Shown: one piece after another, positions 1-64,000 of the stretch
Numbering within the stretch: the first letter of the stretch is position 1
How the letters are laid out: every line of letters starts with the position of its first letter
NCBI GenBank assembly: GCA_003164045.1
Contig: PLRU01000059.1
Coordinates: 6,669-70,668 of the forward strand
Origin: Candidatus Lustribacter telmatis
GTDB lineage: Bacteria; Vulcanimicrobiota; Vulcanimicrobiia; Vulcanimicrobiales; Vulcanimicrobiaceae
DNA: 64,000 nt
Direction: 5' to 3'
Program-made: the position numbers and the translations under genes
The notes under the pieces: generated by a model
What the model was told of the DNA's origin: nothing
Databases searched by the model: none
The model's input: the letters and a program-made list of their open reading frames with translations, nothing else

Positions 1-522
1 GTGACGCTCGAACAGCTCGTGCCGCTGCCGCGTTCCGCGCCGCAGTTTTACCCGCTGCTGCTCGGCAACACGGTGCTCGGCGGCGGTTCGCTCGGCCCCG
101 AACAAAGCCGGCTCTTCCGCGACATCCGCCAAAATGCCGGCCTCGTCTACAGCATCGACTCCCAGTACGTCTCGGGCGGCGCGCGCTCGCGCTTCTCGGT
201 CGAGTTCGCGTGCGCGCAAGGCAACGAGGGGCGCATTGAATCGCTGGTCAACGATGAGATCGTGCAGCTGCGCAAAGAACCGATCGGCGATTTCGAACTT
301 GCGCTGATGAAAGCGTCCATGGTGCGCCGCGTCGTTTTGGGCGACGCGTCCGCATCACAGATCGGTGAGGGTTTGCTGAGCGATGCCGCGAGCGGCTTGC
401 CGCTCGATGAAGCGCACATCGACGCCCAGCACTTGCTGGCCACCGATGCGCATGCAATCCAAGAAGCCTTCGCCACATACATCCGCCCCGAAAACTTCGT
501 CCGCACCATCGAAGGCCCCTAA
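1..522 (+). CDS. M16 family (insulinase-like) metallopeptidase, C-terminal part (truncated by window start)
   Basis: Protein LLLGNTVLGGGSLGPEQSRLFRDIRQNAGLVYSI resembles the M16 C-terminal (inactive) domain; ORF is open at the window edge. Confidence 0.75.
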   Translation: MTLEQLVPLPRSAPQFYPLLLGNTVLGGGSLGPEQSRLFRDIRQNAGLVYSIDSQYVSGGARSRFSVEFACAQGNEGRIESLVNDEIVQLRKEPIGDFELALMKASMVRRVVLGDASASQIGEGLLSDAASGLPLDEAHIDAQHLLATDAHAIQEAFATYIRPENFVRTIEGP

Positions 523-535
523 CGGCCCCGGGGGG

Positions 536-1618
536 CTACGCGAGCAGTTGTTCTAGGACGGCTTGGGCGCGTTTGGGGCCGAGGGCGAGCGTGGCGTCGC
601 CGGCGCTGATTTCCCATTTGGTGATGCCGTCGATGGCGGTGGGTGCGGTGCGGAGGATCGTCCAGACGCCGTGTTTGCGGGCGACGGCGGTGACGCGCTG
701 GGCGAGCACGTCGGGCGGCACGCGCAGGTAGCAGTGGAACATATTGGTCGGCGGCGGTGCGGGCTGCACGCGTACCGTGCCGGGTTGGGCGGCGACGAGT
801 TCCGCCAGCCACTGCGCGGCGTCGCGGTACTTCGGCATGCGGCTGATGCGCGCGTCGAACGATTGCTCGGCGACATTTGCATAGGGATAGAGCGCCATCA
901 GGTTGCCGCCGTGACGGCGCTGCCAGATGCGCGCCTCATCGATGAGCGGTTGCGAGCCGCACAGCATCGCGCCGGCGATCGCGCCGATGCCCTTATAAAA
1001 CGACACATACACCGAATCGAAGAGCGCGGCAATCTGCGCGTACGAGCGCTTGTAGTACGGTGCGGATTCCCACAGGCGCGCGCCGTCGAGGTGCACGTGC
1101 CAGCCGCGTTCGCGCGCGAGGTTGGTCATCGCGAGCAACTCGTCCCAGGCGGGCAAAAGGCCGCCCAACTCGCGCTGCGGCAGTTCGATCAGCAGCGTCG
1201 CGACGGGTTCGGCGAGCCCCCGCACATCGGCCAGCGTGATCGGTGTGACGGCCGATGCCAGCGGTACGAGGTGCAGACCGTGCAGCCGCGTGATGCCGTC
1301 GCGTTCGTGCAGCGTGAGGTGGTTGGTCGGATGCGCCGCGAACGTGCGCAGGCCGTCGCGGTCGGCGACGATGCGCAGCGCGATTTGCTGCGCCATCGTG
1401 CCGCTGGGCATGAACACGCCCGCGTCTTTGCCGAGCAGCGCGGCGATGCGCGCTTCGAACGCGTTGAGCCGCGTGCCGGTGCCGTACAGGTCGACGTCGG
1501 CGCGTGGATCGCCGAACACCCCCGGTGCGGCGTAGATCGCGGCCGGGTCGGGCCGGCCGTGACCTGCGATCGCATCCGGGCAATCGAATTTGTCCGGATC
1601 CTTTTTTCTTAGTGCCAA
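536..1618 (-). CDS. Threonine aldolase / beta-eliminating lyase family PLP enzyme
   Basis: DVDLYGTGTRLNAFEARIAALLGKDAGVFMPSGTMAQQIAL, HLDGARLWE, SFYKGIGAIAGAMLCG typical of the threonine aldolase fold. The 527-aa ORF is over-extended; a TTG at 1618 overlapping the upstream stop is the likely start. Confidence 0.75.
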   Translation of the reverse strand: MALRKKDPDKFDCPDAIAGHGRPDPAAIYAAPGVFGDPRADVDLYGTGTRLNAFEARIAALLGKDAGVFMPSGTMAQQIALRIVADRDGLRTFAAHPTNHLTLHERDGITRLHGLHLVPLASAVTPITLADVRGLAEPVATLLIELPQRELGGLLPAWDELLAMTNLARERGWHVHLDGARLWESAPYYKRSYAQIAALFDSVYVSFYKGIGAIAGAMLCGSQPLIDEARIWQRRHGGNLMALYPYANVAEQSFDARISRMPKYRDAAQWLAELVAAQPGTVRVQPAPPPTNMFHCYLRVPPDVLAQRVTAVARKHGVWTILRTAPTAIDGITKWEISAGDATLALGPKRAQAVLEQLLA

Positions 1619-2706
1619 ACGGTCCGCGCGGTGTCGACGACGAGCTTGATCTTCGCCCACTGCTGATCTTCGGTCATCTCGTTGCCTTCCATCACGGAGG
1701 CGAAGCCGCACTGCGGTGAGAGCGCGAGGTTTTCGAGCGGCACGAACTTCGAGGCTTCCTCGATGCGCTTGATCAGTTCGGCCTTGTCTTCCATCTGCGG
1801 CAGTTTGCTCGAAACGAGACCGAGCACCACGACTTTGCCTTTGGGCACGAACCGCAGCGGCTCGAACGACCCCGAACGTTCGTCTTCGTATTCGAGCAAG
1901 AACCGGTCGACGTCGAGCGTGGTGAACATCTTCTCGGCGATCGCGTCGTAGCCGCCCTCGGCATACCACTTGCTGCGGTTGTTGCCGCGGCACAGATGGA
2001 TCGCCAGTTCGATGCCGGGTTTGCGCGCCGCTTTGAAACAGGCGTTGTCGGCTGCAAGCGCTTCGTCGAGCAGTTTGTCCGGATCGCCGCCCATTTCGGC
2101 CCGCAGCCATTCGCGCCACTTCGGATCGAGGTAGTAGCTGTAGCGCGGCGCGTCGATTTGGATGTAGGGCACGCCGGCAGCGGCCAGCGCCGCCATCTCG
2201 CGCTTGATGATCTCGGTGATGTCTTTGAGCAAATCGGACGGCGTCGGGTACGCGTCCGTGCTCGTCCCTTTTTTCCAGGCGATCGCCGGGAACTGTGTCG
2301 CGCTCGGCAGCGTCATCTTATACGGGCCGTTCGCGTTTTTCTTGAGGAACGGCACTTCGTGTTCGGTAAGCTCACGTTTCTGCTTGAGTTTGCTCGTCAC
2401 GATGCCGCGTAGCGGCTGCGATGCGGCAGCGACGCCGCCGGCTTTCCACGCGCGCGGGATGCCCTCGCCGAAGTCGAATCCCTCGACGGCCGCGGTCAAG
2501 TCGCCCATGAATCCGTTGCGGCGAAATTCTCCGTCGCTGAGGACGTCGAGGCCGATTTCACGCTGCTTCGCGAGCACGCGCAGGATCGCGCGGTCTTCGA
2601 GCTCGTGCAGGTGGGCGCTGCCGTCGTCGCCCTGATGCCGGGCTTCGAGAATGTCGGCGGGCCGGAGGAAGCTGCCGATGTGATCGGCGCGAATCTTCGT
2701 ACTCAT
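1609..2706 (-). CDS. Cobalamin-independent methionine synthase (MetE C-terminal)-like protein
   Basis: RADHIGSFLRPADILEAR, AGVPYIQIDAPRY, HLCRGNNRSKW, ALSPQCGFAS typical of the MetE-like family. Confidence 0.8.
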   Translation of the reverse strand: MSTKIRADHIGSFLRPADILEARHQGDDGSAHLHELEDRAILRVLAKQREIGLDVLSDGEFRRNGFMGDLTAAVEGFDFGEGIPRAWKAGGVAAASQPLRGIVTSKLKQKRELTEHEVPFLKKNANGPYKMTLPSATQFPAIAWKKGTSTDAYPTPSDLLKDITEIIKREMAALAAAGVPYIQIDAPRYSYYLDPKWREWLRAEMGGDPDKLLDEALAADNACFKAARKPGIELAIHLCRGNNRSKWYAEGGYDAIAEKMFTTLDVDRFLLEYEDERSGSFEPLRFVPKGKVVVLGLVSSKLPQMEDKAELIKRIEEASKFVPLENLALSPQCGFASVMEGNEMTEDQQWAKIKLVVDTARTVWH

Positions 2707-2755
2707 GGGGTCCCTTTCAGAGGGCTTTCAGATTTCGGTGTGAGAGTGAGGAAAA

Positions 2756-3370
2756 ATGAAGAGATTGCTGATGGCTGGTTGCATGGCCGCCGGTCTGACG
2801 GCTGCGGCGTTCGCCCAGGGAGCTCCCCCCGTTCACGTCCGCGGCGTCATCGTCTCGCTCGACGGCAACGTGCTGACGGTCGGGGCGCCGATCGGCAGCG
2901 CGACGACGAAGGTGACGCTCGCGCCGAACGCGCGCGTGCAATATATCGTCAAGGCGAGCCTCAAGGACATTGTGGCCGGGAGCTACGTCGGTTCGGCCGC
3001 CAATCTCCAGACCGATGGTACGCTGCGCGCGATCGAAGTCCACATCTTCCCGCCCGGCCAGACGCCCGGCGCCGGCAGCCGCGACTACGATCTCGGTCCG
3101 GCGAGCAAGATGACCAACGGCAACGTCGATACGATCGGCACGACGAAGGTCGACAAAGTGGATGCGCGCACGATCACGGTGAAGTACGAGGGCGGTGAAA
3201 AGAGCATCATCGTTCCGGCCGACACCCCGATCGTGACCTATGCACCGGCCGACATGTCGGCGTTGGTGAAGGGCGCGCGCGTGAACATTCTCGCAACGCG
3301 GAACGCCGACGGATCGTTGTCGGCTCCATCCGTAAGCGTCGGCAAAGACGGCCTCATCCCGCCGATGTAA
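2756..3370 (+). CDS. Secreted DUF5666-like hypothetical protein
   Basis: Signal peptide MKRLLMAGCMAAGLTAAAFA; repeated beta-rich VRGVIVSLDGNVLTV / ARTITVKYEGGEKSIIVPADTPIVTY pattern; RBS-like gtgaggaaaa before ATG. Confidence 0.55.
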   Translation: MKRLLMAGCMAAGLTAAAFAQGAPPVHVRGVIVSLDGNVLTVGAPIGSATTKVTLAPNARVQYIVKASLKDIVAGSYVGSAANLQTDGTLRAIEVHIFPPGQTPGAGSRDYDLGPASKMTNGNVDTIGTTKVDKVDARTITVKYEGGEKSIIVPADTPIVTYAPADMSALVKGARVNILATRNADGSLSAPSVSVGKDGLIPPM

Positions 3371-3438
3371 GCGCGTTCCTGTTGCCGTCGCCTCCGGTGC
3401 ACTCGCGCGAAGCGGGTGCACCGGAGCGGGTGACGCCA

Positions 3439-4917
3439 TTAGAACGGGTACGGGTGGCCTTTGGCGCGGATCGTCATCCAGCGCCAGGTGGTGAACTCTT
3501 CGAGGTTCGAGACGGAGCCGAAGCGCCCGCCGTTGCCCGAAGCGCCCACGCCGCCGAACGGAACGCGCGGATCGTCATTGATCGTCTGATCGTTGATGTG
3601 CACGAGCCCGGTGTTGAGCCGTTCGGCCATCTTCACCGCGCGTTCGGTATCGTTGGAGAAGATCGCGGCCGAGAGCCCGTACTCGGTGCGGTTTGCGAGT
3701 TCGATCGCTTCTTCGTCGGTCTTGAACGTCGTGATCGGTGCGACCGGCCCGAAGATTTCCTCAGTGAACGCGGCCATGTCGGGGGTGACGCCGGTGAGCA
3801 CGGTCGGGCGGTAGAAGCGGCCTTCGTGCGTCGCGCCCGTTGACGCTTTCGCGCCGGCGGCCAGCGTGCGATCGACGATGCCGGTGACGCGTTCGAGTTG
3901 CTGATCGTTGATCAACGGTCCGAGATGCACATGTTCCGTCGCCGGATTGCCGATGCCGAGTTTCGCCGTGCGCTCGGTGAGTTTCGCCGTGTAGGCTGCG
4001 GCGATTTTCTCGTGTACGAGATGGCGGCTCGACGCCATGCAGATCTGGCCTTGGAAGAAGAACGAGCCGAATGCGCCGGCCGACGTTGCGAGTTCGAGAT
4101 CGGCATCGTCGAGCACGATGAACGGCGAGTTGCCGCCGAGTTCGAGCGCTACGCGCTTGAGCGTGCGGCCCGCCGCTTCGCCGACGAGCCGGCCGACTTG
4201 GGTCGAGCCGGTAAATGACACCATGTTGATGTTCGGATCGGTGCAGATCGCCGCACCCGGCTCGGCATCGCCGGGCAGCACGTGCAGCACACCATCGGGC
4301 AGCCCCGCGGCCGCAAGTGCGGCGGCGATGACGTAACCGCCGGAGACGGGCGTCTGCACGTCGGGCTTGAGCACCACGGTGCAGCCCACCGCGAGCGCCG
4401 GCGCGACCGAGCGCATCGAGAGGATCAGCGGCGCGTTCCAGGGCGAAATGACGCCGACGACGCCGATCGGCACGCGCACGGCGATGCTCTCGACCTCATC
4501 CGTTTTCTCGATGACGCGGCGCTCGCCGGAGTGCTCGGCCAGGCCCGCGGCTTCGCGCAGCTCGCCGACGGCGACGCTCACTTCGAAATCGCCCTTGGGC
4601 CGGATGCCGCCCGTTTCGCGGACGTCGAAGTTGGCGACTTCGTCATGCGCCGCTTCGAGCAGATCGGCGGCTTTGCGCAGGATCTCGGCGCGCTTGGCGG
4701 GCGGTGTCGCCATCCAGCCCGGAAGCGCGGCTTTGGCGCGCTTGGCGGCTTCGGCGATGTCGCTCTTGTTGGCGACGCCGGTGCTGCCGATCGCCTCCCC
4801 GGTTGATTTGTCCGTGACATCGGTGGTACCGCCGGCGGCGACGCGCCAGCCATTGCTGAAGATCTTACCCTGCCACGCGGCGGGGTCGAGCAGCGGTTTC
4901 GTTCGTTCCTCAATCAT
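3439..4917 (-). CDS. NAD(P)-dependent aldehyde dehydrogenase (benzaldehyde/vanillin dehydrogenase-like)
   Basis: ALDH motifs LELGGNSPFIVLDDADL, FFFQGQICMASSRHLVH, EEIFGPVAPI; divergent from a benzoylformate decarboxylase-like gene. Confidence 0.85.
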   Translation of the reverse strand: MIEERTKPLLDPAAWQGKIFSNGWRVAAGGTTDVTDKSTGEAIGSTGVANKSDIAEAAKRAKAALPGWMATPPAKRAEILRKAADLLEAAHDEVANFDVRETGGIRPKGDFEVSVAVGELREAAGLAEHSGERRVIEKTDEVESIAVRVPIGVVGVISPWNAPLILSMRSVAPALAVGCTVVLKPDVQTPVSGGYVIAAALAAAGLPDGVLHVLPGDAEPGAAICTDPNINMVSFTGSTQVGRLVGEAAGRTLKRVALELGGNSPFIVLDDADLELATSAGAFGSFFFQGQICMASSRHLVHEKIAAAYTAKLTERTAKLGIGNPATEHVHLGPLINDQQLERVTGIVDRTLAAGAKASTGATHEGRFYRPTVLTGVTPDMAAFTEEIFGPVAPITTFKTDEEAIELANRTEYGLSAAIFSNDTERAVKMAERLNTGLVHINDQTINDDPRVPFGGVGASGNGGRFGSVSNLEEFTTWRWMTIRAKGHPYPF

Positions 4918-5009
4918 CGGGGCGGCCTCCGGACTTCTGAGCTGGGGCTACGCGCCTTCTCCAGGGCCGCGGCAAGCCCATTCGGGCCCCGGCGGCGAAG
5001 GGGCCGGAC

Positions 5010-6617
5010 ATGACGACAATGGTGGAAGCGCTACCCCAGACGGCCACGGTTCGCGAAGTGACGATGAACCTGCTGCGCGACCTCGGCATGACGACGATGT
5101 TCGGCAATCCCGGTTCGACCGAATTGCGGTTCCTTAAAGATTGGCCCGAGGATTTCACCTACGTGATGGGGCTGCACGAGAGTTGCTCGGTCGCGATGGC
5201 CGATGCGTTCGCGCAGATTACCGGCAACGCCGCGTTCGTCAGTTTGCATTCGGCGGGCGGCCTCGGCAATGCGATGGGCACGATCTACACCGCGTATCGC
5301 AATTGCGCGCCGCTGGTGATCATGGCCGGTCAGCAGACGCGGGCGATGCTCGGCATGGATCCGTTTCTGTTCGCGCAGGATGCGGCGTCGATGCCGAAGC
5401 CGTACGTGAAGTGGAGCGTCGAGCCGGCGCGAGCGCAAGACGTTCCGGCGGCCATCGCGCGCGCTTACTATGTTGCGATGCAGCGGCCGTTCGGTCCGAC
5501 GTTCCTTTCGATTCCCGAAGACGATTGGGATACGGCCGTGCCGCAACTCGCGGTGCGCAAGATTTACGCCGACTTCGTGGCCGACCCGGCCGCGATCGAT
5601 GCACTCGCTGCGGCTTTTGATGCGAGCCGTGCACCGGCGATCGTCGTCGGTTCGGGCGTCGACCGCGACGGTGCGGCGAACCTGGCCGTGCGGCTAGCGG
5701 AACGGACCGGCGCGCACGTGTACTCGAGCGCGCTCGCGAGCCGCTGCAGCTTTCCCGAAGATCACGCCCAATTTGCGGGCGCCTTGCCGCGCATTCGCAC
5801 CGGCGTGGTGGAAAAATTGCGCGGGCACGATCTGGTCGTCGTTCTGGGCGCACCGGTGTTCAACTATCACATCCATGCCGAGGGTCCGTTCATTGAAGCG
5901 GGGACGACGCTGTTCCAACTGACCGACGATCCGAACGCCGCCGGGTGGGCCGTCACCGGAACGGCGATCATCACGAGCTTGCGCTACGGACTCGAAGCGC
6001 TGCTGCCGCGCGTGAAGGCGAGCCCGCCCGCACCGCTCGCCGTCTCGCACGCGCGCGCGCCGGTTGCGGCCGGCGATCCCATCACGATCGAGTACATCTT
6101 GCAGTCGCTCGGCGCAACGACGCCGCCCGATGCGATCATCGCCGAAGAGGCGCCCTCGACGCACACCGTGCTGCACGACTATTTGCCGATGCGCCCCGGC
6201 GGCTATTTTGCCGCGGCCAGCGGCAGCCTCGGCTACGGTTTACCGGCTGCGATCGGAGTAGCGCTAGCGGCGCCGGGTAAGCGCGTGGTGGCGATTATCG
6301 GCGACGGGTCGAGCTACTACGGGATTCAAGGCCTGTGGACGGCGGTCGAACACAACTTGCCGATCACGTTCGTGATCGTCAACAACGGCGGGTATGGCGC
6401 GATGAAATCGTTCAGCAAACTCTTCAACTCGAAGCGCTCGCCGAGCTTCGACATCGGGCACGTCGACTTCGTCGCGCTCGCAAAGGGTTTCGGCTGTGAG
6501 GGCCGCCGCGTCGAGCACGCGGCCGATCTCGTACCCGCGCTTGAAAACGCGCATCGCTCCGCCGGTCCGATCCTGATCGACGTCGTGGTCGAGTCGGCGA
6601 TCAAGACGCTCTTCTGA
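5010..6617 (+). CDS. mdlC: ThDP-dependent decarboxylase, benzoylformate decarboxylase-like
   Basis: FGNPGSTELRFLKDWPEDFTYVMGLHE, LHSAGGLGNAMG, AGQQTRAMLGMDPFL, VKWSVEPA, GAPVFNYHIHAEG; Ser/His/His positions corresponding to MdlC S26/H70/H281 appear conserved. Confidence 0.8.
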   Translation: MTTMVEALPQTATVREVTMNLLRDLGMTTMFGNPGSTELRFLKDWPEDFTYVMGLHESCSVAMADAFAQITGNAAFVSLHSAGGLGNAMGTIYTAYRNCAPLVIMAGQQTRAMLGMDPFLFAQDAASMPKPYVKWSVEPARAQDVPAAIARAYYVAMQRPFGPTFLSIPEDDWDTAVPQLAVRKIYADFVADPAAIDALAAAFDASRAPAIVVGSGVDRDGAANLAVRLAERTGAHVYSSALASRCSFPEDHAQFAGALPRIRTGVVEKLRGHDLVVVLGAPVFNYHIHAEGPFIEAGTTLFQLTDDPNAAGWAVTGTAIITSLRYGLEALLPRVKASPPAPLAVSHARAPVAAGDPITIEYILQSLGATTPPDAIIAEEAPSTHTVLHDYLPMRPGGYFAAASGSLGYGLPAAIGVALAAPGKRVVAIIGDGSSYYGIQGLWTAVEHNLPITFVIVNNGGYGAMKSFSKLFNSKRSPSFDIGHVDFVALAKGFGCEGRRVEHAADLVPALENAHRSAGPILIDVVVESAIKTLF

Positions 6618-6618
6618 C

Positions 6619-7269
6619 GTGCAGCGCCGCGCATTCGTCTTGGGCGCCGTGACGGTGCTGGCGCTCTCGCCGGCCGCACCGGCGTTCGCGCAAACGGCGC
6701 TCGCGCCGAGTCCGCTGCCGAGCCCGCAGTCGATTACGGATCTGGTCTCCGGCATGATCGAGGCGAGCCGGCTCGCGGCCGGTGACGTTTCGATCGTGCA
6801 CCAATATGGTGCGAACCTCGGCATGCCGAGTGCCGACATCGTCGCCTTCGAGATTCAGTACGAGCGGCTCTCCAGTTCGGCCAACGGATTGCTCGCGGCA
6901 CTCGCCTTCCAAATCGAAGGCAAGGACCCGGTGAACGAGGCGGCGCTGCGCGCGCAGGCCGCGACGATTCTGGCCAACACGAAAGCGCTCGATGATTCGC
7001 TCGCGGCGGTGCAAGCCGCCGCGCAAGCCCAGCGTCAGTCGACGGCGGGCACGCGCGGCGGATTCGATTTCGGCAAGTTTCTCTCGAGCGTCTTTCCGAT
7101 CATCAGCCCGATCGTGGCGATGCTCAGCAGCGGCGTCGACTTCAAGAAGAAGGTCGACGATATGGCCGTCTCCGACCGCACGTCACTGGCCACGCGCATT
7201 CGCGCGAACTACTGGCCGGATGTGAAGACCGCTACGGGGACGACGGGTGCGCAGCCTGCCGCAAAATAG
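6619..7269 (+). CDS. Exported hypothetical protein (Tat-like signal)
   Basis: N-terminus MQRRAFVLGAVTVLALSPAAPAFAQ; 3' end overlaps the following caspase gene by 23 nt. Confidence 0.6.
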   Translation: MQRRAFVLGAVTVLALSPAAPAFAQTALAPSPLPSPQSITDLVSGMIEASRLAAGDVSIVHQYGANLGMPSADIVAFEIQYERLSSSANGLLAALAFQIEGKDPVNEAALRAQAATILANTKALDDSLAAVQAAAQAQRQSTAGTRGGFDFGKFLSSVFPIISPIVAMLSSGVDFKKKVDDMAVSDRTSLATRIRANYWPDVKTATGTTGAQPAAK

Positions 7270-8884
7270 ACGCCGCATCGCTGCGGCGTTCGCAGCGCTG
7301 CTGCTGCTCTGTACCGCTCCGCTGCAGGTGCGCGCGCAGGCGTCGCGCTCGATCGCGCTCGTTATTGGCAACAGCAACTATCAGTATTGGGACCAGCTGC
7401 GCAACGCGCAGAACGACGCCCAACTCGTCGGCCAGACGCTGCAGAAACTCGGTTTCACGCTCGTCGGCGGCAAGGCTCTGCTCAATCTCGACCGGCCGGC
7501 GTTCGAGCGCGCGCTGCAAGATTTTGGCAAACAGAGTTCGGGCGCCGACGTAGCCGTGTTCTACTATGCCGGCCACGGCTTGCAAGTGAACGGTTCGAAT
7601 TATCTGGTCCCGACCGAAGCGAACCCGAGCAAGCCGTCGGACCTCGAAGTGCAGATGGTCTCGGCGTCGCTGGCGATTGCGGAGATGGAAGACGCCAACG
7701 TTCGCCTCAAGGTGATGATCCTCGATGCCTGCCGCGACAACCCCTACGCCCGCCGCGTCGGCGGCACGAACCGCGGCGGCAGTCTCGAAGGCTTGGCGCG
7801 GATGACGGCCCCCGAAGGCACGATCATCTCATTCGCAACGCAGCCCGACAACGTCGCGCAAGACGGTACCGGCGCCAACAGTCCCTATGCCGCCGCGCTC
7901 GCAGCGACGATCCCGGAATCGGGACTCGATATTTTCCAGATGTTCAACCGTGTCGGCGTGCGCGTGTCGCTGGACACGAAAAAAGCCCAGCAGCCGTGGT
8001 TCGATAGCTCGCCGATCGACGGCGACTTCTATTTCGCCGGTGCGGCCAAGGCGGCGCCCGGCGCCGATGCCCAAAACGCGGCCCTGCACGTAAAGAACGG
8101 CAACGACTTCTATAACGCCCACAACCTGGTCGACGCTGCCGTCGAGTATCACAAAGCGATGGACGCGAATCCGAATGATGCCGAAGCGCACTTCGGTTTG
8201 GGGCTCGTCTACGATGACGAGAACAGCACCGATGCGGCAATCGCACAATACAAACTGGCAATCGGGCTCGACCCGAAGTATGAGTACCCGCACTACAACT
8301 TGGGCCTCATCTACAAGAAGCATCAACAATATGACGCTGCGATCGTGGAATACAAAGCGGCGATAGCGCTCGATTCCAAGGATGCATCCGCGTACAACAA
8401 TATCGGAAACGCCTACGACGCGCTGCACAACGCGGATGCGGCTATCGACGCTTATCGCAAGGCAATCGCCGCCGACCCGAAGATGGCGTTGCCGCACAGC
8501 GGTCTCGCCGGTATGTACTACGATCAGCAGAAATACGATGCTGCCGAGGCGGAATACCGTGCCGCCATCGCCATCAACCCGTCGTACGGCGCCGCGCACA
8601 CGGGCCTCGGCAACATCTACTTAGTGCACGCGAAGTACGACGACGCCATCAACGAATACACGAAGGCTATCGGCTTCGATGCGAGCGACTCCCACGCGCA
8701 CAGCGGACTCGGTTACGTGTACTACGCGCAGAAGAGTTACGACGTTGCGGCCGCCGAACTGCGCACGGCAATCAGCCTCGAGCCCGGGTTTACCTCCGCC
8801 CACGCGAAGCTCGCCGCGACCTATCGCGCGCTCGGCAAGACGGACTTAGCCGCTGCGGAAGACCGTCTCGCGACCCAACCGTGA
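7247..8884 (+). CDS. Secreted caspase-like (peptidase C14) domain protein with C-terminal TPR repeats
   Basis: Signal peptide; SRSIALVIGNSNYQY, His motif FYYAGHG, Cys motif VMILDACRDNPYARR; about 7 tandem TPR-like units. Confidence 0.85.
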   Translation: MRSLPQNRRRIAAAFAALLLLCTAPLQVRAQASRSIALVIGNSNYQYWDQLRNAQNDAQLVGQTLQKLGFTLVGGKALLNLDRPAFERALQDFGKQSSGADVAVFYYAGHGLQVNGSNYLVPTEANPSKPSDLEVQMVSASLAIAEMEDANVRLKVMILDACRDNPYARRVGGTNRGGSLEGLARMTAPEGTIISFATQPDNVAQDGTGANSPYAAALAATIPESGLDIFQMFNRVGVRVSLDTKKAQQPWFDSSPIDGDFYFAGAAKAAPGADAQNAALHVKNGNDFYNAHNLVDAAVEYHKAMDANPNDAEAHFGLGLVYDDENSTDAAIAQYKLAIGLDPKYEYPHYNLGLIYKKHQQYDAAIVEYKAAIALDSKDASAYNNIGNAYDALHNADAAIDAYRKAIAADPKMALPHSGLAGMYYDQQKYDAAEAEYRAAIAINPSYGAAHTGLGNIYLVHAKYDDAINEYTKAIGFDASDSHAHSGLGYVYYAQKSYDVAAAELRTAISLEPGFTSAHAKLAATYRALGKTDLAAAEDRLATQP

Positions 8885-9549
8885 GCAAACCGGTTCGTGA
8901 AGAGGGCCCATTTACTCGTCGCTCAACCAGCGAACGTGTCGGACAGCTCATTCGGGAGCGCCTTGCAACCGGGGCACTTCGGCCGGGCGATCGCGTCGTC
9001 GAAGTTGATATCGCGCGAATGCTGGGCGTGAGTCGCAGTCCGGTGCGGGAGGCGCTGAGCCGGCTTGAGTTTGAGGGCGTGCTCGTGAGCGAACCGAATC
9101 GCGGTCGCTATGTGGCTCCGTTGGCCTCGGAACGCCTTCAACAACTCGTCGACTTTCGGCTCGCGCTTGAAGAACTCGCGGTTCGGAGTTTCGCGCGCTA
9201 CGCCGGCGAGGGCGATTTTCTGCAACTCCTTGCCGCCGTGCGGACGCTTCGTGCGACTGCGACATCAGAACTCAACAGCGCGATCCAGGCCGATCTTACC
9301 TTTCACCGGCTCATCGTTGCGCTGGCGAGAAATCGACCGCTGCAGTCGGCATACGCGGCGTTACTGAGTGAATTCCAACTATCGATACGCCTTACGACTC
9401 AGCACTATAGTTCGGTGGAGGAACTCGCGCTCGAGCACGAACGGCTGATCGAGGCGCTCCGCGAGCGACGCACGGATGACGCGGTCGCGCTAATGCGAAG
9501 CCACATTCTCCACGGACACGATCAGTTGCTTGCCGAGCTCGGCGGTTAA
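8881..9549 (+). CDS. GntR family transcriptional regulator (FCD subfamily)
   Basis: wHTH GALRPGDRVVEVDIARMLGVSRSPVREALSRLEFEGVLVSEPNRGRYVAP plus all-helical FCD-like C-terminus. Confidence 0.9.
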   Translation: MSKPVREEGPFTRRSTSERVGQLIRERLATGALRPGDRVVEVDIARMLGVSRSPVREALSRLEFEGVLVSEPNRGRYVAPLASERLQQLVDFRLALEELAVRSFARYAGEGDFLQLLAAVRTLRATATSELNSAIQADLTFHRLIVALARNRPLQSAYAALLSEFQLSIRLTTQHYSSVEELALEHERLIEALRERRTDDAVALMRSHILHGHDQLLAELGG

Positions 9550-10517
9550 GATTTCTCAATCAAGGTACGATCGAGGCGAGCCGAGAGGTGCTCGCCTGCG
9601 ATGACGGGTGCGAAGAGTGGTTCGTTGCTGTTTTGCGCCGAGGGAAGACAGGTGACCTCGGTTTCGCTGTTCGGTTCGCAGAAGAACGCGATCGAATATC
9701 GCGAGCGCTGCGCGCGCGCTCCGCTCGGGACATCGACGCGATGAGGGGTCGAACGGAAATCACAATTCGTCCATTGCTGCATCAGGTCACCGATGTTGAT
9801 CAGCACAGTGCCTGGAATCCACGGCGCGGTTAACCAACGTCCACCGGCCGAAAGAACTTCGAGCCCGGCGGTTGGATCCTGGAAAAGCAGGGTCAGCGTT
9901 CCGAAATCCGTATGCGATCCAACTCGCATTTGACCCGCTAACACGGCGTCGGATACTGGTGGATAATGTAGAAGCCGCAAGATGTTGTTCTGGCCGTGGC
10001 GTTCGACGAAATACGACTCCGGCAGCCGGAAGTTTATCGCAAATGTGCGGAGCACGTCGTTTGCAACGGCCGCACAGCGGGCATGGAACGTGGCGAAGTC
10101 GTCTACTAGAGCCTGTACGGCCGGTGCAAATGTCGGTTCGTCGCTGCGCGCGGACGCAAAGGCGGCTCGGTAGTAACCGTCGCCGCGGAAAAGATCGAAG
10201 GCTTCCTTGATGTCGCTTGGCGTTGACGAGTCTTCGTGCTCGCGACCCCGCGGAACGTATCCGCAGCGGAGGTCGGCGTTTGCGCGGCGCGCGCGTACCA
10301 ACGGCTTCTTCGCCGCGGCGGGAAGATCGAAGAACGTGGCCATACTTGCCAAGAGGTGTTCGACGTCGGCTTGCTTGATTTCGATGCCGCGCAAATAGAC
10401 GAAACCCAGCGTTCGAGCGATGGCACAGATGCGCGCCGAGACCGCGACACGGCTCGTCTCATTCCCGTGAGTGAACGCCGCAAAATCGACAATTGGGATA
10501 TCCGATTGGACGTTCAT
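9546..10517 (-). CDS. Isopenicillin N synthase-like Fe(II)/2OG oxygenase, paralog A
   Basis: IPIVDFAAF N-term; SHTDFGTLTLL (HxD), STPHRV (distal His), RYSIAFF (2OG-binding RxS). Confidence 0.9.
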   Translation of the reverse strand: MNVQSDIPIVDFAAFTHGNETSRVAVSARICAIARTLGFVYLRGIEIKQADVEHLLASMATFFDLPAAAKKPLVRARRANADLRCGYVPRGREHEDSSTPSDIKEAFDLFRGDGYYRAAFASARSDEPTFAPAVQALVDDFATFHARCAAVANDVLRTFAINFRLPESYFVERHGQNNILRLLHYPPVSDAVLAGQMRVGSHTDFGTLTLLFQDPTAGLEVLSAGGRWLTAPWIPGTVLINIGDLMQQWTNCDFRSTPHRVDVPSGARAQRSRYSIAFFCEPNSETEVTCLPSAQNSNEPLFAPVIAGEHLSARLDRTLIEKS

Positions 10518-10576
10518 GAGGATCCGGCCATCGGTCTACGTACGTGGCGCAGTCACGCCGTTCCCTCAAGAAATGC

Positions 10577-10590
10577 TGGACAAATGTCCA
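10577..10590. promoter_or_regulatory. Dyad TGGACA-AA-TGTCCA between divergent genes (candidate operator)
   Basis: Perfect 6-2-6 inverted repeat in the intergenic region between oxygenase A (-) and the TonB-dependent receptor (+). Confidence 0.35.
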
Positions 10591-10821
10591 CTACTCGCGT
10601 TACGCGCCGCCCGTTTTATCCAACGCGACGCATCGCGCGGCGCGCGACTTCGGGAATGTACTGATTTCGAACAAGTGCGGTAAATCTGCTGGTCGACCGT
10701 ACTTCCAAATGGCTAATGCGCCGGCAGACGGCGCGCCTTAACGTAGCAAGCACGGGTTGCTTGGCGTGCCACTCGCATGTGGCTTTTGGAGTTGTGCGTG
10801 TATTCGAACTGGCTTTCAGCC

Positions 10822-13602
10822 ATGCGAAATGGTTGTGGTGTGTTTGCTATTGGTCTCGGCTTGTATCTAGCCATGAGTAGTGCGCCGGTAGGTGCGGCGG
10901 AGGCTGGCGCGCCGGGCGACGGTGCAGCGACGTTGAGCGGCATCGTTCGCACGCAGGCAGGGGGAGTGGTCTCCGACGCTCGGGTCGATGCGAGCGGTCC
11001 GGTTCACGGCGCTGCGACGACCGATGGAGCCGGTGCATTTACGCTAACGCTCGCGCCGGGACTCTATCGTGTGGTTGTGTCCAAACCCGGATATCTGCCG
11101 GCAACATTGCGAGACGTTACGCTGGCCGCGGGCCAATCACAGGCGGTCTCGATCGCACTCGCGCAACCCGATCTGAGCTCGCTTCGGACGATCGGTCGGG
11201 TATCGGCGACCGGCCAGGCCGGTTCCTCGATCAACGTGGGTTCCGCGACCACGTCGTTTCTCGGCGCGCAGGCGTTCGCTTCGCTCGCAAATCCCCAAAT
11301 CAACGATGTCTTGCAGCACGTGCCGGACGTCAATATCGAACGTATGGGCAGCCAACCCGACACGGCAATTATCGTCGGGGGCGCTCAGCCGTATGAGACG
11401 CAATCCCTCATTGACGGCCATCCCGTTGCGCTCGGGCAATATGGCGTCTGGCTCAGTCAATATTTCCCGTCGTTCCTTGTCGGCGGCGCCGAGGTGCAGT
11501 CGGGGCCCGGGAACACGACGCCGTTTGCAAACATCGCCGTCGGCGGCACGGTCAATCTCCTCACACCGGCATTTACCAAACGGCAAACCGGCGAGTTGGT
11601 GGTCGGCACGGATAACTATGGCTCGCAGTACTCGAGCCTTTTGACGACCGGCTCGGTGGGCCGTGCGTCCTACGTCTTTGGCCTCGGTTACGGCAGCAAC
11701 AACGGTCCGTATTTCCAGAGCAATCACTGTTCCGTTACGCCGGACAATCCGGCCAATACGAATACGGCGGCTTCCGTCGGCATCATCCAATTTTGCGGCG
11801 ACGCGAGCGGATCGCTTTTCGAGCGCGGCGAGCTGTTCAAGGTGAAATACGATTTTTCCGATGCCACGTCATTTGAGGCGGGGTTCGTTGGTGCTCAAGG
11901 CGGCTACATTCCGCAGGGCATCTCGTACGGGGTCTATCAGGGTGTGACTACCGTAGTCGAATGTCTCCCCTCGCAACCGTTGGAATGCACGAACCCGGCC
12001 AACGCCGGATTGGTCGGCAAGTCCATCCCATCGTATGTGTGGTACCCCGGTGTGGCCGTGTACAATATGCAGCCGATCTTCGACGCACAGTTTCGCACGA
12101 CCATCGGCAACAACACATTGCTGCTTCGACCGTACGCCTCGAACATTCAGCCTGATTATATTGCGGGCGTCGGCGAGGGAGGCTATGCTCAATTCTATTC
12201 GCCCGTCGGTACGGTGCCATCGATATCGCCCGGCACGCCGATCCCCAACGGCGGAAATAGTCTGCCCGGCGGCGGGAATGCCTTCGAGCAGTTATGCACC
12301 GTCGGCTTCAACCCATACGGCTACCACCAGGTCAATAGTCCCATCAATACGATCGTCGTTACGAACGGGCAAGAAGAATGCTTTCAGGTGCCGTTCGTCC
12401 AGTACGAAATCGACAAGCTCTACGGGGGAACGGCGTCGTTCATTCATCCGATGGGCGACGGGTATCTCAACTTCACGTACGACACGCACGCGACCGACAC
12501 GTTCGCGTATTACAGCTCTCCGGCAAACATTGCGGTACCCGACACGACCGAACGCTATACGACGTTCTCGTTGACCGGCGAGGTCGCCGCGACGCGGAAT
12601 CTCTCGTTGAGCGCCGGCTTGTACAACACGATATGGAAACTGCTTGGGTCGCAAGCCGTGATCGACCAAACGACGCAACAGGCCTATTTGGTCGGCATTA
12701 CACGAACCCTGGCGCGCTTCGATCCGCATCTCGCGCTCGTGTTTCGCCCGGGCCGCAACGTGTCGTATCGGCTCTCGTACGGGACGTCGGAAACCTTCCC
12801 GTTTGCCGGACAGGTCAGCGGGCTGCCGTCGTATCAGCCGCCGGCCGCATCGTCGAACTATCAGGCATATCTGTTGCAGAAGAACCCGTACTTGAATCCC
12901 GAGCGCAGCGTCGCGTTCGACCTCGGCGCCGAAACACGGCTCCGTCGGGACATGACGGCCGGCCTCGATATCCAGGACACCACGATTCACGACGTCTTCG
13001 AACCGCTGACATTTGCTTCGGCTACTCCGAATACGACGGTCACGGAGCCCATCAACGTCGCGCAACTCCGTTTGCAATTGGCGACGCTGAAATTCGCGTA
13101 CGCGCCGCCCGTTGGGTTCGGGTTCAACCTCTCGGCCACGGCCGAACGGGCAATCGTCAACGGCATTCCGCCCTCTGTGTATGCGAATGGCCCGGCGCTG
13201 CCGGCCAATGCCGTTCAAATTTGCGGAAACGGCCAGGTGTATCCAGACAACCCGGTCTGCATTCCGTATCTCAAAGGGTACGGCCAGTTCAGCTATACCT
13301 GGCACAACGGGACGTTCGCGTCCCTCGGCGTCGACTACGAAGGCGTAAACAACAGTTACCTTCAGCCGCCGTTCGCACAGGTCGATGCCACCGTACGTAA
13401 GCCGATCACGCGATCGCTGGAGTTCCAAATCGCATTTCAGAACCTGCTCAATACGAATAACTTCTACAACCTGCCGTACTTCGGCCAGGGCGTGCCGTTG
13501 ATCGCCGGTTCGGGAAGTGGCTTAACCTCGGAACCGTCGACGTATGTCCCCGCGCCTCCACGTACCGTGCGAATTCAACTGCGTTACCATCTCGGACGCT
13601 GA
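10822..13602 (+). CDS. TonB-dependent receptor with N-terminal carboxypeptidase-regulatory-like domain
   Basis: Signal peptide from Met 10822; LSGIVRTQAGGVVSDARVDASG...TLAPGLYRVVVSKPGY; plug INDVLQHVPDVNIERMGSQPDTAIIVGGAQPYETQSLIDGHPV; beta-barrel ending in RTVRIQLRYHLGR. Confidence 0.85.
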   Translation: MRNGCGVFAIGLGLYLAMSSAPVGAAEAGAPGDGAATLSGIVRTQAGGVVSDARVDASGPVHGAATTDGAGAFTLTLAPGLYRVVVSKPGYLPATLRDVTLAAGQSQAVSIALAQPDLSSLRTIGRVSATGQAGSSINVGSATTSFLGAQAFASLANPQINDVLQHVPDVNIERMGSQPDTAIIVGGAQPYETQSLIDGHPVALGQYGVWLSQYFPSFLVGGAEVQSGPGNTTPFANIAVGGTVNLLTPAFTKRQTGELVVGTDNYGSQYSSLLTTGSVGRASYVFGLGYGSNNGPYFQSNHCSVTPDNPANTNTAASVGIIQFCGDASGSLFERGELFKVKYDFSDATSFEAGFVGAQGGYIPQGISYGVYQGVTTVVECLPSQPLECTNPANAGLVGKSIPSYVWYPGVAVYNMQPIFDAQFRTTIGNNTLLLRPYASNIQPDYIAGVGEGGYAQFYSPVGTVPSISPGTPIPNGGNSLPGGGNAFEQLCTVGFNPYGYHQVNSPINTIVVTNGQEECFQVPFVQYEIDKLYGGTASFIHPMGDGYLNFTYDTHATDTFAYYSSPANIAVPDTTERYTTFSLTGEVAATRNLSLSAGLYNTIWKLLGSQAVIDQTTQQAYLVGITRTLARFDPHLALVFRPGRNVSYRLSYGTSETFPFAGQVSGLPSYQPPAASSNYQAYLLQKNPYLNPERSVAFDLGAETRLRRDMTAGLDIQDTTIHDVFEPLTFASATPNTTVTEPINVAQLRLQLATLKFAYAPPVGFGFNLSATAERAIVNGIPPSVYANGPALPANAVQICGNGQVYPDNPVCIPYLKGYGQFSYTWHNGTFASLGVDYEGVNNSYLQPPFAQVDATVRKPITRSLEFQIAFQNLLNTNNFYNLPYFGQGVPLIAGSGSGLTSEPSTYVPAPPRTVRIQLRYHLGR

Positions 13603-13614
13603 GGGACGACCATC

Positions 13615-14595
13615 GTGCAGTCACACAGGTCTGAGATCCCGGTCATCGATCTCTCGCCGGCCCGGTGCGGATCGGCCGAGCTCGCGTCGCTCGCGCGTGA
13701 AATAGGAGCAGCCGCGCGGCAGATCGGGTTTTTCACGGTCGTCAATCATGGCATCCCGCCGGGCCTCTGCGCTGACGTGCTCCGCGTGTCCCGTGCGTTT
13801 TTCGCCTTGCCCGAAGCGGCGAAGGAGCGCATCTCATTCGAACACTCCCCGCAATTCTATGGTTTTTCACCGATGGGCGCCGAGCAGCTCCATCCCGACC
13901 GTCCGGGCGATCTCAAAGAATCCTATAACATGGGTCGCGACCTCGCACCCGACGATCCCGATGTGATTGCGGGTAAGCCATTCCATGGACTAAATCTTTG
14001 GCCCGATGCCGCGGAGTTCCGCGAAACGTTGCTGACGTACTTTACTGCTGCGCACGCCCTTTGCGTCGCGCTGCACCGCGCGGTTGCGATCGATCTTGGC
14101 GTCGAACCTAATTTCTTCGACGCGAAACTCGATCGCACGCTGGGCGTGCTGCGTCTGCTGCATTACCCGCCGCATCGGGGCCATTTCGATGACGTTCTTT
14201 ATGGAGCTGCGCCGCACACGGACTACGGCAACATCACACTGCTCATGCAAGACGACGCCGGCGGACTTGAAGTCCAATCGCGCGACGGTCACTGGGTCGC
14301 CGTTCCGCCGGTTACCGGCGCGCTCGTATGCAATATCGGCGATGCTTTGATGCGCTGGAGCAACGACACCTATATCTCGACCCCGCATCGTGTGGTAAAT
14401 AGATCCGGTCGCGAGCGTTACTCGGTGGCGTTCTTTGGAGATCCGAACGGTGACGCCACGATCGAGTGCCTGCCGCAATGCAGCTCGGTCGAGCGCCCGC
14501 CGAAGTATGCACCGATCGACTATGCCGACTACCTCGCGCGCAGATTGGCAGAAACCTACCAGAGGCCACTCGCGACCGGCGTCGAGACGGTGTAA
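13615..14595 (+). CDS. Isopenicillin N synthase-like Fe(II)/2OG oxygenase, paralog B
   Basis: EIPVIDLSPAR; IGFFTVVNHGIP; PHTDYGNITLL; STPHRVVN; RYSVAFF. Confidence 0.9.
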   Translation: MQSHRSEIPVIDLSPARCGSAELASLAREIGAAARQIGFFTVVNHGIPPGLCADVLRVSRAFFALPEAAKERISFEHSPQFYGFSPMGAEQLHPDRPGDLKESYNMGRDLAPDDPDVIAGKPFHGLNLWPDAAEFRETLLTYFTAAHALCVALHRAVAIDLGVEPNFFDAKLDRTLGVLRLLHYPPHRGHFDDVLYGAAPHTDYGNITLLMQDDAGGLEVQSRDGHWVAVPPVTGALVCNIGDALMRWSNDTYISTPHRVVNRSGRERYSVAFFGDPNGDATIECLPQCSSVERPPKYAPIDYADYLARRLAETYQRPLATGVETV

Positions 14596-14602
14596 GGTGC
14601 CG

Positions 14603-15952
14603 ATGAAATTACGGGTTGAGGAGAGCGGAGCGTCCGTAGTCGCGCAGGGTGTCAGCGCAGAGCATCAGTCGATGCCGCTCGAGCATGTGTTCTGGAGCCA
14701 CTTCTCGCGGAACCTCGGCTCATCGGGTTGGGTGATCGGCGTCCTTGCCGCAGCGCTGGGTTTGGGCTTCTGGTGGGGGCTGGCAGCGATCCTAGTCGGA
14801 AATGTCCTGGGCTCGATCCCCGTTGCGTTCTGCGCGGTGATGGGTCCGAAGACCGGCCTGACGCAGATGGAGGACTCTCGCTTCGCGTTCGGCCAAGCGG
14901 GCACGCGGCTTCCGTCATTGATCAACTGGTTGTGTTGCGTGGGTTGGGACGCCGTCAACAACGTTCCATCGACCATTGCCTTAGTCGCGCTCGTCGCGAT
15001 GAGCGGATTCTCCGCGCCATTCTGGGCTGCGCTTGCGTTCTTAGCGACGCTCCAACTGATCGCTAGTATGTACGGACACGACGTCGTGCAACTGCTGCAG
15101 AAGTATTTGGGATATGCGCTCTTGGTGATTTTCGGAATCGTCGGGGCAATGGCCGTCGCGAAGGGCGGCAGCATATCGCCTCCGGCGCAGCCGGCAACAC
15201 TCGCGACTTTTCTACTCGCCGTCTCGCTGATCGCGAGCTACAACCTCGGCTGGGCGCCGTATGCCGCCGATTACACGCGATACCTACCGAAGGCGACGCC
15301 ATCGCACAAGATCTTCGGCTTGAGTTTCCTTGGGATGATCGTTTCGGGCATCGCGATCGAACTGTGCGGCTTTCTCACCGCCAGCAAGATTCCCGACACG
15401 TCTCCAACCGCACTCATCAAGAGTATCACCGACCTCACCGGCGGCTTTGCCCCGCTCGGCCTCTTCGCACTCGCGATCTCGTCCGTTGCCGTAAATTCGC
15501 AGAACGACAATACTGCCGCCTATAGTCTTATCTCGGCGGGCGTGAAGCTACCGCGGTGGGTTTCCGCCATCGTCACGGCCGGTCTCGGCTTTCTGCTTGC
15601 GGTCGTCGGCGCCGGACAATTTGCGAGCCTTTACTCAAACTATCTCGTCGTGCTCGTTTACTGGATTTCACCGTGGGTCGGAATCGTTCTCGCAGACTGG
15701 TGGCTTCACCGTAGCGGCGACACGCCATATGCTCGTGGCTGGGGAGCGGGTGCCACGATCTTCGTCGTCGTCACGTTACTGACGATCCTGCTATTTTCGT
15801 CGACATCGGCGTACACGGGTCCAGTGGCAAAGATGTTGGGCGGCACCGACATCGGCTATTTGGTCGGATTCTTTGCTGCGGCTGGAGCCTATCTCGTTTG
15901 GCGAATGCCGCGCGCCGCTTCGGCGACGATGGCCTATAAGGAGCTTCTATGA
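14603..15952 (+). CDS. NCS1 family nucleobase (purine/cytosine-type) permease
   Basis: GLGFWWGLAAILVGNVLGSIPVAFCAVMGPKTGLTQMEDSRFAFGQAGTRLPSLINWLCCVGWDAVNN and 10+ hydrophobic segments; ORF from 14435 is over-extended, ATG 14603 preferred. Confidence 0.85.
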   Translation: MKLRVEESGASVVAQGVSAEHQSMPLEHVFWSHFSRNLGSSGWVIGVLAAALGLGFWWGLAAILVGNVLGSIPVAFCAVMGPKTGLTQMEDSRFAFGQAGTRLPSLINWLCCVGWDAVNNVPSTIALVALVAMSGFSAPFWAALAFLATLQLIASMYGHDVVQLLQKYLGYALLVIFGIVGAMAVAKGGSISPPAQPATLATFLLAVSLIASYNLGWAPYAADYTRYLPKATPSHKIFGLSFLGMIVSGIAIELCGFLTASKIPDTSPTALIKSITDLTGGFAPLGLFALAISSVAVNSQNDNTAAYSLISAGVKLPRWVSAIVTAGLGFLLAVVGAGQFASLYSNYLVVLVYWISPWVGIVLADWWLHRSGDTPYARGWGAGATIFVVVTLLTILLFSSTSAYTGPVAKMLGGTDIGYLVGFFAAAGAYLVWRMPRAASATMAYKELL

Positions 15953-16917
15953 GTGTGGAATCCGAAATTCCCGTTATCGATTTCGCCGGCTTTAGCGCTA
16001 AGAGTTCGAGCCGGAAAAGCGAAATCGCGCTCCGGATTCGCGACGTGAGCGCAAAGCTGGGCTTCATTTACTTGTCTGGGACCGGGATCTCGCAAGAGTA
16101 CGTCGATCGCATGTTCGCGCAATCGAGCGCATTCTTCAATCTTCCGGAAGCGCAGAAGGACGCGCTGTTTGAGGCGCACCGCGTAAACGCCGACTTGGAG
16201 TGCGGTTACGTGCCGCGGGGCCGGGAGCATGAAGACGCGCAGGCGCCGAGCGATATCAAGGAAGCATTCGACATTTTTCAGCGAGAGGGGTACATTCGCG
16301 TGGCCTTTCCTCGCACCACGGACGATGCGAGCGTACCGGAAACGATCATGCCGTTCGTTGAAGCTTTCGGCTCATTTCACACGCTCTGCGCGAGCGTCGC
16401 AAACGACGTACTCCGGGCTTTCGCTATCGGTTTCGAACTGCCGGAAACGTACTTTGTGACCCGCCATGGCAAAAACAGCACGCTGCGGTTGCTGCACTAT
16501 CCGCCGGTTACGACCGCCGCGCTCGACGGTCAAATGCGTGTCGGCTCGCACACGGATTTTGGCACCATGACCTTGCTCTTTCAGGATCCGAGCGGCGGAC
16601 TCGAGGTCCTCTCCGCGGATGGGCGGTGGTTGCGCGCTCCCTCGATTCCCGGCACGGTCCTGATCAACATCGGCGATTTGATGCAACAATGGACCAATCT
16701 CGAATTTCGTTCGACGCAGCATCGCGTTGCGATTCCGACCGACGCAAGCATCGGGCGCTCGCGCTTCTCGATCGCCTTTTTCTGCGAACCAAACAACGAG
16801 ACCGAAGTCGCGTGCCTGCGGGGCGCGAACAACAGCGAACGGCCACTATTCGAACCGGTATTTGCCGGCGATTATCTGCGCGGCCGGCTCAACAGCACCC
16901 TCATCGCGCGAGCATAG
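15949..16917 (+). CDS. Isopenicillin N synthase-like Fe(II)/2OG oxygenase, paralog C
   Basis: EIPVIDFAGF; GYVPRGREHEDAQAPSDIKEAFDIF; SHTDFGTMTLLFQD; STQHRV; RFSIAFF; close paralog of A; ATGA overlap with the permease. Confidence 0.9.
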   Translation: MSVESEIPVIDFAGFSAKSSSRKSEIALRIRDVSAKLGFIYLSGTGISQEYVDRMFAQSSAFFNLPEAQKDALFEAHRVNADLECGYVPRGREHEDAQAPSDIKEAFDIFQREGYIRVAFPRTTDDASVPETIMPFVEAFGSFHTLCASVANDVLRAFAIGFELPETYFVTRHGKNSTLRLLHYPPVTTAALDGQMRVGSHTDFGTMTLLFQDPSGGLEVLSADGRWLRAPSIPGTVLINIGDLMQQWTNLEFRSTQHRVAIPTDASIGRSRFSIAFFCEPNNETEVACLRGANNSERPLFEPVFAGDYLRGRLNSTLIARA

Positions 16918-16919
16918 CG

Positions 16920-18203
16920 ATGCTCGACTTGGTCGTGCGCGGAGCGAACCTTCCAGATGGGCGCAACGGGTATGACATCGGCGTCATCGGCGGGAAGATC
17001 GTCGAGATCGCTCCGCAACTCGCGGCACCCGCGGCTCGCGAAATCGACGCGCGCGGTCGGCTAGTGACGCCTCCGTTCGTCGATAGCCACTTTCACATGG
17101 ATGCGACGCTCAGCGTCGGCCGGCCGCGTTTCAATGAATCAGGTACGTTGCTCGAAGGCATCGCGATCTGGGCCGAACAGAAGCCGCTTTTGACGGCGGA
17201 AGACGTTCGCGAACGGGCGCTGGAGCTCTGCCGCTGGGCGATAGCGCGCGGAAACCTCGCGATTCGCACGCACGTCGATATTTGCGATGACCGGCTACTG
17301 GCGGTCGATGCGTTGCTCGACGTCCGGGAAACGATGGCGCCGTACATCGATCTGCAACTCGTCGCATTTCCACAAGACGGATTTCTGCGCGATGCCAGCG
17401 CGCGCGTCAATTTGTTGCGAGCGCTCGACCGCGGCGTAGACGTCGTCGGCGGAATTCCCCACTTCGAGCGTACGATGGCGGACGGCGCGGCGTCGGTCCG
17501 CGAACTGTGCGAAATCGCCGCGAAGCGTGGATTGCTCGTAGACATGCACTGCGACGAGACCGATGACCCCCTTTCCCGGCACGTTGAGACGCTGGCGGCC
17601 GAAACGATGCGGCTTGGCCTTCACGGGCGCGTAACGGGATCTCACCTCACCTCGATGCATAGTATGGACAACTATTATGTTAGCAAGCTGCTGCCGCTGA
17701 TGCTCGAGGCTGGTGTGCACGCCGTCGCCAACCCGCTGATCAACATCGTAATCCAAGGACGTCACGACACGTATCCGAAGCGTCGCGGGATGACACGCGT
17801 CAGCGAAATGGCGGCGATCGGTATCAACGTCTCATTCGGCCACGACTGCGTCATGGATCCATGGTACAGCTTGGGCTCTCACGATATGCTTGAGGTGGCC
17901 CACATGGCCGTGCACGTCGGCCAGTTGACCGGTCGCGAGGAGATGCGCGGAGCGTTTATGAGCGTGACTGCGAACGGAGCGCGCACGCTCGGTCTAGCCG
18001 GCTACGGGTTGGAAGTCGGAAAGAATGCCGATCTAGTCGTCTTGCAAGCGGCCGACCCGATCGAAGCGATTCGTTTGCGAGCCAACCGCCTATGTGTGAT
18101 TCGTCGCGGCAACGTCATCGCCGAGTCGCCCGCGGTTGAGTCGCAGATCTTTATCGGAGACCGCGCGCGGCGCGTGGACTTCGGCGCGGGCGCTCAGTCG
18201 TAG
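16920..18203 (+). CDS. CodA-like cytosine deaminase family amidohydrolase (possible 5-substituted-cytosine deaminase)
   Basis: VDSHFHMDATLSVGRPRFNESGTLLEGIAIWAEQKPLLT, VAFPQDG, DMHCDETDD, SHLTSMHSMDNYY, INVSFGHDCVMDPWYSLG align along the length with E. coli CodA; start ATG 16920, not the 16626 ORF start. Confidence 0.85.
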   Translation: MLDLVVRGANLPDGRNGYDIGVIGGKIVEIAPQLAAPAAREIDARGRLVTPPFVDSHFHMDATLSVGRPRFNESGTLLEGIAIWAEQKPLLTAEDVRERALELCRWAIARGNLAIRTHVDICDDRLLAVDALLDVRETMAPYIDLQLVAFPQDGFLRDASARVNLLRALDRGVDVVGGIPHFERTMADGAASVRELCEIAAKRGLLVDMHCDETDDPLSRHVETLAAETMRLGLHGRVTGSHLTSMHSMDNYYVSKLLPLMLEAGVHAVANPLINIVIQGRHDTYPKRRGMTRVSEMAAIGINVSFGHDCVMDPWYSLGSHDMLEVAHMAVHVGQLTGREEMRGAFMSVTANGARTLGLAGYGLEVGKNADLVVLQAADPIEAIRLRANRLCVIRRGNVIAESPAVESQIFIGDRARRVDFGAGAQS

Positions 18204-19114
18204 CCCGATTTGAAGCGCGAGCGAGCGAAATCCCCAAAGAGAATCGGCGCGTGTTTCGCCGGGCGGTCCGGACCTTCACACGACGGTAGGCACGATACGA
18301 CGGCATCGCCGTGGACATCTCCGAAGAGAGCGACCGAGTGCCGATCGCGCCCGGTGTCGTTGAACACGCGATGCGGCGTAGATACATAGGTATCGTTGCT
18401 CCACCGCATCAAGCAGTCTCCGATGTTGCACATCAATGCGTCCGCTCGCACTTCGGTTGGGATCCAGTTCCCTTCCCGGGTCCGTAACTCGAGGCCCTGG
18501 TTGTCCTGCGCCAACAGCGTGAGGTTTCCGAAATCGGTATGCGGCCGAATGCCCCAACCATCTCGTCCTTTGGGATGAGGCGGATAGTGCAGCATCCGCA
18601 GATTCACCATGCGGGGAAAGAACGGTTTGAAATAGTCGCTGTCGGCTCCGAGGTCGACCGCAATCGCCTGATGGAGTCGGATGATGAGTTCGGCGCCGCG
18701 GTCGTAGTACTCGGTCAAGCTCTCGCGAAAGCCCGCTAGATCGGGCCAGCGACGCGGCGCAAAGATCGACTTACCGGCGAGCAGATCCGGGTCGTCGGCC
18801 GAGATCTCCGGGCCGATGTCGAACGCTTCGTGCGGTTCGCCATTCTCCCGGTCAAGCCGCGTATAGCCGCAGAAATAGCTTTCTATCGCAACGCGCTCCT
18901 TCGCCTCGAGCGGCATCGCGAAAAAACGTTGGGCTTCGCGGATGACTTCCGCGACGTTCCGTTCGAGGCCGTGGTTTACGATCGAAAAGAATCCTATCGA
19001 TCGTGACGCAGCACCGATCTGACGACCGACGTCTTCGAGATCGGAGCGTTTGCCGGAGCTGAGACCGCCGACGTCGATGGTCGGAACCTGGTGGGCGGAG
19101 ACGAGGACATCCAC
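18194..19114 (-). CDS. Isopenicillin N synthase-like Fe(II)/2OG oxygenase, paralog D
   Basis: VPTIDVGGLS; IGFFSIVNHGLE; PHTDFGNLTLLAQD; STPHRVFN; RHSVALF; GTG start at 19114. Confidence 0.85.
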   Translation of the reverse strand: MDVLVSAHQVPTIDVGGLSSGKRSDLEDVGRQIGAASRSIGFFSIVNHGLERNVAEVIREAQRFFAMPLEAKERVAIESYFCGYTRLDRENGEPHEAFDIGPEISADDPDLLAGKSIFAPRRWPDLAGFRESLTEYYDRGAELIIRLHQAIAVDLGADSDYFKPFFPRMVNLRMLHYPPHPKGRDGWGIRPHTDFGNLTLLAQDNQGLELRTREGNWIPTEVRADALMCNIGDCLMRWSNDTYVSTPHRVFNDTGRDRHSVALFGDVHGDAVVSCLPSCEGPDRPAKHAPILFGDFARSRFKSGYD

Positions 19115-19298
19115 GTGGCTTCCTCCGGGTGAAAGCGCTTCTCGGCGACGCTCTTTTCCGCTACTATAAGCGGCGCGTTGCACGCCGCGCAAGCACTTTC
19201 CGGGATGTTTTTCCGGCGGACAATTGCGGTGCAGCGGAAGCGAAACAACTTGTTCTTTTGGACAATGCTACAACGAGCTTCGCGGGCTATACTAGGGT

Positions 19299-20933
19299 GT
19301 GAACCTCGGTCGTCTGGGTATTGTGCTCGCAGCGCTGCTGCTTACATCGAGTTGCGCGAAAGCGGGACTGTCGGCCGAAACCGGACGCCATCCGTGGACG
19401 CAACCGCATGTACTGCGGATCGTCGACAGCGAAGAACCGGATTCGCTCAACCCGATCGTCGGATACGCGCAGACCGACGTGCACGTCTCGATGTTCTGGG
19501 CCGGATATCTGTTCAATTGGAGCGACGGCAACCGCTTCGTTCCCGAGCTTGCTACGGTTCTTCCGACGCTTGCCAACCACGGGGTGTCGGCAGATGGCAG
19601 AACGATCACCTACCATCTGCGCCGCGGCGTCAAGTGGCAAGACGGCGCGCCGTTCAGTGCTGACGACGTCATCTTTACGTACCGCGCCGTGATGAATCCA
19701 AAGAACGCGGTGCAATCGCGTAGCGGCTACGAGCTGATCACTCGCATCGATAAAATCGACGACGCGACGATCGTCATTCACTTGAAGCGCCCATGGGCGC
19801 CGTTCGTCGCGACGTTCTTCACGATGTCGGCCGAGACGTATCCCGTACTTCCCGCGCACCTGCTCGCTCGCTATCCGGATATCAATCGCATCGCATACAA
19901 CGAGCGGCCGATCGGTACGGGACCCTTCAAGTTCGTGAAATGGGATCATGGCCAACAGATCCGTTTCGTCGCCAATTCAAACTACTGGCGAGGCCGGCCG
20001 AAACTCGATGAAGTCGACTACCAGATCGTCCCGAACGAGAACACGATTCTGACGATGCTCCGGACACATGAGGCGGACCTAGAGTTAGGCGCGTCCCAGT
20101 CGCTGATCGCTTCGTATCAACGCATCGAAGGCGTCCGCGTCGAGCTCACGCCCGACAACCAGTACGTCTTTTACGACTTCAACTTGGCGAATCCGATCTT
20201 AGCCGATCTGCGGGTTCGGCAAGCGCTGGTCTTGGCGACCGATCGGCAAGCCCTAATCGCCAACGTGACGCATGGCGTGCAGATCGCGGGCGAAGGGGAT
20301 CAGGAGCCCTATCTTGGTTGGAGCGATGCGAAGATTCCGTTGACGCCCTACGATCCCGCCCGTGCGCGTGCGATCCTGGATGCCGATGGTTGGCGCGTGG
20401 CAGCCGACGGCATCCGCAGGAAGAACGGCCGACGCCTTGCGCTGACGATGGCCTATCAGACCGGGACCGTCGCCGCAGCCAGCAGCGTGCTCCTCACGCA
20501 GCGGTGGTGGTACGAAATCGGCGTCGATCTCATGATCAAGGACTATCTGGCGCCGGTCTTCGGCGGCAGCTACAATGCTGGCGGCATCCTGTTAACGGGT
20601 AAGTGGGACGTGGCCCTGACCCGCTGGTATAACGGCGTCGATCCGGACGACTCGATCCTCTATCGCTGCGATCAATTTCCGCCGCAGGGCTGGAACATTT
20701 CGCGTTTCTGCGATCCGCGTGTGGAAGCTGCCGAAGACGAGGCGATCGCTTCGAACGACGTCCGAACCCGAGCGCGGGCCTACGGCACGATCGCGTCGCT
20801 CCTGGTAGCCGAACGTCCGTTCGAGACGTTATGGTTCGTGCGGAACGTGAACGTTTACAACAGCGATTTGAAGAATTTTCGCCCCGCTCATGCAGTCACG
20901 GAAATCTGGAATCCCTGGCAGCTTGATATCTAA
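19299..20933 (+). CDS. ABC transporter substrate-binding protein, family 5 (peptide/DppA-OppA type)
   Basis: Lipoprotein-like N-term LLLTSSCAK; VDSEEPDSLNPIVGYAQTD, TYHLRRGVKWQDGAPFSADDVIFTYRAVMNP, GTGPFKFVKWDHGQQIRFVANSNYWRG. Confidence 0.9.
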   Translation: MNLGRLGIVLAALLLTSSCAKAGLSAETGRHPWTQPHVLRIVDSEEPDSLNPIVGYAQTDVHVSMFWAGYLFNWSDGNRFVPELATVLPTLANHGVSADGRTITYHLRRGVKWQDGAPFSADDVIFTYRAVMNPKNAVQSRSGYELITRIDKIDDATIVIHLKRPWAPFVATFFTMSAETYPVLPAHLLARYPDINRIAYNERPIGTGPFKFVKWDHGQQIRFVANSNYWRGRPKLDEVDYQIVPNENTILTMLRTHEADLELGASQSLIASYQRIEGVRVELTPDNQYVFYDFNLANPILADLRVRQALVLATDRQALIANVTHGVQIAGEGDQEPYLGWSDAKIPLTPYDPARARAILDADGWRVAADGIRRKNGRRLALTMAYQTGTVAAASSVLLTQRWWYEIGVDLMIKDYLAPVFGGSYNAGGILLTGKWDVALTRWYNGVDPDDSILYRCDQFPPQGWNISRFCDPRVEAAEDEAIASNDVRTRARAYGTIASLLVAERPFETLWFVRNVNVYNSDLKNFRPAHAVTEIWNPWQLDI

Positions 20934-20941
20934 TCCGCCGC

Positions 20942-21370
20942 CTAGCGTTCGTTAAGGAGAAAACGCGCCTGCGGGCCCTTGCCGTCGCTCGCCTGGGCGA
21001 CGACGACGACATCTTCCGGCGTCACCGTCCAAATCGTCAGCTTGATCGTGGCCTTGCCTTTGACACTGGCAACATCGTAGGCACTCGTGTCGACGCGCGC
21101 CACCGTATCCGGCTGGTCGGAGGCGGGGAACTCGCAGCCCTTGGTGATGCAGCGAAAGCGGATCTTGGTCTTGGCCGGGACGACGTCCACCACCAGCGCT
21201 TTGTCGAACTTCGTTTCATAGCGGTCCGCGCGGGCCGCAACCCACGCGCGTGCCGTCTGCGGCGTTCCGGAGCGGATCGTGAGCCGCACGAGTTCGCTCG
21301 CCGGCGCCGCCGTAAGCGAGCAGCCGGTGATGACGGCAGCGGCGAAGCACATCCGCGCATGAACGTTCAC
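20942..21370 (-). CDS. Putative small lipoprotein of unknown function
   Basis: MCFAAAVITGC lipobox-like signal; GTG 21370 or ATG 21352 start; the overlapping 20942..22045 ORF is an out-of-register fusion. Confidence 0.5.
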   Translation of the reverse strand: MNVHARMCFAAAVITGCSLTAAPASELVRLTIRSGTPQTARAWVAARADRYETKFDKALVVDVVPAKTKIRFRCITKGCEFPASDQPDTVARVDTSAYDVASVKGKATIKLTIWTVTPEDVVVVAQASDGKGPQARFLLNER

Positions 21371-21407
21371 TCGCAACGAAGTTGCACGCCGCCGGAGCCG
21401 CCCCCCG

Positions 21408-22064
21408 CTAATCCGGCTCGGACAGCCAAGCTCGAAAGATGTCATACTCTCGGGCAAGCGCGGACTGCGCCGCGACGCCGTCGTGGAGCTTACACGCGTG
21501 CAGCAACTGTTTGTGCACGGCCACCGTGCGCTGCAGGAAGTCGCTGAGGTGAGCGCCGCCCGGTTCATCGTAGCGCAGGCGCCATTTATTGACGGTCTCC
21601 AGCATGCGCGGGCGTCCGGCCGGGGCCAGGAGCAGTGTGTGAAAATGCAGGTGTAAACCGCGTACGTCATCACCCCGGCGCGCGCGGCCGATGGCTTCGA
21701 GCGTTTCGCTCGCGCGGCGAACGTCGTCGAGCGATTGTCGAGGAAGCGCATGATCGAGCAATCGCGATTCGATGCATTCGCGCATTTCGACGATCTCGAG
21801 CAAGTCCGACGACGGCAGCGCGAGTGCGACCGTTGCGCCCTTGTTCGGAAGATAGACGATATAGCCGTCGGCTTCGAGCGTGCGCAGCGCTTCACGTACG
21901 GGAATCCGGCTAAGGCCGAATTGAGCGGCGAGTTCCGCTTGAACGAGCGTGCTGCCGGGCGGCAGTTCACCGCACTCGATCTGCGAGCGCAGAACATCGG
22001 CGATCTGATTCGCCGTGCCTTTGATGACCGGGTGCCGCTTTGCACCCGTGCTTGACGGCGTCAC
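21408..22064 (-). CDS. GntR family transcriptional regulator (FCD subfamily)
   Basis: NQIADVLRSQIECGELPPGSTLVQAELAAQFGLSRIPVREALRTLEADGYIVYLPNKGATVA; GTG 22064 is a more likely start than TTG 22100. Confidence 0.85.
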   Translation of the reverse strand: MTPSSTGAKRHPVIKGTANQIADVLRSQIECGELPPGSTLVQAELAAQFGLSRIPVREALRTLEADGYIVYLPNKGATVALALPSSDLLEIVEMRECIESRLLDHALPRQSLDDVRRASETLEAIGRARRGDDVRGLHLHFHTLLLAPAGRPRMLETVNKWRLRYDEPGGAHLSDFLQRTVAVHKQLLHACKLHDGVAAQSALAREYDIFRAWLSEPD

Positions 22065-22072
22065 CGCTTGAT

Positions 22073-22080
22073 TGTATACA
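22073..22080. promoter_or_regulatory. Palindrome TGTATACA: candidate shared -10 element and/or GntR operator
   Basis: Perfect 8-bp palindrome; reads TATACA 7-8 nt before the start codons on both strands. Confidence 0.5.
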
Positions 22081-22087
22081 TGTTTAC

Positions 22088-22981
22088 ATGACACGGTCAA
22101 TATGTCTGATGACGATTGCGGCGCTCGTGGCCTTCACTGCGGCCGGCGCAGGAGCTACCGACCGCGCTCCGCTGCCCATCGCCCATATTGCGTATCAACC
22201 GCGCGAACGGCTAATGGCGGTTTCCGTCCACATCACCGGGTATGAATCGCGCGCGCTTACGTTCGTCGTCGACACGGGTGCGCGGCACACCGTGATCGAT
22301 CGGGCGGTTGCGCACGCGCTGCGCGTGCGCGTCATTTCGGCCGACCGCATGGCCGGCGCCGGCAAAGGCACCGTGACAATGCAACATGCGGTTCCGCTAA
22401 CGTTCACGATCGGCAATGCGCGGCTCACCGTCACCGACCCGTGGATTCTCGATCTGAATCATCCGGAAATGGCCGGGCATCTCGACGGACTTCTCGGGGC
22501 GGACTTTTTCGCGAAGTACATCGTACGGATTGATCCGGTCGCACGGACGCTGGAGGTCTATCTTCCGGAAACAATTATCGACGATCGCGCAGGATCGGCA
22601 ATACCGCTCTACGATATCGACAACCGGCTCTTCGTCGATGCGAAACTCACCGTCGGCTCGACGATTCAAACCCATCGGGTACGCATCGATACGGGATCGG
22701 GCGATGCTCTCTCCGACGACATCGTCCGTTTGGCAAAATATCAAGTGCGGGCACGTCAGGGCGTCGGCCTTGGGCAATCGTACGTCGATGTGTCGGGACT
22801 GATCGATCGCGTGCAGCTCGGGCCGTACGAAATTTTCCGCTCCTGGGGCGCGTCGAACAGCCGCCCCGCGATGGGCATGGAATTACTGCGCCGGTTCACG
22901 TGCACCGTCGATGTGCCGCACGGCCTCTTACGCCTTCGCCCGAATGCTCGCTACCGCGATTCCGTGCCCGCCCCCCGATGA
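22088..22981 (+). CDS. Exported retropepsin-like aspartic protease
   Basis: Two aspartyl motifs FVVDTGARHTVID and RIDTGSGDALSD; signal peptide; ATG 22088. Confidence 0.75.
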   Translation: MTRSICLMTIAALVAFTAAGAGATDRAPLPIAHIAYQPRERLMAVSVHITGYESRALTFVVDTGARHTVIDRAVAHALRVRVISADRMAGAGKGTVTMQHAVPLTFTIGNARLTVTDPWILDLNHPEMAGHLDGLLGADFFAKYIVRIDPVARTLEVYLPETIIDDRAGSAIPLYDIDNRLFVDAKLTVGSTIQTHRVRIDTGSGDALSDDIVRLAKYQVRARQGVGLGQSYVDVSGLIDRVQLGPYEIFRSWGASNSRPAMGMELLRRFTCTVDVPHGLLRLRPNARYRDSVPAPR

Positions 22982-23469
22982 GCACCTTCACCGAACGTGA
23001 CGCTACGCCTGACGATGCCGCTTGGATCGTGGCGCTCCATGCCGCCCCGCACGCGCGCCCGTTCTTGCAGCAGCCCACGGAGCAGGGGGTCCGAGCATCA
23101 CTGGGCCGCGAGAACTACGCCGAGCGCATCGTGCTCGACGACGCGGGCGAGCGGGTGGCGCTGTGGCGGGCAAGCCTCGACGAGGCGTGGATTGCGGAGC
23201 TGCGCACGCTCGCTGTCGCGTTGCCCGGCAAAGGTGCCGGAACGTGGGCATTGCGGCGTGCGCTCGCGTGGGCGTTCGGCGAGCGCGGCGTCCATCGCGT
23301 TTTCTTGTACGTGACCGCAGCCAATGCGCGCGCGCGGGCGTTGTACGAACGGTACGGACTGACGTTGGAAGGCACGGAGCGAGACGGCTTCCGGTCCCCG
23401 GACGGCACGTTCGAAGACCTCTGTCATTACGGCATACTCGAAGACGAGTGGAGAGACACACGACGATGA
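22978..23469 (+). CDS. GNAT family N-acetyltransferase
   Basis: LPGKGAGTWALRRALAWAFGERGVHRVFLYVTAANARARALYERYGLTLEGTERDGF. Confidence 0.8.
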   Translation: MSTFTERDATPDDAAWIVALHAAPHARPFLQQPTEQGVRASLGRENYAERIVLDDAGERVALWRASLDEAWIAELRTLAVALPGKGAGTWALRRALAWAFGERGVHRVFLYVTAANARARALYERYGLTLEGTERDGFRSPDGTFEDLCHYGILEDEWRDTRR

Positions 23470-24338
23470 GCACCCCATCCACCAGCGCCGCCGCGGCGGC
23501 CGGCACCCTGACCATCGGGGGCGATCTTACCGTGAACCGGATGGGCTTCGGTGCGATGCGCATCACCGGCACGGGCATCTGGGGTCCGCCTGCCGATCGT
23601 GACGTTGCGAAGAACGTGCTGCGCCATGCGGTCGCGAGCGGCGTGAACTTCATCGACACTGCCGATTCGTACGGACCGGACGTGAGCGAAGAGCTGATCG
23701 GCGAAGCGCTCGCGCCCTATGCGGCGGGACTCGTCATTGCGACGAAGGGCGGCCTCACGCGGTCGGGTCCGAACGAATGGGACAACGATGCCCGGCCCGT
23801 GCATTTGAAGCAGGCGCTCGAAGGCAGCTTGAAACGCCTGCGCCTCGATTGCATCGATCTCTATCAGTTGCACCGGCACGATCCGAAGGTGCCGTATGCG
23901 GAATCGGTCGGCGCGCTGGCCGAGATGCAGCGCGCCGGGAAGATCCGTCACATCGGCGTCTCGAACGTCAGTCTCGAGCAGTTGGCGCAAGCGCGCACCA
24001 TCGTCACCGTCGTCTCCGTGCAGAACCGCTACAACTACGAAGACCGCTCGTCTGAAGACGTGCTCGACGTGTGCACCAAGGACGGACTCGCGTTTCTCCC
24101 CTGGGCACCCGTCGGCGGCCCGAATCCGATGAACGTGCAACGGCTCGAGAAACTCGCTCGCGATCATAGCGCGACGCCGCTGCAAATCGCGCTTGCGTGG
24201 CTGCTCAAACGCTCGCCCGCGATGCTGCCGATTCCGGGTACCGGCTCGATCGCGCATCTCGATGAAAATATTGCCGCCGCGGCGCTCCACCTCAGCGACG
24301 AGGAATTCCATCTGCTAGGCGACGCGCATGCTGTTTGA
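23466..24338 (+). CDS. Aldo/keto reductase
   Basis: GVNFIDTADSYGPDVSEELIGEAL, ATKGGLTRSG, DLYQLHRHDPKVPYAES, IGVSNVSLEQL; ATG 23466. Confidence 0.9.
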   Translation: MSTPSTSAAAAAGTLTIGGDLTVNRMGFGAMRITGTGIWGPPADRDVAKNVLRHAVASGVNFIDTADSYGPDVSEELIGEALAPYAAGLVIATKGGLTRSGPNEWDNDARPVHLKQALEGSLKRLRLDCIDLYQLHRHDPKVPYAESVGALAEMQRAGKIRHIGVSNVSLEQLAQARTIVTVVSVQNRYNYEDRSSEDVLDVCTKDGLAFLPWAPVGGPNPMNVQRLEKLARDHSATPLQIALAWLLKRSPAMLPIPGTGSIAHLDENIAAAALHLSDEEFHLLGDAHAV

Positions 24339-25404
24339 TCCGTTCGACCTGGGTCCGCTGCACCTCAAAAACCGGATGGTGATGTCGCCGATGACGCGCA
24401 GCCGCGCGCTCGAAGCCAATACACCTAACGAGCTCATGGCGGAGTACTACGCGCAGCGTGCGTCGGCCGGTCTGATCGTCACCGAAGGGACGTCGCCATC
24501 GCCCAACGGGATCGGCTATCCGCGTATCCCCGGCCTCTACAACCAAGAACAAGTACGCGGCTGGAAAGGCGTCACCGATGCGGTCCACGCGCTGGGCGGT
24601 ACGATCTTCGTGCAGTTCATGCATACCGGACGCGTCGGCCAGATCGCGAACCTGCCCGCCGGCGCGGAAGTCGTAGCACCAAGCGCCGAACTCTTGGCCG
24701 GCGAGATGTATACCGACGCGAACGGCATGCAGCCCTACACGCCGGCGCGCATGATGACCGGGCGCGATATCGAAGCGGCGATCGCCGAGCACGTGCATGC
24801 AGCCCGTTTGGCGCGCGAAGCGGGCTTCGACGGGGTTGAATTGCACGGAGCGAACGGGTATTTGATCGAGCAGTTCCTGAACGCAAACGTGAATCACCGC
24901 GACGACGCGTACGGCGGCAGCAGCGAGCGTCGCAATCGTTTCGCGCTCGACGTCGCCCGCGCTACGGCCGACGCCATCGGCGCCGATCGCGTCGGCATCC
25001 GGCTCTCGCCGTACGGCGTCTTCAACGGCACCGGTCACTACCCCGAACAAGATGCGCAATATCTCGCGCTCGCCCGGGAACTCTCGAACATCGGCCTGCT
25101 GTACATGCACGTGCTCGATCACTCGGCCATGGGCGCGCCGCCCGTTCCAGCGGAGTTCAAGCTCCAAATGCGCGAGACGTTTACCGGCGCGTTCGTGCTC
25201 GCCGGCGGTTTCGAACTCGAGACCGCGGAGGCCGCGTTGCGCGAGAAGCGCGCCGACCTCATCGCGTTCGGACGACCGTTCCTCGCCAATCCCGATCTTG
25301 TAGCGCGGCTGCGTTCGGGGGAGCCGCTCAATGCGCCGGATATGGCGACGTTCTACACGCCCGGCCCGAAAGGTTACACCGACTACCCGACGATCGCGGC
25401 CTAG
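24328..25404 (+). CDS. Old yellow enzyme family alkene reductase
   Basis: LFDPFDLGPLHLKNRMVMSPMTRSRA, VHALGGTIFVQFMHTGRV, GFDGVELHGANGYLIEQFLN, GGSSERRNRF. Confidence 0.9.
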   Translation: MLFDPFDLGPLHLKNRMVMSPMTRSRALEANTPNELMAEYYAQRASAGLIVTEGTSPSPNGIGYPRIPGLYNQEQVRGWKGVTDAVHALGGTIFVQFMHTGRVGQIANLPAGAEVVAPSAELLAGEMYTDANGMQPYTPARMMTGRDIEAAIAEHVHAARLAREAGFDGVELHGANGYLIEQFLNANVNHRDDAYGGSSERRNRFALDVARATADAIGADRVGIRLSPYGVFNGTGHYPEQDAQYLALARELSNIGLLYMHVLDHSAMGAPPVPAEFKLQMRETFTGAFVLAGGFELETAEAALREKRADLIAFGRPFLANPDLVARLRSGEPLNAPDMATFYTPGPKGYTDYPTIAA

Positions 25405-25964
25405 TGGCAGAACCGGCGCGCTGCGGCTGGGCGCTCGGCTCGCCGGCAATGACCGTCTATCACGACAAGGAGTGGGGCGTACCCGTGCACGACGACGCGG
25501 TGCTCTTCGAGTTCATCACGCTCGAAGGCGCGCAAGCCGGCTTGAGTTGGCAAACCGTGTTGAACAAGCGGGAACGTTATCGCACGGTGTTTGCCGGCTT
25601 CGATCCCGCACGCGTGGCGCGCTTCACGCCCAAGAAGATCGAGACGATCCTCGCCGACGCGGGCGTTATCCGGCATCGCGGCAAGATCGAATCGACCGTC
25701 TCGAACGCGCGGGCGATTCTGGCCATCGCCAAAGAGTTCGGTTCGTTCGATGCGTACCTGTGGAGCTTCATCGGCGGCAAGCCGCTGGTGGAACGGCCGA
25801 AGACGATGGCACAGGTTCCGGCTTCGACCCCGCTCGCCGAAGCGCTCAGCAAAGATTTGCGCAAACGCGGGCTGCGCTTCGTCGGTCCGACGATCGTCTA
25901 TTCGTTCATGCAAGCGGTCGGGCTCGTAAACGATCACCTAACAAGCTGTTTTCGCGCGCGCTAG
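25404..25964 (+). CDS. tag: DNA-3-methyladenine glycosylase I
   Basis: RCGWALGSPAMTVYHDKEWGVPVHDDAVLFEFITLEGAQAGLSWQTVLNKRERYR, FVGPTIVYSFMQAVGLVNDH. Confidence 0.9.
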   Translation: MAEPARCGWALGSPAMTVYHDKEWGVPVHDDAVLFEFITLEGAQAGLSWQTVLNKRERYRTVFAGFDPARVARFTPKKIETILADAGVIRHRGKIESTVSNARAILAIAKEFGSFDAYLWSFIGGKPLVERPKTMAQVPASTPLAEALSKDLRKRGLRFVGPTIVYSFMQAVGLVNDHLTSCFRAR

Positions 25965-26000
25965 CCAGGAGTTCAGCTTCCCCCGGTCCTATGGGACGGC

Positions 26001-27017
26001 ATGGCACGCGTCTGTACGGTAATCGCCGCATCGCACTCCCCGTTTTTGTTCACACCCTCGGAACAATGGGAACCGGGCCGAGCGACGCGACTCGCGCGCG
26101 GCGGGCTCTCGCCCGAGACGACGGTCGATACGGTGGCTGAGAACGCCGTGAAGGAAGCGCGCATCAAAGCCGCGTTCGGCGTGTTACGCGAACGCCTGAC
26201 CGCTTCCAAGCCCGACGTCTTGCTGATTTTCGGCGACGATCAGCTCGAGCAATTCGACTTCAAAAATTTTCCCGCGCTCTCGCTGTTTACCGGCGAATCG
26301 TATTCCGGCTACAAGATTTCACGGTGGGTCGGTTTACCGGTTGGTCCCAAGCGCCCGGAACGCGAGAAGACGCCCGAGAACTGGGTAACGGTGCAAAGCC
26401 ATCCCAAATTTTCGCACGCGCTCATGCGCGAGTTGATGGTCGACGGCTTCGATCTCGCGTTCACCAATGAACTGCCCGATCCCGACGAGGGGATGGGCCA
26501 TGCGTTCATGCGGCCGTCGTACTACATCGATCCCGAATACAAGATTCCGAGCGTGCCGTTTTTCGTGAACTGCTACTACGGTCCGCAGCCGACGGCAAAA
26601 CGCTGTTATCAACTCGGCCGCGCGGTGCGGGCGGCGATCGAACGGATTCCGCTCGACCTCAACGTCGCGGTGATCGGTTCGGGCGGCTTGTGGCATCTGC
26701 CGAATTATCCGAATTCGTGGCTGGACGAAACGTTCGATGCCAACATCCTTGCGGGCATTAAAGCCGGCGATGCGCGCAAGACGGCGGAGTATTTCGACAG
26801 CGTCGTGCCGCCGTTCGATCCGGCGAATAAAGCCAGCGTCAACCTCGCCAGCGGCGGGACCGGCATGGTGCTCGGTTACGGCGGCGGCACGGGTGAAACG
26901 CGCAACTGGATCGTTGCTAGCGCCGTCGCCGACGGCAAACCCGGCACGGTCGTCGATTACATTCCCGTGTATGCATCGCCCATCGGCGCGGGCTTCGCGT
27001 ACTGGGATAATCCGTGA
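26001..27017 (+). CDS. LigB-type (class III) extradiol dioxygenase family protein
   Basis: MARVCTVIAASHSPF, DVLLIFGDDQLEQF, GGLWHLPN and C-terminal YASPIGAGFAYW. Confidence 0.75.
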   Translation: MARVCTVIAASHSPFLFTPSEQWEPGRATRLARGGLSPETTVDTVAENAVKEARIKAAFGVLRERLTASKPDVLLIFGDDQLEQFDFKNFPALSLFTGESYSGYKISRWVGLPVGPKRPEREKTPENWVTVQSHPKFSHALMRELMVDGFDLAFTNELPDPDEGMGHAFMRPSYYIDPEYKIPSVPFFVNCYYGPQPTAKRCYQLGRAVRAAIERIPLDLNVAVIGSGGLWHLPNYPNSWLDETFDANILAGIKAGDARKTAEYFDSVVPPFDPANKASVNLASGGTGMVLGYGGGTGETRNWIVASAVADGKPGTVVDYIPVYASPIGAGFAYWDNP

Positions 27018-27021
27018 TCGT

Positions 27022-27918
27022 CTAGCCGAGCAAACGTTTGAGGAAGGCGTCGTGTTTGTACGACGCCGACTGGCCGAACTTCACCACGATCGCCGCGGCC
27101 GACGGAATGACGTACATCGCTTGGCCGCCCGAACCGCTGGCGTGCACGATATCCGGCGGCGTGGCAATGGGACGTAACCACCAGCCGAGGCCATAGCGCG
27201 GGTTCGCGCTCGAACCTTCGAAGCACGGTGCGAGCGAGGCCTCGCGCACCAGCGGCTTCTCCTGCCACGCGCCGCGCGCGAGTACGAGCCGGCCGAATTT
27301 CAGCCATTCGCGCGCGGTGAGAAACGCACCGGTCGGGAGCGGCTGCGTACCGTCTTTGAGCGAGCGCCACGCACCGACGTGCAGCCCGATCGGGTCGAGC
27401 AAACGTTCCCGCAAGTACGCGTGCGGCGTCAGCCCGCGGGGCTCGAGTTTGCGCGCCAGCACCGCGCCGAATACCTGAAGCGGAATGCCGCCGTAGGTGA
27501 AGCGTTCGCCCGGCTCGTCTTTGATCGGCGTGGCGATGGCTTTCTCGTACAGCGGCACCGCCGCGCCCAAGCCGCCGAAGCCGATGCCGCTCGTCAGCGC
27601 GAGCAGTTCGCGCAGCGTGACGCGCGCGTGGCGTTCGTCGGCCGTCCATTCCGGTATCGTCTGCGCGACGCGTTCATCGAGATCGAGCAGTCCGTCGTCG
27701 TGCGCCGCCGCAGCGGTGACACCCCAGAAGCTCTTCGTGCCGCTGTAGAGCGCATGCGGCTTCGCCGCGTCGTAGCCGTTCGCGTAGTGCTCGAGGACGG
27801 TCGCGCCGCCTACCTCGATCAGGAGAGCGTGGAGGGCGTGCCGTTCGGCATACGCGAGCGCTGCGTCCGCATCCATCCCGGCAGGCATGCGACGAACGAT
27901 GCGATAGTTCCGGTACAT
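27022..27918 (-). CDS. Serine hydrolase (class C beta-lactamase family)
   Basis: SxxK motif LYSGTKSFWGV, LRELLALTSGIGF, GWWLRP; ATG 27918. Confidence 0.85.
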   Translation of the reverse strand: MYRNYRIVRRMPAGMDADAALAYAERHALHALLIEVGGATVLEHYANGYDAAKPHALYSGTKSFWGVTAAAAHDDGLLDLDERVAQTIPEWTADERHARVTLRELLALTSGIGFGGLGAAVPLYEKAIATPIKDEPGERFTYGGIPLQVFGAVLARKLEPRGLTPHAYLRERLLDPIGLHVGAWRSLKDGTQPLPTGAFLTAREWLKFGRLVLARGAWQEKPLVREASLAPCFEGSSANPRYGLGWWLRPIATPPDIVHASGSGGQAMYVIPSAAAIVVKFGQSASYKHDAFLKRLLG

Positions 27919-28813
27919 GATCGACGGATTCAGCGAACGGCGCATCGCCACGGGCGAGGTGGAACTCAACGTCGCGATCGGCGGCGCGGGTCCGCCGCTC
28001 GTCTGCCTGCACGGCTATCCGCAGTCACACCTCACGTGGCGTAAGGTCGCGCCGGCGCTCGCCGAACGTTACACCGTCGTCCTGCCCGACCTGCGCGGTT
28101 ACGGCGCAAGCGAAATCGTCGCATCGGACGACGCCCACTTCAACTACAGCAAGCGCGTGATGGCGCGCGATGTCGTTGCGCTGATGGCCGCGCTCGGTTA
28201 CGGCCGCTTCTTTCTCGCCGGCCACGATCGCGGCGGCCGCGTTGCTTACCGCCTCGCACTCGATGCGCCCGAACGCGTCGCGGCGATCGCAACGCTCGAC
28301 ATCGTTCCCACGCTCGAGAACTGGGAAGCGATGGATTACCGGCGCGCCTACAGCGCGTATCACTGGCAATTTCTCGCGCAGCCGGCGCCGCTGCCGGAAC
28401 GCTTGATCGGCAGCGATCCCGAGTGGTACTGCGCCCAGCAAATCGGCGCGTGGCTCGAAGATCGCAGCGCCACGGATGAGGCGGCGCTCGACGCGTATTG
28501 CAAAGCTTTCGCGCGGCCCGGCGCCGTGCACGCGGCGTGCGAAGACTATCGTGCCGGATACACGTGCGATCTCGAAGCCGACCGCGCCGATCGCGACGGC
28601 GGGAAAAAGATCGAAGCGCCGCTGCTCGTGCTCTGGGGCGCCGGGCACGACGGCAAGCGTTCTCCGCATTTTCCGAAACTATGGGAGCGTTGGGCCACCG
28701 ATCTCACCACGATGCCGATTCGCAGCGGGCATTTCCTGATGGAAGAAGCGCCGGTTGAGACCGCCGCGGCGCTACGCGGGTTCTTCGACGCCCGCGCGGG
28801 CGTCTTTCACTGA
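27917..28813 (+). CDS. Alpha/beta hydrolase, fluoroacetate/haloacetate dehalogenase-like
   Basis: LHGYPQSHLTWRKVAPALAERY, AGHDRGGRVAYRLALD, YHWQFLAQPAPLPERLIGSDPEWY, CEDYRAG, SGHFLMEEAP match the haloacetate dehalogenase family. Confidence 0.8.
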   Translation: MIDGFSERRIATGEVELNVAIGGAGPPLVCLHGYPQSHLTWRKVAPALAERYTVVLPDLRGYGASEIVASDDAHFNYSKRVMARDVVALMAALGYGRFFLAGHDRGGRVAYRLALDAPERVAAIATLDIVPTLENWEAMDYRRAYSAYHWQFLAQPAPLPERLIGSDPEWYCAQQIGAWLEDRSATDEAALDAYCKAFARPGAVHAACEDYRAGYTCDLEADRADRDGGKKIEAPLLVLWGAGHDGKRSPHFPKLWERWATDLTTMPIRSGHFLMEEAPVETAAALRGFFDARAGVFH

Positions 28814-31165
28814 CGCGCGGTTCGCTTGAAGTTCGACGCGCGTACCGAACGGCGTGCGTTCGACTTCCACTGCGTCGGCAAACGCGCGCATCAGGGGTAA
28901 GCCGAAGCCGCGGCCCTCAACGGCAACGTCGCTGTGCCACGAACCGAAGTCCCGGATCTCTACGGTCACCGCATCGATCGTCGCCCGCCCGCGCACGCGC
29001 AGCGCGCCGGGTGCGCCCTGGTAGGCGTGTTCGATCGCGTTTCCGATCGCCTCGCCCGCCGCAACGAGGAGATCGCCGACGCGGTCGGCCATGCCGGCGC
29101 CGTTGAGAAACCGGGCGATCGCCGTGCGCGCGCGGCCGGCGTTAGCCGGTTCGGCCGGCAGCGTGAGATCCAAGCGATCCAGCGTTGCGGATGCCGTAAC
29201 GGCGAGGAGTGCGACGTCGTCGAGCGGGGCTTCATCCCCGAGCAGCATGCGGTAGACGGCGCCCGCAACATCGTCACCGGCAGAGGCCGATGCAAGCAGT
29301 GCGGCTTCCAAACGCGCCGGCGCCGTACCGGTGTCGCCGCTTTTGAGCAAACCGTTGGTGTAGAGCAGCATCGACGAACCGGGTTCGAGCCGGAACTCGA
29401 CGTCTGCATACTGCGCGTTCGCGTCCGCGCCGAGGAGGCAGCCGGTGACGGCGGGATGTGTGATTTCCCCACGCGGATCGGCAATTGCCGGCCCGGCGTG
29501 GCCCGCCGATGCGAGCGTCACGTCGAGCGAGAGCGGTTCGAGTATGGCCACGAGTGCAGAGGCCAAACCTTCGTTGTGCGCGCGGGCCAGTACGCCGTTC
29601 ACGCGCGTGAGGATCGCACTCGGGCGCGGATCGTCACGTGCCGACGAGCGGATTGCGGCGCGCAATGCCGACATCGCGACCGACGCATCGAGGCCGTGGC
29701 CGACGACATCGCCGATCGAGAGCAAGATGCGTCCGTCGGGCAGCGCCATGGCGTCATACCAATCGCCGCCGATCTGTTCTTCGCGGGCGGCCGGCGCATA
29801 GGCGACCGAAAGCGTGAGCCCCTCGACGGCCGGCAGCGATCCCGGTAAGAGCGCGCGCTGCAATCCGCTCGTTACGCTGGGTTCGCGTTCGGCGAGCGCC
29901 GCGGCGTGATACGCCATCGCCGCGCGATCGATGATGCGCTCTAAGACGGCGACGTCGGCGGACTGCAGATGCGGTCGCGTTTCCGCACCCAGGACCAGAA
30001 TCGCACCGCGAACATCGCCGGCGATGACGAACGGAATGACGGCCGCCGAACGGAATTGCAGCGCGTCGAGAATGGCCATGTGGCGCGGTGCGCAGGCGAA
30101 CGATGCGATCAGGGCGGGCGTAATCTCCGGCACATACTCGGTTTCGCCGGTCGCGATCGCGCGCGCGATCGGTGAGCCGTCACTCATTGAGTGCGGATAT
30201 TCGCGCTCGAGCATCCAGGCGAAATCGCGCTTCGCCGGTTGACGATGTACGACGCTCTTGAGTTGGATCGCATCGCCGTCGCGGAAGTAGGCCAAGTACC
30301 AATCGCCGAGCGCGGGCACGATGATGTCGCCGAGCGCGTCGAGCGTACGGCCCGGTCGCGTGATCCCGACAAAACGTTCTGCCGCAGCGGCGAGCAGACG
30401 CCACGTACGCACGTCGGCGCTCGCCACCGCGTCGGCCGTTTCGCGAAACGCCGAGCGCCGCCGCGCGAGCGCGTCGACGCGCGCGATCAGTTCGGCAACC
30501 GTGAACGGTTTGACGAGATAGTCATCGATGCCGACGTCGATGGCGGCATCTGCGGCCTCGTCGCCGCCCTTGCCTGAAAGTAAGACGATCGGAATGTCCG
30601 CCGTGCGCGGGTCTTCTCGCAACATGCGCGCCGCTTCGAAGCCGTCGATAAACGGCATCCGCGCATCGCTCACGATCACGTCGGGCCGGTGCGTGCGGGC
30701 CGCGGCGACGAGCGCGGCGCCGTCGCTGACCGTGTCGACCGCATACTTCGCCGCCAGCATCGTAGCGAGATACGCACGCAAGTCGGCGTTGTCGTCGGCG
30801 ATCAGCACCCGCAGGCGGGTACCGGCTTCCGGCGCATCGCCGGTCACGGCCGATCCGGACGCCGGCGCGTCGGGGACGGTGGTGCCGGCAAAAAACGCCT
30901 CCGCAACCTGCTGCAAGCGCAACGCGGTGCGGCGCGCAAGCTCGATCGCGGCGCGGCCATCCACGTCGACGATCGTTCCGGCAAGTTCGTCGAGAGCCGC
31001 CGTCAGCAGCGTCCACGGCGTGCGAAGCTCGTCTTCAACCGCTTGCAAACGATCGTGGAGCGAGGACGCGATGCCGTCGCCGGAATCAGCGGTCATGCAA
31101 CAAAGAGACTCCCGGGAAACGGAAAGCGAGCGGACCTGCCGGACCGCCGCATCGCCCGTTCCCAA
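28772..31165 (-). CDS. Response regulator receiver - GAF - PP2C/SpoIIE phosphatase - RsbW-like HATPase fusion with degenerate HisKA
   Basis: REC: LIADDNADLRAYL...DVIVSDARMP...VKPF; SpoIIE: IGGDWYDAMALPDGRILLSIGDVVGHGLDA; HATPase: GEAIGNAIEHAY...GRGFGLPLM; N-term VEDELRTPWTLL. Confidence 0.85.
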   Translation of the reverse strand: MGTGDAAVRQVRSLSVSRESLCCMTADSGDGIASSLHDRLQAVEDELRTPWTLLTAALDELAGTIVDVDGRAAIELARRTALRLQQVAEAFFAGTTVPDAPASGSAVTGDAPEAGTRLRVLIADDNADLRAYLATMLAAKYAVDTVSDGAALVAAARTHRPDVIVSDARMPFIDGFEAARMLREDPRTADIPIVLLSGKGGDEAADAAIDVGIDDYLVKPFTVAELIARVDALARRRSAFRETADAVASADVRTWRLLAAAAERFVGITRPGRTLDALGDIIVPALGDWYLAYFRDGDAIQLKSVVHRQPAKRDFAWMLEREYPHSMSDGSPIARAIATGETEYVPEITPALIASFACAPRHMAILDALQFRSAAVIPFVIAGDVRGAILVLGAETRPHLQSADVAVLERIIDRAAMAYHAAALAEREPSVTSGLQRALLPGSLPAVEGLTLSVAYAPAAREEQIGGDWYDAMALPDGRILLSIGDVVGHGLDASVAMSALRAAIRSSARDDPRPSAILTRVNGVLARAHNEGLASALVAILEPLSLDVTLASAGHAGPAIADPRGEITHPAVTGCLLGADANAQYADVEFRLEPGSSMLLYTNGLLKSGDTGTAPARLEAALLASASAGDDVAGAVYRMLLGDEAPLDDVALLAVTASATLDRLDLTLPAEPANAGRARTAIARFLNGAGMADRVGDLLVAAGEAIGNAIEHAYQGAPGALRVRGRATIDAVTVEIRDFGSWHSDVAVEGRGFGLPLMRAFADAVEVERTPFGTRVELQANRASVKDARAGVEEPA

Positions 31166-31177
31166 TTGGCGGAAAGC

Positions 31178-31621
31178 CTAAACGTAGGGCGGCGACTTCA
31201 CCATATGCTGGTCGAGGTGCTCGTAACCGTTGCTCTCATAGAACTGCGGGGCGGGTTCGTGGGTACCGCCGCTGGTGACTTCGATTTGGCTGCAGCGGCG
31301 CTGCGCGGCGAACGACTCGGCTGCAGCGAGCAGCAGTTTACCCACGCCTTTACGGCGGTGATGTGCGCCGACCACGAGCGAGGTGATGCGCCCAATCCAC
31401 ACGTCGGCGTGGAAGCCGGGGAAAACGTGCACGCTGACGACGCCGATGACGTCCTCGGCCGACTCCGCGACGAACACGGCATCGTCGGGGCGCCCACCCA
31501 CCAACTGCAGGCGGCTGAGAATGAAGCTCGGATGGGTTGAGTACCCGAGCTCGCCCAGCAGATCGGCGATTTTCGGGGCATCGGAGTCGACGGCGCGGCG
31601 GACAACAGGGGCGCTAATCAC
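31178..31621 (-). CDS. GNAT family N-acetyltransferase
   Basis: ITSLVVGAHHRRKGVGKLLLAAAESFA...FYESNGYE. Confidence 0.85.
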   Translation of the reverse strand: MISAPVVRRAVDSDAPKIADLLGELGYSTHPSFILSRLQLVGGRPDDAVFVAESAEDVIGVVSVHVFPGFHADVWIGRITSLVVGAHHRRKGVGKLLLAAAESFAAQRRCSQIEVTSGGTHEPAPQFYESNGYEHLDQHMVKSPPYV

Positions 31622-31720
31622 GAGGCATCCCCTTCGCGCGCCACAGGAGCGAGCCTGTCCTGAACCGGGTCGAAGGCAAGGCCGGGATCAAGGGGGCGCG
31701 GTGGCTAACAGAAGACGCCG

Positions 31721-32122
31721 ATGGATCAGCCGCCGCGTCACTTTCATGCCAATGAACGCTTCTTCATCGAGATCGCCTTCGAAGAGCCGTTACCCGAAGG
31801 AGCGATCCCGCTCGCCGAATTCGCCGGTCCGTTGGGTCCCGGCGGACCCGCGCTGACGTTCTGGACATCGACGGCCGGTCCGGCCGACAACGACGCGGGG
31901 CAGCGCCGCCAGGTGCGGCTGGTCGGCAAAATTCCCGAGGAAGCGCCGCCGGGCATGTATCGCGTCACGCACCTCGAGGTCCGCTGGGCGGCCGAAATGC
32001 CGCTGTCATGGGAAGCCGTGGGCGTGCCGATCAAGCACCTCGGCGGCGACGTCCTCATCTCGGTCGACGTCGCGACGGCGCGGTCGCAGCCGGCCATCCC
32101 GCGGGTCGTGGCCGCAGGCTAA
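31721..32122 (+). CDS. Hypothetical protein
   Basis: 133-aa ORF; no family recognised. Confidence 0.5.
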   Translation: MDQPPRHFHANERFFIEIAFEEPLPEGAIPLAEFAGPLGPGGPALTFWTSTAGPADNDAGQRRQVRLVGKIPEEAPPGMYRVTHLEVRWAAEMPLSWEAVGVPIKHLGGDVLISVDVATARSQPAIPRVVAAG

Positions 32123-32140
32123 GCGAAACGGCGTCGTGGT

Positions 32141-32584
32141 ATGGAAATGAGATCGCTTCTTCAGCGCACCATGGCGTGCGCGTTCGTCCTCGGTGCGGCA
32201 CTCGCGCTGGCGCCCGCGCCGGCCCGGGCCGATATCTCGCTCGAAGGCGGCGCCGCCGTCTCCGGCGGTAAGGCCGGCGCCGCCGGCGCGCTCTCGCTCG
32301 GACTCCTCAATTTGCCGCTCGTGCCGCTCGCGGGCGAGCTGACCGTTGCGGTGCCGTTCAACGGCGGCTACGCCACCACGTTTGACGCTCGGCTCTCGTT
32401 CGCCGGGACGGCCATCGGCGCCGGGGCGGGCTTTGGCACCCTCGGCGCGACGAATCGCACCGGCGCGATCTACGACGTGCTACTGGCCCACGGGATCGCC
32501 CCCCACACGGCGCTCGAAGCGCGCCTCTACTTCGGACCGTCGCGACCGTCCACGCTCTTCGCCGGCGTCCGCTTCTCGCTCTGA
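32141..32584 (+). CDS. Exported hypothetical protein (signal peptide, beta-rich)
   Basis: MACAFVLGAALALAPAPARADISLEGGAA signal peptide. Confidence 0.55.
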   Translation: MEMRSLLQRTMACAFVLGAALALAPAPARADISLEGGAAVSGGKAGAAGALSLGLLNLPLVPLAGELTVAVPFNGGYATTFDARLSFAGTAIGAGAGFGTLGATNRTGAIYDVLLAHGIAPHTALEARLYFGPSRPSTLFAGVRFSL

Positions 32585-32632
32585 ACCCGGAAGTACAGGG
32601 AACCAAGCGCTCGAGAGCGATTGGTTAGAACG

Positions 32633-32821
32633 ATGTTCCCATATGACTCGGGGAATTTGATCCGGTGCGATTGCGGCCACGCCGTCTCCCAACACTCGGA
32701 GGCGGGCTGCTCGGCCGGGCCGCAGCCCTGCCGTTGCCAAAAGTCCCCCGCCGCGATCGTGCTCGACGAGATCGCCCTCCTACGCCCGGAATGGCTCTCC
32801 GCTAAGCCCAACCAGAGCTAA
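32633..32821 (+). CDS. Small Cys-rich protein (possible Zn ribbon-like)
   Basis: MFPYDSGNLIRCDCGHAVSQHSEAGCSAGPQPCRCQKSP; ATG 32633. Confidence 0.45.
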   Translation: MFPYDSGNLIRCDCGHAVSQHSEAGCSAGPQPCRCQKSPAAIVLDEIALLRPEWLSAKPNQS

Positions 32822-33276
32822 GTAGAGAAGCGCGGGTTGCCGGCGATCCGGACGTAGGGCGAGCAGCCGTTCTGGGCGACGTCGTCGAGCGCGACGGTGT
32901 AGTGGCGGTTCGCGCGCAGGCCGACGGCGCTCGCGCGATAGTAGACCGGCGCGGGGAACGGCGCCCGGGCGGCGTGCGCCGGTGCTGCGGTGCGTTCGAG
33001 CGCAGCCGCGTGGCTAACGCCCTTGTCGCCGGTGGCGACGACCGAGACGGACTTCGGCAGTTCGCGCGATGCGACCACGAGCACCGGGGTGCCGGCCGAA
33101 ACGCCGGCGCTGCCGGGTGCGGGCGAGACGAGTGCGACGTGCGTGCCGTAGGGCAGCGAGCACGGCAGGTTGGCGGTAACGATGGGCGCTGCCGGCATCG
33201 TCGTCGACGCCTCGACGGCGCCGCAGCCGGTGAGAAGCAGCACGGTCAAAGCGAGGGCGGCGAGCGGGCGGAACAT
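32818..33276 (-). CDS. Hypothetical lipoprotein
   Basis: MFRPLAALALTVLLLTGCGA lipobox; ATG 33276. Confidence 0.55.
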   Translation of the reverse strand: MFRPLAALALTVLLLTGCGAVEASTTMPAAPIVTANLPCSLPYGTHVALVSPAPGSAGVSAGTPVLVVASRELPKSVSVVATGDKGVSHAAALERTAAPAHAARAPFPAPVYYRASAVGLRANRHYTVALDDVAQNGCSPYVRIAGNPRFST

Positions 33277-33338
33277 GGTATCTAGGAAACGCCGCCGGGC
33301 TGAGAGCAGTGCCGTTCTCAGCAACTTTTCAGCCGCCG

Positions 33339-34586
33339 TTAATCGGCCGCTCCGAGGTCGAACAGCGAGGGCATGCCGCCGGTGGCGATGATGGCCGAGC
33401 AACGTAACCGAGCCTCCGCCAACGGCACGCGATCCTTGCGCACGAAGAGTTTGCGCCAATAGGCCTTGCCGCTGAGCTTTCCGATCAGATCGGAGGCTTG
33501 CCGTGCATCGACGATGCGCCCGGTGACGTGCACGCGTACGGTGGGTTTGCTCTCGTCGCCGCCGAGCGGCAGACGATGCAGCAACTGCTCCTGCGAATCG
33601 CTCCACACCGCGTCGCCGTAGGCAGCGCGCAATTCGCGCTCGCAGGCTTCGTAGGTGACGAGATCTCGCTCGGCGTTGAATTCCGCCGCGAGTCCATAGA
33701 CGGTGACGCGCTCGCGCAAGCCGCGCGCCGCTTCGGACTGCGACGTGCGCATCGCATCGACCACGCGGAAGTCGTCCCAGGCGAGAAATTCATCGATCGG
33801 ATCGAGGACGCGCGGATCGGGCCAGAGTTCTTCGAGCCCTTCGCGCAGCACGCGCTCGAATGCGCGTGTGGTGTGGTGGAAATAGATCGTCGCGAACATC
33901 CAATAGCGCGCGAGGACGAAGCTCTCGAGCGCAACCACACCGCGGCCATCGACGCCAAGTTCTTGGTGGCCGTCGTGATCGAAGACGCGCAGCGATGCGA
34001 TCAGTTGTTCTACGTCGTAGCGTCCGTTCACCACGCCGGTAAAGTAGGCGTCGCGCAGCAAGTAGTCCATCCGGTCGGCGTCGAGGTTCGGTCCCGAGAC
34101 GAGTTCGCGCAACACCGGATAGCGCGTCGATGTGCCGGTGATGAGCGCGAGCACTTCGGCGGCATCGACGTCGATCGCGGCGAGGTGCTGGGCGATTTCA
34201 GCGCGCGCAAGAATGTCTTCGGTGCGCTGCTCGTGGCGGATGCCGAGCACCGATTCGCAGGCGTGGCTGAACGGTCCGTGCCCGATGTCGTGCAGCAGCA
34301 AGCTCGCGCGCAGCAAGCGCCGCTGATCCGTATAGTCGCGCTCCGATGCGAACGCTTGCGGCGAATACGTGCGGATCGCTTCGAGTGCGCGCGTGCCGAT
34401 CGCGAGGGCCCCGAGGGCGTGCGTGAAGCGTGAATGCTCCGCCGACGGAAACGCCAAGTAGGCCAGGCCGAGCTGGCGCAGCCGCCGCAGGCGCTGCACG
34501 GCCGGCGCCTCGAGCAGCGCGACTTCGCCCGCGTCGAGCTCGATGAACCGGTGGATCGGATCGAAGATCCGCTTGCCCTTGGCCAC
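33339..34586 (-). CDS. HD-domain phosphohydrolase (dNTPase/SAMHD1-like)
   Basis: KRIFDPIHRFIELDAGEVALLEAPAVQRLRRLRQLGLAYLAFPSAEHSRFTHALG, LLHDIGHGPFSHACE. Confidence 0.9.
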   Translation of the reverse strand: MAKGKRIFDPIHRFIELDAGEVALLEAPAVQRLRRLRQLGLAYLAFPSAEHSRFTHALGALAIGTRALEAIRTYSPQAFASERDYTDQRRLLRASLLLHDIGHGPFSHACESVLGIRHEQRTEDILARAEIAQHLAAIDVDAAEVLALITGTSTRYPVLRELVSGPNLDADRMDYLLRDAYFTGVVNGRYDVEQLIASLRVFDHDGHQELGVDGRGVVALESFVLARYWMFATIYFHHTTRAFERVLREGLEELWPDPRVLDPIDEFLAWDDFRVVDAMRTSQSEAARGLRERVTVYGLAAEFNAERDLVTYEACERELRAAYGDAVWSDSQEQLLHRLPLGGDESKPTVRVHVTGRIVDARQASDLIGKLSGKAYWRKLFVRKDRVPLAEARLRCSAIIATGGMPSLFDLGAAD

Positions 34587-34643
34587 GCCGGAGCACTTCG
34601 GCGCCGAGAGAGGGTCCCATGCGGCGCGTCGAACGGGTGTACG

Positions 34644-36458
34644 ATGCGGATCGACGACGGCGTGAAGCGGGACATCCTCGCGCGCACCGACATCGGCGAA
34701 TATATCGGCGCGGTCGTTTCCTTGCGCAAACGCGGCAACGACCTGGTCGGCCTATGCCCGTTTCACGGTGAGAAGACGCCGTCGTTTCACGTTCACCCCG
34801 ATCGCGGGTTCTTCAAGTGCTTCGGCTGCGATGCGGCCGGCGACGTGATTCGTTTCGTCCAACTGCACGACAACCTCGGCTTCGTCGATGCGATGCGCAT
34901 GCTCGCGAAACGCGCCGGCATCCAACTCGAAGACGAGGATCCGGCGACGGCGCGCGTGCGCAGCGAAAAAGAAGCGATCTATCACGCGAACGACGTAGCA
35001 GCGAAGTTCTTCCACCGCGTGCTCACCCACGATCCCGAAGGCGAGATTGCTCGCCGGTATTGCGCGGACCGTGGCATCAGTTCCGAATCGATCACCCAAT
35101 TCAAGCTCGGGTACGCCCCGGACCGATGGGACGGACTCACGACGGAACTCCAGCGTGAGGGCGTGGATCTTGGACTTGCGGAGAAAGCTGGTCTCGTAAA
35201 AAAAGGGCAGCGCGGCTTCTACGATTTTTATCGTGGTCGCTTGATGATTCCGACGCATGCAATAACCGGGGAAGTGATCGCATTCGGCGGCCGCCTCATC
35301 GGCGAGGGCGAACCGAAGTACCTCAACACAACCACGACGCCGGTCTACACCAAAGGCCGATTTCTCTACGCGCTTGGTGTCGCGCGGCGCGCGGCGCAGC
35401 GTGAAGGCAACATCGTGATCGTCGAGGGCTATCTCGACTGCGTTGCGTTGCACCAAGGCGGCGTCACCAATGCCGTAGCGTCCCTCGGCACGGCATTCAC
35501 GGCAGATCAGGCCCGCGAATTGCGGAAGGCGACCGACAACGTCGTCCTCTGCTTTGATGGCGACGCTGCCGGGCAAGCCGCGACGTCAAAATCGGTAGAC
35601 CTTCTAGTTGCCGAGGGCCTGGCCGTTAAAATTCTTCCGCTGCCGACCGGCGAAGACCCCGACAGCTTCGTGCACTCAAAGGGCGGCGACCTATTCAAGG
35701 AGCGGTTGTCGAAAATCGAGCGTCGGGACACCGACGCGATTCCCTGGATCCAATTCAAGATCGACCGCCGGATCGGTGAAATTCGCGCCGGCTTCAAGAG
35801 CCGCGCCCAGATCGCCCGGGAGGCCGAGGTCCTCGTGCGCACCCTGCCGCGCGCGGAATGGGATCATTGGCGGACGTACGCCGCGCCGCAGTTGGGCGTG
35901 GACGTCGAGGACCTGCGCAAGGCTCGCCTCCAGATCACCGACGGCGCGCGGCTCGAATACGGTGAAGGCCAGCTGATCGACGTCCGCCGCTCGGACAAGA
36001 TTCGGCCGGGCTCGGTCGCGTCGCCGTCATGGGAAACGGCGTGCCTTGCGATTTTTGTCTCAGAACCGGTGCTGGTGGGCGAATACGGCAGCCGTATCGC
36101 CCCGGAGCGCTTCGGCGAGCCGTCCCTGCGCCGCATTTACGCTCGCATTCGCGACCAAGCGCATGCGCTCGTGCAACCAGGTGATGTGTTTGCCCTGTTT
36201 AGTGATGACGGTGACGTATCGGCGACGCTCGCGTCAATTGCCGGTGCCGAGCGCTCTCGGATCATCCAATTTGCCGACACCGAAGCCCGCCGCGCGTATC
36301 TCGATCGGACGATCGAGCGTTTCGCTGCGGACGATCGGCAGCGGCGATTCCGTGAGCTCGACGCGCAAATGACCGCCCTGTTTGAAGCCGGCGAGCCGGT
36401 ACCTGCGGAATTGCGGGAAGAGCACAGCGCGCTGCACGCCGCCAGAACCAAAGGATGA
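34644..36458 (+). CDS. dnaG: DNA primase
   Basis: Zn finger [51 protein letters not shown]...[14 protein letters not shown]; followed by rpoD. Confidence 0.95.
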
Positions 36459-36522
36459 CCCCGACACCGGGCCACCGAAACGGCGAGGTCCAGCATTATT
36501 AGGAAAGGGGGTGAGGAAAAAT

Positions 36523-37683
36523 ATGGCACGCAAAAAAGCAGCGACCGCAACGGTTGACGCGCCGCAGATTCCGCTTGAAGAGCAGATCAAGAAGCTGCTT
36601 GAAAAAGGGAAGAAGCGCGGCTCGCTGACCTATGAAGAAGTGAATGCCGTTTTCGACAACGTCGAAGACGTCACGCCCGAACGCGTCGACGAACTGTTCG
36701 AAGAGATTGCGACGCTCGGAATCGAGGTCGTGGAAGAGCTGGCGAAAGAAGAGAAGCCGGAGACCGAGGCCGAGGAGGTCCCGATGCCGGCCGGTCTCGC
36801 GCTCGATGACCCGGTCCGGATGTATCTTAAGGAGATCGGCCGCGTCCCGCTCTTGTCGATGGACGACGAGAAGCGTCTGGCGATGGCGATTGAAGCCGGC
36901 GAAAAGGAAGCGCTCAAGAACGGCACCGCCGATAACGCGGTCGTGTTCCACGGCGAAGACGCAAAGCGGCGCCTGACCGAAGCAAATTTACGTCTCGTCG
37001 TGTCGATCGCGAAGAAGTACGTCGGCCGCGGCATGCTTTTCCTCGACCTCATCCAGGAAGGCAACCTGGGCCTGATCCGGGCCGTTGAAAAATTCGACTA
37101 CCGCAAGGGCTACAAATTTTCGACCTACGCCACGTGGTGGATCCGTCAAGCGATCACCCGCGCGCTGGCCGATCAAGCGCGTACCATCCGCATCCCGGTG
37201 CACATGGTCGAAACGATCAACCGGCTGATCAAGATCTCGCGCCAGCTGCTGCAAGAACTCGGTCGCGACCCGACGGTCGAAGAGATCGCCGGCGAGATGG
37301 GCCTTACCCCCGAGAAGGTTCGCGAAGTCATCAAGATCTCGCAAGAACCGATCTCGCTCGAAACGCCGATCGGCGAAGAAGAAGACTCGCATCTCGGCGA
37401 CTTCATCGAAGATCAGGAAGCGATTGCCCCGGCTGAGGCCGCGAGCGTCATGCTGCTCAAAGAGAAGATGCAGGACGTGCTCAAAAACCTCACCGAGCGC
37501 GAACGCAAGGTTTTGGTTTTACGCTTCGGCCTCGAAGACGGCCACCAGCGCACGCTCGAAGAAGTCGGCCAGGAGTTCGGCGTCACGCGCGAACGCATCC
37601 GCCAAATCGAGGCGAAGGCGCTGCGCAAGCTACGTCATCCGAGCCGCGGTAAAGCCCTCAAAGACTACTGGTCGAACGAGTAG
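36523..37683 (+). CDS. rpoD: Primary RNA polymerase sigma factor (sigma-70)
   Basis: [74 protein letters not shown]; region 4 [31 protein letters not shown]. Confidence 0.97.
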
Positions 37684-37708
37684 GCTTCGGGCTCGCCGCT
37701 CCGCGGGC

Positions 37709-37765
37709 TTAGAAGTGCGCTCCTTGGCCTTGAAGGCCGCCCGTCGGTGGGCGGAAGTTGAGGTT
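37709..37765 (-). pseudogene. Remnant duplicate of the C-terminal tail of the adjacent TonB-like gene
   Basis: Minus-strand reading NLNFRPPTGGLQGQGAHF* parallels NQDFRPATGGQMGPGGHI* at 37830-37886; no start codon or further homologous body seen. Confidence 0.5.
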
Positions 37766-37829
37766 GGGCCGATCACCCGCGATTATACGCCTGCCCTGTG
37801 ATGCTGGCAAATGCGCGGTGCGGCCGGGC

Positions 37830-38738
37830 TTAAATGTGGCCGCCGGGCCCCATCTGTCCGCCCGTCGCCGGCCGGAAGTCCTGGTTGCGCTGTTCGGTCT
37901 CATACGGCGAGAACTTCACGGCGAGGTAGTAGTCGGTGGTGACTGGTTTGCAGCGGTAGATTTGCGGCGCAAATTTTGACTTGCCCACCGTAACCGCGGC
38001 CGCAAGCTCGAAGGCCTTGTCGGATAACGGGTGGTCGATGCGCATCGCGTCGACCTTTCCGTCGTTCGCCAGTGCGAGCTTGACGATGATGTCGCCGTTG
38101 AAGTCCAACTTGCTTTTGTCGGGATAGACCGGCGGAACGTAGTTGGCCGTCGACGCATCGACGTTCGGCTTCGCACAGGTGAGTTTTTCTTCCGGAACCG
38201 GCGCCGGTGCGGGCAGCGGTGTCATCGCCGCGGACTGCGCGAGAAACGCCGGCCAGTCTTTCGCGCGATCGGGGAAGACGAAGACCTTCGTGTCTTCGAT
38301 GAGTCCCGCCGTCATCAGCGGCTTGCGCACGAACGGCGCGTGAACGGCGCAATCGCCGCCCTCGAGCGAACCGACGTACGCACTTTCGAACTGGGCCGGC
38401 GCGTCGAACTTGACGACAATCGGTTTTGGTAACGATTTGCCGTCGCGTTCGTCAACGGCGGTTAGGTCCTTGAACGGGATCGTATAACGCCCGCCGTTCA
38501 CGTATGCGGTAATGCTGCCGCTGGCAGCGCCGGCGACGTCGTCGGACCACACCGTGAACGCAAGTTCGTCAGCCAGCCCGGGCAGCGCATAGACGCGCAC
38601 GTGAAGCGGACAGTAGTCGGTCGCCGTTGTCTCGGAGGCGGGCGCGGTCTGCGCAAGGACCGGCGCGCCCAGCATGCCGGAGAAAGCTAGAGCACTAATC
38701 GCGCCGGCAGCCATTGTAACCGCTTGTCTTACGCCCAT
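37830..38738 (-). CDS. Exported protein with TonB C-terminal-like domain
   Basis: VPPVYPDKSKLDFNGDIIVKLALANDGKVDAMRIDHPLSDKAFELAAAVTVGKSKFAPQIYRCKPV...DYYLAVKF; signal peptide from MGVRQAVTMAAGAISALAFSG. Confidence 0.65.
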   Translation of the reverse strand: MGVRQAVTMAAGAISALAFSGMLGAPVLAQTAPASETTATDYCPLHVRVYALPGLADELAFTVWSDDVAGAASGSITAYVNGGRYTIPFKDLTAVDERDGKSLPKPIVVKFDAPAQFESAYVGSLEGGDCAVHAPFVRKPLMTAGLIEDTKVFVFPDRAKDWPAFLAQSAAMTPLPAPAPVPEEKLTCAKPNVDASTANYVPPVYPDKSKLDFNGDIIVKLALANDGKVDAMRIDHPLSDKAFELAAAVTVGKSKFAPQIYRCKPVTTDYYLAVKFSPYETEQRNQDFRPATGGQMGPGGHI

Positions 38739-38905
38739 GTGGGCGCGCTTTCTGCGCAAAACGGGGTGACTCCCGGGCCATCTGTTCGGCGTTGTCATTA
38801 CTCTCGTTCGGTTTCATTGTTGCGTGAATTCAACGACGAAGAAACAATCGGATCGAATGGTCGCCCACACGCGACGACCTTTGGTGGCCGTCGCGTATGC
38901 TTCAG

Positions 38906-39622
38906 TTATTTTTGCGAAGGGGTGACGTTCGGGTTGGCGTCGGCCCATGCACCGTCGGGATTCGGGAGCACCCAGGCGATGAGGTCCCACATGGCGGGGT
39001 GGAGGAAGACGAACTTCACCTGATCGGGGCTGGTGAGTCCGGGCAGGCCCGTCTTGACCAGTGCCGCTTTGTTCGCCGGAATATCGGGCACGTTTTCGCT
39101 TGGATCGCCGCCCGCATCGGTAAAGCGCGCCACCGGCATCGCGCCGAGTTTCAGCGTGCCGTCGGCGGCGGTGAAGCCCCAGTGCATGTGCGCGCTGCGG
39201 CGCGTCCAGCGCGATGGATCGATCGCATAGCCGAACAGCGTTGCGGGCACGGCCGGCGATTGCGCCATGAGCACGGTGTAGTCGACGCCGAGCAGACGGC
39301 CGTTGACGTCGTACCAAAGCTGGTTGGGCATGTCGAGGTCGATCGAGTTCCACACCTTGAGATTGACGTAACTGATCGCGCCGGTTTTATCTTCCCCGGT
39401 GTACTGGAAGAAGCCGGCTTTGGTAGCTGCGGCGACCGTTGCGAAACGCGCCGGAATTTCGCGCTGGATGCGCGCGATGAACGGCGCTTCCGCCGCGGTC
39501 GGCATGGGCGACATCTTGGGCGCCGTCATGGGCGGCGTCGCCATCGGCATCGCTTGCGCGAGGGCACCCGATGGCGCGAACGCTCCGGCGGCAATGAGCG
39601 TGAGAACGGTGTGTCGATTCAT
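38906..39622 (-). CDS. Exported protein of unknown function, Met-rich N-terminus (tandem paralog 2)
   Basis: Signal peptide then MPMATPPMTAPKMSPMPTA; shares LWYDVNGRLLG, HMHWGFTAADG, LTSPDQVKFVF, LPNPDGAWADANPNV with the upstream gene. Confidence 0.6.
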   Translation of the reverse strand: MNRHTVLTLIAAGAFAPSGALAQAMPMATPPMTAPKMSPMPTAAEAPFIARIQREIPARFATVAAATKAGFFQYTGEDKTGAISYVNLKVWNSIDLDMPNQLWYDVNGRLLGVDYTVLMAQSPAVPATLFGYAIDPSRWTRRSAHMHWGFTAADGTLKLGAMPVARFTDAGGDPSENVPDIPANKAALVKTGLPGLTSPDQVKFVFLHPAMWDLIAWVLPNPDGAWADANPNVTPSQK

Positions 39623-39635
39623 GTACGGCTCCCGG

Positions 39636-40343
39636 TTAGGTCTGACGTTCGACGGGTGCTTTGCCTTGGTTCGGTGACGGTTTGACGTTCGGGTTGAGAT
39701 CGGCGAATTGGCCGCTCGGATTCGGGATCAGCCACATCTGGGCGTCCCAATTGCTGAGCAGCGCGAAGACGAACGCCACTTGGTCCGGCGACGTCGCTTT
39801 CCCGAGCTTCACCAGATCCGCGGCGGTCGGATGGAGCGGATCGAGACCGGCGGCCGTGAAGTCGGACGCGCGCACGAACAAGCCGTAGTCGATCGAACCG
39901 TCGGCACGTTTGATGCCGTAGTGAACGTGCAGCGGAATTTTGTGAAAACGTGCGGCTTGTAAGCCGAAAAGCGTGGGTGCATCCGGATGCGCTGCGACCG
40001 TTTGCGAGAAATCGCCGCCTAGCAGTTTGCCGTTTACGTCGTACCACAGCTGCTGCGGATGCGCGACGTCGGGCGTTTCAAAATATTTCGGATTTTCGTA
40101 ACTGATCGCGCCGCTGCGATCCTCGTTGTTGAAGCGGTAATAGCCGGCCTTGGCCGCCGCGGCGGGATTGGGGTAGAGCTTCTGCAGCGTCGCCGACGCT
40201 TGATCGTAGAAGCTCTGCTCGGCGGGCGTCATCGGTGCTTGGGGCGGCGGAGGCGGAGCCATCGGCATCGTCATTTGCGCGGCGGCGATCGACGGTACGA
40301 GGGCGAGGGCGGCACAAAATAGCAGGGCGCGACATCGTTTCAT
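39636..40343 (-). CDS. Exported protein of unknown function, Met/Pro-rich N-terminus (tandem paralog 1)
   Basis: MKRCRALLFCAALALVPSIAAAQMTMPMAPPPPP; LWYDVNGKLLG, HVHYGIKRADG, ATSPDQVAFVF, IPNPSGQFADLNPNV. Confidence 0.6.
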   Translation of the reverse strand: MKRCRALLFCAALALVPSIAAAQMTMPMAPPPPPQAPMTPAEQSFYDQASATLQKLYPNPAAAAKAGYYRFNNEDRSGAISYENPKYFETPDVAHPQQLWYDVNGKLLGGDFSQTVAAHPDAPTLFGLQAARFHKIPLHVHYGIKRADGSIDYGLFVRASDFTAAGLDPLHPTAADLVKLGKATSPDQVAFVFALLSNWDAQMWLIPNPSGQFADLNPNVKPSPNQGKAPVERQT

Positions 40344-40393
40344 GCCGCGGCCTTCGGCGTAGCGCGTCCGGCGCCCGCAAGAATCTTTCAGAC

Positions 40394-41872
40394 TCAGACG
40401 ACCGCGTCGCTCGGTAGTGTTGCGGCCCGGGGGGCGTAGGCATTCCACGCCGCGCCCAGCCGTTCGACGCCCGCCAACAGCACGTCAGGATCGAGGACGA
40501 AGGGTAGCCGCAGGCGCCGCGCATGCCGTTCCGCCGAAGAAAATACGGGACCCGGCGCGAGCGTCACGCCGAAGCGCGCGGCCTCGACTGCAAAGCTGGC
40601 CGAATCGCCGTGCGGCAGCTCGATCCACAGTGACGATCCGCCGCAGGGTTCGTTCCGGCTCCACGACGGCAACTCGCTCTCGAGCGCACCGACCAGCGTG
40701 CGATAACGCAAGGTGAGCTGCTCGCGCCGTTCCGCTCGAACGCGATCTCGCAACGGCAGCAGTTCGGCGCACAGGGCTTGGCCGACGAGCGAAGTGCCGA
40801 GGTCGGCCACGATTTTGAGTGGCGCGATCCGGCTGATCATGTGCGCCTCACCGCGCACCCAGCCGATGCGCAGGCCGCCCCAAAAGAGCTTGCAAGCCGA
40901 TCCGATCGTGAGCACCGTGGCGCCGGTTGCGAGCGCAGCGATCGGCGGCGGTGGCTCGATATCGTGGATCGAGATGTCGCACAGCGTCTCGTCCTCGACG
41001 ATCGTCCAGCCCGCGCGTTCGGCCATTTCCGCGACGTGCCGGCGGCGCTCGGCCGAGAGCACCGTTCCGGTGGGGTTGTTGTACGTGGTCGCGATGTAGA
41101 CGGCGGCCGGCACCCGCGCGGCCGGCAGCCGCTCGAGTTCCTCGACATTGGCGCCGTCGGCATCGACGCCGATCGCCACGATGTCGGCACCGGCGGCGCG
41201 GAACGCGTCGAGCGAGGCGGGGTTGGTCGGATCTTCCATCGCGACGCGGTCGCCGCGGAAGAGTTGAGCGACCAGTGCGATCGCCTGTTGGGCGCCGCTG
41301 GTGACGATGATCTGCTCGGCTTGCGTCGGCAGACCGCGCGCCGTGTAGCCGCGGGCGATCTCGCGGCGCAGCGCGGGCAGGCCGAGCGGCAGATAGCCGG
41401 GCGTTTCGCGCGAGAGCCGCTGGAGCTGCTTAGCGAGCCGCTCGCCGGCGGGCGCGAGTTCGCGCGATCCCGGCAACGCGGCGATCGTGAACTCGACCAT
41501 TTGGCGCGGACCGTCGTGGTTGTCGACGATCGAGACGAGGTGGCCTGGTGAGAATCGGCCCCCACGAGCCAGCGGCCCGGGCGGTCCAGCGTAGGTGCCG
41601 CTACCCCGCTGCGTGTGCGCGCGGCCCTCGGTCTTGAGCCGGTCGTACGCGGCCACGACGGTACTGCGGCTGATCCCGAGCCGCTGCGCGAGATCGCGCT
41701 CCGAGGGCAGACGGGTGCCGGCGGCAATCGTGCCGCGCAGCACGGCCGACTCGAGTGCCGTGGCCAGCCGGGCCAGCATTGGACCGGACCCGCGGGTCCA
41801 ATCCGTGAGCGCCGCGGCGACGTCGGCGACCTGCGCGTGCGGCGTGGACCCGGCGCTGCGTTCGAGTGGCAT
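40394..41872 (-). CDS. MocR-type PLP-dependent transcriptional regulator (GntR HTH + aminotransferase domain)
   Basis: LRGTIAAGTRLPSERDLAQRLGISRSTVVAAYDRLKTEGRAHTQRGSGTY plus class I aminotransferase-like ATTYNNPTGTVLSAERR, IGSACKLFWGGLRIGW; ATG 41872. Confidence 0.9.
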   Translation of the reverse strand: MPLERSAGSTPHAQVADVAAALTDWTRGSGPMLARLATALESAVLRGTIAAGTRLPSERDLAQRLGISRSTVVAAYDRLKTEGRAHTQRGSGTYAGPPGPLARGGRFSPGHLVSIVDNHDGPRQMVEFTIAALPGSRELAPAGERLAKQLQRLSRETPGYLPLGLPALRREIARGYTARGLPTQAEQIIVTSGAQQAIALVAQLFRGDRVAMEDPTNPASLDAFRAAGADIVAIGVDADGANVEELERLPAARVPAAVYIATTYNNPTGTVLSAERRRHVAEMAERAGWTIVEDETLCDISIHDIEPPPPIAALATGATVLTIGSACKLFWGGLRIGWVRGEAHMISRIAPLKIVADLGTSLVGQALCAELLPLRDRVRAERREQLTLRYRTLVGALESELPSWSRNEPCGGSSLWIELPHGDSASFAVEAARFGVTLAPGPVFSSAERHARRLRLPFVLDPDVLLAGVERLGAAWNAYAPRAATLPSDAVV

Positions 41873-41921
41873 GGTGCGTGGCTTCGCTGGCGTCCTCAAC
41901 CATTCCATCGTACGCGCACAT

Positions 41922-43616
41922 ATGGTGGGGGTCATGGTATTGGAGACGGATGTTCTGATCGTCGGCGCCGGCGCGGCGGGTTTGATGGCGGCACGAGCCG
42001 CGAGTGCGGCCGGCGCATCGGTCGTGATCGTGGACAAGAGCATCATCGGGCGCGGCGGGGCCACGATCATGGCGCAGATGACGACCGCGGTCGCTCTCGG
42101 TGCCGCGGAACCCGACTCAACCGAACTGCACGCCGAGGATACGTGGATCGGCAGCCGCGATCTCGGCGACCGGGCGATCATCGACGTGATCTGCGCGCGC
42201 GGACCCGAAGTGATCCGCGAAGTGGAAGGCTACGGCGCGAATTGGGCGCGCACGCCCGACGGCGCATACAGTCAGGTATTTGCGCCGGGCCATTCGCGCA
42301 AGCGCTGCGTCTACGTCGACGTGCTGCGCACGGGCGATGCGGTCTCGCAAGCGCTGCGCAGCGTCGTGCGGCGCGACGGCAACGTGGTGCGGCTCTCCAA
42401 CGTCATGCTGACCAAACTTGCGAAAGAGGGCGACCGGGTTACCGGCGCGCTCGGCTTCGCGATCGAAGCGCTCGAACCGGTCGGCATCTCGGCGAAGACC
42501 ACGATCGTGGCCACCGGCGGTCTCACGTTTCTCTACGCCCGCAACAGCGCATCGTCGAACATGACGGGCGACGGATTTCTGCTCGCCGCCGAAGCGGGCG
42601 CGACGCTGCGCGACATGGAGATGGTGCAGTTCTTCCCGATCGCCCATCTCTATCCGCCGCTCGTGCAGCTCGATCCGATCATGTGGGATCCGTTCCGCTA
42701 CAAACTCGGCGGCCGGCTGCTCAACGGCAAGGGTGAAGAATTTCTCGGCGAGAGCGGCGATGCGTCCGGCGCGTACACCACGCCGCGCGACACTGCCACC
42801 TACAAGATTTTCCAAGAAGTCGAAGAGGGCCGCGGTTCGCCGCACGGCGGCGCGTATCTCGATTTCCGCATGGTGCCGGCGGAGGATCTCAAAGCGGGCT
42901 TCGGTCCGGTGATCGATATCTTGGCACGCCAGGGCATCGATCTCACGCGCGACATGGTCGAAGTGGCGCCGATGGCGCACTTCATGCTCGGCGGCATCGC
43001 GGTCGATGTGGCGATGCAGACCGGAGTCGATGGATTGCTCGCCTGCGGCGAGGCGATCGGGGGCATGCACGGTGCGAACCGTCTCTCCGGGAACGCCATC
43101 ACCGAAGCCCTCGTCACCGGCCGCATCGCCGGCGAGACGGCCGTCACGCGCCGCGACGTCGCGCGCGCGCCGATCGATGCCGCGCTCGCACGCGAGTGGG
43201 CGGAACTGCAAGCGTTCTGGCATCCGCGCGCGGTGGCGCGCGACGAAGCGCCGATCGACGAACTCAAAGCGCGCCTGCAGCGCACGATGTGGGAAAATGC
43301 CGGACCGTTGCGTACCGGCGAGAAACTCGCCCAGGCGCTCACCGACGTGCGCGCCCTGGCGGCCGAGAGCGCGGACATCGCGCTCGCACCGGTGGAGGCG
43401 TTCGCGCTGACGCTGCAAGAGAAAGTGGAATTGCGCATCATGCTCGCGGTGGCGGAATCGATCGTGCTGCCGGCGATCGAGCGGCGCGAGTCGCGCGGCG
43501 CACACGTGCGGCTCGATTTTCCGGAGCAAGACGCGGTGGCCGTCGCGCGATTTCTCACCCGCAGCGGAGACGGCTGGTCGGTGACGTCGCGCGAGACGAC
43601 GGCGGTGACGGCATGA
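41922..43616 (+). CDS. FAD-binding fumarate reductase/succinate dehydrogenase flavoprotein-like subunit
   Basis: DVLIVGAGAAGLMAARAASAAGASVVIVDK, GRGGATIMAQM, GLLACGEAIGGMHGANRLSGNAITEALVTGRIAGE; ATG 41922 or 41934. Confidence 0.85.
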   Translation: MVGVMVLETDVLIVGAGAAGLMAARAASAAGASVVIVDKSIIGRGGATIMAQMTTAVALGAAEPDSTELHAEDTWIGSRDLGDRAIIDVICARGPEVIREVEGYGANWARTPDGAYSQVFAPGHSRKRCVYVDVLRTGDAVSQALRSVVRRDGNVVRLSNVMLTKLAKEGDRVTGALGFAIEALEPVGISAKTTIVATGGLTFLYARNSASSNMTGDGFLLAAEAGATLRDMEMVQFFPIAHLYPPLVQLDPIMWDPFRYKLGGRLLNGKGEEFLGESGDASGAYTTPRDTATYKIFQEVEEGRGSPHGGAYLDFRMVPAEDLKAGFGPVIDILARQGIDLTRDMVEVAPMAHFMLGGIAVDVAMQTGVDGLLACGEAIGGMHGANRLSGNAITEALVTGRIAGETAVTRRDVARAPIDAALAREWAELQAFWHPRAVARDEAPIDELKARLQRTMWENAGPLRTGEKLAQALTDVRALAAESADIALAPVEAFALTLQEKVELRIMLAVAESIVLPAIERRESRGAHVRLDFPEQDAVAVARFLTRSGDGWSVTSRETTAVTA

Positions 43617-43927
43617 GCGAACAAACGACGACGCTCGCAATCACGCGCGCGGTCCCCGGCGGCGAAGCGCGCGTGGAAGAACACACGATTCCTTATCACG
43701 ACGGCCTAACGCTGCTCGACGCCATCATCTGGATTCGCCGCCATCAAGACCCCTCGCTCGCAGTGCGTTTTTCGTGCAAGGCCAACGCGTGCAAGGAATG
43801 CTCCGCGACGATCGACGGCAAGCCCGGATTTCTCTGCGCGCAGCGCGCCGTTCCCGAGGCGACGACGCGGATCGAACCGCTGAAGAAGCCGCGCTTGATC
43901 CGCGATCTCGTGACCGAGCTCTATTGA
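43613..43927 (+). CDS. Short [2Fe-2S] ferredoxin-like protein (SdhB/FrdB N-terminal domain only)
   Basis: CKANACKECSATIDGKPGFLC = C-x4-C-x2-C-x11-C; ATGA overlap with the flavoprotein gene. Confidence 0.85.
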   Translation: MSEQTTTLAITRAVPGGEARVEEHTIPYHDGLTLLDAIIWIRRHQDPSLAVRFSCKANACKECSATIDGKPGFLCAQRAVPEATTRIEPLKKPRLIRDLVTELY

Positions 43928-44691
43928 ACGCAACCACGGCCGATGCCGTGACGATCCGCGACTTGCGAATCGTCTATTCATCCGGCCGGCAGCAAACGTT
44001 GGCCGTCGACGGCGCGACCCTCTCGGTCGGTGAGGGCGAATTCGTCGCGCTGGTCGGCCCGAGCGGTTGCGGCAAATCGACGATCCTCAAAGTCGTAGCG
44101 GGTCTGATCGCGGCGAGCGCGGGCAGCGTGCTCGTCGGCGACGAACCGGTGCGCGGCGTTCCCGACGGCGTCGGCATGGTGTTTCAGAACGACGCGCTGC
44201 TGCCGTGGAAGACCGTGCGCGACAACGTGCGGTTACCGCTCGCTCTGCGCGGCCTGACGAACCGCGAACAAGACGCCGAGATCGCGCGTTTGCTCGAGCT
44301 CGTGCAGCTCACCGGCTTCGAGGACTTCTACCCGCGCGCGCTCTCCGGCGGCATGCGCAAACGGGTTGCGCTCGCGCGTACGCTGGCCTACGATCCGCGG
44401 CTCTTCCTGATGGACGAACCGTTCGGGCCGCTCGACGCGCAGACGCGCATCTTGATCGGCCGCGAATTTCTCGCCATCTGGGAGCGGCTTGGCAAGAGCG
44501 TGCTGTTCGTGACGCACGATGTTGAAGAAGCGATCGCCCTCGCCGACCGCGTGCTCGTGATGTCGCCGCGTCCGGGCCGGATCGTAGCGGAGTTTCCGAT
44601 CGATCTGCCGCGCCCGCGCGATTACGAAGAGATTCGCTTCGAGCCCCAATTCCGCGACCTGCAGCGCGCGATCTGGCATGCGCTCACGTGA
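43924..44691 (+). CDS. ABC transporter ATP-binding protein (nitrate/sulfonate/taurine family)
   Basis: Walker A GPSGCGKST, signature LSGGMRKRVALARTL, Walker B LFLMDEPFGPLD; likely TTG start overlapping the previous stop. Confidence 0.95.
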   Translation: MNATTADAVTIRDLRIVYSSGRQQTLAVDGATLSVGEGEFVALVGPSGCGKSTILKVVAGLIAASAGSVLVGDEPVRGVPDGVGMVFQNDALLPWKTVRDNVRLPLALRGLTNREQDAEIARLLELVQLTGFEDFYPRALSGGMRKRVALARTLAYDPRLFLMDEPFGPLDAQTRILIGREFLAIWERLGKSVLFVTHDVEEAIALADRVLVMSPRPGRIVAEFPIDLPRPRDYEEIRFEPQFRDLQRAIWHALT

Positions 44692-45449
44692 GGGAAACGA
44701 AGCAATCGCCGCTCGCGCTCTGGCTCGGACGGTTGATCGTCGGCGTCGTCGTGCTCGGGTTCTGGGAGTTCACGTCGGGCCGCTGGTACAACGATTTCTG
44801 GGTCAGCCGGCCCTCGGCGATTGCCGGGCGCGTGTGGCTGCTGCTCGTCAACGGCGATCTGTGGTTCCATTTGCAGGCGACGCTCGAGGAGACGATCGCG
44901 GGGCTTTTGCTCGGCATCGTCGCCGGCACGATCCTCGGCGTGGGCCTCGCCTCGAGCGGCCGGCTCGCCGGCTGGGTCCATCCCTACGTGATGGCGGTCT
45001 ACAGCTTGCCGAAGGTCGCGCTAGCGCCGCTCTTCGTCGTCTGGTTCGGCATCGGGCTTCCGTCCAAGATCGTCATGGTGACCTCGCTCGTGATCTTCGT
45101 CGCGTTCTACAACGCCTACGAAGGCGTGCGCAACATCGATCCGGATCTGCTCGACATGATGAAGACCTACAAGGCGCAACGGCTGCCGACGCTGGAATGG
45201 GTCATTCTGCCCTCGATCGCCGTCTGGTTCTTCACCAGCTTGCGCCTAGGGATCGGTCTCGCGCTGATCGGCTCGGTTATTGCCGAGCTCGAGGGCTCGA
45301 ACCGCGGAATCGGCTACTACATCACGAAATCAGGGAATTCGCTCGACACCACCGGCATCTTCGCCGGCCTCTTCATCATCATGCTCGTGGCGCTGGCCCT
45401 CGAAGCTTTCGTCGGGGCGGCCGAACGCCGCATCCTCCGCTACCGCTGA
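44688..45449 (+). CDS. ABC transporter permease (SsuC/TauC-like)
   Basis: ATLEETIAGLLLGIVAGTILGVGLASS, YSLPKVALAPLFVVWFGIGLPSKIVMV; GTG overlap with the ATPase gene. Confidence 0.92.
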   Translation: MRETKQSPLALWLGRLIVGVVVLGFWEFTSGRWYNDFWVSRPSAIAGRVWLLLVNGDLWFHLQATLEETIAGLLLGIVAGTILGVGLASSGRLAGWVHPYVMAVYSLPKVALAPLFVVWFGIGLPSKIVMVTSLVIFVAFYNAYEGVRNIDPDLLDMMKTYKAQRLPTLEWVILPSIAVWFFTSLRLGIGLALIGSVIAELEGSNRGIGYYITKSGNSLDTTGIFAGLFIIMLVALALEAFVGAAERRILRYR

Positions 45450-45476
45450 CCGTCGTTCTCTCGAAAGGAAACTCCG

Positions 45477-46442
45477 CTGAACACCCCGCTCCGTTTTCTC
45501 GCCGCCGCCGTAAGCGCGGCTCTGCTGCTCCCGGCCGTGCCGGGCGAAAGCGCCGACCTGCCGACGGTGCGCGTCGGTTTGATTTGCGGCGGCATGACGC
45601 CGATGGTCGCGCAAGTCGCGCTCAACGACGGCAGCTTCGAGAAGGCCGGCGTTCACGTTGAGAAAGATTGTTTCACCGGCGGACCGCAAGCCGTGCAAGC
45701 GCTGGTCGGAAAGAGCATCGATGCGTTCATCGGCTCGTACGATCACGTGCTGCGCCAGCGCGCGCGCAGCATCGACGTAAAGGTGTACGCGGAACTCTAC
45801 AACGGCTATAGCTACGAGCTCATAGCCAAGTCGTCGGTCGCGATGACCTCGCTCGCGCAGGCGAAGGGCCAAACGTTTGCCGTGACGGCCGCCGGCGCGC
45901 TCTCCGACGACGCGCTGCGTCTCGGCCTCACCGCGGCGGGCCTCAATCCGGATCGCGATGTGACGATCGTCGCGACCGGCAGCGGCGCCCCAATGGTCGC
46001 GGCACTCGATACGGATCGCGTCGCCGCCGGCATGCTCGCCGAACCCACGATCACGCAGTTGACGGACGGCGGAAAATACAAGGTCGTGTTCGATCCAACG
46101 CAGCCGTTCGCCGGGAACGTGATCATGGCCCAAACGGCGTTCGTTGCGGCGAACCGGCGGGCGTTCGTTGCGATGCTGCGCGCGTTGCGCACGACGGCGG
46201 CGCGAATCGCGTCCGACCCCCAAAGCGCCGTCGAACCGATGCGCAAGGATTTCCCGGCCGTTTCGCCCGCCGTCATGCTGGCGGCGATCAAGCGCACGAT
46301 TCCGCACGTGCCCAAAGGTTTGCTCGCCGACCGGCGTTCGACCGATCCGGTCGTCGCCGCAACCTTGAAAAAGGGCGACATCACGACCGCGATCCCGTTC
46401 GAGGCCGCAGTCGACAACTCGGTCCTCGAAAGTATTAGATAA
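45477..46442 (+). CDS. ABC transporter substrate-binding protein (SsuA/NMT1-like), possible CTG start
   Basis: VRVGLICGGMTPMVAQVALNDGSFEKAGVHVEKDCFTGGPQAVQALVGKSIDAFIG; the signal peptide LNTPLRFLAAAVSAALLLPAVPGESA is in frame only if started at CTG 45477. Confidence 0.8.
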   Translation: MNTPLRFLAAAVSAALLLPAVPGESADLPTVRVGLICGGMTPMVAQVALNDGSFEKAGVHVEKDCFTGGPQAVQALVGKSIDAFIGSYDHVLRQRARSIDVKVYAELYNGYSYELIAKSSVAMTSLAQAKGQTFAVTAAGALSDDALRLGLTAAGLNPDRDVTIVATGSGAPMVAALDTDRVAAGMLAEPTITQLTDGGKYKVVFDPTQPFAGNVIMAQTAFVAANRRAFVAMLRALRTTAARIASDPQSAVEPMRKDFPAVSPAVMLAAIKRTIPHVPKGLLADRRSTDPVVAATLKKGDITTAIPFEAAVDNSVLESIR

Positions 46443-46453
46443 GGAAGTCAATC

Positions 46454-47899
46454 GTGTCGAAAAATTTGCGAACCTTCATGCGTGACGCCGTCGCGCGGTT
46501 CCCCGGCTCCATCAAGACGATCGACGTGCCGGTCGAGCGGCGGTTCGGCATCACGGCGTACGCCGCGAAGCTGGCGCAGAACGGCGAGTACAAAGGGCTG
46601 CTCTTCAACAACGTCATCGGATCGCGGTTTCCGGTCGTCACCAACCTGATGTCGAGTTACGACCGCATGGCGATGGCGATGAACTGCCAGATTGAGGAGC
46701 TGCCGCAAGTCTACGGCACGCGCGTGAACAAGCCGATCGCGCCGGTTACGGTCTCGCGCGAAAAGGCGCCCGTGAAAGACGTCGTGATTCGGGAGGCCGA
46801 CATCGACCTGAGCACGATCCCGATCCCGGTTCACAACGCGCTCGACGGCGGCCCGTATCTCACTGCCGCGGCGACCGTAATGCGCGATCCGGAAACCGGC
46901 GCGCAAAACGTCGGCATCTATCGCCACCACGTGTTCACCACCAAAGAGATGGGCGTATGGTTTTTCGGCAGCCACCATGGCGGCCACATCGTTGATGCCT
47001 ACGAGCGCCGCGGCGAACGCGCGCCGTTTGCGATCGCAATCGGTCACCATCCGGCATTCCTGATGGGCGCGGCTGCGCGGTTGCCGGGCATCGGCGGCGA
47101 GTACGAAGCGGCGGGTGCATTGCTTGGCGAGCCGGTCGAACTCGTCGAGGCCGAGACCTCGGATCTGATGGTGCCGGCGCAAGCCGAGTTCATCATCGAA
47201 GGCTATATCACGCCGGGACAGCTTCATCATGAAGGTCCGTTCGGCGAGTGGCCCGGCCACTATCTCAACGAAGAAGAAGTGCCGATCATGACCGTCACGG
47301 CGATCACGCACCGCCGCGATGCGATTTTCCAAGATATCATCGGCGCGGGCCGCGAACATCTGCTGATGGGCGGCATCCCGCGCGCCGGCAGCATCTATCG
47401 CAGCGTCAAGGAAGTCGTGCCGGACGTCGTCGCGGTCAACGTGCCGCCGCACAGCCGGATGCACTGTTACGTGTCGATCAAGCGCCGTCGCAACGTCGAT
47501 GCCAAGCGCGCCGCATTCGCCGCGCTCAACACGGAGCCCGAGAACTTGCGGGCGGTGATCGTCGTCGATGACGACATCAACGTGTACGACGACGGCGACG
47601 TCCTGTGGGCGGTCGGAACGCGCTTCGACGCAACGCGCGATCTTACGGTCGTGCAGGGCTGGAGCGGCCCCGGCGGCTTGCTGCCGACGAACTGGGAATA
47701 CTTTGCCGACGGCACCAAAACGGCGCGCGCCTCGAGCGCGATCATCATCGATGCAACGAAGCCGCCGCCGCCGGTGCCCTATCCGCCGCGCACGCAAGTG
47801 CCGGATGACGAGGTGAACCGCGTGGACCTCGGTACGATGAGCGACATGACCGCAGCGAACCCGTATCTCGCCGATCCGGCGACGCTCGTTACGCGATGA
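46454..47899 (+). CDS. UbiD family (prFMN-dependent) decarboxylase
   Basis: MSKNLRTFMRDA, LLFNNVIGSRFPVVTNLMSS, HRHHVF/GVWFFGSHHGGHI, GEWPGHYLNEEEVPIMTVTAITHRRDAIFQDI. Confidence 0.9.
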   Translation: MSKNLRTFMRDAVARFPGSIKTIDVPVERRFGITAYAAKLAQNGEYKGLLFNNVIGSRFPVVTNLMSSYDRMAMAMNCQIEELPQVYGTRVNKPIAPVTVSREKAPVKDVVIREADIDLSTIPIPVHNALDGGPYLTAAATVMRDPETGAQNVGIYRHHVFTTKEMGVWFFGSHHGGHIVDAYERRGERAPFAIAIGHHPAFLMGAAARLPGIGGEYEAAGALLGEPVELVEAETSDLMVPAQAEFIIEGYITPGQLHHEGPFGEWPGHYLNEEEVPIMTVTAITHRRDAIFQDIIGAGREHLLMGGIPRAGSIYRSVKEVVPDVVAVNVPPHSRMHCYVSIKRRRNVDAKRAAFAALNTEPENLRAVIVVDDDINVYDDGDVLWAVGTRFDATRDLTVVQGWSGPGGLLPTNWEYFADGTKTARASSAIIIDATKPPPPVPYPPRTQVPDDEVNRVDLGTMSDMTAANPYLADPATLVTR

Positions 47900-48558
47900 A
47901 TCTCTGGGCGGATTTTCACGGGAACACTGACGGCCCCGTCATCCACAAGTGGAAACACTATTTCCCGGTCTACGAGCGGCACTTTGCGCCGTTCGTGAAC
48001 CGGTCGGTGACGCTGCTCGAGATCGGCTGCGGCGACGGCGGCTCGCTCCAGATGTGGAAGCGCTTCTTCGGACCGCACGCGCAGATCGTGGGCATCGACA
48101 TCGAACCGCGGGCGAAAGAGTTCGAGGACGATCAGATCTCGGTGCGCATCGGTTCGCAAGACGACCTCGCATTTCTCGACACCGTCGTTGACGAGTTCGG
48201 TCCGTTCGACATCGTGATCGACGACGGCAGCCACATTCAAGCGCACGTTGCGGCGTCGTTCGCGCACCTCTATGCCGGCCTATCGAAGAACGGCGTCTAT
48301 CTGGTCGAAGATCTGCATACCGCATACTGGCCGGATTTCGGCGGCGGTCAGGGTAAGCCCGATACGTTCATCGAGATCGCCAAAGGGCTCGTCGACGAGC
48401 TCAACGCCGACCATTCGCGCGATGGATTGCTCGCGACGGAATTCACCCGCATGACGCACTCGATGTGCTTCTACGACAGCGTCATCGTGTTCGAGCGCGG
48501 AATCTACACCAAGAAATGGGCGCCGCGCATCGGCCGCGAGGAAAAGAAGAAACGCTAA
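47896..48558 (+). CDS. Class I SAM-dependent methyltransferase (MycE-like)
   Basis: VTLLEIGCGDGGSLQMWKRFFGPHAQIVGIDIEPRAK, FDIVIDDGSHIQ; ATGA overlap with ubiD-like gene. Confidence 0.8.
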   Translation: MNLWADFHGNTDGPVIHKWKHYFPVYERHFAPFVNRSVTLLEIGCGDGGSLQMWKRFFGPHAQIVGIDIEPRAKEFEDDQISVRIGSQDDLAFLDTVVDEFGPFDIVIDDGSHIQAHVAASFAHLYAGLSKNGVYLVEDLHTAYWPDFGGGQGKPDTFIEIAKGLVDELNADHSRDGLLATEFTRMTHSMCFYDSVIVFERGIYTKKWAPRIGREEKKKR

Positions 48559-49127
48559 TCCGGTGAGGGGGCGTCGTCGGGTGGATTGAACGTGGTCGGC
48601 AGCGGCGTCGGCGATGCGCCGCGGCGCGGTACCGGGCGCAGCGGCCGCGGCGTCAGCACGGGGATGGGAGAGTAGGCCGCGTTCGGCGGATTGGTCGAAA
48701 GCGGAACCGGCACGGGAACGCTGATCACCACGCGATCGGCGATGCGTTCCACGCTGCCGTTGGTCAGCGCGGAAATGGTCATGCCGGCGGTCACGGCGGA
48801 CACGCCGGGGGTGACCGGTGTCAACGGCAGTTCGCCTTGACGCAAGTGGAACTCAGCAAGCGCGACGCGCAGTTCGGTGCTTCCGTCTGCGCGGCGAATT
48901 TTTTCCGTGACAATCAAGCGCGCGGTCGTCCCGGCCGCAGCCAGGGGCGTGCCGTCGAGGACGAGTGCGCGTGCGAGACGTACGCGATATTGGCCGCCGG
49001 CGCGGACCGCCTCGACGTTAATGGTGTCGTCGGCGACGAAGTCGAGCCGGGTTCCGGGTGGGAGGGAGTGTTCGGAAGGGGTTTGAGCGAGAGCAAGACC
49101 GCTGGGGATGCACAGCGCCGCGACCAA
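48555..49127 (-). CDS. Exported hypothetical protein, Pro-rich C-terminus
   Basis: Signal-like N-terminus MVAALCIPSGLALAQ; beta-rich body; PRPLRPVPRRGASPTPLP tail. Confidence 0.5.
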   Translation of the reverse strand: MVAALCIPSGLALAQTPSEHSLPPGTRLDFVADDTINVEAVRAGGQYRVRLARALVLDGTPLAAAGTTARLIVTEKIRRADGSTELRVALAEFHLRQGELPLTPVTPGVSAVTAGMTISALTNGSVERIADRVVISVPVPVPLSTNPPNAAYSPIPVLTPRPLRPVPRRGASPTPLPTTFNPPDDAPSPD

Positions 49128-49153
49128 GATGGCAGCGGCACGTTGCAGTTCGG

Positions 49154-49489
49154 TCAGGACGCCTTTTTCTCGGCAGCTGCAGCGTCGGCTGCGGCTTTCT
49201 TGCCCTGTTCGATCAAGGCTTTGACCTTCTGGCCGCCTTTTTGACCGATCTCTTCGTAAAAAGCCGGGCCGTAGCGGTCGCGAGTTGCCTCGCCGCCTTT
49301 TTTGCCGCCCTTTTTACCGATGGCTTCGTAGAATGCGTGGCCATGGGCTTTTTTCGTAGCCTGACCGCCCTTACGGCCGATCATCTCGTAAAATTCGGGA
49401 CCGTACTTTTTCTTGACGGTCTCGCCGCCTTTTTGGCCGGCTTCGCGGACGCTCATGCCGGGTTTGCGTTCTGGAGTGGGGGTGGACAT
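49154..49489 (-). CDS. KGG-repeat stress-induced (GsiB/LEA-like) hydrophilic protein
   Basis: Repeated GQKGGETVKKKYGPEFYEMIGRKGGQATKK / IGKKGGKKGGEATRDRYGPAFYEEIGQKGGQK; likely start MSTPTPERKPG. Confidence 0.85.
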   Translation of the reverse strand: MSTPTPERKPGMSVREAGQKGGETVKKKYGPEFYEMIGRKGGQATKKAHGHAFYEAIGKKGGKKGGEATRDRYGPAFYEEIGQKGGQKVKALIEQGKKAAADAAAAEKKAS

Positions 49490-49709
49490 GACGGGAACCT
49501 CGTTCTGTTCTAGATTCGTACCTACCGGAGTAACGTAAGCGGTCACTCGAAAGTTGTGCCAGGGGGCGGCCAGTTTGCAAAGCTTGCGCCTGGGATGCCT
49601 GGGGGATCGACCTTCGGCGGCGTGACCGTCCGGCTACCAATTGCTTAAGTAGCAGTCCGACTGTACCCAATAATTCTGGGCTGAACTACTGCTTTTCGGA
49701 CAGTTTGTG

Positions 49710-50822
49710 TCAACGGCGGGCGAGACGGGTCCAAATCCGCCGCCGGCCGGCGAAAAGCAGCGCTCCAGCTGCTAGGATTGCCCCCACGAGCGAGAGCAGC
49801 AGAATCGGGGAGAAGCCGCGGGCGGAGGCGGCCCCGCACATTTCGACGACGCCGCCCACGAGACGCAGGCCGAAACGGGCCAGCGGGTCGGCCGGCAGCT
49901 GTTCGATCGACCGGGATTCGGCGGCCACCTCGGCCGCGGTCCAATCGTTCCCGGCGATGTTACGCTCGAGGATGCCGTCGCGGGCGATCAGGACCGCTTC
50001 CGTATGAAGCACGAGGCCCGGCCGCGGCCGGTCGATCGCGAGGCCGGCGCGCTCGGCGAACGCGGCGATTGCACCCGGCTCGCCCGTTGCCAGGGTCCAG
50101 CGGACGCCGTCGGCCCCGGCGGCGCGGCCATAGGCGCGCAGAACCGCGGGGGTATCGAACGTGGGATCGAGGGTGATTTCCACCAGCCGTACCGGCGTGC
50201 CGGCGAGGAGCCGGGCCATGCGGGCGAACTTCGCCGTTACCAGCGGGCACATGCGCGGGTCGGGGCAGCGCGTGTAAATGAAGGCCAGCACCGAGACGCC
50301 GCTTTGCAGGTCGACGCTCTCGCCGTTCATGTCGACGAGCGGGGGTGCCCCGAGGGTGGCCGTCGCGCGCGCTGCGGCGTTGAAGGCCGATGCCGGCCGG
50401 CGCCCGCTCAAGCGGAACGGAACGTCGATTTGACGGGACTCGCCGGCGGTATTGCGGGCGATGATGTGGAGGATATACGTCCGAACCATCGCGCCCGGGA
50501 TGTCGACGAGCCGGAACGTGAAGTGGAAATGTCCCGGTTGCGAGCGCGGGGCGCTGAAGTTGAACAGGTTGGTCGCGAATTCCAAGCTGGCCGTGTTCGT
50601 GCTGGTGACGACGTCGCCGTCCCAGGTTGTCCCCGGCCGGGCATCGAGGCTCGAAAGGCGGACGGCCTGGATCTCGGGCGGTGCGGCGACGGTTGCCGCG
50701 TGCGGTTGGGGCCAATTCGCGGGCAGCGCCGCGGCGACGAAGACCGACTTCGGGGCGTCCGGCAGGGCTTGCACGCATCCGGCGAGGACGAGACTTCCAA
50801 TGAGCGCGGTGATCAGCCTCAC
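49710..50822 (-). CDS. SCO1/SenC family copper-chaperone-like lipoprotein with C-terminal TM helix
   Basis: Lipobox LVLAGC; FIYTRCPDPRMCPLVTAKFARM (CX5C variant), conserved His VLHTEAVLI; C-terminal TM segment; GTG 50822. Confidence 0.75.
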   Translation of the reverse strand: MRLITALIGSLVLAGCVQALPDAPKSVFVAAALPANWPQPHAATVAAPPEIQAVRLSSLDARPGTTWDGDVVTSTNTASLEFATNLFNFSAPRSQPGHFHFTFRLVDIPGAMVRTYILHIIARNTAGESRQIDVPFRLSGRRPASAFNAAARATATLGAPPLVDMNGESVDLQSGVSVLAFIYTRCPDPRMCPLVTAKFARMARLLAGTPVRLVEITLDPTFDTPAVLRAYGRAAGADGVRWTLATGEPGAIAAFAERAGLAIDRPRPGLVLHTEAVLIARDGILERNIAGNDWTAAEVAAESRSIEQLPADPLARFGLRLVGGVVEMCGAASARGFSPILLLSLVGAILAAGALLFAGRRRIWTRLARR

Positions 50823-51897
50823 GGAAGCACCGGCCGCCCGGCTCGAAGCGCAGCGCGGACCGGCGCCGCCTGACGCGACGCTCGACCTGCTTGTGGGGGT
50901 CGTCGGTCTATGGCTGGCGGCGGGATTCTTGTGGGACAGTTGGGCCCATCTCCACGTCGCGATCGAAACGTTCTTCACCCCATACCACGCGATTTTCTAC
51001 AGCGCGATGGTCGCCGGTGCGGTCATCCTCGCGGTGTTCGCACGACGTAACTTTCGGCTCGGTTACACCGGCTTCGACGTCTTGCCTGCCGCCTACCAGT
51101 CCGCGCTGTGGGGCGTGCCGATTTTTTTTGCCGGCGGCGTCGGCGATTTGATCTGGCATACGTTCTTCGGCGTCGAGGACCGCGTCGAGGCGGTAACCAG
51201 CCCGACGCACTTGATCATCGGTCTGGGCGTGCTCTTAGTTGCCGGCGCACCGATCCGCTCCGCGCTGCAACAGCGTGCGGTTCTGACGACACTGCGCGCA
51301 CAATTGCCGTTGATCTTCGCACTGGCCACGTGGCTCGAATTCATTCATCTCGGCACCGCCTACGCGTTCGATCCCGGCGCCGCGCAGATGTATGCGCCGC
51401 CCGATGCCGTGGCTTACGGTCCGGATTACTTCACCAACGCAACGATGCTGCTTTTCAAGACGGGCTCGGGGATCGTGATCGTCATCTTGCAGTCGATCAT
51501 CTTGATGGGCATTTGCGTATGGACCGTAGCGCGCTTTCAGCTGCGCCCGGGAGCGCTGACGATCCTCTTCGTGCTGGGCAACGGCATGATCGCGGCGGCG
51601 CTTGGCAACGACACGCCGATGCTCGCAACATACCTGGCGATGAGCCTAGTGGCCGGAGTAATAGGCGATGTTATTGTGGCCCGCCGCCGGCCCTCACCCG
51701 CGCGTCCGGTTGCGTTCGGCCTGTTCGGCGCGCTCGTGCCGGGAGCGTACTTCGGCACGTATTTTATTGTGACGGCGCTCAGCGGCGGCGTCTGGTGGAG
51801 TTGGACCCTCACGCTCGGCGCGATCGTATGGTCGATGCTCTGCGGGTTGGCCCTGACGCTGCTAGCGGGCGCCCGTAATGAATCCCTTACCAGGTGA
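50800..51897 (+). CDS. Polytopic membrane protein with conserved-looking His residues, unknown function
   Basis: About 9 hydrophobic segments; WDSWAHLHVAIETFFTPYHAIFYS, GDLIWHTFFGVED, SPTHLIIG, LEFIHLGTAY. Confidence 0.7.
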   Translation: MSAVISLTEAPAARLEAQRGPAPPDATLDLLVGVVGLWLAAGFLWDSWAHLHVAIETFFTPYHAIFYSAMVAGAVILAVFARRNFRLGYTGFDVLPAAYQSALWGVPIFFAGGVGDLIWHTFFGVEDRVEAVTSPTHLIIGLGVLLVAGAPIRSALQQRAVLTTLRAQLPLIFALATWLEFIHLGTAYAFDPGAAQMYAPPDAVAYGPDYFTNATMLLFKTGSGIVIVILQSIILMGICVWTVARFQLRPGALTILFVLGNGMIAAALGNDTPMLATYLAMSLVAGVIGDVIVARRRPSPARPVAFGLFGALVPGAYFGTYFIVTALSGGVWWSWTLTLGAIVWSMLCGLALTLLAGARNESLTR

Positions 51898-51980
51898 AGG
51901 CGCGAAGGTAACGCAGCCTTTACAACTTCTCTCGCCTCCTTGTAGGCCCCCATCGCTTGCACTCGAACGTGGAGGTCCGT

Positions 51981-52541
51981 ATGGCCTGGCGGGTGCTGGT
52001 CGCAGATGACGACCCCGAGATTTGCACGCTCATCAAAACGATCTTACGGAACGCATCGTTTGAGGTCTCGGTCTGCCCCGATGCAGAGAGCGCGCTCGTC
52101 CACCTGCAACGTGACAAACCCTACGACATCCTGATCAGCGACTTCATGCTGCCCGGCATATCCGGCATCGAACTGATCACGATGGTGCGCGCAAACCCGC
52201 AGACGGCGCGGTTGCCGATCTTAATGATCAGCGGACACAGCAACTACGCGATGGATGCGCGCGCAAAAAGTGCCGGCGCCGATCATTTTCTCAACAAGCC
52301 GTTTACGTTAACGCAACTGCGTTCGACGGTCACGGCGTTGGCTTCAAAATATCGTCCGCTCACAGCCGCCGAAGAAGCGAAGATCGCCGCGAGCAAACCT
52401 GCCGGCGCTCCAACGGCCGCGCCGCCCGCAGCGCCGCCATCGTCGACGACCATCAAAGTCGTCGGGCATCCCGATTCGATCAAAGTGACCTCGAGCGCCC
52501 CGCTCGCCGACGTAAAAAACAGCGGAACCGAGTCGCACTGA
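51981..52541 (+). CDS. Response regulator receiver protein with Pro/Ala-rich linker and short C-terminal tail
   Basis: VLVADDDPEICTLIK, DILISDFMLPGISGIEL, LMISGH, NKPFTLTQL; ATG 51981. Confidence 0.85.
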   Translation: MAWRVLVADDDPEICTLIKTILRNASFEVSVCPDAESALVHLQRDKPYDILISDFMLPGISGIELITMVRANPQTARLPILMISGHSNYAMDARAKSAGADHFLNKPFTLTQLRSTVTALASKYRPLTAAEEAKIAASKPAGAPTAAPPAAPPSSTTIKVVGHPDSIKVTSSAPLADVKNSGTESH

Positions 52542-52562
52542 TCCGAACCGGCATTCCCTAAC

Positions 52563-53132
52563 GTGAGCGTCGCGGCGTTTTTTAAAGTCGTCCTCGTCGC
52601 GATGTCGCTCGGGCTCGACGTCTTCGCGGTGTCGGTTGGTGTCGGCATGCGCGGAATGCCGGTAGCCGTAAAATGGCGGATCGGCATCGCGTTCACCACG
52701 GCCGAGGTGACGATGACGCTGCTCGGCGTGGGCCTGGGCAAGCTGGCCGGCGAGCTACTGGGGGAAGTCGCCGGGTATATCGGCTTTGCCGCCCTCATCG
52801 GCGTCGGCATCTATATGGTGATCGAGTCGTTGCGCGAAACCGAAGCCGGCGGCTTCGATCTCTCGCGCGGCTGGGGGCTGCTGCTCGGCGCCCTCTCGAT
52901 CAGCCTCGATTCGCTCGGCATCGGGTTTTCGATCCTCTATATCGGCGTGCCGCTAGCGGTCTCGCTGAGCTGCATCGCGGTCGTGGCGGCGGCTTCGACC
53001 GCGCTCGGCTTGACGCTTGGCCGAGTGCTCGGCTCGCGCGCGGAAGAGAGCGCGGCCACGTGGGGCGGCATCATTCTGATCGCCACCGGCCTCGTATTCG
53101 CGGTGCTGAAGTTGTTCTTCGCCGAACTGTAG
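52563..53132 (+). CDS. mntP: MntP-family manganese efflux pump
   Basis: MSLGLDVFAVSVGVGMRG ... LLLGALSISLDSLGIGFSILYIG; six hydrophobic segments. Confidence 0.8.
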   Translation: MSVAAFFKVVLVAMSLGLDVFAVSVGVGMRGMPVAVKWRIGIAFTTAEVTMTLLGVGLGKLAGELLGEVAGYIGFAALIGVGIYMVIESLRETEAGGFDLSRGWGLLLGALSISLDSLGIGFSILYIGVPLAVSLSCIAVVAAASTALGLTLGRVLGSRAEESAATWGGIILIATGLVFAVLKLFFAEL

Positions 53133-53143
53133 AAACGGCTCGC

Positions 53144-54115
53144 GTGCTCACGTTCGTCATCCGGCGTGTCCTGCAAAGCATCCCGCTGCTGCTCTTGATC
53201 TCGATGATTCTCTTCGGGATCATCAGCGAGGCGCCGGGGGGACCGCTCACGCCGTATTTGCAGAACCCGCACATCACCGAGGCCGACATCACCCGGCTCA
53301 AGCACAATCTGGGCTTGGACCAGCCGATCCCAATCCAGTATCTGCACTGGCTCGGCCAAGTCGTGCGCGGCGACTTCGGCTATTCGACCTCGAACTCCGA
53401 AACGGCGATCGCCGCGATCGGGGATCGCGTGCCGGTAACGCTGGAACTGATGGGCTCTGCCATCGGTCTCGCCATCGTCGTCGGCGTCATCTTCGGCATC
53501 CTTTCGGCGATCAAGCAGTACTCGTGGGTTGATTTTTCGATCACCACGCTGGCGTTCTTCGGCCAGTCGATGCCGGTGTTCTGGTTTGCCCTCATGATGC
53601 AGCTGGCGTTTTCGGTGAACGGCTTTACCTGTTGCGGTTATCACATCGCGTTGCCCTCGGCGGGCAGTTACTCGAGCGATACGTTCGACCTCGGCGATCG
53701 CATCGAGCATTTGATCTTACCGACGATCGTGCTGTCGCTGCTCTACCTTGCTTTGATCAGCCGCTTCATGCGCTCCTCGATGCTCGAGGTGATCCACTCC
53801 GATTATATTCGAACGGCGTCGGCCAAAGGCTTGACCCGTTTTAACGTCGTGATGCGGCACGCGTTCCGGAACGCTCTGATTCCGCTCGTGACGATCATCG
53901 CGCTAACGCTGCCCGACCTCGTCGGCGGCGCGGTGGTAACGGAGAAGATCTTTGCGTGGCCCGGAATGGGCAGCCTGTTCATCAACGCTCTCGGTCAATT
54001 CGATTTCGCCGTTTTGATGGCGTTCATGTGTCTCACCGCCGTGTTCGTCGTGTTTTCGAACTTGCTCGCCGACGTGTGCTATGCGTGGCTCGACCCGCGC
54101 GTGAAGTATAACTGA
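53144..54115 (+). CDS. ABC transporter permease, DppB/OppB-like
   Basis: FVIRRVLQSIPLLLLISMILFGI, GLDQPIPIQYLHWLGQVVRGDFGYS, ARHAFRNALIPLVTIIAL-like segment; GTG 53144. Confidence 0.9.
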   Translation: MLTFVIRRVLQSIPLLLLISMILFGIISEAPGGPLTPYLQNPHITEADITRLKHNLGLDQPIPIQYLHWLGQVVRGDFGYSTSNSETAIAAIGDRVPVTLELMGSAIGLAIVVGVIFGILSAIKQYSWVDFSITTLAFFGQSMPVFWFALMMQLAFSVNGFTCCGYHIALPSAGSYSSDTFDLGDRIEHLILPTIVLSLLYLALISRFMRSSMLEVIHSDYIRTASAKGLTRFNVVMRHAFRNALIPLVTIIALTLPDLVGGAVVTEKIFAWPGMGSLFINALGQFDFAVLMAFMCLTAVFVVFSNLLADVCYAWLDPRVKYN

Positions 54116-55045
54116 GTGGACGTTCCAAGCATGCCGGGCCAGGCGCTGCTGGTCGCCGACGAGCAGCAAGTCTTCGAAGTTGCGCGCAACAAAGTCTGGC
54201 GACGCTTCCGGCGGCATAAAGTTGCGCTCGCCGGTGCGATCGTGCTCGTTTTCATGGCGCTCTTCGCCGTGTTCGGGCACCTCGTCTATCAGGTCGATCC
54301 CAACGCCATCGATCAGGTGAACTGGCAAGGCTATCCGCTCGCCATGGGGGTCGGCGGCCACCCGCTCGGTACGGATGAGAACGGCCGGGATCTGCTCGCG
54401 CGCTTGATTTCGGGTGCGCAGATCTCGCTCACCGTTGCGGTGAGCGCGGTGGTGATGCAGATCGTGATCGGGTCGATCCTCGGCGCGATCTCCGGCTTCT
54501 ACGGAGGTTGGATCGATTTTTGGATCATGCGTTTCACCGACGTCGTGCTCTCGATTCCGCTGCTGCCGCTGCTGTTGGTCTTGACCGCAATCGTTTCTGC
54601 GACGTCGAATAAGGCGTCGCTGAGTTTCGTCGTCATCGTCGTGCTCATCGGCGGCCTGACCTGGCCCGCCACGGCGCGCCTCGTGCGCGCATCGTTCTTG
54701 AGCCTGCGGGAGCGCGAATTCGCTGAGGCCGCGCGCGCGATCGGCAGCAGCGACCTGCGGATCATCTTCTTGCACCTGCTACCGAACGCCGTCGCACCGA
54801 TCATCGTGCAGGGCACGCTGTCGGTGGCGAACGTGATCCTGACGGAATCGGTGCTCTCGTTCCTGGGCTTCGGCATTCAACCGCCGCAGGCGTCGTGGGG
54901 CAACATGTTGGCCAACGCGCAATCGAACATTACGATCGCACCGTGGGTCGCAATCTTCCCCGGCCTCTGCATCCTTATGGTCTCGCTGTCGATCAACTAT
55001 CTAGGTGACGGACTCCGCGACGCAATCGATCCCAATCAGCGCTAA
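54116..55045 (+). CDS. ABC transporter permease, DppC/OppC-like
   Basis: GVGGHPLGTDENGRDLLARLISGAQISL, EFAEAARAIGSSDLRIIFLHLLPNAVAPIIVQ, LSFLGFGIQPPQASWGNML. Confidence 0.92.
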   Translation: MDVPSMPGQALLVADEQQVFEVARNKVWRRFRRHKVALAGAIVLVFMALFAVFGHLVYQVDPNAIDQVNWQGYPLAMGVGGHPLGTDENGRDLLARLISGAQISLTVAVSAVVMQIVIGSILGAISGFYGGWIDFWIMRFTDVVLSIPLLPLLLVLTAIVSATSNKASLSFVVIVVLIGGLTWPATARLVRASFLSLREREFAEAARAIGSSDLRIIFLHLLPNAVAPIIVQGTLSVANVILTESVLSFLGFGIQPPQASWGNMLANAQSNITIAPWVAIFPGLCILMVSLSINYLGDGLRDAIDPNQR

Positions 55046-56252
55046 TCCCCCGATCGTCAAGATGGACCGGCGAGCGATCGGATTGCTCGCTCTCGGACAC
55101 TTCGCCGACGACATCAATCAAAGTTTTCTGCCCGGTCTCTTGCCGCTGCTGGTCATTTCGCGTCATCTCTCGTATGAGGCGGCCGGCACGATCGTGCTTG
55201 CGCAAGCATTCAGCTCGTCGTTCATACAGCCGCTGATCGGCTACATCGCCGACAAGCGGCCGATGCCGTGGCTCGCGGGAGTTGGAATGCTTTTGGCCGG
55301 ACTTGGGATCGCCGGCATCGGCTTCATGCCGACCTATGCGCTGATTCTCGTCTGCGCGCTCGTCAGCGGTTTAGGCGTCGCGATCTTTCACCCCGAAGCG
55401 GCGCGTTTCGCGAACCTGGTGTCGGGATCGCGCAAGGCATCGGGCATGCGCTGGTTCGCGGTGGGTGGAAACGTCGGCTTCGCGGCGGGACCGGCGTTTG
55501 CCGCAGTCGCCATCACGACCTTCGGAATCAGCGGCACGTTCCTGACCGCTATTCCGGTGGCGATCATGTCGGTGCTGCTCCTGCGCGAAACGACGCGCTT
55601 GCATACGTTCGTTCCGAAACGCAATCTGTCGCCACGCGAAGGCGGCATGCCGGATGATTGGTCGGGCTTCGCGCGACTCACCGCGTTCCTGACCATTCGC
55701 TCGACCGTCTATCTCGGATATGTCTCGTTCATCCCGCTGTTCTTCACCGGCGTCGTGCACGCGTCACACGAAGTGGCGAACATGATCTCGACGACGTTCT
55801 TACTCTTCGGCATTGCCGGAACGATCGCGGGCGGCTCGCTCGCCGACACCTACGGCCGGCGCACGGTGATCTGGGGCGGATTGGCGGCGTCCGTCGTCTT
55901 CGCCGTACTCTTCGCAATGTTCACGAATTACGCCGGTACCGGCGCGATCGTCGCGGGCTTCTTACTCGCGATCCCGCTCGGCATCGCAGTATCGGGCTCG
56001 CAAGCCGCAACGATCGTGCTCGGCCAGGAATATCTGCCGAACCGCCTCGGCATCGCATCGGGCATCACGCTCGGCGTGGGCGTCTCCATCGGCGGCGCGT
56101 TCACGCCTGTCCTCGGCCGCATCGCCGATCAATTCGGCCTCCACGCCTCACTCCTGACCATCGCCGCCCTAACCGCAATCGCCATGCTCCTAAGCTTCAC
56201 ACTTCCCGACCCCGCAAAACGCCGCGCACTGCTTCTGTCATCCCGAGCGTAG
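55005..56252 (+). CDS. MFS transporter (fosmidomycin-resistance Fsr-like)
   Basis: LGHFADDINQSFLPGLLPLLV, QPLIGYIADKRPMPWLA, GLGVAIFHPEAARFA; real start may be ATG 55062. Confidence 0.85.
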   Translation: MTDSATQSIPISANPPIVKMDRRAIGLLALGHFADDINQSFLPGLLPLLVISRHLSYEAAGTIVLAQAFSSSFIQPLIGYIADKRPMPWLAGVGMLLAGLGIAGIGFMPTYALILVCALVSGLGVAIFHPEAARFANLVSGSRKASGMRWFAVGGNVGFAAGPAFAAVAITTFGISGTFLTAIPVAIMSVLLLRETTRLHTFVPKRNLSPREGGMPDDWSGFARLTAFLTIRSTVYLGYVSFIPLFFTGVVHASHEVANMISTTFLLFGIAGTIAGGSLADTYGRRTVIWGGLAASVVFAVLFAMFTNYAGTGAIVAGFLLAIPLGIAVSGSQAATIVLGQEYLPNRLGIASGITLGVGVSIGGAFTPVLGRIADQFGLHASLLTIAALTAIAMLLSFTLPDPAKRRALLLSSRA

Positions 56253-56314
56253 TCGAGGGACCGCCGCGATTGCGCACTTGGGTGGCTGTCCCTCGACTAC
56301 GCTCGGGATGACAG
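56236..56314. repeat. 27-bp perfect inverted repeat (REP-like hairpin) with 25-nt loop
   Basis: ctgtcatcccgagcgtagtcgagggac (56236-56262) and gtccctcgactacgctcgggatgacag (56288-56314). Confidence 0.85.
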
Positions 56315-56340
56315 GGGACGGGCGGCGAAGCTCGCGCTTT

Positions 56341-56520
56341 ATGCGGATGTCTAAGGCCACGGTTCAGCGCGTTTCGATCGCGTTTCTCGTGTTGGCGATT
56401 ATCGATATCGTCATCGGGCAGAAGACGCTCGGGATGGTGTTCGCGGGCTTGGCGATCGCGCTTAGCCTTGGGGCGGGATATCTCTCTCGCGACTCGAGCA
56501 AGTCCGGCAAAGACCGGTAA
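56341..56520 (+). CDS. Small hypothetical membrane protein
   Basis: MRMSKATVQRVSIAFLVLAIIDIVIGQKTLGMVFAGLAIALSLGAGYLSR; two hydrophobic segments. Confidence 0.5.
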   Translation: MRMSKATVQRVSIAFLVLAIIDIVIGQKTLGMVFAGLAIALSLGAGYLSRDSSKSGKDR

Positions 56521-56887
56521 ACGTGATCGACTCGCTGCGGATCGCGAGGCCATGGCGCGCCTCGATGGAGGACCGGGTCGCCGCGTCCGAGGCGTAATCG
56601 ACGTCGGCCACCGAGCCGCAGGCGGTGCAGCGGAAGTGCGCATGGGCCTCGGCGGCCGGTTCGTACAGCGCCGAACCCTCGCCCGTAATGTCGAGTTTGA
56701 GGACGTACCCGAGCTCGTGGAGCCGGGCCAGACCCCGGTGAACCGTCGTAAAACCGATCCCCGGCCGCAGCTCACGGGCCCGCATGAAGACATCCTGAGC
56801 CGTCGCGTGGCGACCAGCGCCGTACTCGTTCACGACGTCGAGGATCATGCGATAATTGGCCGGGAGTTGGGGGGTTGACGCGTTCAT
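56462..56887 (-). CDS. Fur family transcriptional regulator (PerR/Zur-like)
   Basis: ATAQDVFMRARELRPGIGFTTVHRGLARLHELGYV, HAHFRCTACGSVADV, CRTC. Confidence 0.85.
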   Translation of the reverse strand: MNASTPQLPANYRMILDVVNEYGAGRHATAQDVFMRARELRPGIGFTTVHRGLARLHELGYVLKLDITGEGSALYEPAAEAHAHFRCTACGSVADVDYASDAATRSSIEARHGLAIRSESITFTGLCRTCSSRERDIPPQG

Positions 56888-56918
56888 CCGAACGGAGTAA
56901 CCTTCTAAAACGATGTGG

Positions 56919-56933
56919 AAGTGATTTTCACTT
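56919..56933. promoter_or_regulatory. Dyad AAGTGA-TTT-TCACTT: candidate Fur-family operator
   Basis: Perfect 6-3-6 inverted repeat in the Fur-like/peroxiredoxin divergent intergenic region. Confidence 0.5.
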
Positions 56934-56969
56934 TCAGTCTACACGAAAAGCAACTGGAGGACAAGTACT

Positions 56970-57524
56970 GTGCTAGCGAAGGTCGGCCAACCCGCACCCG
57001 CATTCAAACTCAAGAGCACCAAGGGCGCAACGAGCGCGAAGAACCTTGGGGCCGAAATCAGCCTGTCGGATTACAAGGGCAAGTGGCTGATTTTCTTCTT
57101 CTATCCGCTGGATTTCACGTTCGTCTGCCCGACCGAGATCCGCGCCCTCTCGGACCGTCTCCCGGAACTCAAGGACCTCGACACCGAGGTCCTCGGCTGC
57201 TCGACGGACTCGGTCTTCAGTCACTTTGCCTGGTTGAGCACCCCGGTTGCCAAGAACGGCATCGAGGGCGTGAAGTACCCCCTCGTCTCGGACTTCACCA
57301 AGGAAATCTCGCGGGCGTACGGCGTGCTCGATGAAACCTCGGGCGCTGCCCAGCGCGGCCTCTTCATCATCGATCCCCAAGGCGTGCTGAAGTACGCCGT
57401 CGTCACCTCCGACAACGTCGGCCGCAGCGTCGACGAAACGGTCCGCGTGCTCCAGGCGCTCCAGACCGGCGGGCTGTGCCCGGCCGAGTGGGAACCCGGC
57501 AAAGCGCTGCTGACGGTCGGTTAG
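56970..57524 (+). CDS. Peroxiredoxin (AhpC/TSA family, typical 2-Cys)
   Basis: FFYPLDFTFVCPTEIRALSDRLPEL peroxidatic Cys; GGLCPAEWEPG resolving Cys. Confidence 0.93.
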   Translation: MLAKVGQPAPAFKLKSTKGATSAKNLGAEISLSDYKGKWLIFFFYPLDFTFVCPTEIRALSDRLPELKDLDTEVLGCSTDSVFSHFAWLSTPVAKNGIEGVKYPLVSDFTKEISRAYGVLDETSGAAQRGLFIIDPQGVLKYAVVTSDNVGRSVDETVRVLQALQTGGLCPAEWEPGKALLTVG

Positions 57525-57533
57525 CTCGTTCAC

Positions 57534-58004
57534 ATGCCCTTACGTACACACTCCCCGCTGCCGTCGCTCGACGGCATCGCGGATTGGGAAAATGGCGGCA
57601 AGCCCTCAGCCGAGGAGCTTGCCGGCCATCCCGTCCTCGTCCACTTCTGGTCGGTCAGTTGCTATATTTGCCACAACGTGGCCGACGTAGTCTCGGGCTG
57701 GCGGGATAAATACGAGCCCCGCGGGCTCAAGGTGATTGCGATCCACCAGCCCCGGGGACCCGAGGAACTGGATATCGCGAAAGTGACCGAGGACGCCCAC
57801 GGCGAGATGGGGATCACCCAGCCTCTGGGGATCGACAACACGCACGCGGTCGTGAAGGCGTTCGAAAACGAGTTCGTCCCGGCGTACTACCTCTTCGATA
57901 GCAATCACGAGCTGGTTCACCGCCAGGCGGGCGACCGCGGCTTCGAACGCCTCGAGACCAAGATCGAAGAGGTCCTCTCCGGCGAACCTCAACCCGCATC
58001 GTAG
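57534..58004 (+). CDS. TlpA/thioredoxin-like redoxin domain protein
   Basis: HPVLVHFWSVSCYICHNVADVVSGW (CYIC motif), VPAYYLFDSNHELVHRQAGDRGFERLETKIEEVL. Confidence 0.85.
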   Translation: MPLRTHSPLPSLDGIADWENGGKPSAEELAGHPVLVHFWSVSCYICHNVADVVSGWRDKYEPRGLKVIAIHQPRGPEELDIAKVTEDAHGEMGITQPLGIDNTHAVVKAFENEFVPAYYLFDSNHELVHRQAGDRGFERLETKIEEVLSGEPQPAS

Positions 58005-58059
58005 CCCAATCCTCTTGCCGGAGACCGCGTGGCAGTGTATGCTTACGCGCGGTCCCCGT

Positions 58060-58146
58060 GCGCGAGTGGCGGAATTGGTAGACGCACTAGCTTGAGGGGC
58101 TAGCGGGAGCAATCTCGTGCTGGTTCGAGTCCAGTCTCGCGCACCA
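58060..58146 (+). tRNA. tRNA-Leu(GAG), CCA encoded
   Basis: Acceptor gcgcgag/ctcgcgc; anticodon stem-loop ctagc-ttGAGgg-gctag; long variable arm; T-arm ctggttcgagtccag; terminal ACCA. Confidence 0.93.
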
Positions 58147-58256
58147 TTTGGTTTTGAACGGCCTGCCTTCACCGGCGGGCCGTTCTGATTCTCCGAAACA
58201 AGCGTGGCGGCCGGGGCGTATAGCGAACAACTGGCCCCGAGGGAGAGTCGTTCCGT

Positions 58257-61200
58257 ATGTGGTTGACCCGGTTTTCTATCCAGCGGCCGATCATCGTAGC
58301 CATGCTGTTCATCGCGCTGGCGGTCTACGGTCTGTTTGCGTTTTTCTCGATCGGGCGCAGCCTCAACCCGAACGTCAACTTCCCGATCGTCGTGGTTTCC
58401 GCGAGCTATCCCGGCGCATCGCCCTCCGAGATGGAACGGCTGGTCATCAAGCCGATCGAAGATCAGATCGACGGCATCGATAACCTCGATCAAATGTCGG
58501 CCACGGCGCAAGACGGCATCGCCTCCGTCGTCGTGCAGTTCAAACTCGATACCAACCTCGACTTTGCCGCGATCGACGTGCAGCGCCGCGTCGATACCGC
58601 GCGCGTCTACATGCCGACCGATCTCGATCCGCCGACCGTCGACAAGAGCGCCGGTTCCTCGCAAGCGCCGATCCTCACGCTGGCGCTGAGTTCGAAGGTG
58701 CTCGCGGCGACGGCGCTCTCCGACCTCGTCGCGCAACGCATCGTACCGGACATCCGGCACGTCGACAACGTGCAGAGCATCGACACGAGCGGCGATGTGA
58801 AGCGCGAGTTCCACGTGCTGCCCGATCCGCTGCGCCTCATGGGCACCGGCGCGACGGTTGCCGACATCTTCCAAGCGATCAATTCGAACAACGCGAACGT
58901 GCCGGGCGGCCGCATGACGGCGCCCAACGCGGAGACCGACGTTTCCGTGCACTCCGACATCATCAAAGCGAGCGACATGCTCGCGATCCCGTTACCGATC
59001 GCAACCGCGCTGCTCGCCAACGGCTTCGCACCTTCGGCTGCCACCGGGCTGCGCATCGGCGATGTTGCCACGACCGACGACGGTCACGTCGAGCAGCGCA
59101 CGATCTCGAAGTTCAATGGAAACCCGTCGGTGGTGCTCGACGTCAATCGGGTGATCACGTCGGATGAGATCACGTCCACCAAGATCCTGCGCGATAAACT
59201 GAAGACGATCGAAGCGCGCTACCCGGCGGTGCACTTCGAGGAAGTCGACGCCGCCGCGGACTACACGCAGAAATCGCTCGACGGCGTGCTGCAAAGCCTT
59301 TTCGAGGGCATCGTGCTCACGGCCGTCGTGCTGATGCTCTTCCTGCACGCTTGGCGCAACGCGCTGGTCGTCATGATCGCGATCCCGTGCTCGCTGCTCT
59401 CCACGTTTATCGTGATGAAGCAGATGCACTTCACGCTCGACATCATCTCGTTGATGGGCGTCTCGCTGATCATCGGCATCCTCGTCGACGATTCGATCGT
59501 CGTGCTCGAGAACATCACAAGGCATCGAGACCTCGGGCAGACGCCGGTCGACGCCGCGCTCGCCGGCCGCGGCGAAATCGGCAGCGCGGCGGTCGCGATT
59601 ACGCTGGTCGACGTGGTCGTGTTCTTACCGATCGCGTTTCTCTCGGGCATCGTGGGCAAGTACATGGTCGAGTTCGGCGTGGTGGTCGTCGTCGCGACGC
59701 TGTTCTCACTGCTCGTCTCGTTCACGCTCACGCCGATGCTGGCGGCGCGCTGGTCGATCGTGAAACGCAGCACGGCGCCACCGCGCTCGCTGCAGTGGTT
59801 CCAAACCGGTTTCGACCGCCTGACCGCGTGGTACCGCGACCGCGCCCTGCCGTGGGCGCTGAACCATCGCTGGGCTACGGTCGGCATCTGCGCGTTCTTG
59901 ATGATCAGCTCGCTCGCGCTGCCGGCCCTGGGGCTCGTGCAATCGGAGTTCATTCCGAACTCCGACACGGGTTCGATCTCGATGACGCTCACCTATCACG
60001 CCGGAACCCCGATCGGGAAAACGTCGGCCGCCGTCGATCGGCTCACCGACGCGATCACAAACCTGAAGTACGTGCACGCCACGCTTTCGACGGTCGGCCG
60101 GAAGCCGTCCGGTTACGGACAGACGACCGGCGGTTTCGTTGCGCGCATGACGGTGGAACTCGACAAGGATCATCGCTCGGCCACGAACGACGTCATCAAG
60201 CAAATTCGCAAGCTGAACACGCTGGTTCCCGGCGGCGTGCTGACCGTTGCGAACGAGGGCAACAGCGATCCGATCTTCTACACGCTCTCGGGACCCGAGG
60301 ACCAAATTCAAGCCGGCGCCGACAAACTGGCCGCGTTCATCCGTCAGATTCCGGGCACCGTCAACGTCCAGACCGGCACGGAGTCGGAAGCCGATCGTCT
60401 CAACATCAACATCGATCGTGCGAAGTGCGCGATGCTCGGCGTGAATCCGGGTGCCGCTGCCACCGCGGCGCGCATCGCGATCGGCGGCGCCGTCGCGACG
60501 CGGGTGCGTACCGAAGCGGGCCTGGTCGACGTGCGCGTGCAGTTGCCGGCGGATTATCGCAACCGGCTTGCGGACGTCGAGAAGATCCAGGTCCGCGCCA
60601 ACGACGGCATCAGCCTCTACCGCTTGAGCGATCTTGCATCGTTCACGTTCGCGCCGGCGCCGACCAAGATCGAACGCGTCGACAAGCAGCGCATCGTGCG
60701 CGTCAACGCGGGCTTCGATCCGACCGTGACGACGCTCGGTGCGGTGACCGGGAAGATCAATAAAGCGGTCAATGCGGACGGCTTCTTTCCCGGCGGCGTC
60801 GCGCTCGCCACCGACGGCGACACGAAGTTCTTCGCCGAGACGTTCAGCAGCATGGGTCTCGCGATGCTGACGTCGTTCGCCCTCGTGTACGTCTTGATGG
60901 TGATCCTCTACAGTTCGTTCCTCACGCCGTTCGTGATCATGTTCTCGGTGCCGCTCGCACTCGTCGGCGCGCTCTACGGCCTGGCGATCACGCATCAAAC
61001 GCTGAACCTGTTTTCGCTGATCGGCATCATCATGCTCTTCGGTCTCGTGGCGAAGAACGGCATCCTGCTGGTCGATTATGCGAACACGCAGCGACATCGT
61101 GGCTTGCGCGTCCTCGAGGCGATGCGTACGGCGGCCGGTATCCGCTTGCGCCCGATCGTCATGACGACGGCGTCGATGGTCTTCGGCATGCTGCCGCTTG

Positions 61201-61418
61201 CGCTCGGGCTTGCCGAGGGCGCAGAATTCCGCCGCTCGATGGGCACCGTGCTGATCGGCGGACTCTTGAGTTCGCTGATCCTGACGCTCTTTCTCGTCCC
61301 GGTCGTCTACGCGTGGGTCGCCGGCGGCATCGAGAAGCGGGCCGATAAGCGCGCGCGCATCGCCGAACACACGGCCGGTGAAGAGCGGTTGTTCGTGCCG
61401 CATACAAGCGGCGACTGA
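58257..61418 (+). CDS. RND family efflux transporter permease (AcrB/MdtB-like)
   Basis: 1053 aa; FSIQRPIIVAMLFIALAVYGLFAF, TM4 LIIGILVDDSIVVLENITRH, GIIMLFGLVAKNGILLVDYANTQR. Confidence 0.95.
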   Translation: MWLTRFSIQRPIIVAMLFIALAVYGLFAFFSIGRSLNPNVNFPIVVVSASYPGASPSEMERLVIKPIEDQIDGIDNLDQMSATAQDGIASVVVQFKLDTNLDFAAIDVQRRVDTARVYMPTDLDPPTVDKSAGSSQAPILTLALSSKVLAATALSDLVAQRIVPDIRHVDNVQSIDTSGDVKREFHVLPDPLRLMGTGATVADIFQAINSNNANVPGGRMTAPNAETDVSVHSDIIKASDMLAIPLPIATALLANGFAPSAATGLRIGDVATTDDGHVEQRTISKFNGNPSVVLDVNRVITSDEITSTKILRDKLKTIEARYPAVHFEEVDAAADYTQKSLDGVLQSLFEGIVLTAVVLMLFLHAWRNALVVMIAIPCSLLSTFIVMKQMHFTLDIISLMGVSLIIGILVDDSIVVLENITRHRDLGQTPVDAALAGRGEIGSAAVAITLVDVVVFLPIAFLSGIVGKYMVEFGVVVVVATLFSLLVSFTLTPMLAARWSIVKRSTAPPRSLQWFQTGFDRLTAWYRDRALPWALNHRWATVGICAFLMISSLALPALGLVQSEFIPNSDTGSISMTLTYHAGTPIGKTSAAVDRLTDAITNLKYVHATLSTVGRKPSGYGQTTGGFVARMTVELDKDHRSATNDVIKQIRKLNTLVPGGVLTVANEGNSDPIFYTLSGPEDQIQAGADKLAAFIRQIPGTVNVQTGTESEADRLNINIDRAKCAMLGVNPGAAATAARIAIGGAVATRVRTEAGLVDVRVQLPADYRNRLADVEKIQVRANDGISLYRLSDLASFTFAPAPTKIERVDKQRIVRVNAGFDPTVTTLGAVTGKINKAVNADGFFPGGVALATDGDTKFFAETFSSMGLAMLTSFALVYVLMVILYSSFLTPFVIMFSVPLALVGALYGLAITHQTLNLFSLIGIIMLFGLVAKNGILLVDYANTQRHRGLRVLEAMRTAAGIRLRPIVMTTASMVFGMLPLALGLAEGAEFRRSMGTVLIGGLLSSLILTLFLVPVVYAWVAGGIEKRADKRARIAEHTAGEERLFVPHTSGD

Positions 61419-61491
61419 ACGCTCGGTTGCGTGTGTTCTCACGCGCATCTAACATACTAATGTCTGAAGGAAGCGCGATCGGGTAAGAGAT

Positions 61492-61514
61492 CCTCCGAAC
61501 TTATCAGCCGGAGG
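61492..61514 (+). promoter_or_regulatory. Hairpin cctccg-N11-cggagg overlapping the putative Shine-Dalgarno
   Basis: 6-bp perfect stem; GGAGG lies 8 nt upstream of the TTG start at 61523. Confidence 0.4.
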
Positions 61515-61522
61515 TCTCCCCC

Positions 61523-62650
61523 TTGTTTCATATTACCAAGTCAGCCCGCGCGGTCGCGGCAGCTGCCGGTGCGGTTGCTCTTTGTACCAGTATCGCGCTC
61601 GCCCAAGCCGACGTCTCGGTGACGCTTAACGGCGCGCCGCTCAATCTCAATCCCGCACCGCAAGAACGGGCCGGCCGCGTGTTCGTACCGTTGCGCGGCG
61701 TGTTCGAACAACTCGGCGCTTCCGTCGTGTACGAAAACGGCACGATCAATGCGCAAGGCCGAGGCAATCGGTCGGTGTCGCTGCACATCGGTTCGACGCA
61801 AGCCACCGTCGACGGCCAGCCGCAGACCATGGACGTCGCACCGTTCATCATCGGCGCCAGCACGTACGTTCCGCTGCGCTTCGTCTCGCAGGCGCTCGGC
61901 GCGAGCGTGAACTACGACGCATCGAACCGCATCGTTGCGCTCGGCAACGGCGGCGGTGGTCCGCCGCAGGCTCCGCCGCCGCGTGCCATGCAGCCCCCGC
62001 CGCCGCAGGCACAACCGCAACGTAGCCCGCTGACGTTGGCTGCAGTGCAACCGGCCCGTGACGAAGCCGTTGCCGCGCGCCGTCCGACGATCGAAGCCCA
62101 ATTCGGCGCAGCGATGGCAAATCCGAATTCGATTCGCATCGAACTCGATGGTCTCAACGTCACCGATCAAGCGTCGCGTTCGCCGCGCGGCGTCGTGTTC
62201 TCGCCGCCGTCCGACCTGCAGTCGGGCAAACACGAAGTGCGCATCGTCGGCACCGACGTGGACGGACGTCCGTTCGATGGCCGCTGGACCTTTGCATCGG
62301 GCACGAGTACGGTGAGCAACTCGATCACGGATGTGCGTCCCGGTAACGGCGCGAGCGTCCACGATCAGTTCACCGTCTCGGGTCATACGATGCCGGGTGC
62401 GCGCGTCGTCGTGCAAGTCGGCACCGTCGATCGGCCGCGCACCGAAATGGTCATCGGCCAGCTCTTCGGAGGCGGCGCCGGCAACGACAACGTGCGCAGT
62501 GAAGTAACCGCCGATGGAAGCGGCAACTTCCAAGCGCCGATCACGATCCCGGCGCACGCCGGTCAGGGTTTGACGCTCGTCGTCGATTCGACCGACGCGC
62601 AAACCAAGTCGGCCGCCCCGCGCGTCGTCCGCAACCTGACGGTCGAGTAA
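61523..62650 (+). CDS. Copper amine oxidase N-terminal-like (stalk) domain protein, exported
   Basis: VSVTLNGAPLNLNPAPQERAGRVFVPLRGVFEQLGASVVYENGTINAQ ... STYVPLRFVSQALGASVNYDASNRIV; TTG start; Pro/Gln-rich linker. Confidence 0.8.
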   Translation: MFHITKSARAVAAAAGAVALCTSIALAQADVSVTLNGAPLNLNPAPQERAGRVFVPLRGVFEQLGASVVYENGTINAQGRGNRSVSLHIGSTQATVDGQPQTMDVAPFIIGASTYVPLRFVSQALGASVNYDASNRIVALGNGGGGPPQAPPPRAMQPPPPQAQPQRSPLTLAAVQPARDEAVAARRPTIEAQFGAAMANPNSIRIELDGLNVTDQASRSPRGVVFSPPSDLQSGKHEVRIVGTDVDGRPFDGRWTFASGTSTVSNSITDVRPGNGASVHDQFTVSGHTMPGARVVVQVGTVDRPRTEMVIGQLFGGGAGNDNVRSEVTADGSGNFQAPITIPAHAGQGLTLVVDSTDAQTKSAAPRVVRNLTVE

Positions 62651-62654
62651 GAGA

Positions 62655-63356
62655 CTAGATCGTCCGCTCGATCCAGGCGATCGAGCGGGCGACGGTTTCG
62701 GGCTGGCGTTCATCCCAGAGTTGAATGCCGGTCAAGGCACTGCCCTGGAATGCTTCGCACTCGGCGGGAAACACCGCTGAGGCTGCGAGGCCCAGGGCAG
62801 AGTCGTTTCCGACCGGGTCGAGCGCGCCGTACATCAGATAGATCCCGCGCGGCGCAAACGCGCCCGGTCCGGCGAAAGCGCGGGCCCGTGCTTCGTCCGG
62901 ACTCACGCACACCACGCTCGCGGCGCCCCAGCCCCGGGCGGCCGCAGCGTAGGCGAGATCGCCGCCGAGGCCGATGCCCACGATCGCGCGTTTGGCCGGG
63001 TCGGCCTTCGGCTGACGAGCGGCAAAAGCGAGCGCGGCTTTGAGGTCCAGCGGCCAGCCGGCCTCCCACGGCGTCTCCGGAGTACCGGGCGGTTGCAGGG
63101 CGGTGCGCGCTTCTTGCCTTACGGATTCGCCGTGGCCCCGCAGATCGAACGACAGCACATTCCAGCCCCGCGAAAGATAGAAGCGGACGTATTGATCCCA
63201 CACGCTGCGGTCGGCGCTGCGATCGTGGACCAGCAGCAGCGAGATCGCCCCGTCGTTTTTCGCTTCCCAGTACGAACCGCGCAACTGAAACGCGTCCTCA
63301 GCCAGGAACATCACCGGCCGCATGCGCGAGCTCGCGTTTTGTGGAGCCGCCATCAC
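62655..63356 (-). CDS. Alpha/beta hydrolase
   Basis: ISLLLVHDRSADRSVWDQYVRFYLSRGWNVLSFDLRGHGES, GIGLGGDLAYAAAA, YGALDPVGND. Confidence 0.75.
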   Translation of the reverse strand: MMAAPQNASSRMRPVMFLAEDAFQLRGSYWEAKNDGAISLLLVHDRSADRSVWDQYVRFYLSRGWNVLSFDLRGHGESVRQEARTALQPPGTPETPWEAGWPLDLKAALAFAARQPKADPAKRAIVGIGLGGDLAYAAAARGWGAASVVCVSPDEARARAFAGPGAFAPRGIYLMYGALDPVGNDSALGLAASAVFPAECEAFQGSALTGIQLWDERQPETVARSIAWIERTI

Positions 63357-63382
63357 GTCGCAGGTACGAAGGCACCCGGCGC

Positions 63383-64000
63383 TTGTCCTCTCGCGTAGCG
63401 CTTGTTACCGGCGCGGCGTCGGGTCTCGGCGCGGGCATCGCGCGTGCGCTTGCAGCGGCCGGGTACCGCATGGCGTTCACGTGCCGGCCCGCCGGCACGC
63501 TGCCGCACGCCACGCGCGCTGCGCTCGCCGAGCACGATCCGGATGCGCTCGCGATTGCAAACGATCTTAGCAGTTTTGCTGCCGCCGCGGAACTTGTTGC
63601 CGCGGTGGAGTTGCAGCGCGGTCCGCTCGATATCGTCGTGCATGCCGTCGGCCCCATCGTCGTGCGCTCGTTTGCCGCGTCGTCGGAGGCCGACTATCGC
63701 GCGATGATCGACGGTAACCTCGGTTCGGCCGTCGCTTTGGCGGCCGCCGTTTTGCCGGGCATGCGGGCCCGCGGCTTCGGCCGCCTGGTGTTCTTCGGCA
63801 TGAACGGCACGCACGTGACGCAGCCCGGGCGGCTGATGTCGCTCTATGGCGCAGCGAAAGCCGGCGTGGTGGCGTTTGCGCGCACGCTCGCACTCGAAGA
63901 AGCGCGGTACGGCATCACGGTCAACGTGATCGAGCCGGGCGACATTCGCGATAAGACGGCGACGCGCGACGAAGCGCGGCTCATCAAAGCGGACAATCCT
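63383..64000 (+). CDS. SDR family oxidoreductase (truncated by window end)
   Basis: Translated by eye: LSSRVALVTGAASGLGAGIARALAAAGYRMAF ... SLYGAAKAGVVAFARTLALEEARYGITVNVIEPGDIRDKT; TTG 63383 or GTG 63341. Confidence 0.8.
   Translation, partial: MSSRVALVTGAASGLGAGIARALAAAGYRMAFTCRPAGTLPHATRAALAEHDPDALAIANDLSSFAAAAELVAAVELQRGPLDIVVHAVGPIVVRSFAASSEADYRAMIDGNLGSAVALAAAVLPGMRARGFGRLVFFGMNGTHVTQPGRLMSLYGAAKAGVVAFARTLALEEARYGITVNVIEPGDIRDKTATRDEARLIKADNP

Follow-up and report, generated by a model that had tools for sequence, protein, structure and literature searches.

This locus raises the question of whether a cysteine at the specificity position of a CodA-like cytosine deaminase marks a 5-methylcytosine deaminase, as the sequence-only reading had proposed. 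Here, we analysed the window, meaning the whole stretch of 64,000 nucleotides from Candidatus Lustribacter telmatis, in which the question rests on a gene and one of its codons:

16920-18203, + strand: CodA-like aminohydrolase of the PRK07572/NF005748 subfamily, 427 amino acids (translation, Pfam, NCBIfam, PDB match, AlphaFold model).
17847-17849, + strand: TGC codon for Cys310, the equivalent of E. coli Asp314 (translation and alignment).

We found that the frame at 16920-18203 encodes the motif INVSFGHDCVMDPWYSLG, which contains Cys310; positions 17826-17864 span NVSFGHDCVMDPW, and the motif as first quoted begins at 17823. In a phmmer search against the PDB, residues 8-413 of the deaminase aligned with E. 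coli CodA (1k6w, PRK09230; 44% identity) with an E value of 1e-113, and Cys310 paired with Asp314 with no gaps around the motif, the pairing being anchored by D309=D313 and W315=W319. The replacement of Asp314 by Cys was thus verified by a gapless alignment, and the E. coli motif had been given correctly as INVCFGHDDVFDPWYPLG. It had also been claimed that the metal-binding Asp313 is kept, which agrees with the alignment of D309, and that the other CodA ligands are intact, which agrees with the presence of HFH (57/59), HCDE (H210/E213), H242, Q152, and F150. In E. coli numbering, all residues used as a test of the CodA family are retained, i.e., the ligands His61, His63, His214, and Asp313 and the catalytic Glu217, His246, and Gln156. 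The Pfam PF07969 match reached 188 bits. The two enzymes share the fold, all metal ligands, and the equivalents of Gln156, Glu217, His246, and Trp319, whereas Asp314 is exchanged for Cys and Phe316 for Met in the window protein.

A misread base or a decaying pseudogene as the source of Cys310 was ruled out by comparison with the nearest orthologue, which is present in a related genome (G103) and has 80% identity to the window gene. The differences between the two genes fall mainly at third codon positions (207, as compared to 63 at first and 45 at second positions), which indicates that the deaminase gene is under purifying selection. The G103 orthologue carries Ser at the 314 position, encoded by TCG. 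The deaminase gene was found in 2 of 117 genomes of the host's class. In the host genome, no CodA-type match besides the window gene appeared at E <= 1e-40, and a backup canonical CodA of the Asp type in the same genome was rejected on this ground.

Against NF005748/PRK07572, the deaminase scored 762.7 bits over residues 1-422 (NCBIfam, cut-off 438), while its score against the E. coli-type PRK09230/NF006685 was 445.1 bits, below the cut-off of 483; it therefore falls in an already curated subfamily, distinct from the one that contains E. coli CodA. Close relatives were collected from 80 loci in a genome scan and from six more in plasmids and a related genome, giving 86 neighbourhoods, and the census of position 314 covered 88 clade members, the window protein included. 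Cys occupied this position in 85 members and Ser, Gly, and Ala in one each, with Asp in none, and His61, His63, Phe154, Gln156, His214, Glu217, His246, Asp313, and Trp319 were invariant. The idea that Cys is unique to the window protein was rejected on these counts. Members of the subfamily such as Rhizobium etli codAc2 and an Azospirillum amidohydrolase are 64-73% identical to the window protein and have in common with it the Cys motif GHDCVMDPWY and the metal and pocket residues.

Judging from these sequences, Cys at position 314 is ordinary for the branch of this deaminase, and the protein adds a member to a known subfamily. To call residue 310 an Asp-to-Cys substitution is E. coli-centred, as Cys is the usual residue here throughout a wide branch made up mostly of proteobacteria. 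The meaning at the level of the residue is small, amounting to one more genome in a large branch of Cys-type cytosine deaminases. Outside the clade, Asp is found at position 314 in E. coli, Aeromonas, Photobacterium, and two lactobacilli, and Ser in one Klebsiella plasmid gene and two haloarchaea. The Klebsiella plasmid gene reads FAQDSIQDPWYP, is accompanied by codB, and belongs to a separate branch from the window protein. The support values of a quick tree became unreliable after re-rooting and were left unused. The Gly and Ala come from two Desulfobacterota relatives (L020 and L076) and are natural counterparts of the E. coli laboratory mutants D314G and D314A; the PDB contains the CodA mutants D314G, D314A, and D314S.

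Three bacterial enzymes without Asp314 were reportedly found by Hitchcock et al. in 2014 to deaminate 5-methylcytosine and 5-fluorocytosine. Exchange of this Asp for Ala in E. coli CodA leads to a gain of 5-methylcytosine activity, and the Klebsiella 5-methylcytosine deaminase has Ser at the equivalent site, numbered 315 there (PMC6186785). The Klebsiella pneumoniae enzyme, Kpn00632 (4R7W/4R85/4R88), has a fold in common with the window protein and likewise no Asp at 314, but it carries Ser where the window protein carries Cys, and the identity of only about 41-42% is a long distance, which weakens the residue argument for 5-methylcytosine. Our literature search returned no characterised Cys-type enzyme and no substrate preference for the Cys branch.

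An AlphaFold model of the deaminase, built with 25 relatives (mean pLDDT 85.6, pTM 0.88), folds closest to the E. coli CodA structures (TM 0.92-0.93), followed by the Klebsiella 5-methylcytosine deaminase 4R7W (TM 0.87). The geometry of the motif is left unsettled by the model alone, because the stretch 311-320 is of low confidence (mean 58). AtzC is the next neighbour by both fold and sequence, and we considered whether the protein could be AtzC-like, with triazines or other xenobiotics as substrates; we give this almost no weight, given an identity of only ~30% to AtzC as compared to ~44% to CodA, the high score against the cytosine deaminase subfamily, and no triazine genes recognised nearby.

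The deaminase gene is surrounded by the following genes:

8881-9549, + strand: probable GntR/FCD-type regulator (from sequence reading only).
9546-10517, - strand: 2OG1, a 2OG-Fe(II) dioxygenase (PF03171; thymine dioxygenase 5c3p, E 4e-48).
10777-13602, + strand: TonB-dependent receptor with a CarboxypepD_reg domain (PF13620, PF00593, PF07715), first gene of the co-directional run.
13615-14595, + strand: 2OG2, a 2OG-Fe(II) dioxygenase (PF14226/PF03171; best PDB match 9ovh, E 8e-68).
14603-15952, + strand: NCS1-family nucleobase permease (PF02133, 110.8 bits; alternative start ATG at 14672).
15949-16917, + strand: 2OG3, a 2OG-Fe(II) dioxygenase (PF03171/PF14226; 5c3p, E 4e-45).
18194-19192, - strand: 2OG4, a 2OG-Fe(II) dioxygenase (PF14226/PF03171; best PDB match 9ovh, E 1e-45; start may be internal).
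21408-22100, - strand: GntR/FCD-family regulator (PF00392, PF07729).

The TonB receptor, 2OG2, the NCS1 permease, 2OG3, and the deaminase form a tight co-directional run with gaps of 12, 7, -4, and 2 nt, so that 2OG3 overlaps the permease by 4 nt and ends 2 nt upstream of the deaminase. The run of five genes is flanked by 2OG1 and 2OG4, both on the minus strand, and 2OG4 is convergent with the deaminase with an overlap of 10 nt. The permease scored 113 bits against the NCBIfam ncs1 model, which is under the cut-off of that model. Elsewhere in the genome, another contig (C102, L128) encodes PreA and dihydropyrimidinase, both above curated cut-offs, together with a carbon-nitrogen hydrolase, a second NCS1 permease, and a 2OG gene. 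Because PreA, dihydropyrimidinase, and the carbon-nitrogen hydrolase are present, uracil or thymine could be catabolised. The same contig further carries a TonB receptor and an ABC importer.

We consider it probable, at a little under 60%, that the deaminase belongs to the PRK07572 branch of the CodA family and acts as a metal-dependent aminohydrolase on pyrimidine bases, with a C5 pocket predicted from its sequence to be open to 5-substituted cytosines. Bases would be taken up by way of the TonB receptor and NCS1 permease, as the neighbourhood suggests, and the deaminase would hydrolyse cytosine. The acidic residue beside pyrimidine C5 is replaced by the small neutral Cys, as throughout the branch, and with no Asp on the C5 side the enzyme may also take 5-substituted cytosines, e.g., 5-methylcytosine and 5-fluorocytosine. 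The resulting uracil or thymine could feed the reductive pyrimidine pathway on the other contig. We favour this explanation because of the gapless CodA alignment, the subfamily score, the fold match, and the absence of Asp in the 88 clade members, and also because an NCS1 permease lies in the tight operon, PreA and dihydropyrimidinase are in the genome, and the gene is the sole CodA-type match.

In our judgement, activity on 5-methylcytosine is plausible and more probable than its absence, and the chance that 5-methylcytosine is the main natural substrate is roughly one in three. Specificity for 5-methylcytosine cannot be read from residue 310 alone. Counting against the favoured explanation are Met at residue 316, where E. 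coli has Phe, and the clade members that lie beside uracil-catabolism genes. The original proposal of a 5-methylcytosine deaminase stands in so far as the loss of Asp314 is compatible with it (PMC6186785); its claim of specificity exceeds the evidence, since Cys is fixed clade-wide and often occurs near genes of uracil catabolism.

A plain cytosine deaminase for base scavenging, in which Cys reflects a neutral difference between lineages and 5-methylcytosine has no real role as a substrate, is possible but doubtful. Uracil-catabolism genes (URC1, URC4, and upp) are found in the locus of eleven relatives, Azospirillum and Cupriavidus among them, often together with a BMP/ABC importer, and this importer occurs in many more. 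The URC pathway is one for uracil rather than thymine, and because such genes adjoin, the conversion of cytosine to uracil is the simplest and a sufficient role in these relatives. Cys-type genes are also often near those of the dihydropyrimidine pathway. It agrees with scavenging that Cys is fixed in the clade whatever the neighbourhood and that Asp is confined to some members of the family, so that it need not be ancestral. However, a Cys enzyme blind to 5-methylcytosine would be unexpected when replacement of the Asp in E. coli CodA opens this activity (PMC6186785). The operon in the window is also without URC genes: while genes of PRK07572/NF005748 are mostly near a BMP/ABC importer and sometimes near URC genes, the window gene is accompanied by a TonB receptor, an NCS1 permease, and 2OG dioxygenases instead. 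The reading with an open C5 pocket raises the question of whether the whole Cys branch accepts 5-methylcytosine.

The less explained and more interesting part of the locus is its set of 2OG dioxygenases, whose linkage to nucleobase permeases and catabolic genes recurs in this lineage. Our most likely guess is that the four enzymes act on the same or related nucleobases. They could oxidise or dealkylate a modified base first, with the deaminase taking the product, e.g., 5-hydroxymethylated cytosine or a cytosine with another substituent at C5. We regard this as unlikely, even though four such genes surround the deaminase gene. Of the 9 NCS1 genes counted across three related genomes, 4 lie no more than about 7 kb from a 2OG gene, where the chance expectation is ~0.019 per NCS1 gene (P about 1e-5, or 5e-4 if an orthologous pair is counted once); the test was picked after the clusters had been seen, so this statistic describes rather than proves the linkage. 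A Cys-type CodA gene of Thiomonas (L077), 7 kb from a 2OG dioxygenase gene, lies beside PreA and dihydropyrimidinase, with NMT1/THI5-like binding proteins and a Rieske oxygenase in the same locus. Set against this, only Thiomonas and G103 carry a 2OG gene in the fetched flanks among the 86 related loci, so the dioxygenase is not needed for the enzyme, and 2OG as a constant partner of Cys-type CodA was rejected; few loci connect the dioxygenases with CodA itself.

A second genome of the same genus (G077:C129; L122 6160-12272 and 15288-18710) has a TonB receptor, 2OG, NCS1, and 2OG gene in the same tight order, followed by a Xan_ur permease, adenosine deaminase, and a polysaccharide-deacetylase-family gene read as PuuE-like. 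This module thus lies beside purine genes and without CodA, which also speaks against a modified pyrimidine as the common substrate of dioxygenases and deaminase. Our literature search found no paper on linkage of deaminase, 2OG, and permease genes, and plasmid searches with the 2OG and permease proteins returned few or no informative relatives. Islands with a 2OG dioxygenase, Rieske oxygenases, amidohydrolases, and NMT1/THI5-like ABC importers were observed in Thiomonas bhubaneswarensis (L077) and at L124, L125, and L127; the first was checked with Pfam and the other three were read by eye.

2OG1 and 2OG3 are 60% identical, and the fungal thymine dioxygenase is the nearest solved relative of both. 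We compared them with thymine-7-hydroxylase, NcT7H (5C3P; residues from PMC4787775), to which they show 36% identity. The metal triad, the 2OG-binding Arg, Arg190, Arg286, and Phe292 are kept, whereas Asn87 is replaced by Arg or Glu, Glu122 by Asp, Asn294 by Glu, and Tyr217 by Phe, so that the residues making hydrogen bonds to the substrate (Asn87, Glu122, and Asn294) are not matched. The retained features, including Phe in place of Tyr217, are equally present in the other window 2OG proteins. Every one of those compared has Arg190 and Phe292; because these two residues do not discriminate, thymine oxidation cannot be inferred for 2OG1 and 2OG3. The use of these residues as proof of function was rejected, as Arg190 and Phe292 are family-wide and Asn87 is lost. 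It is improbable that the operon is a bacterial 5-methylpyrimidine route, in which 5-methylcytosine would be imported and deaminated to thymine and the methyl group oxidised by thymine-dioxygenase-like 2OG enzymes. If true, such a route would parallel in bacteria the thymine salvage pathway of fungi.

The four 2OG-Fe(II) dioxygenase genes lie within 10 kb (9546-19192) around the permease and the deaminase, and the whole genome has seven PF03171 matches. Beside the operon, an extracellular solute-binding protein of the SBP_bac_5 type is encoded at 19299-20933, with no matching permease genes recognised adjoining it. On the other side, the product of 7247-8884 was read by eye as a caspase-like domain with TPR-type repeats behind it.
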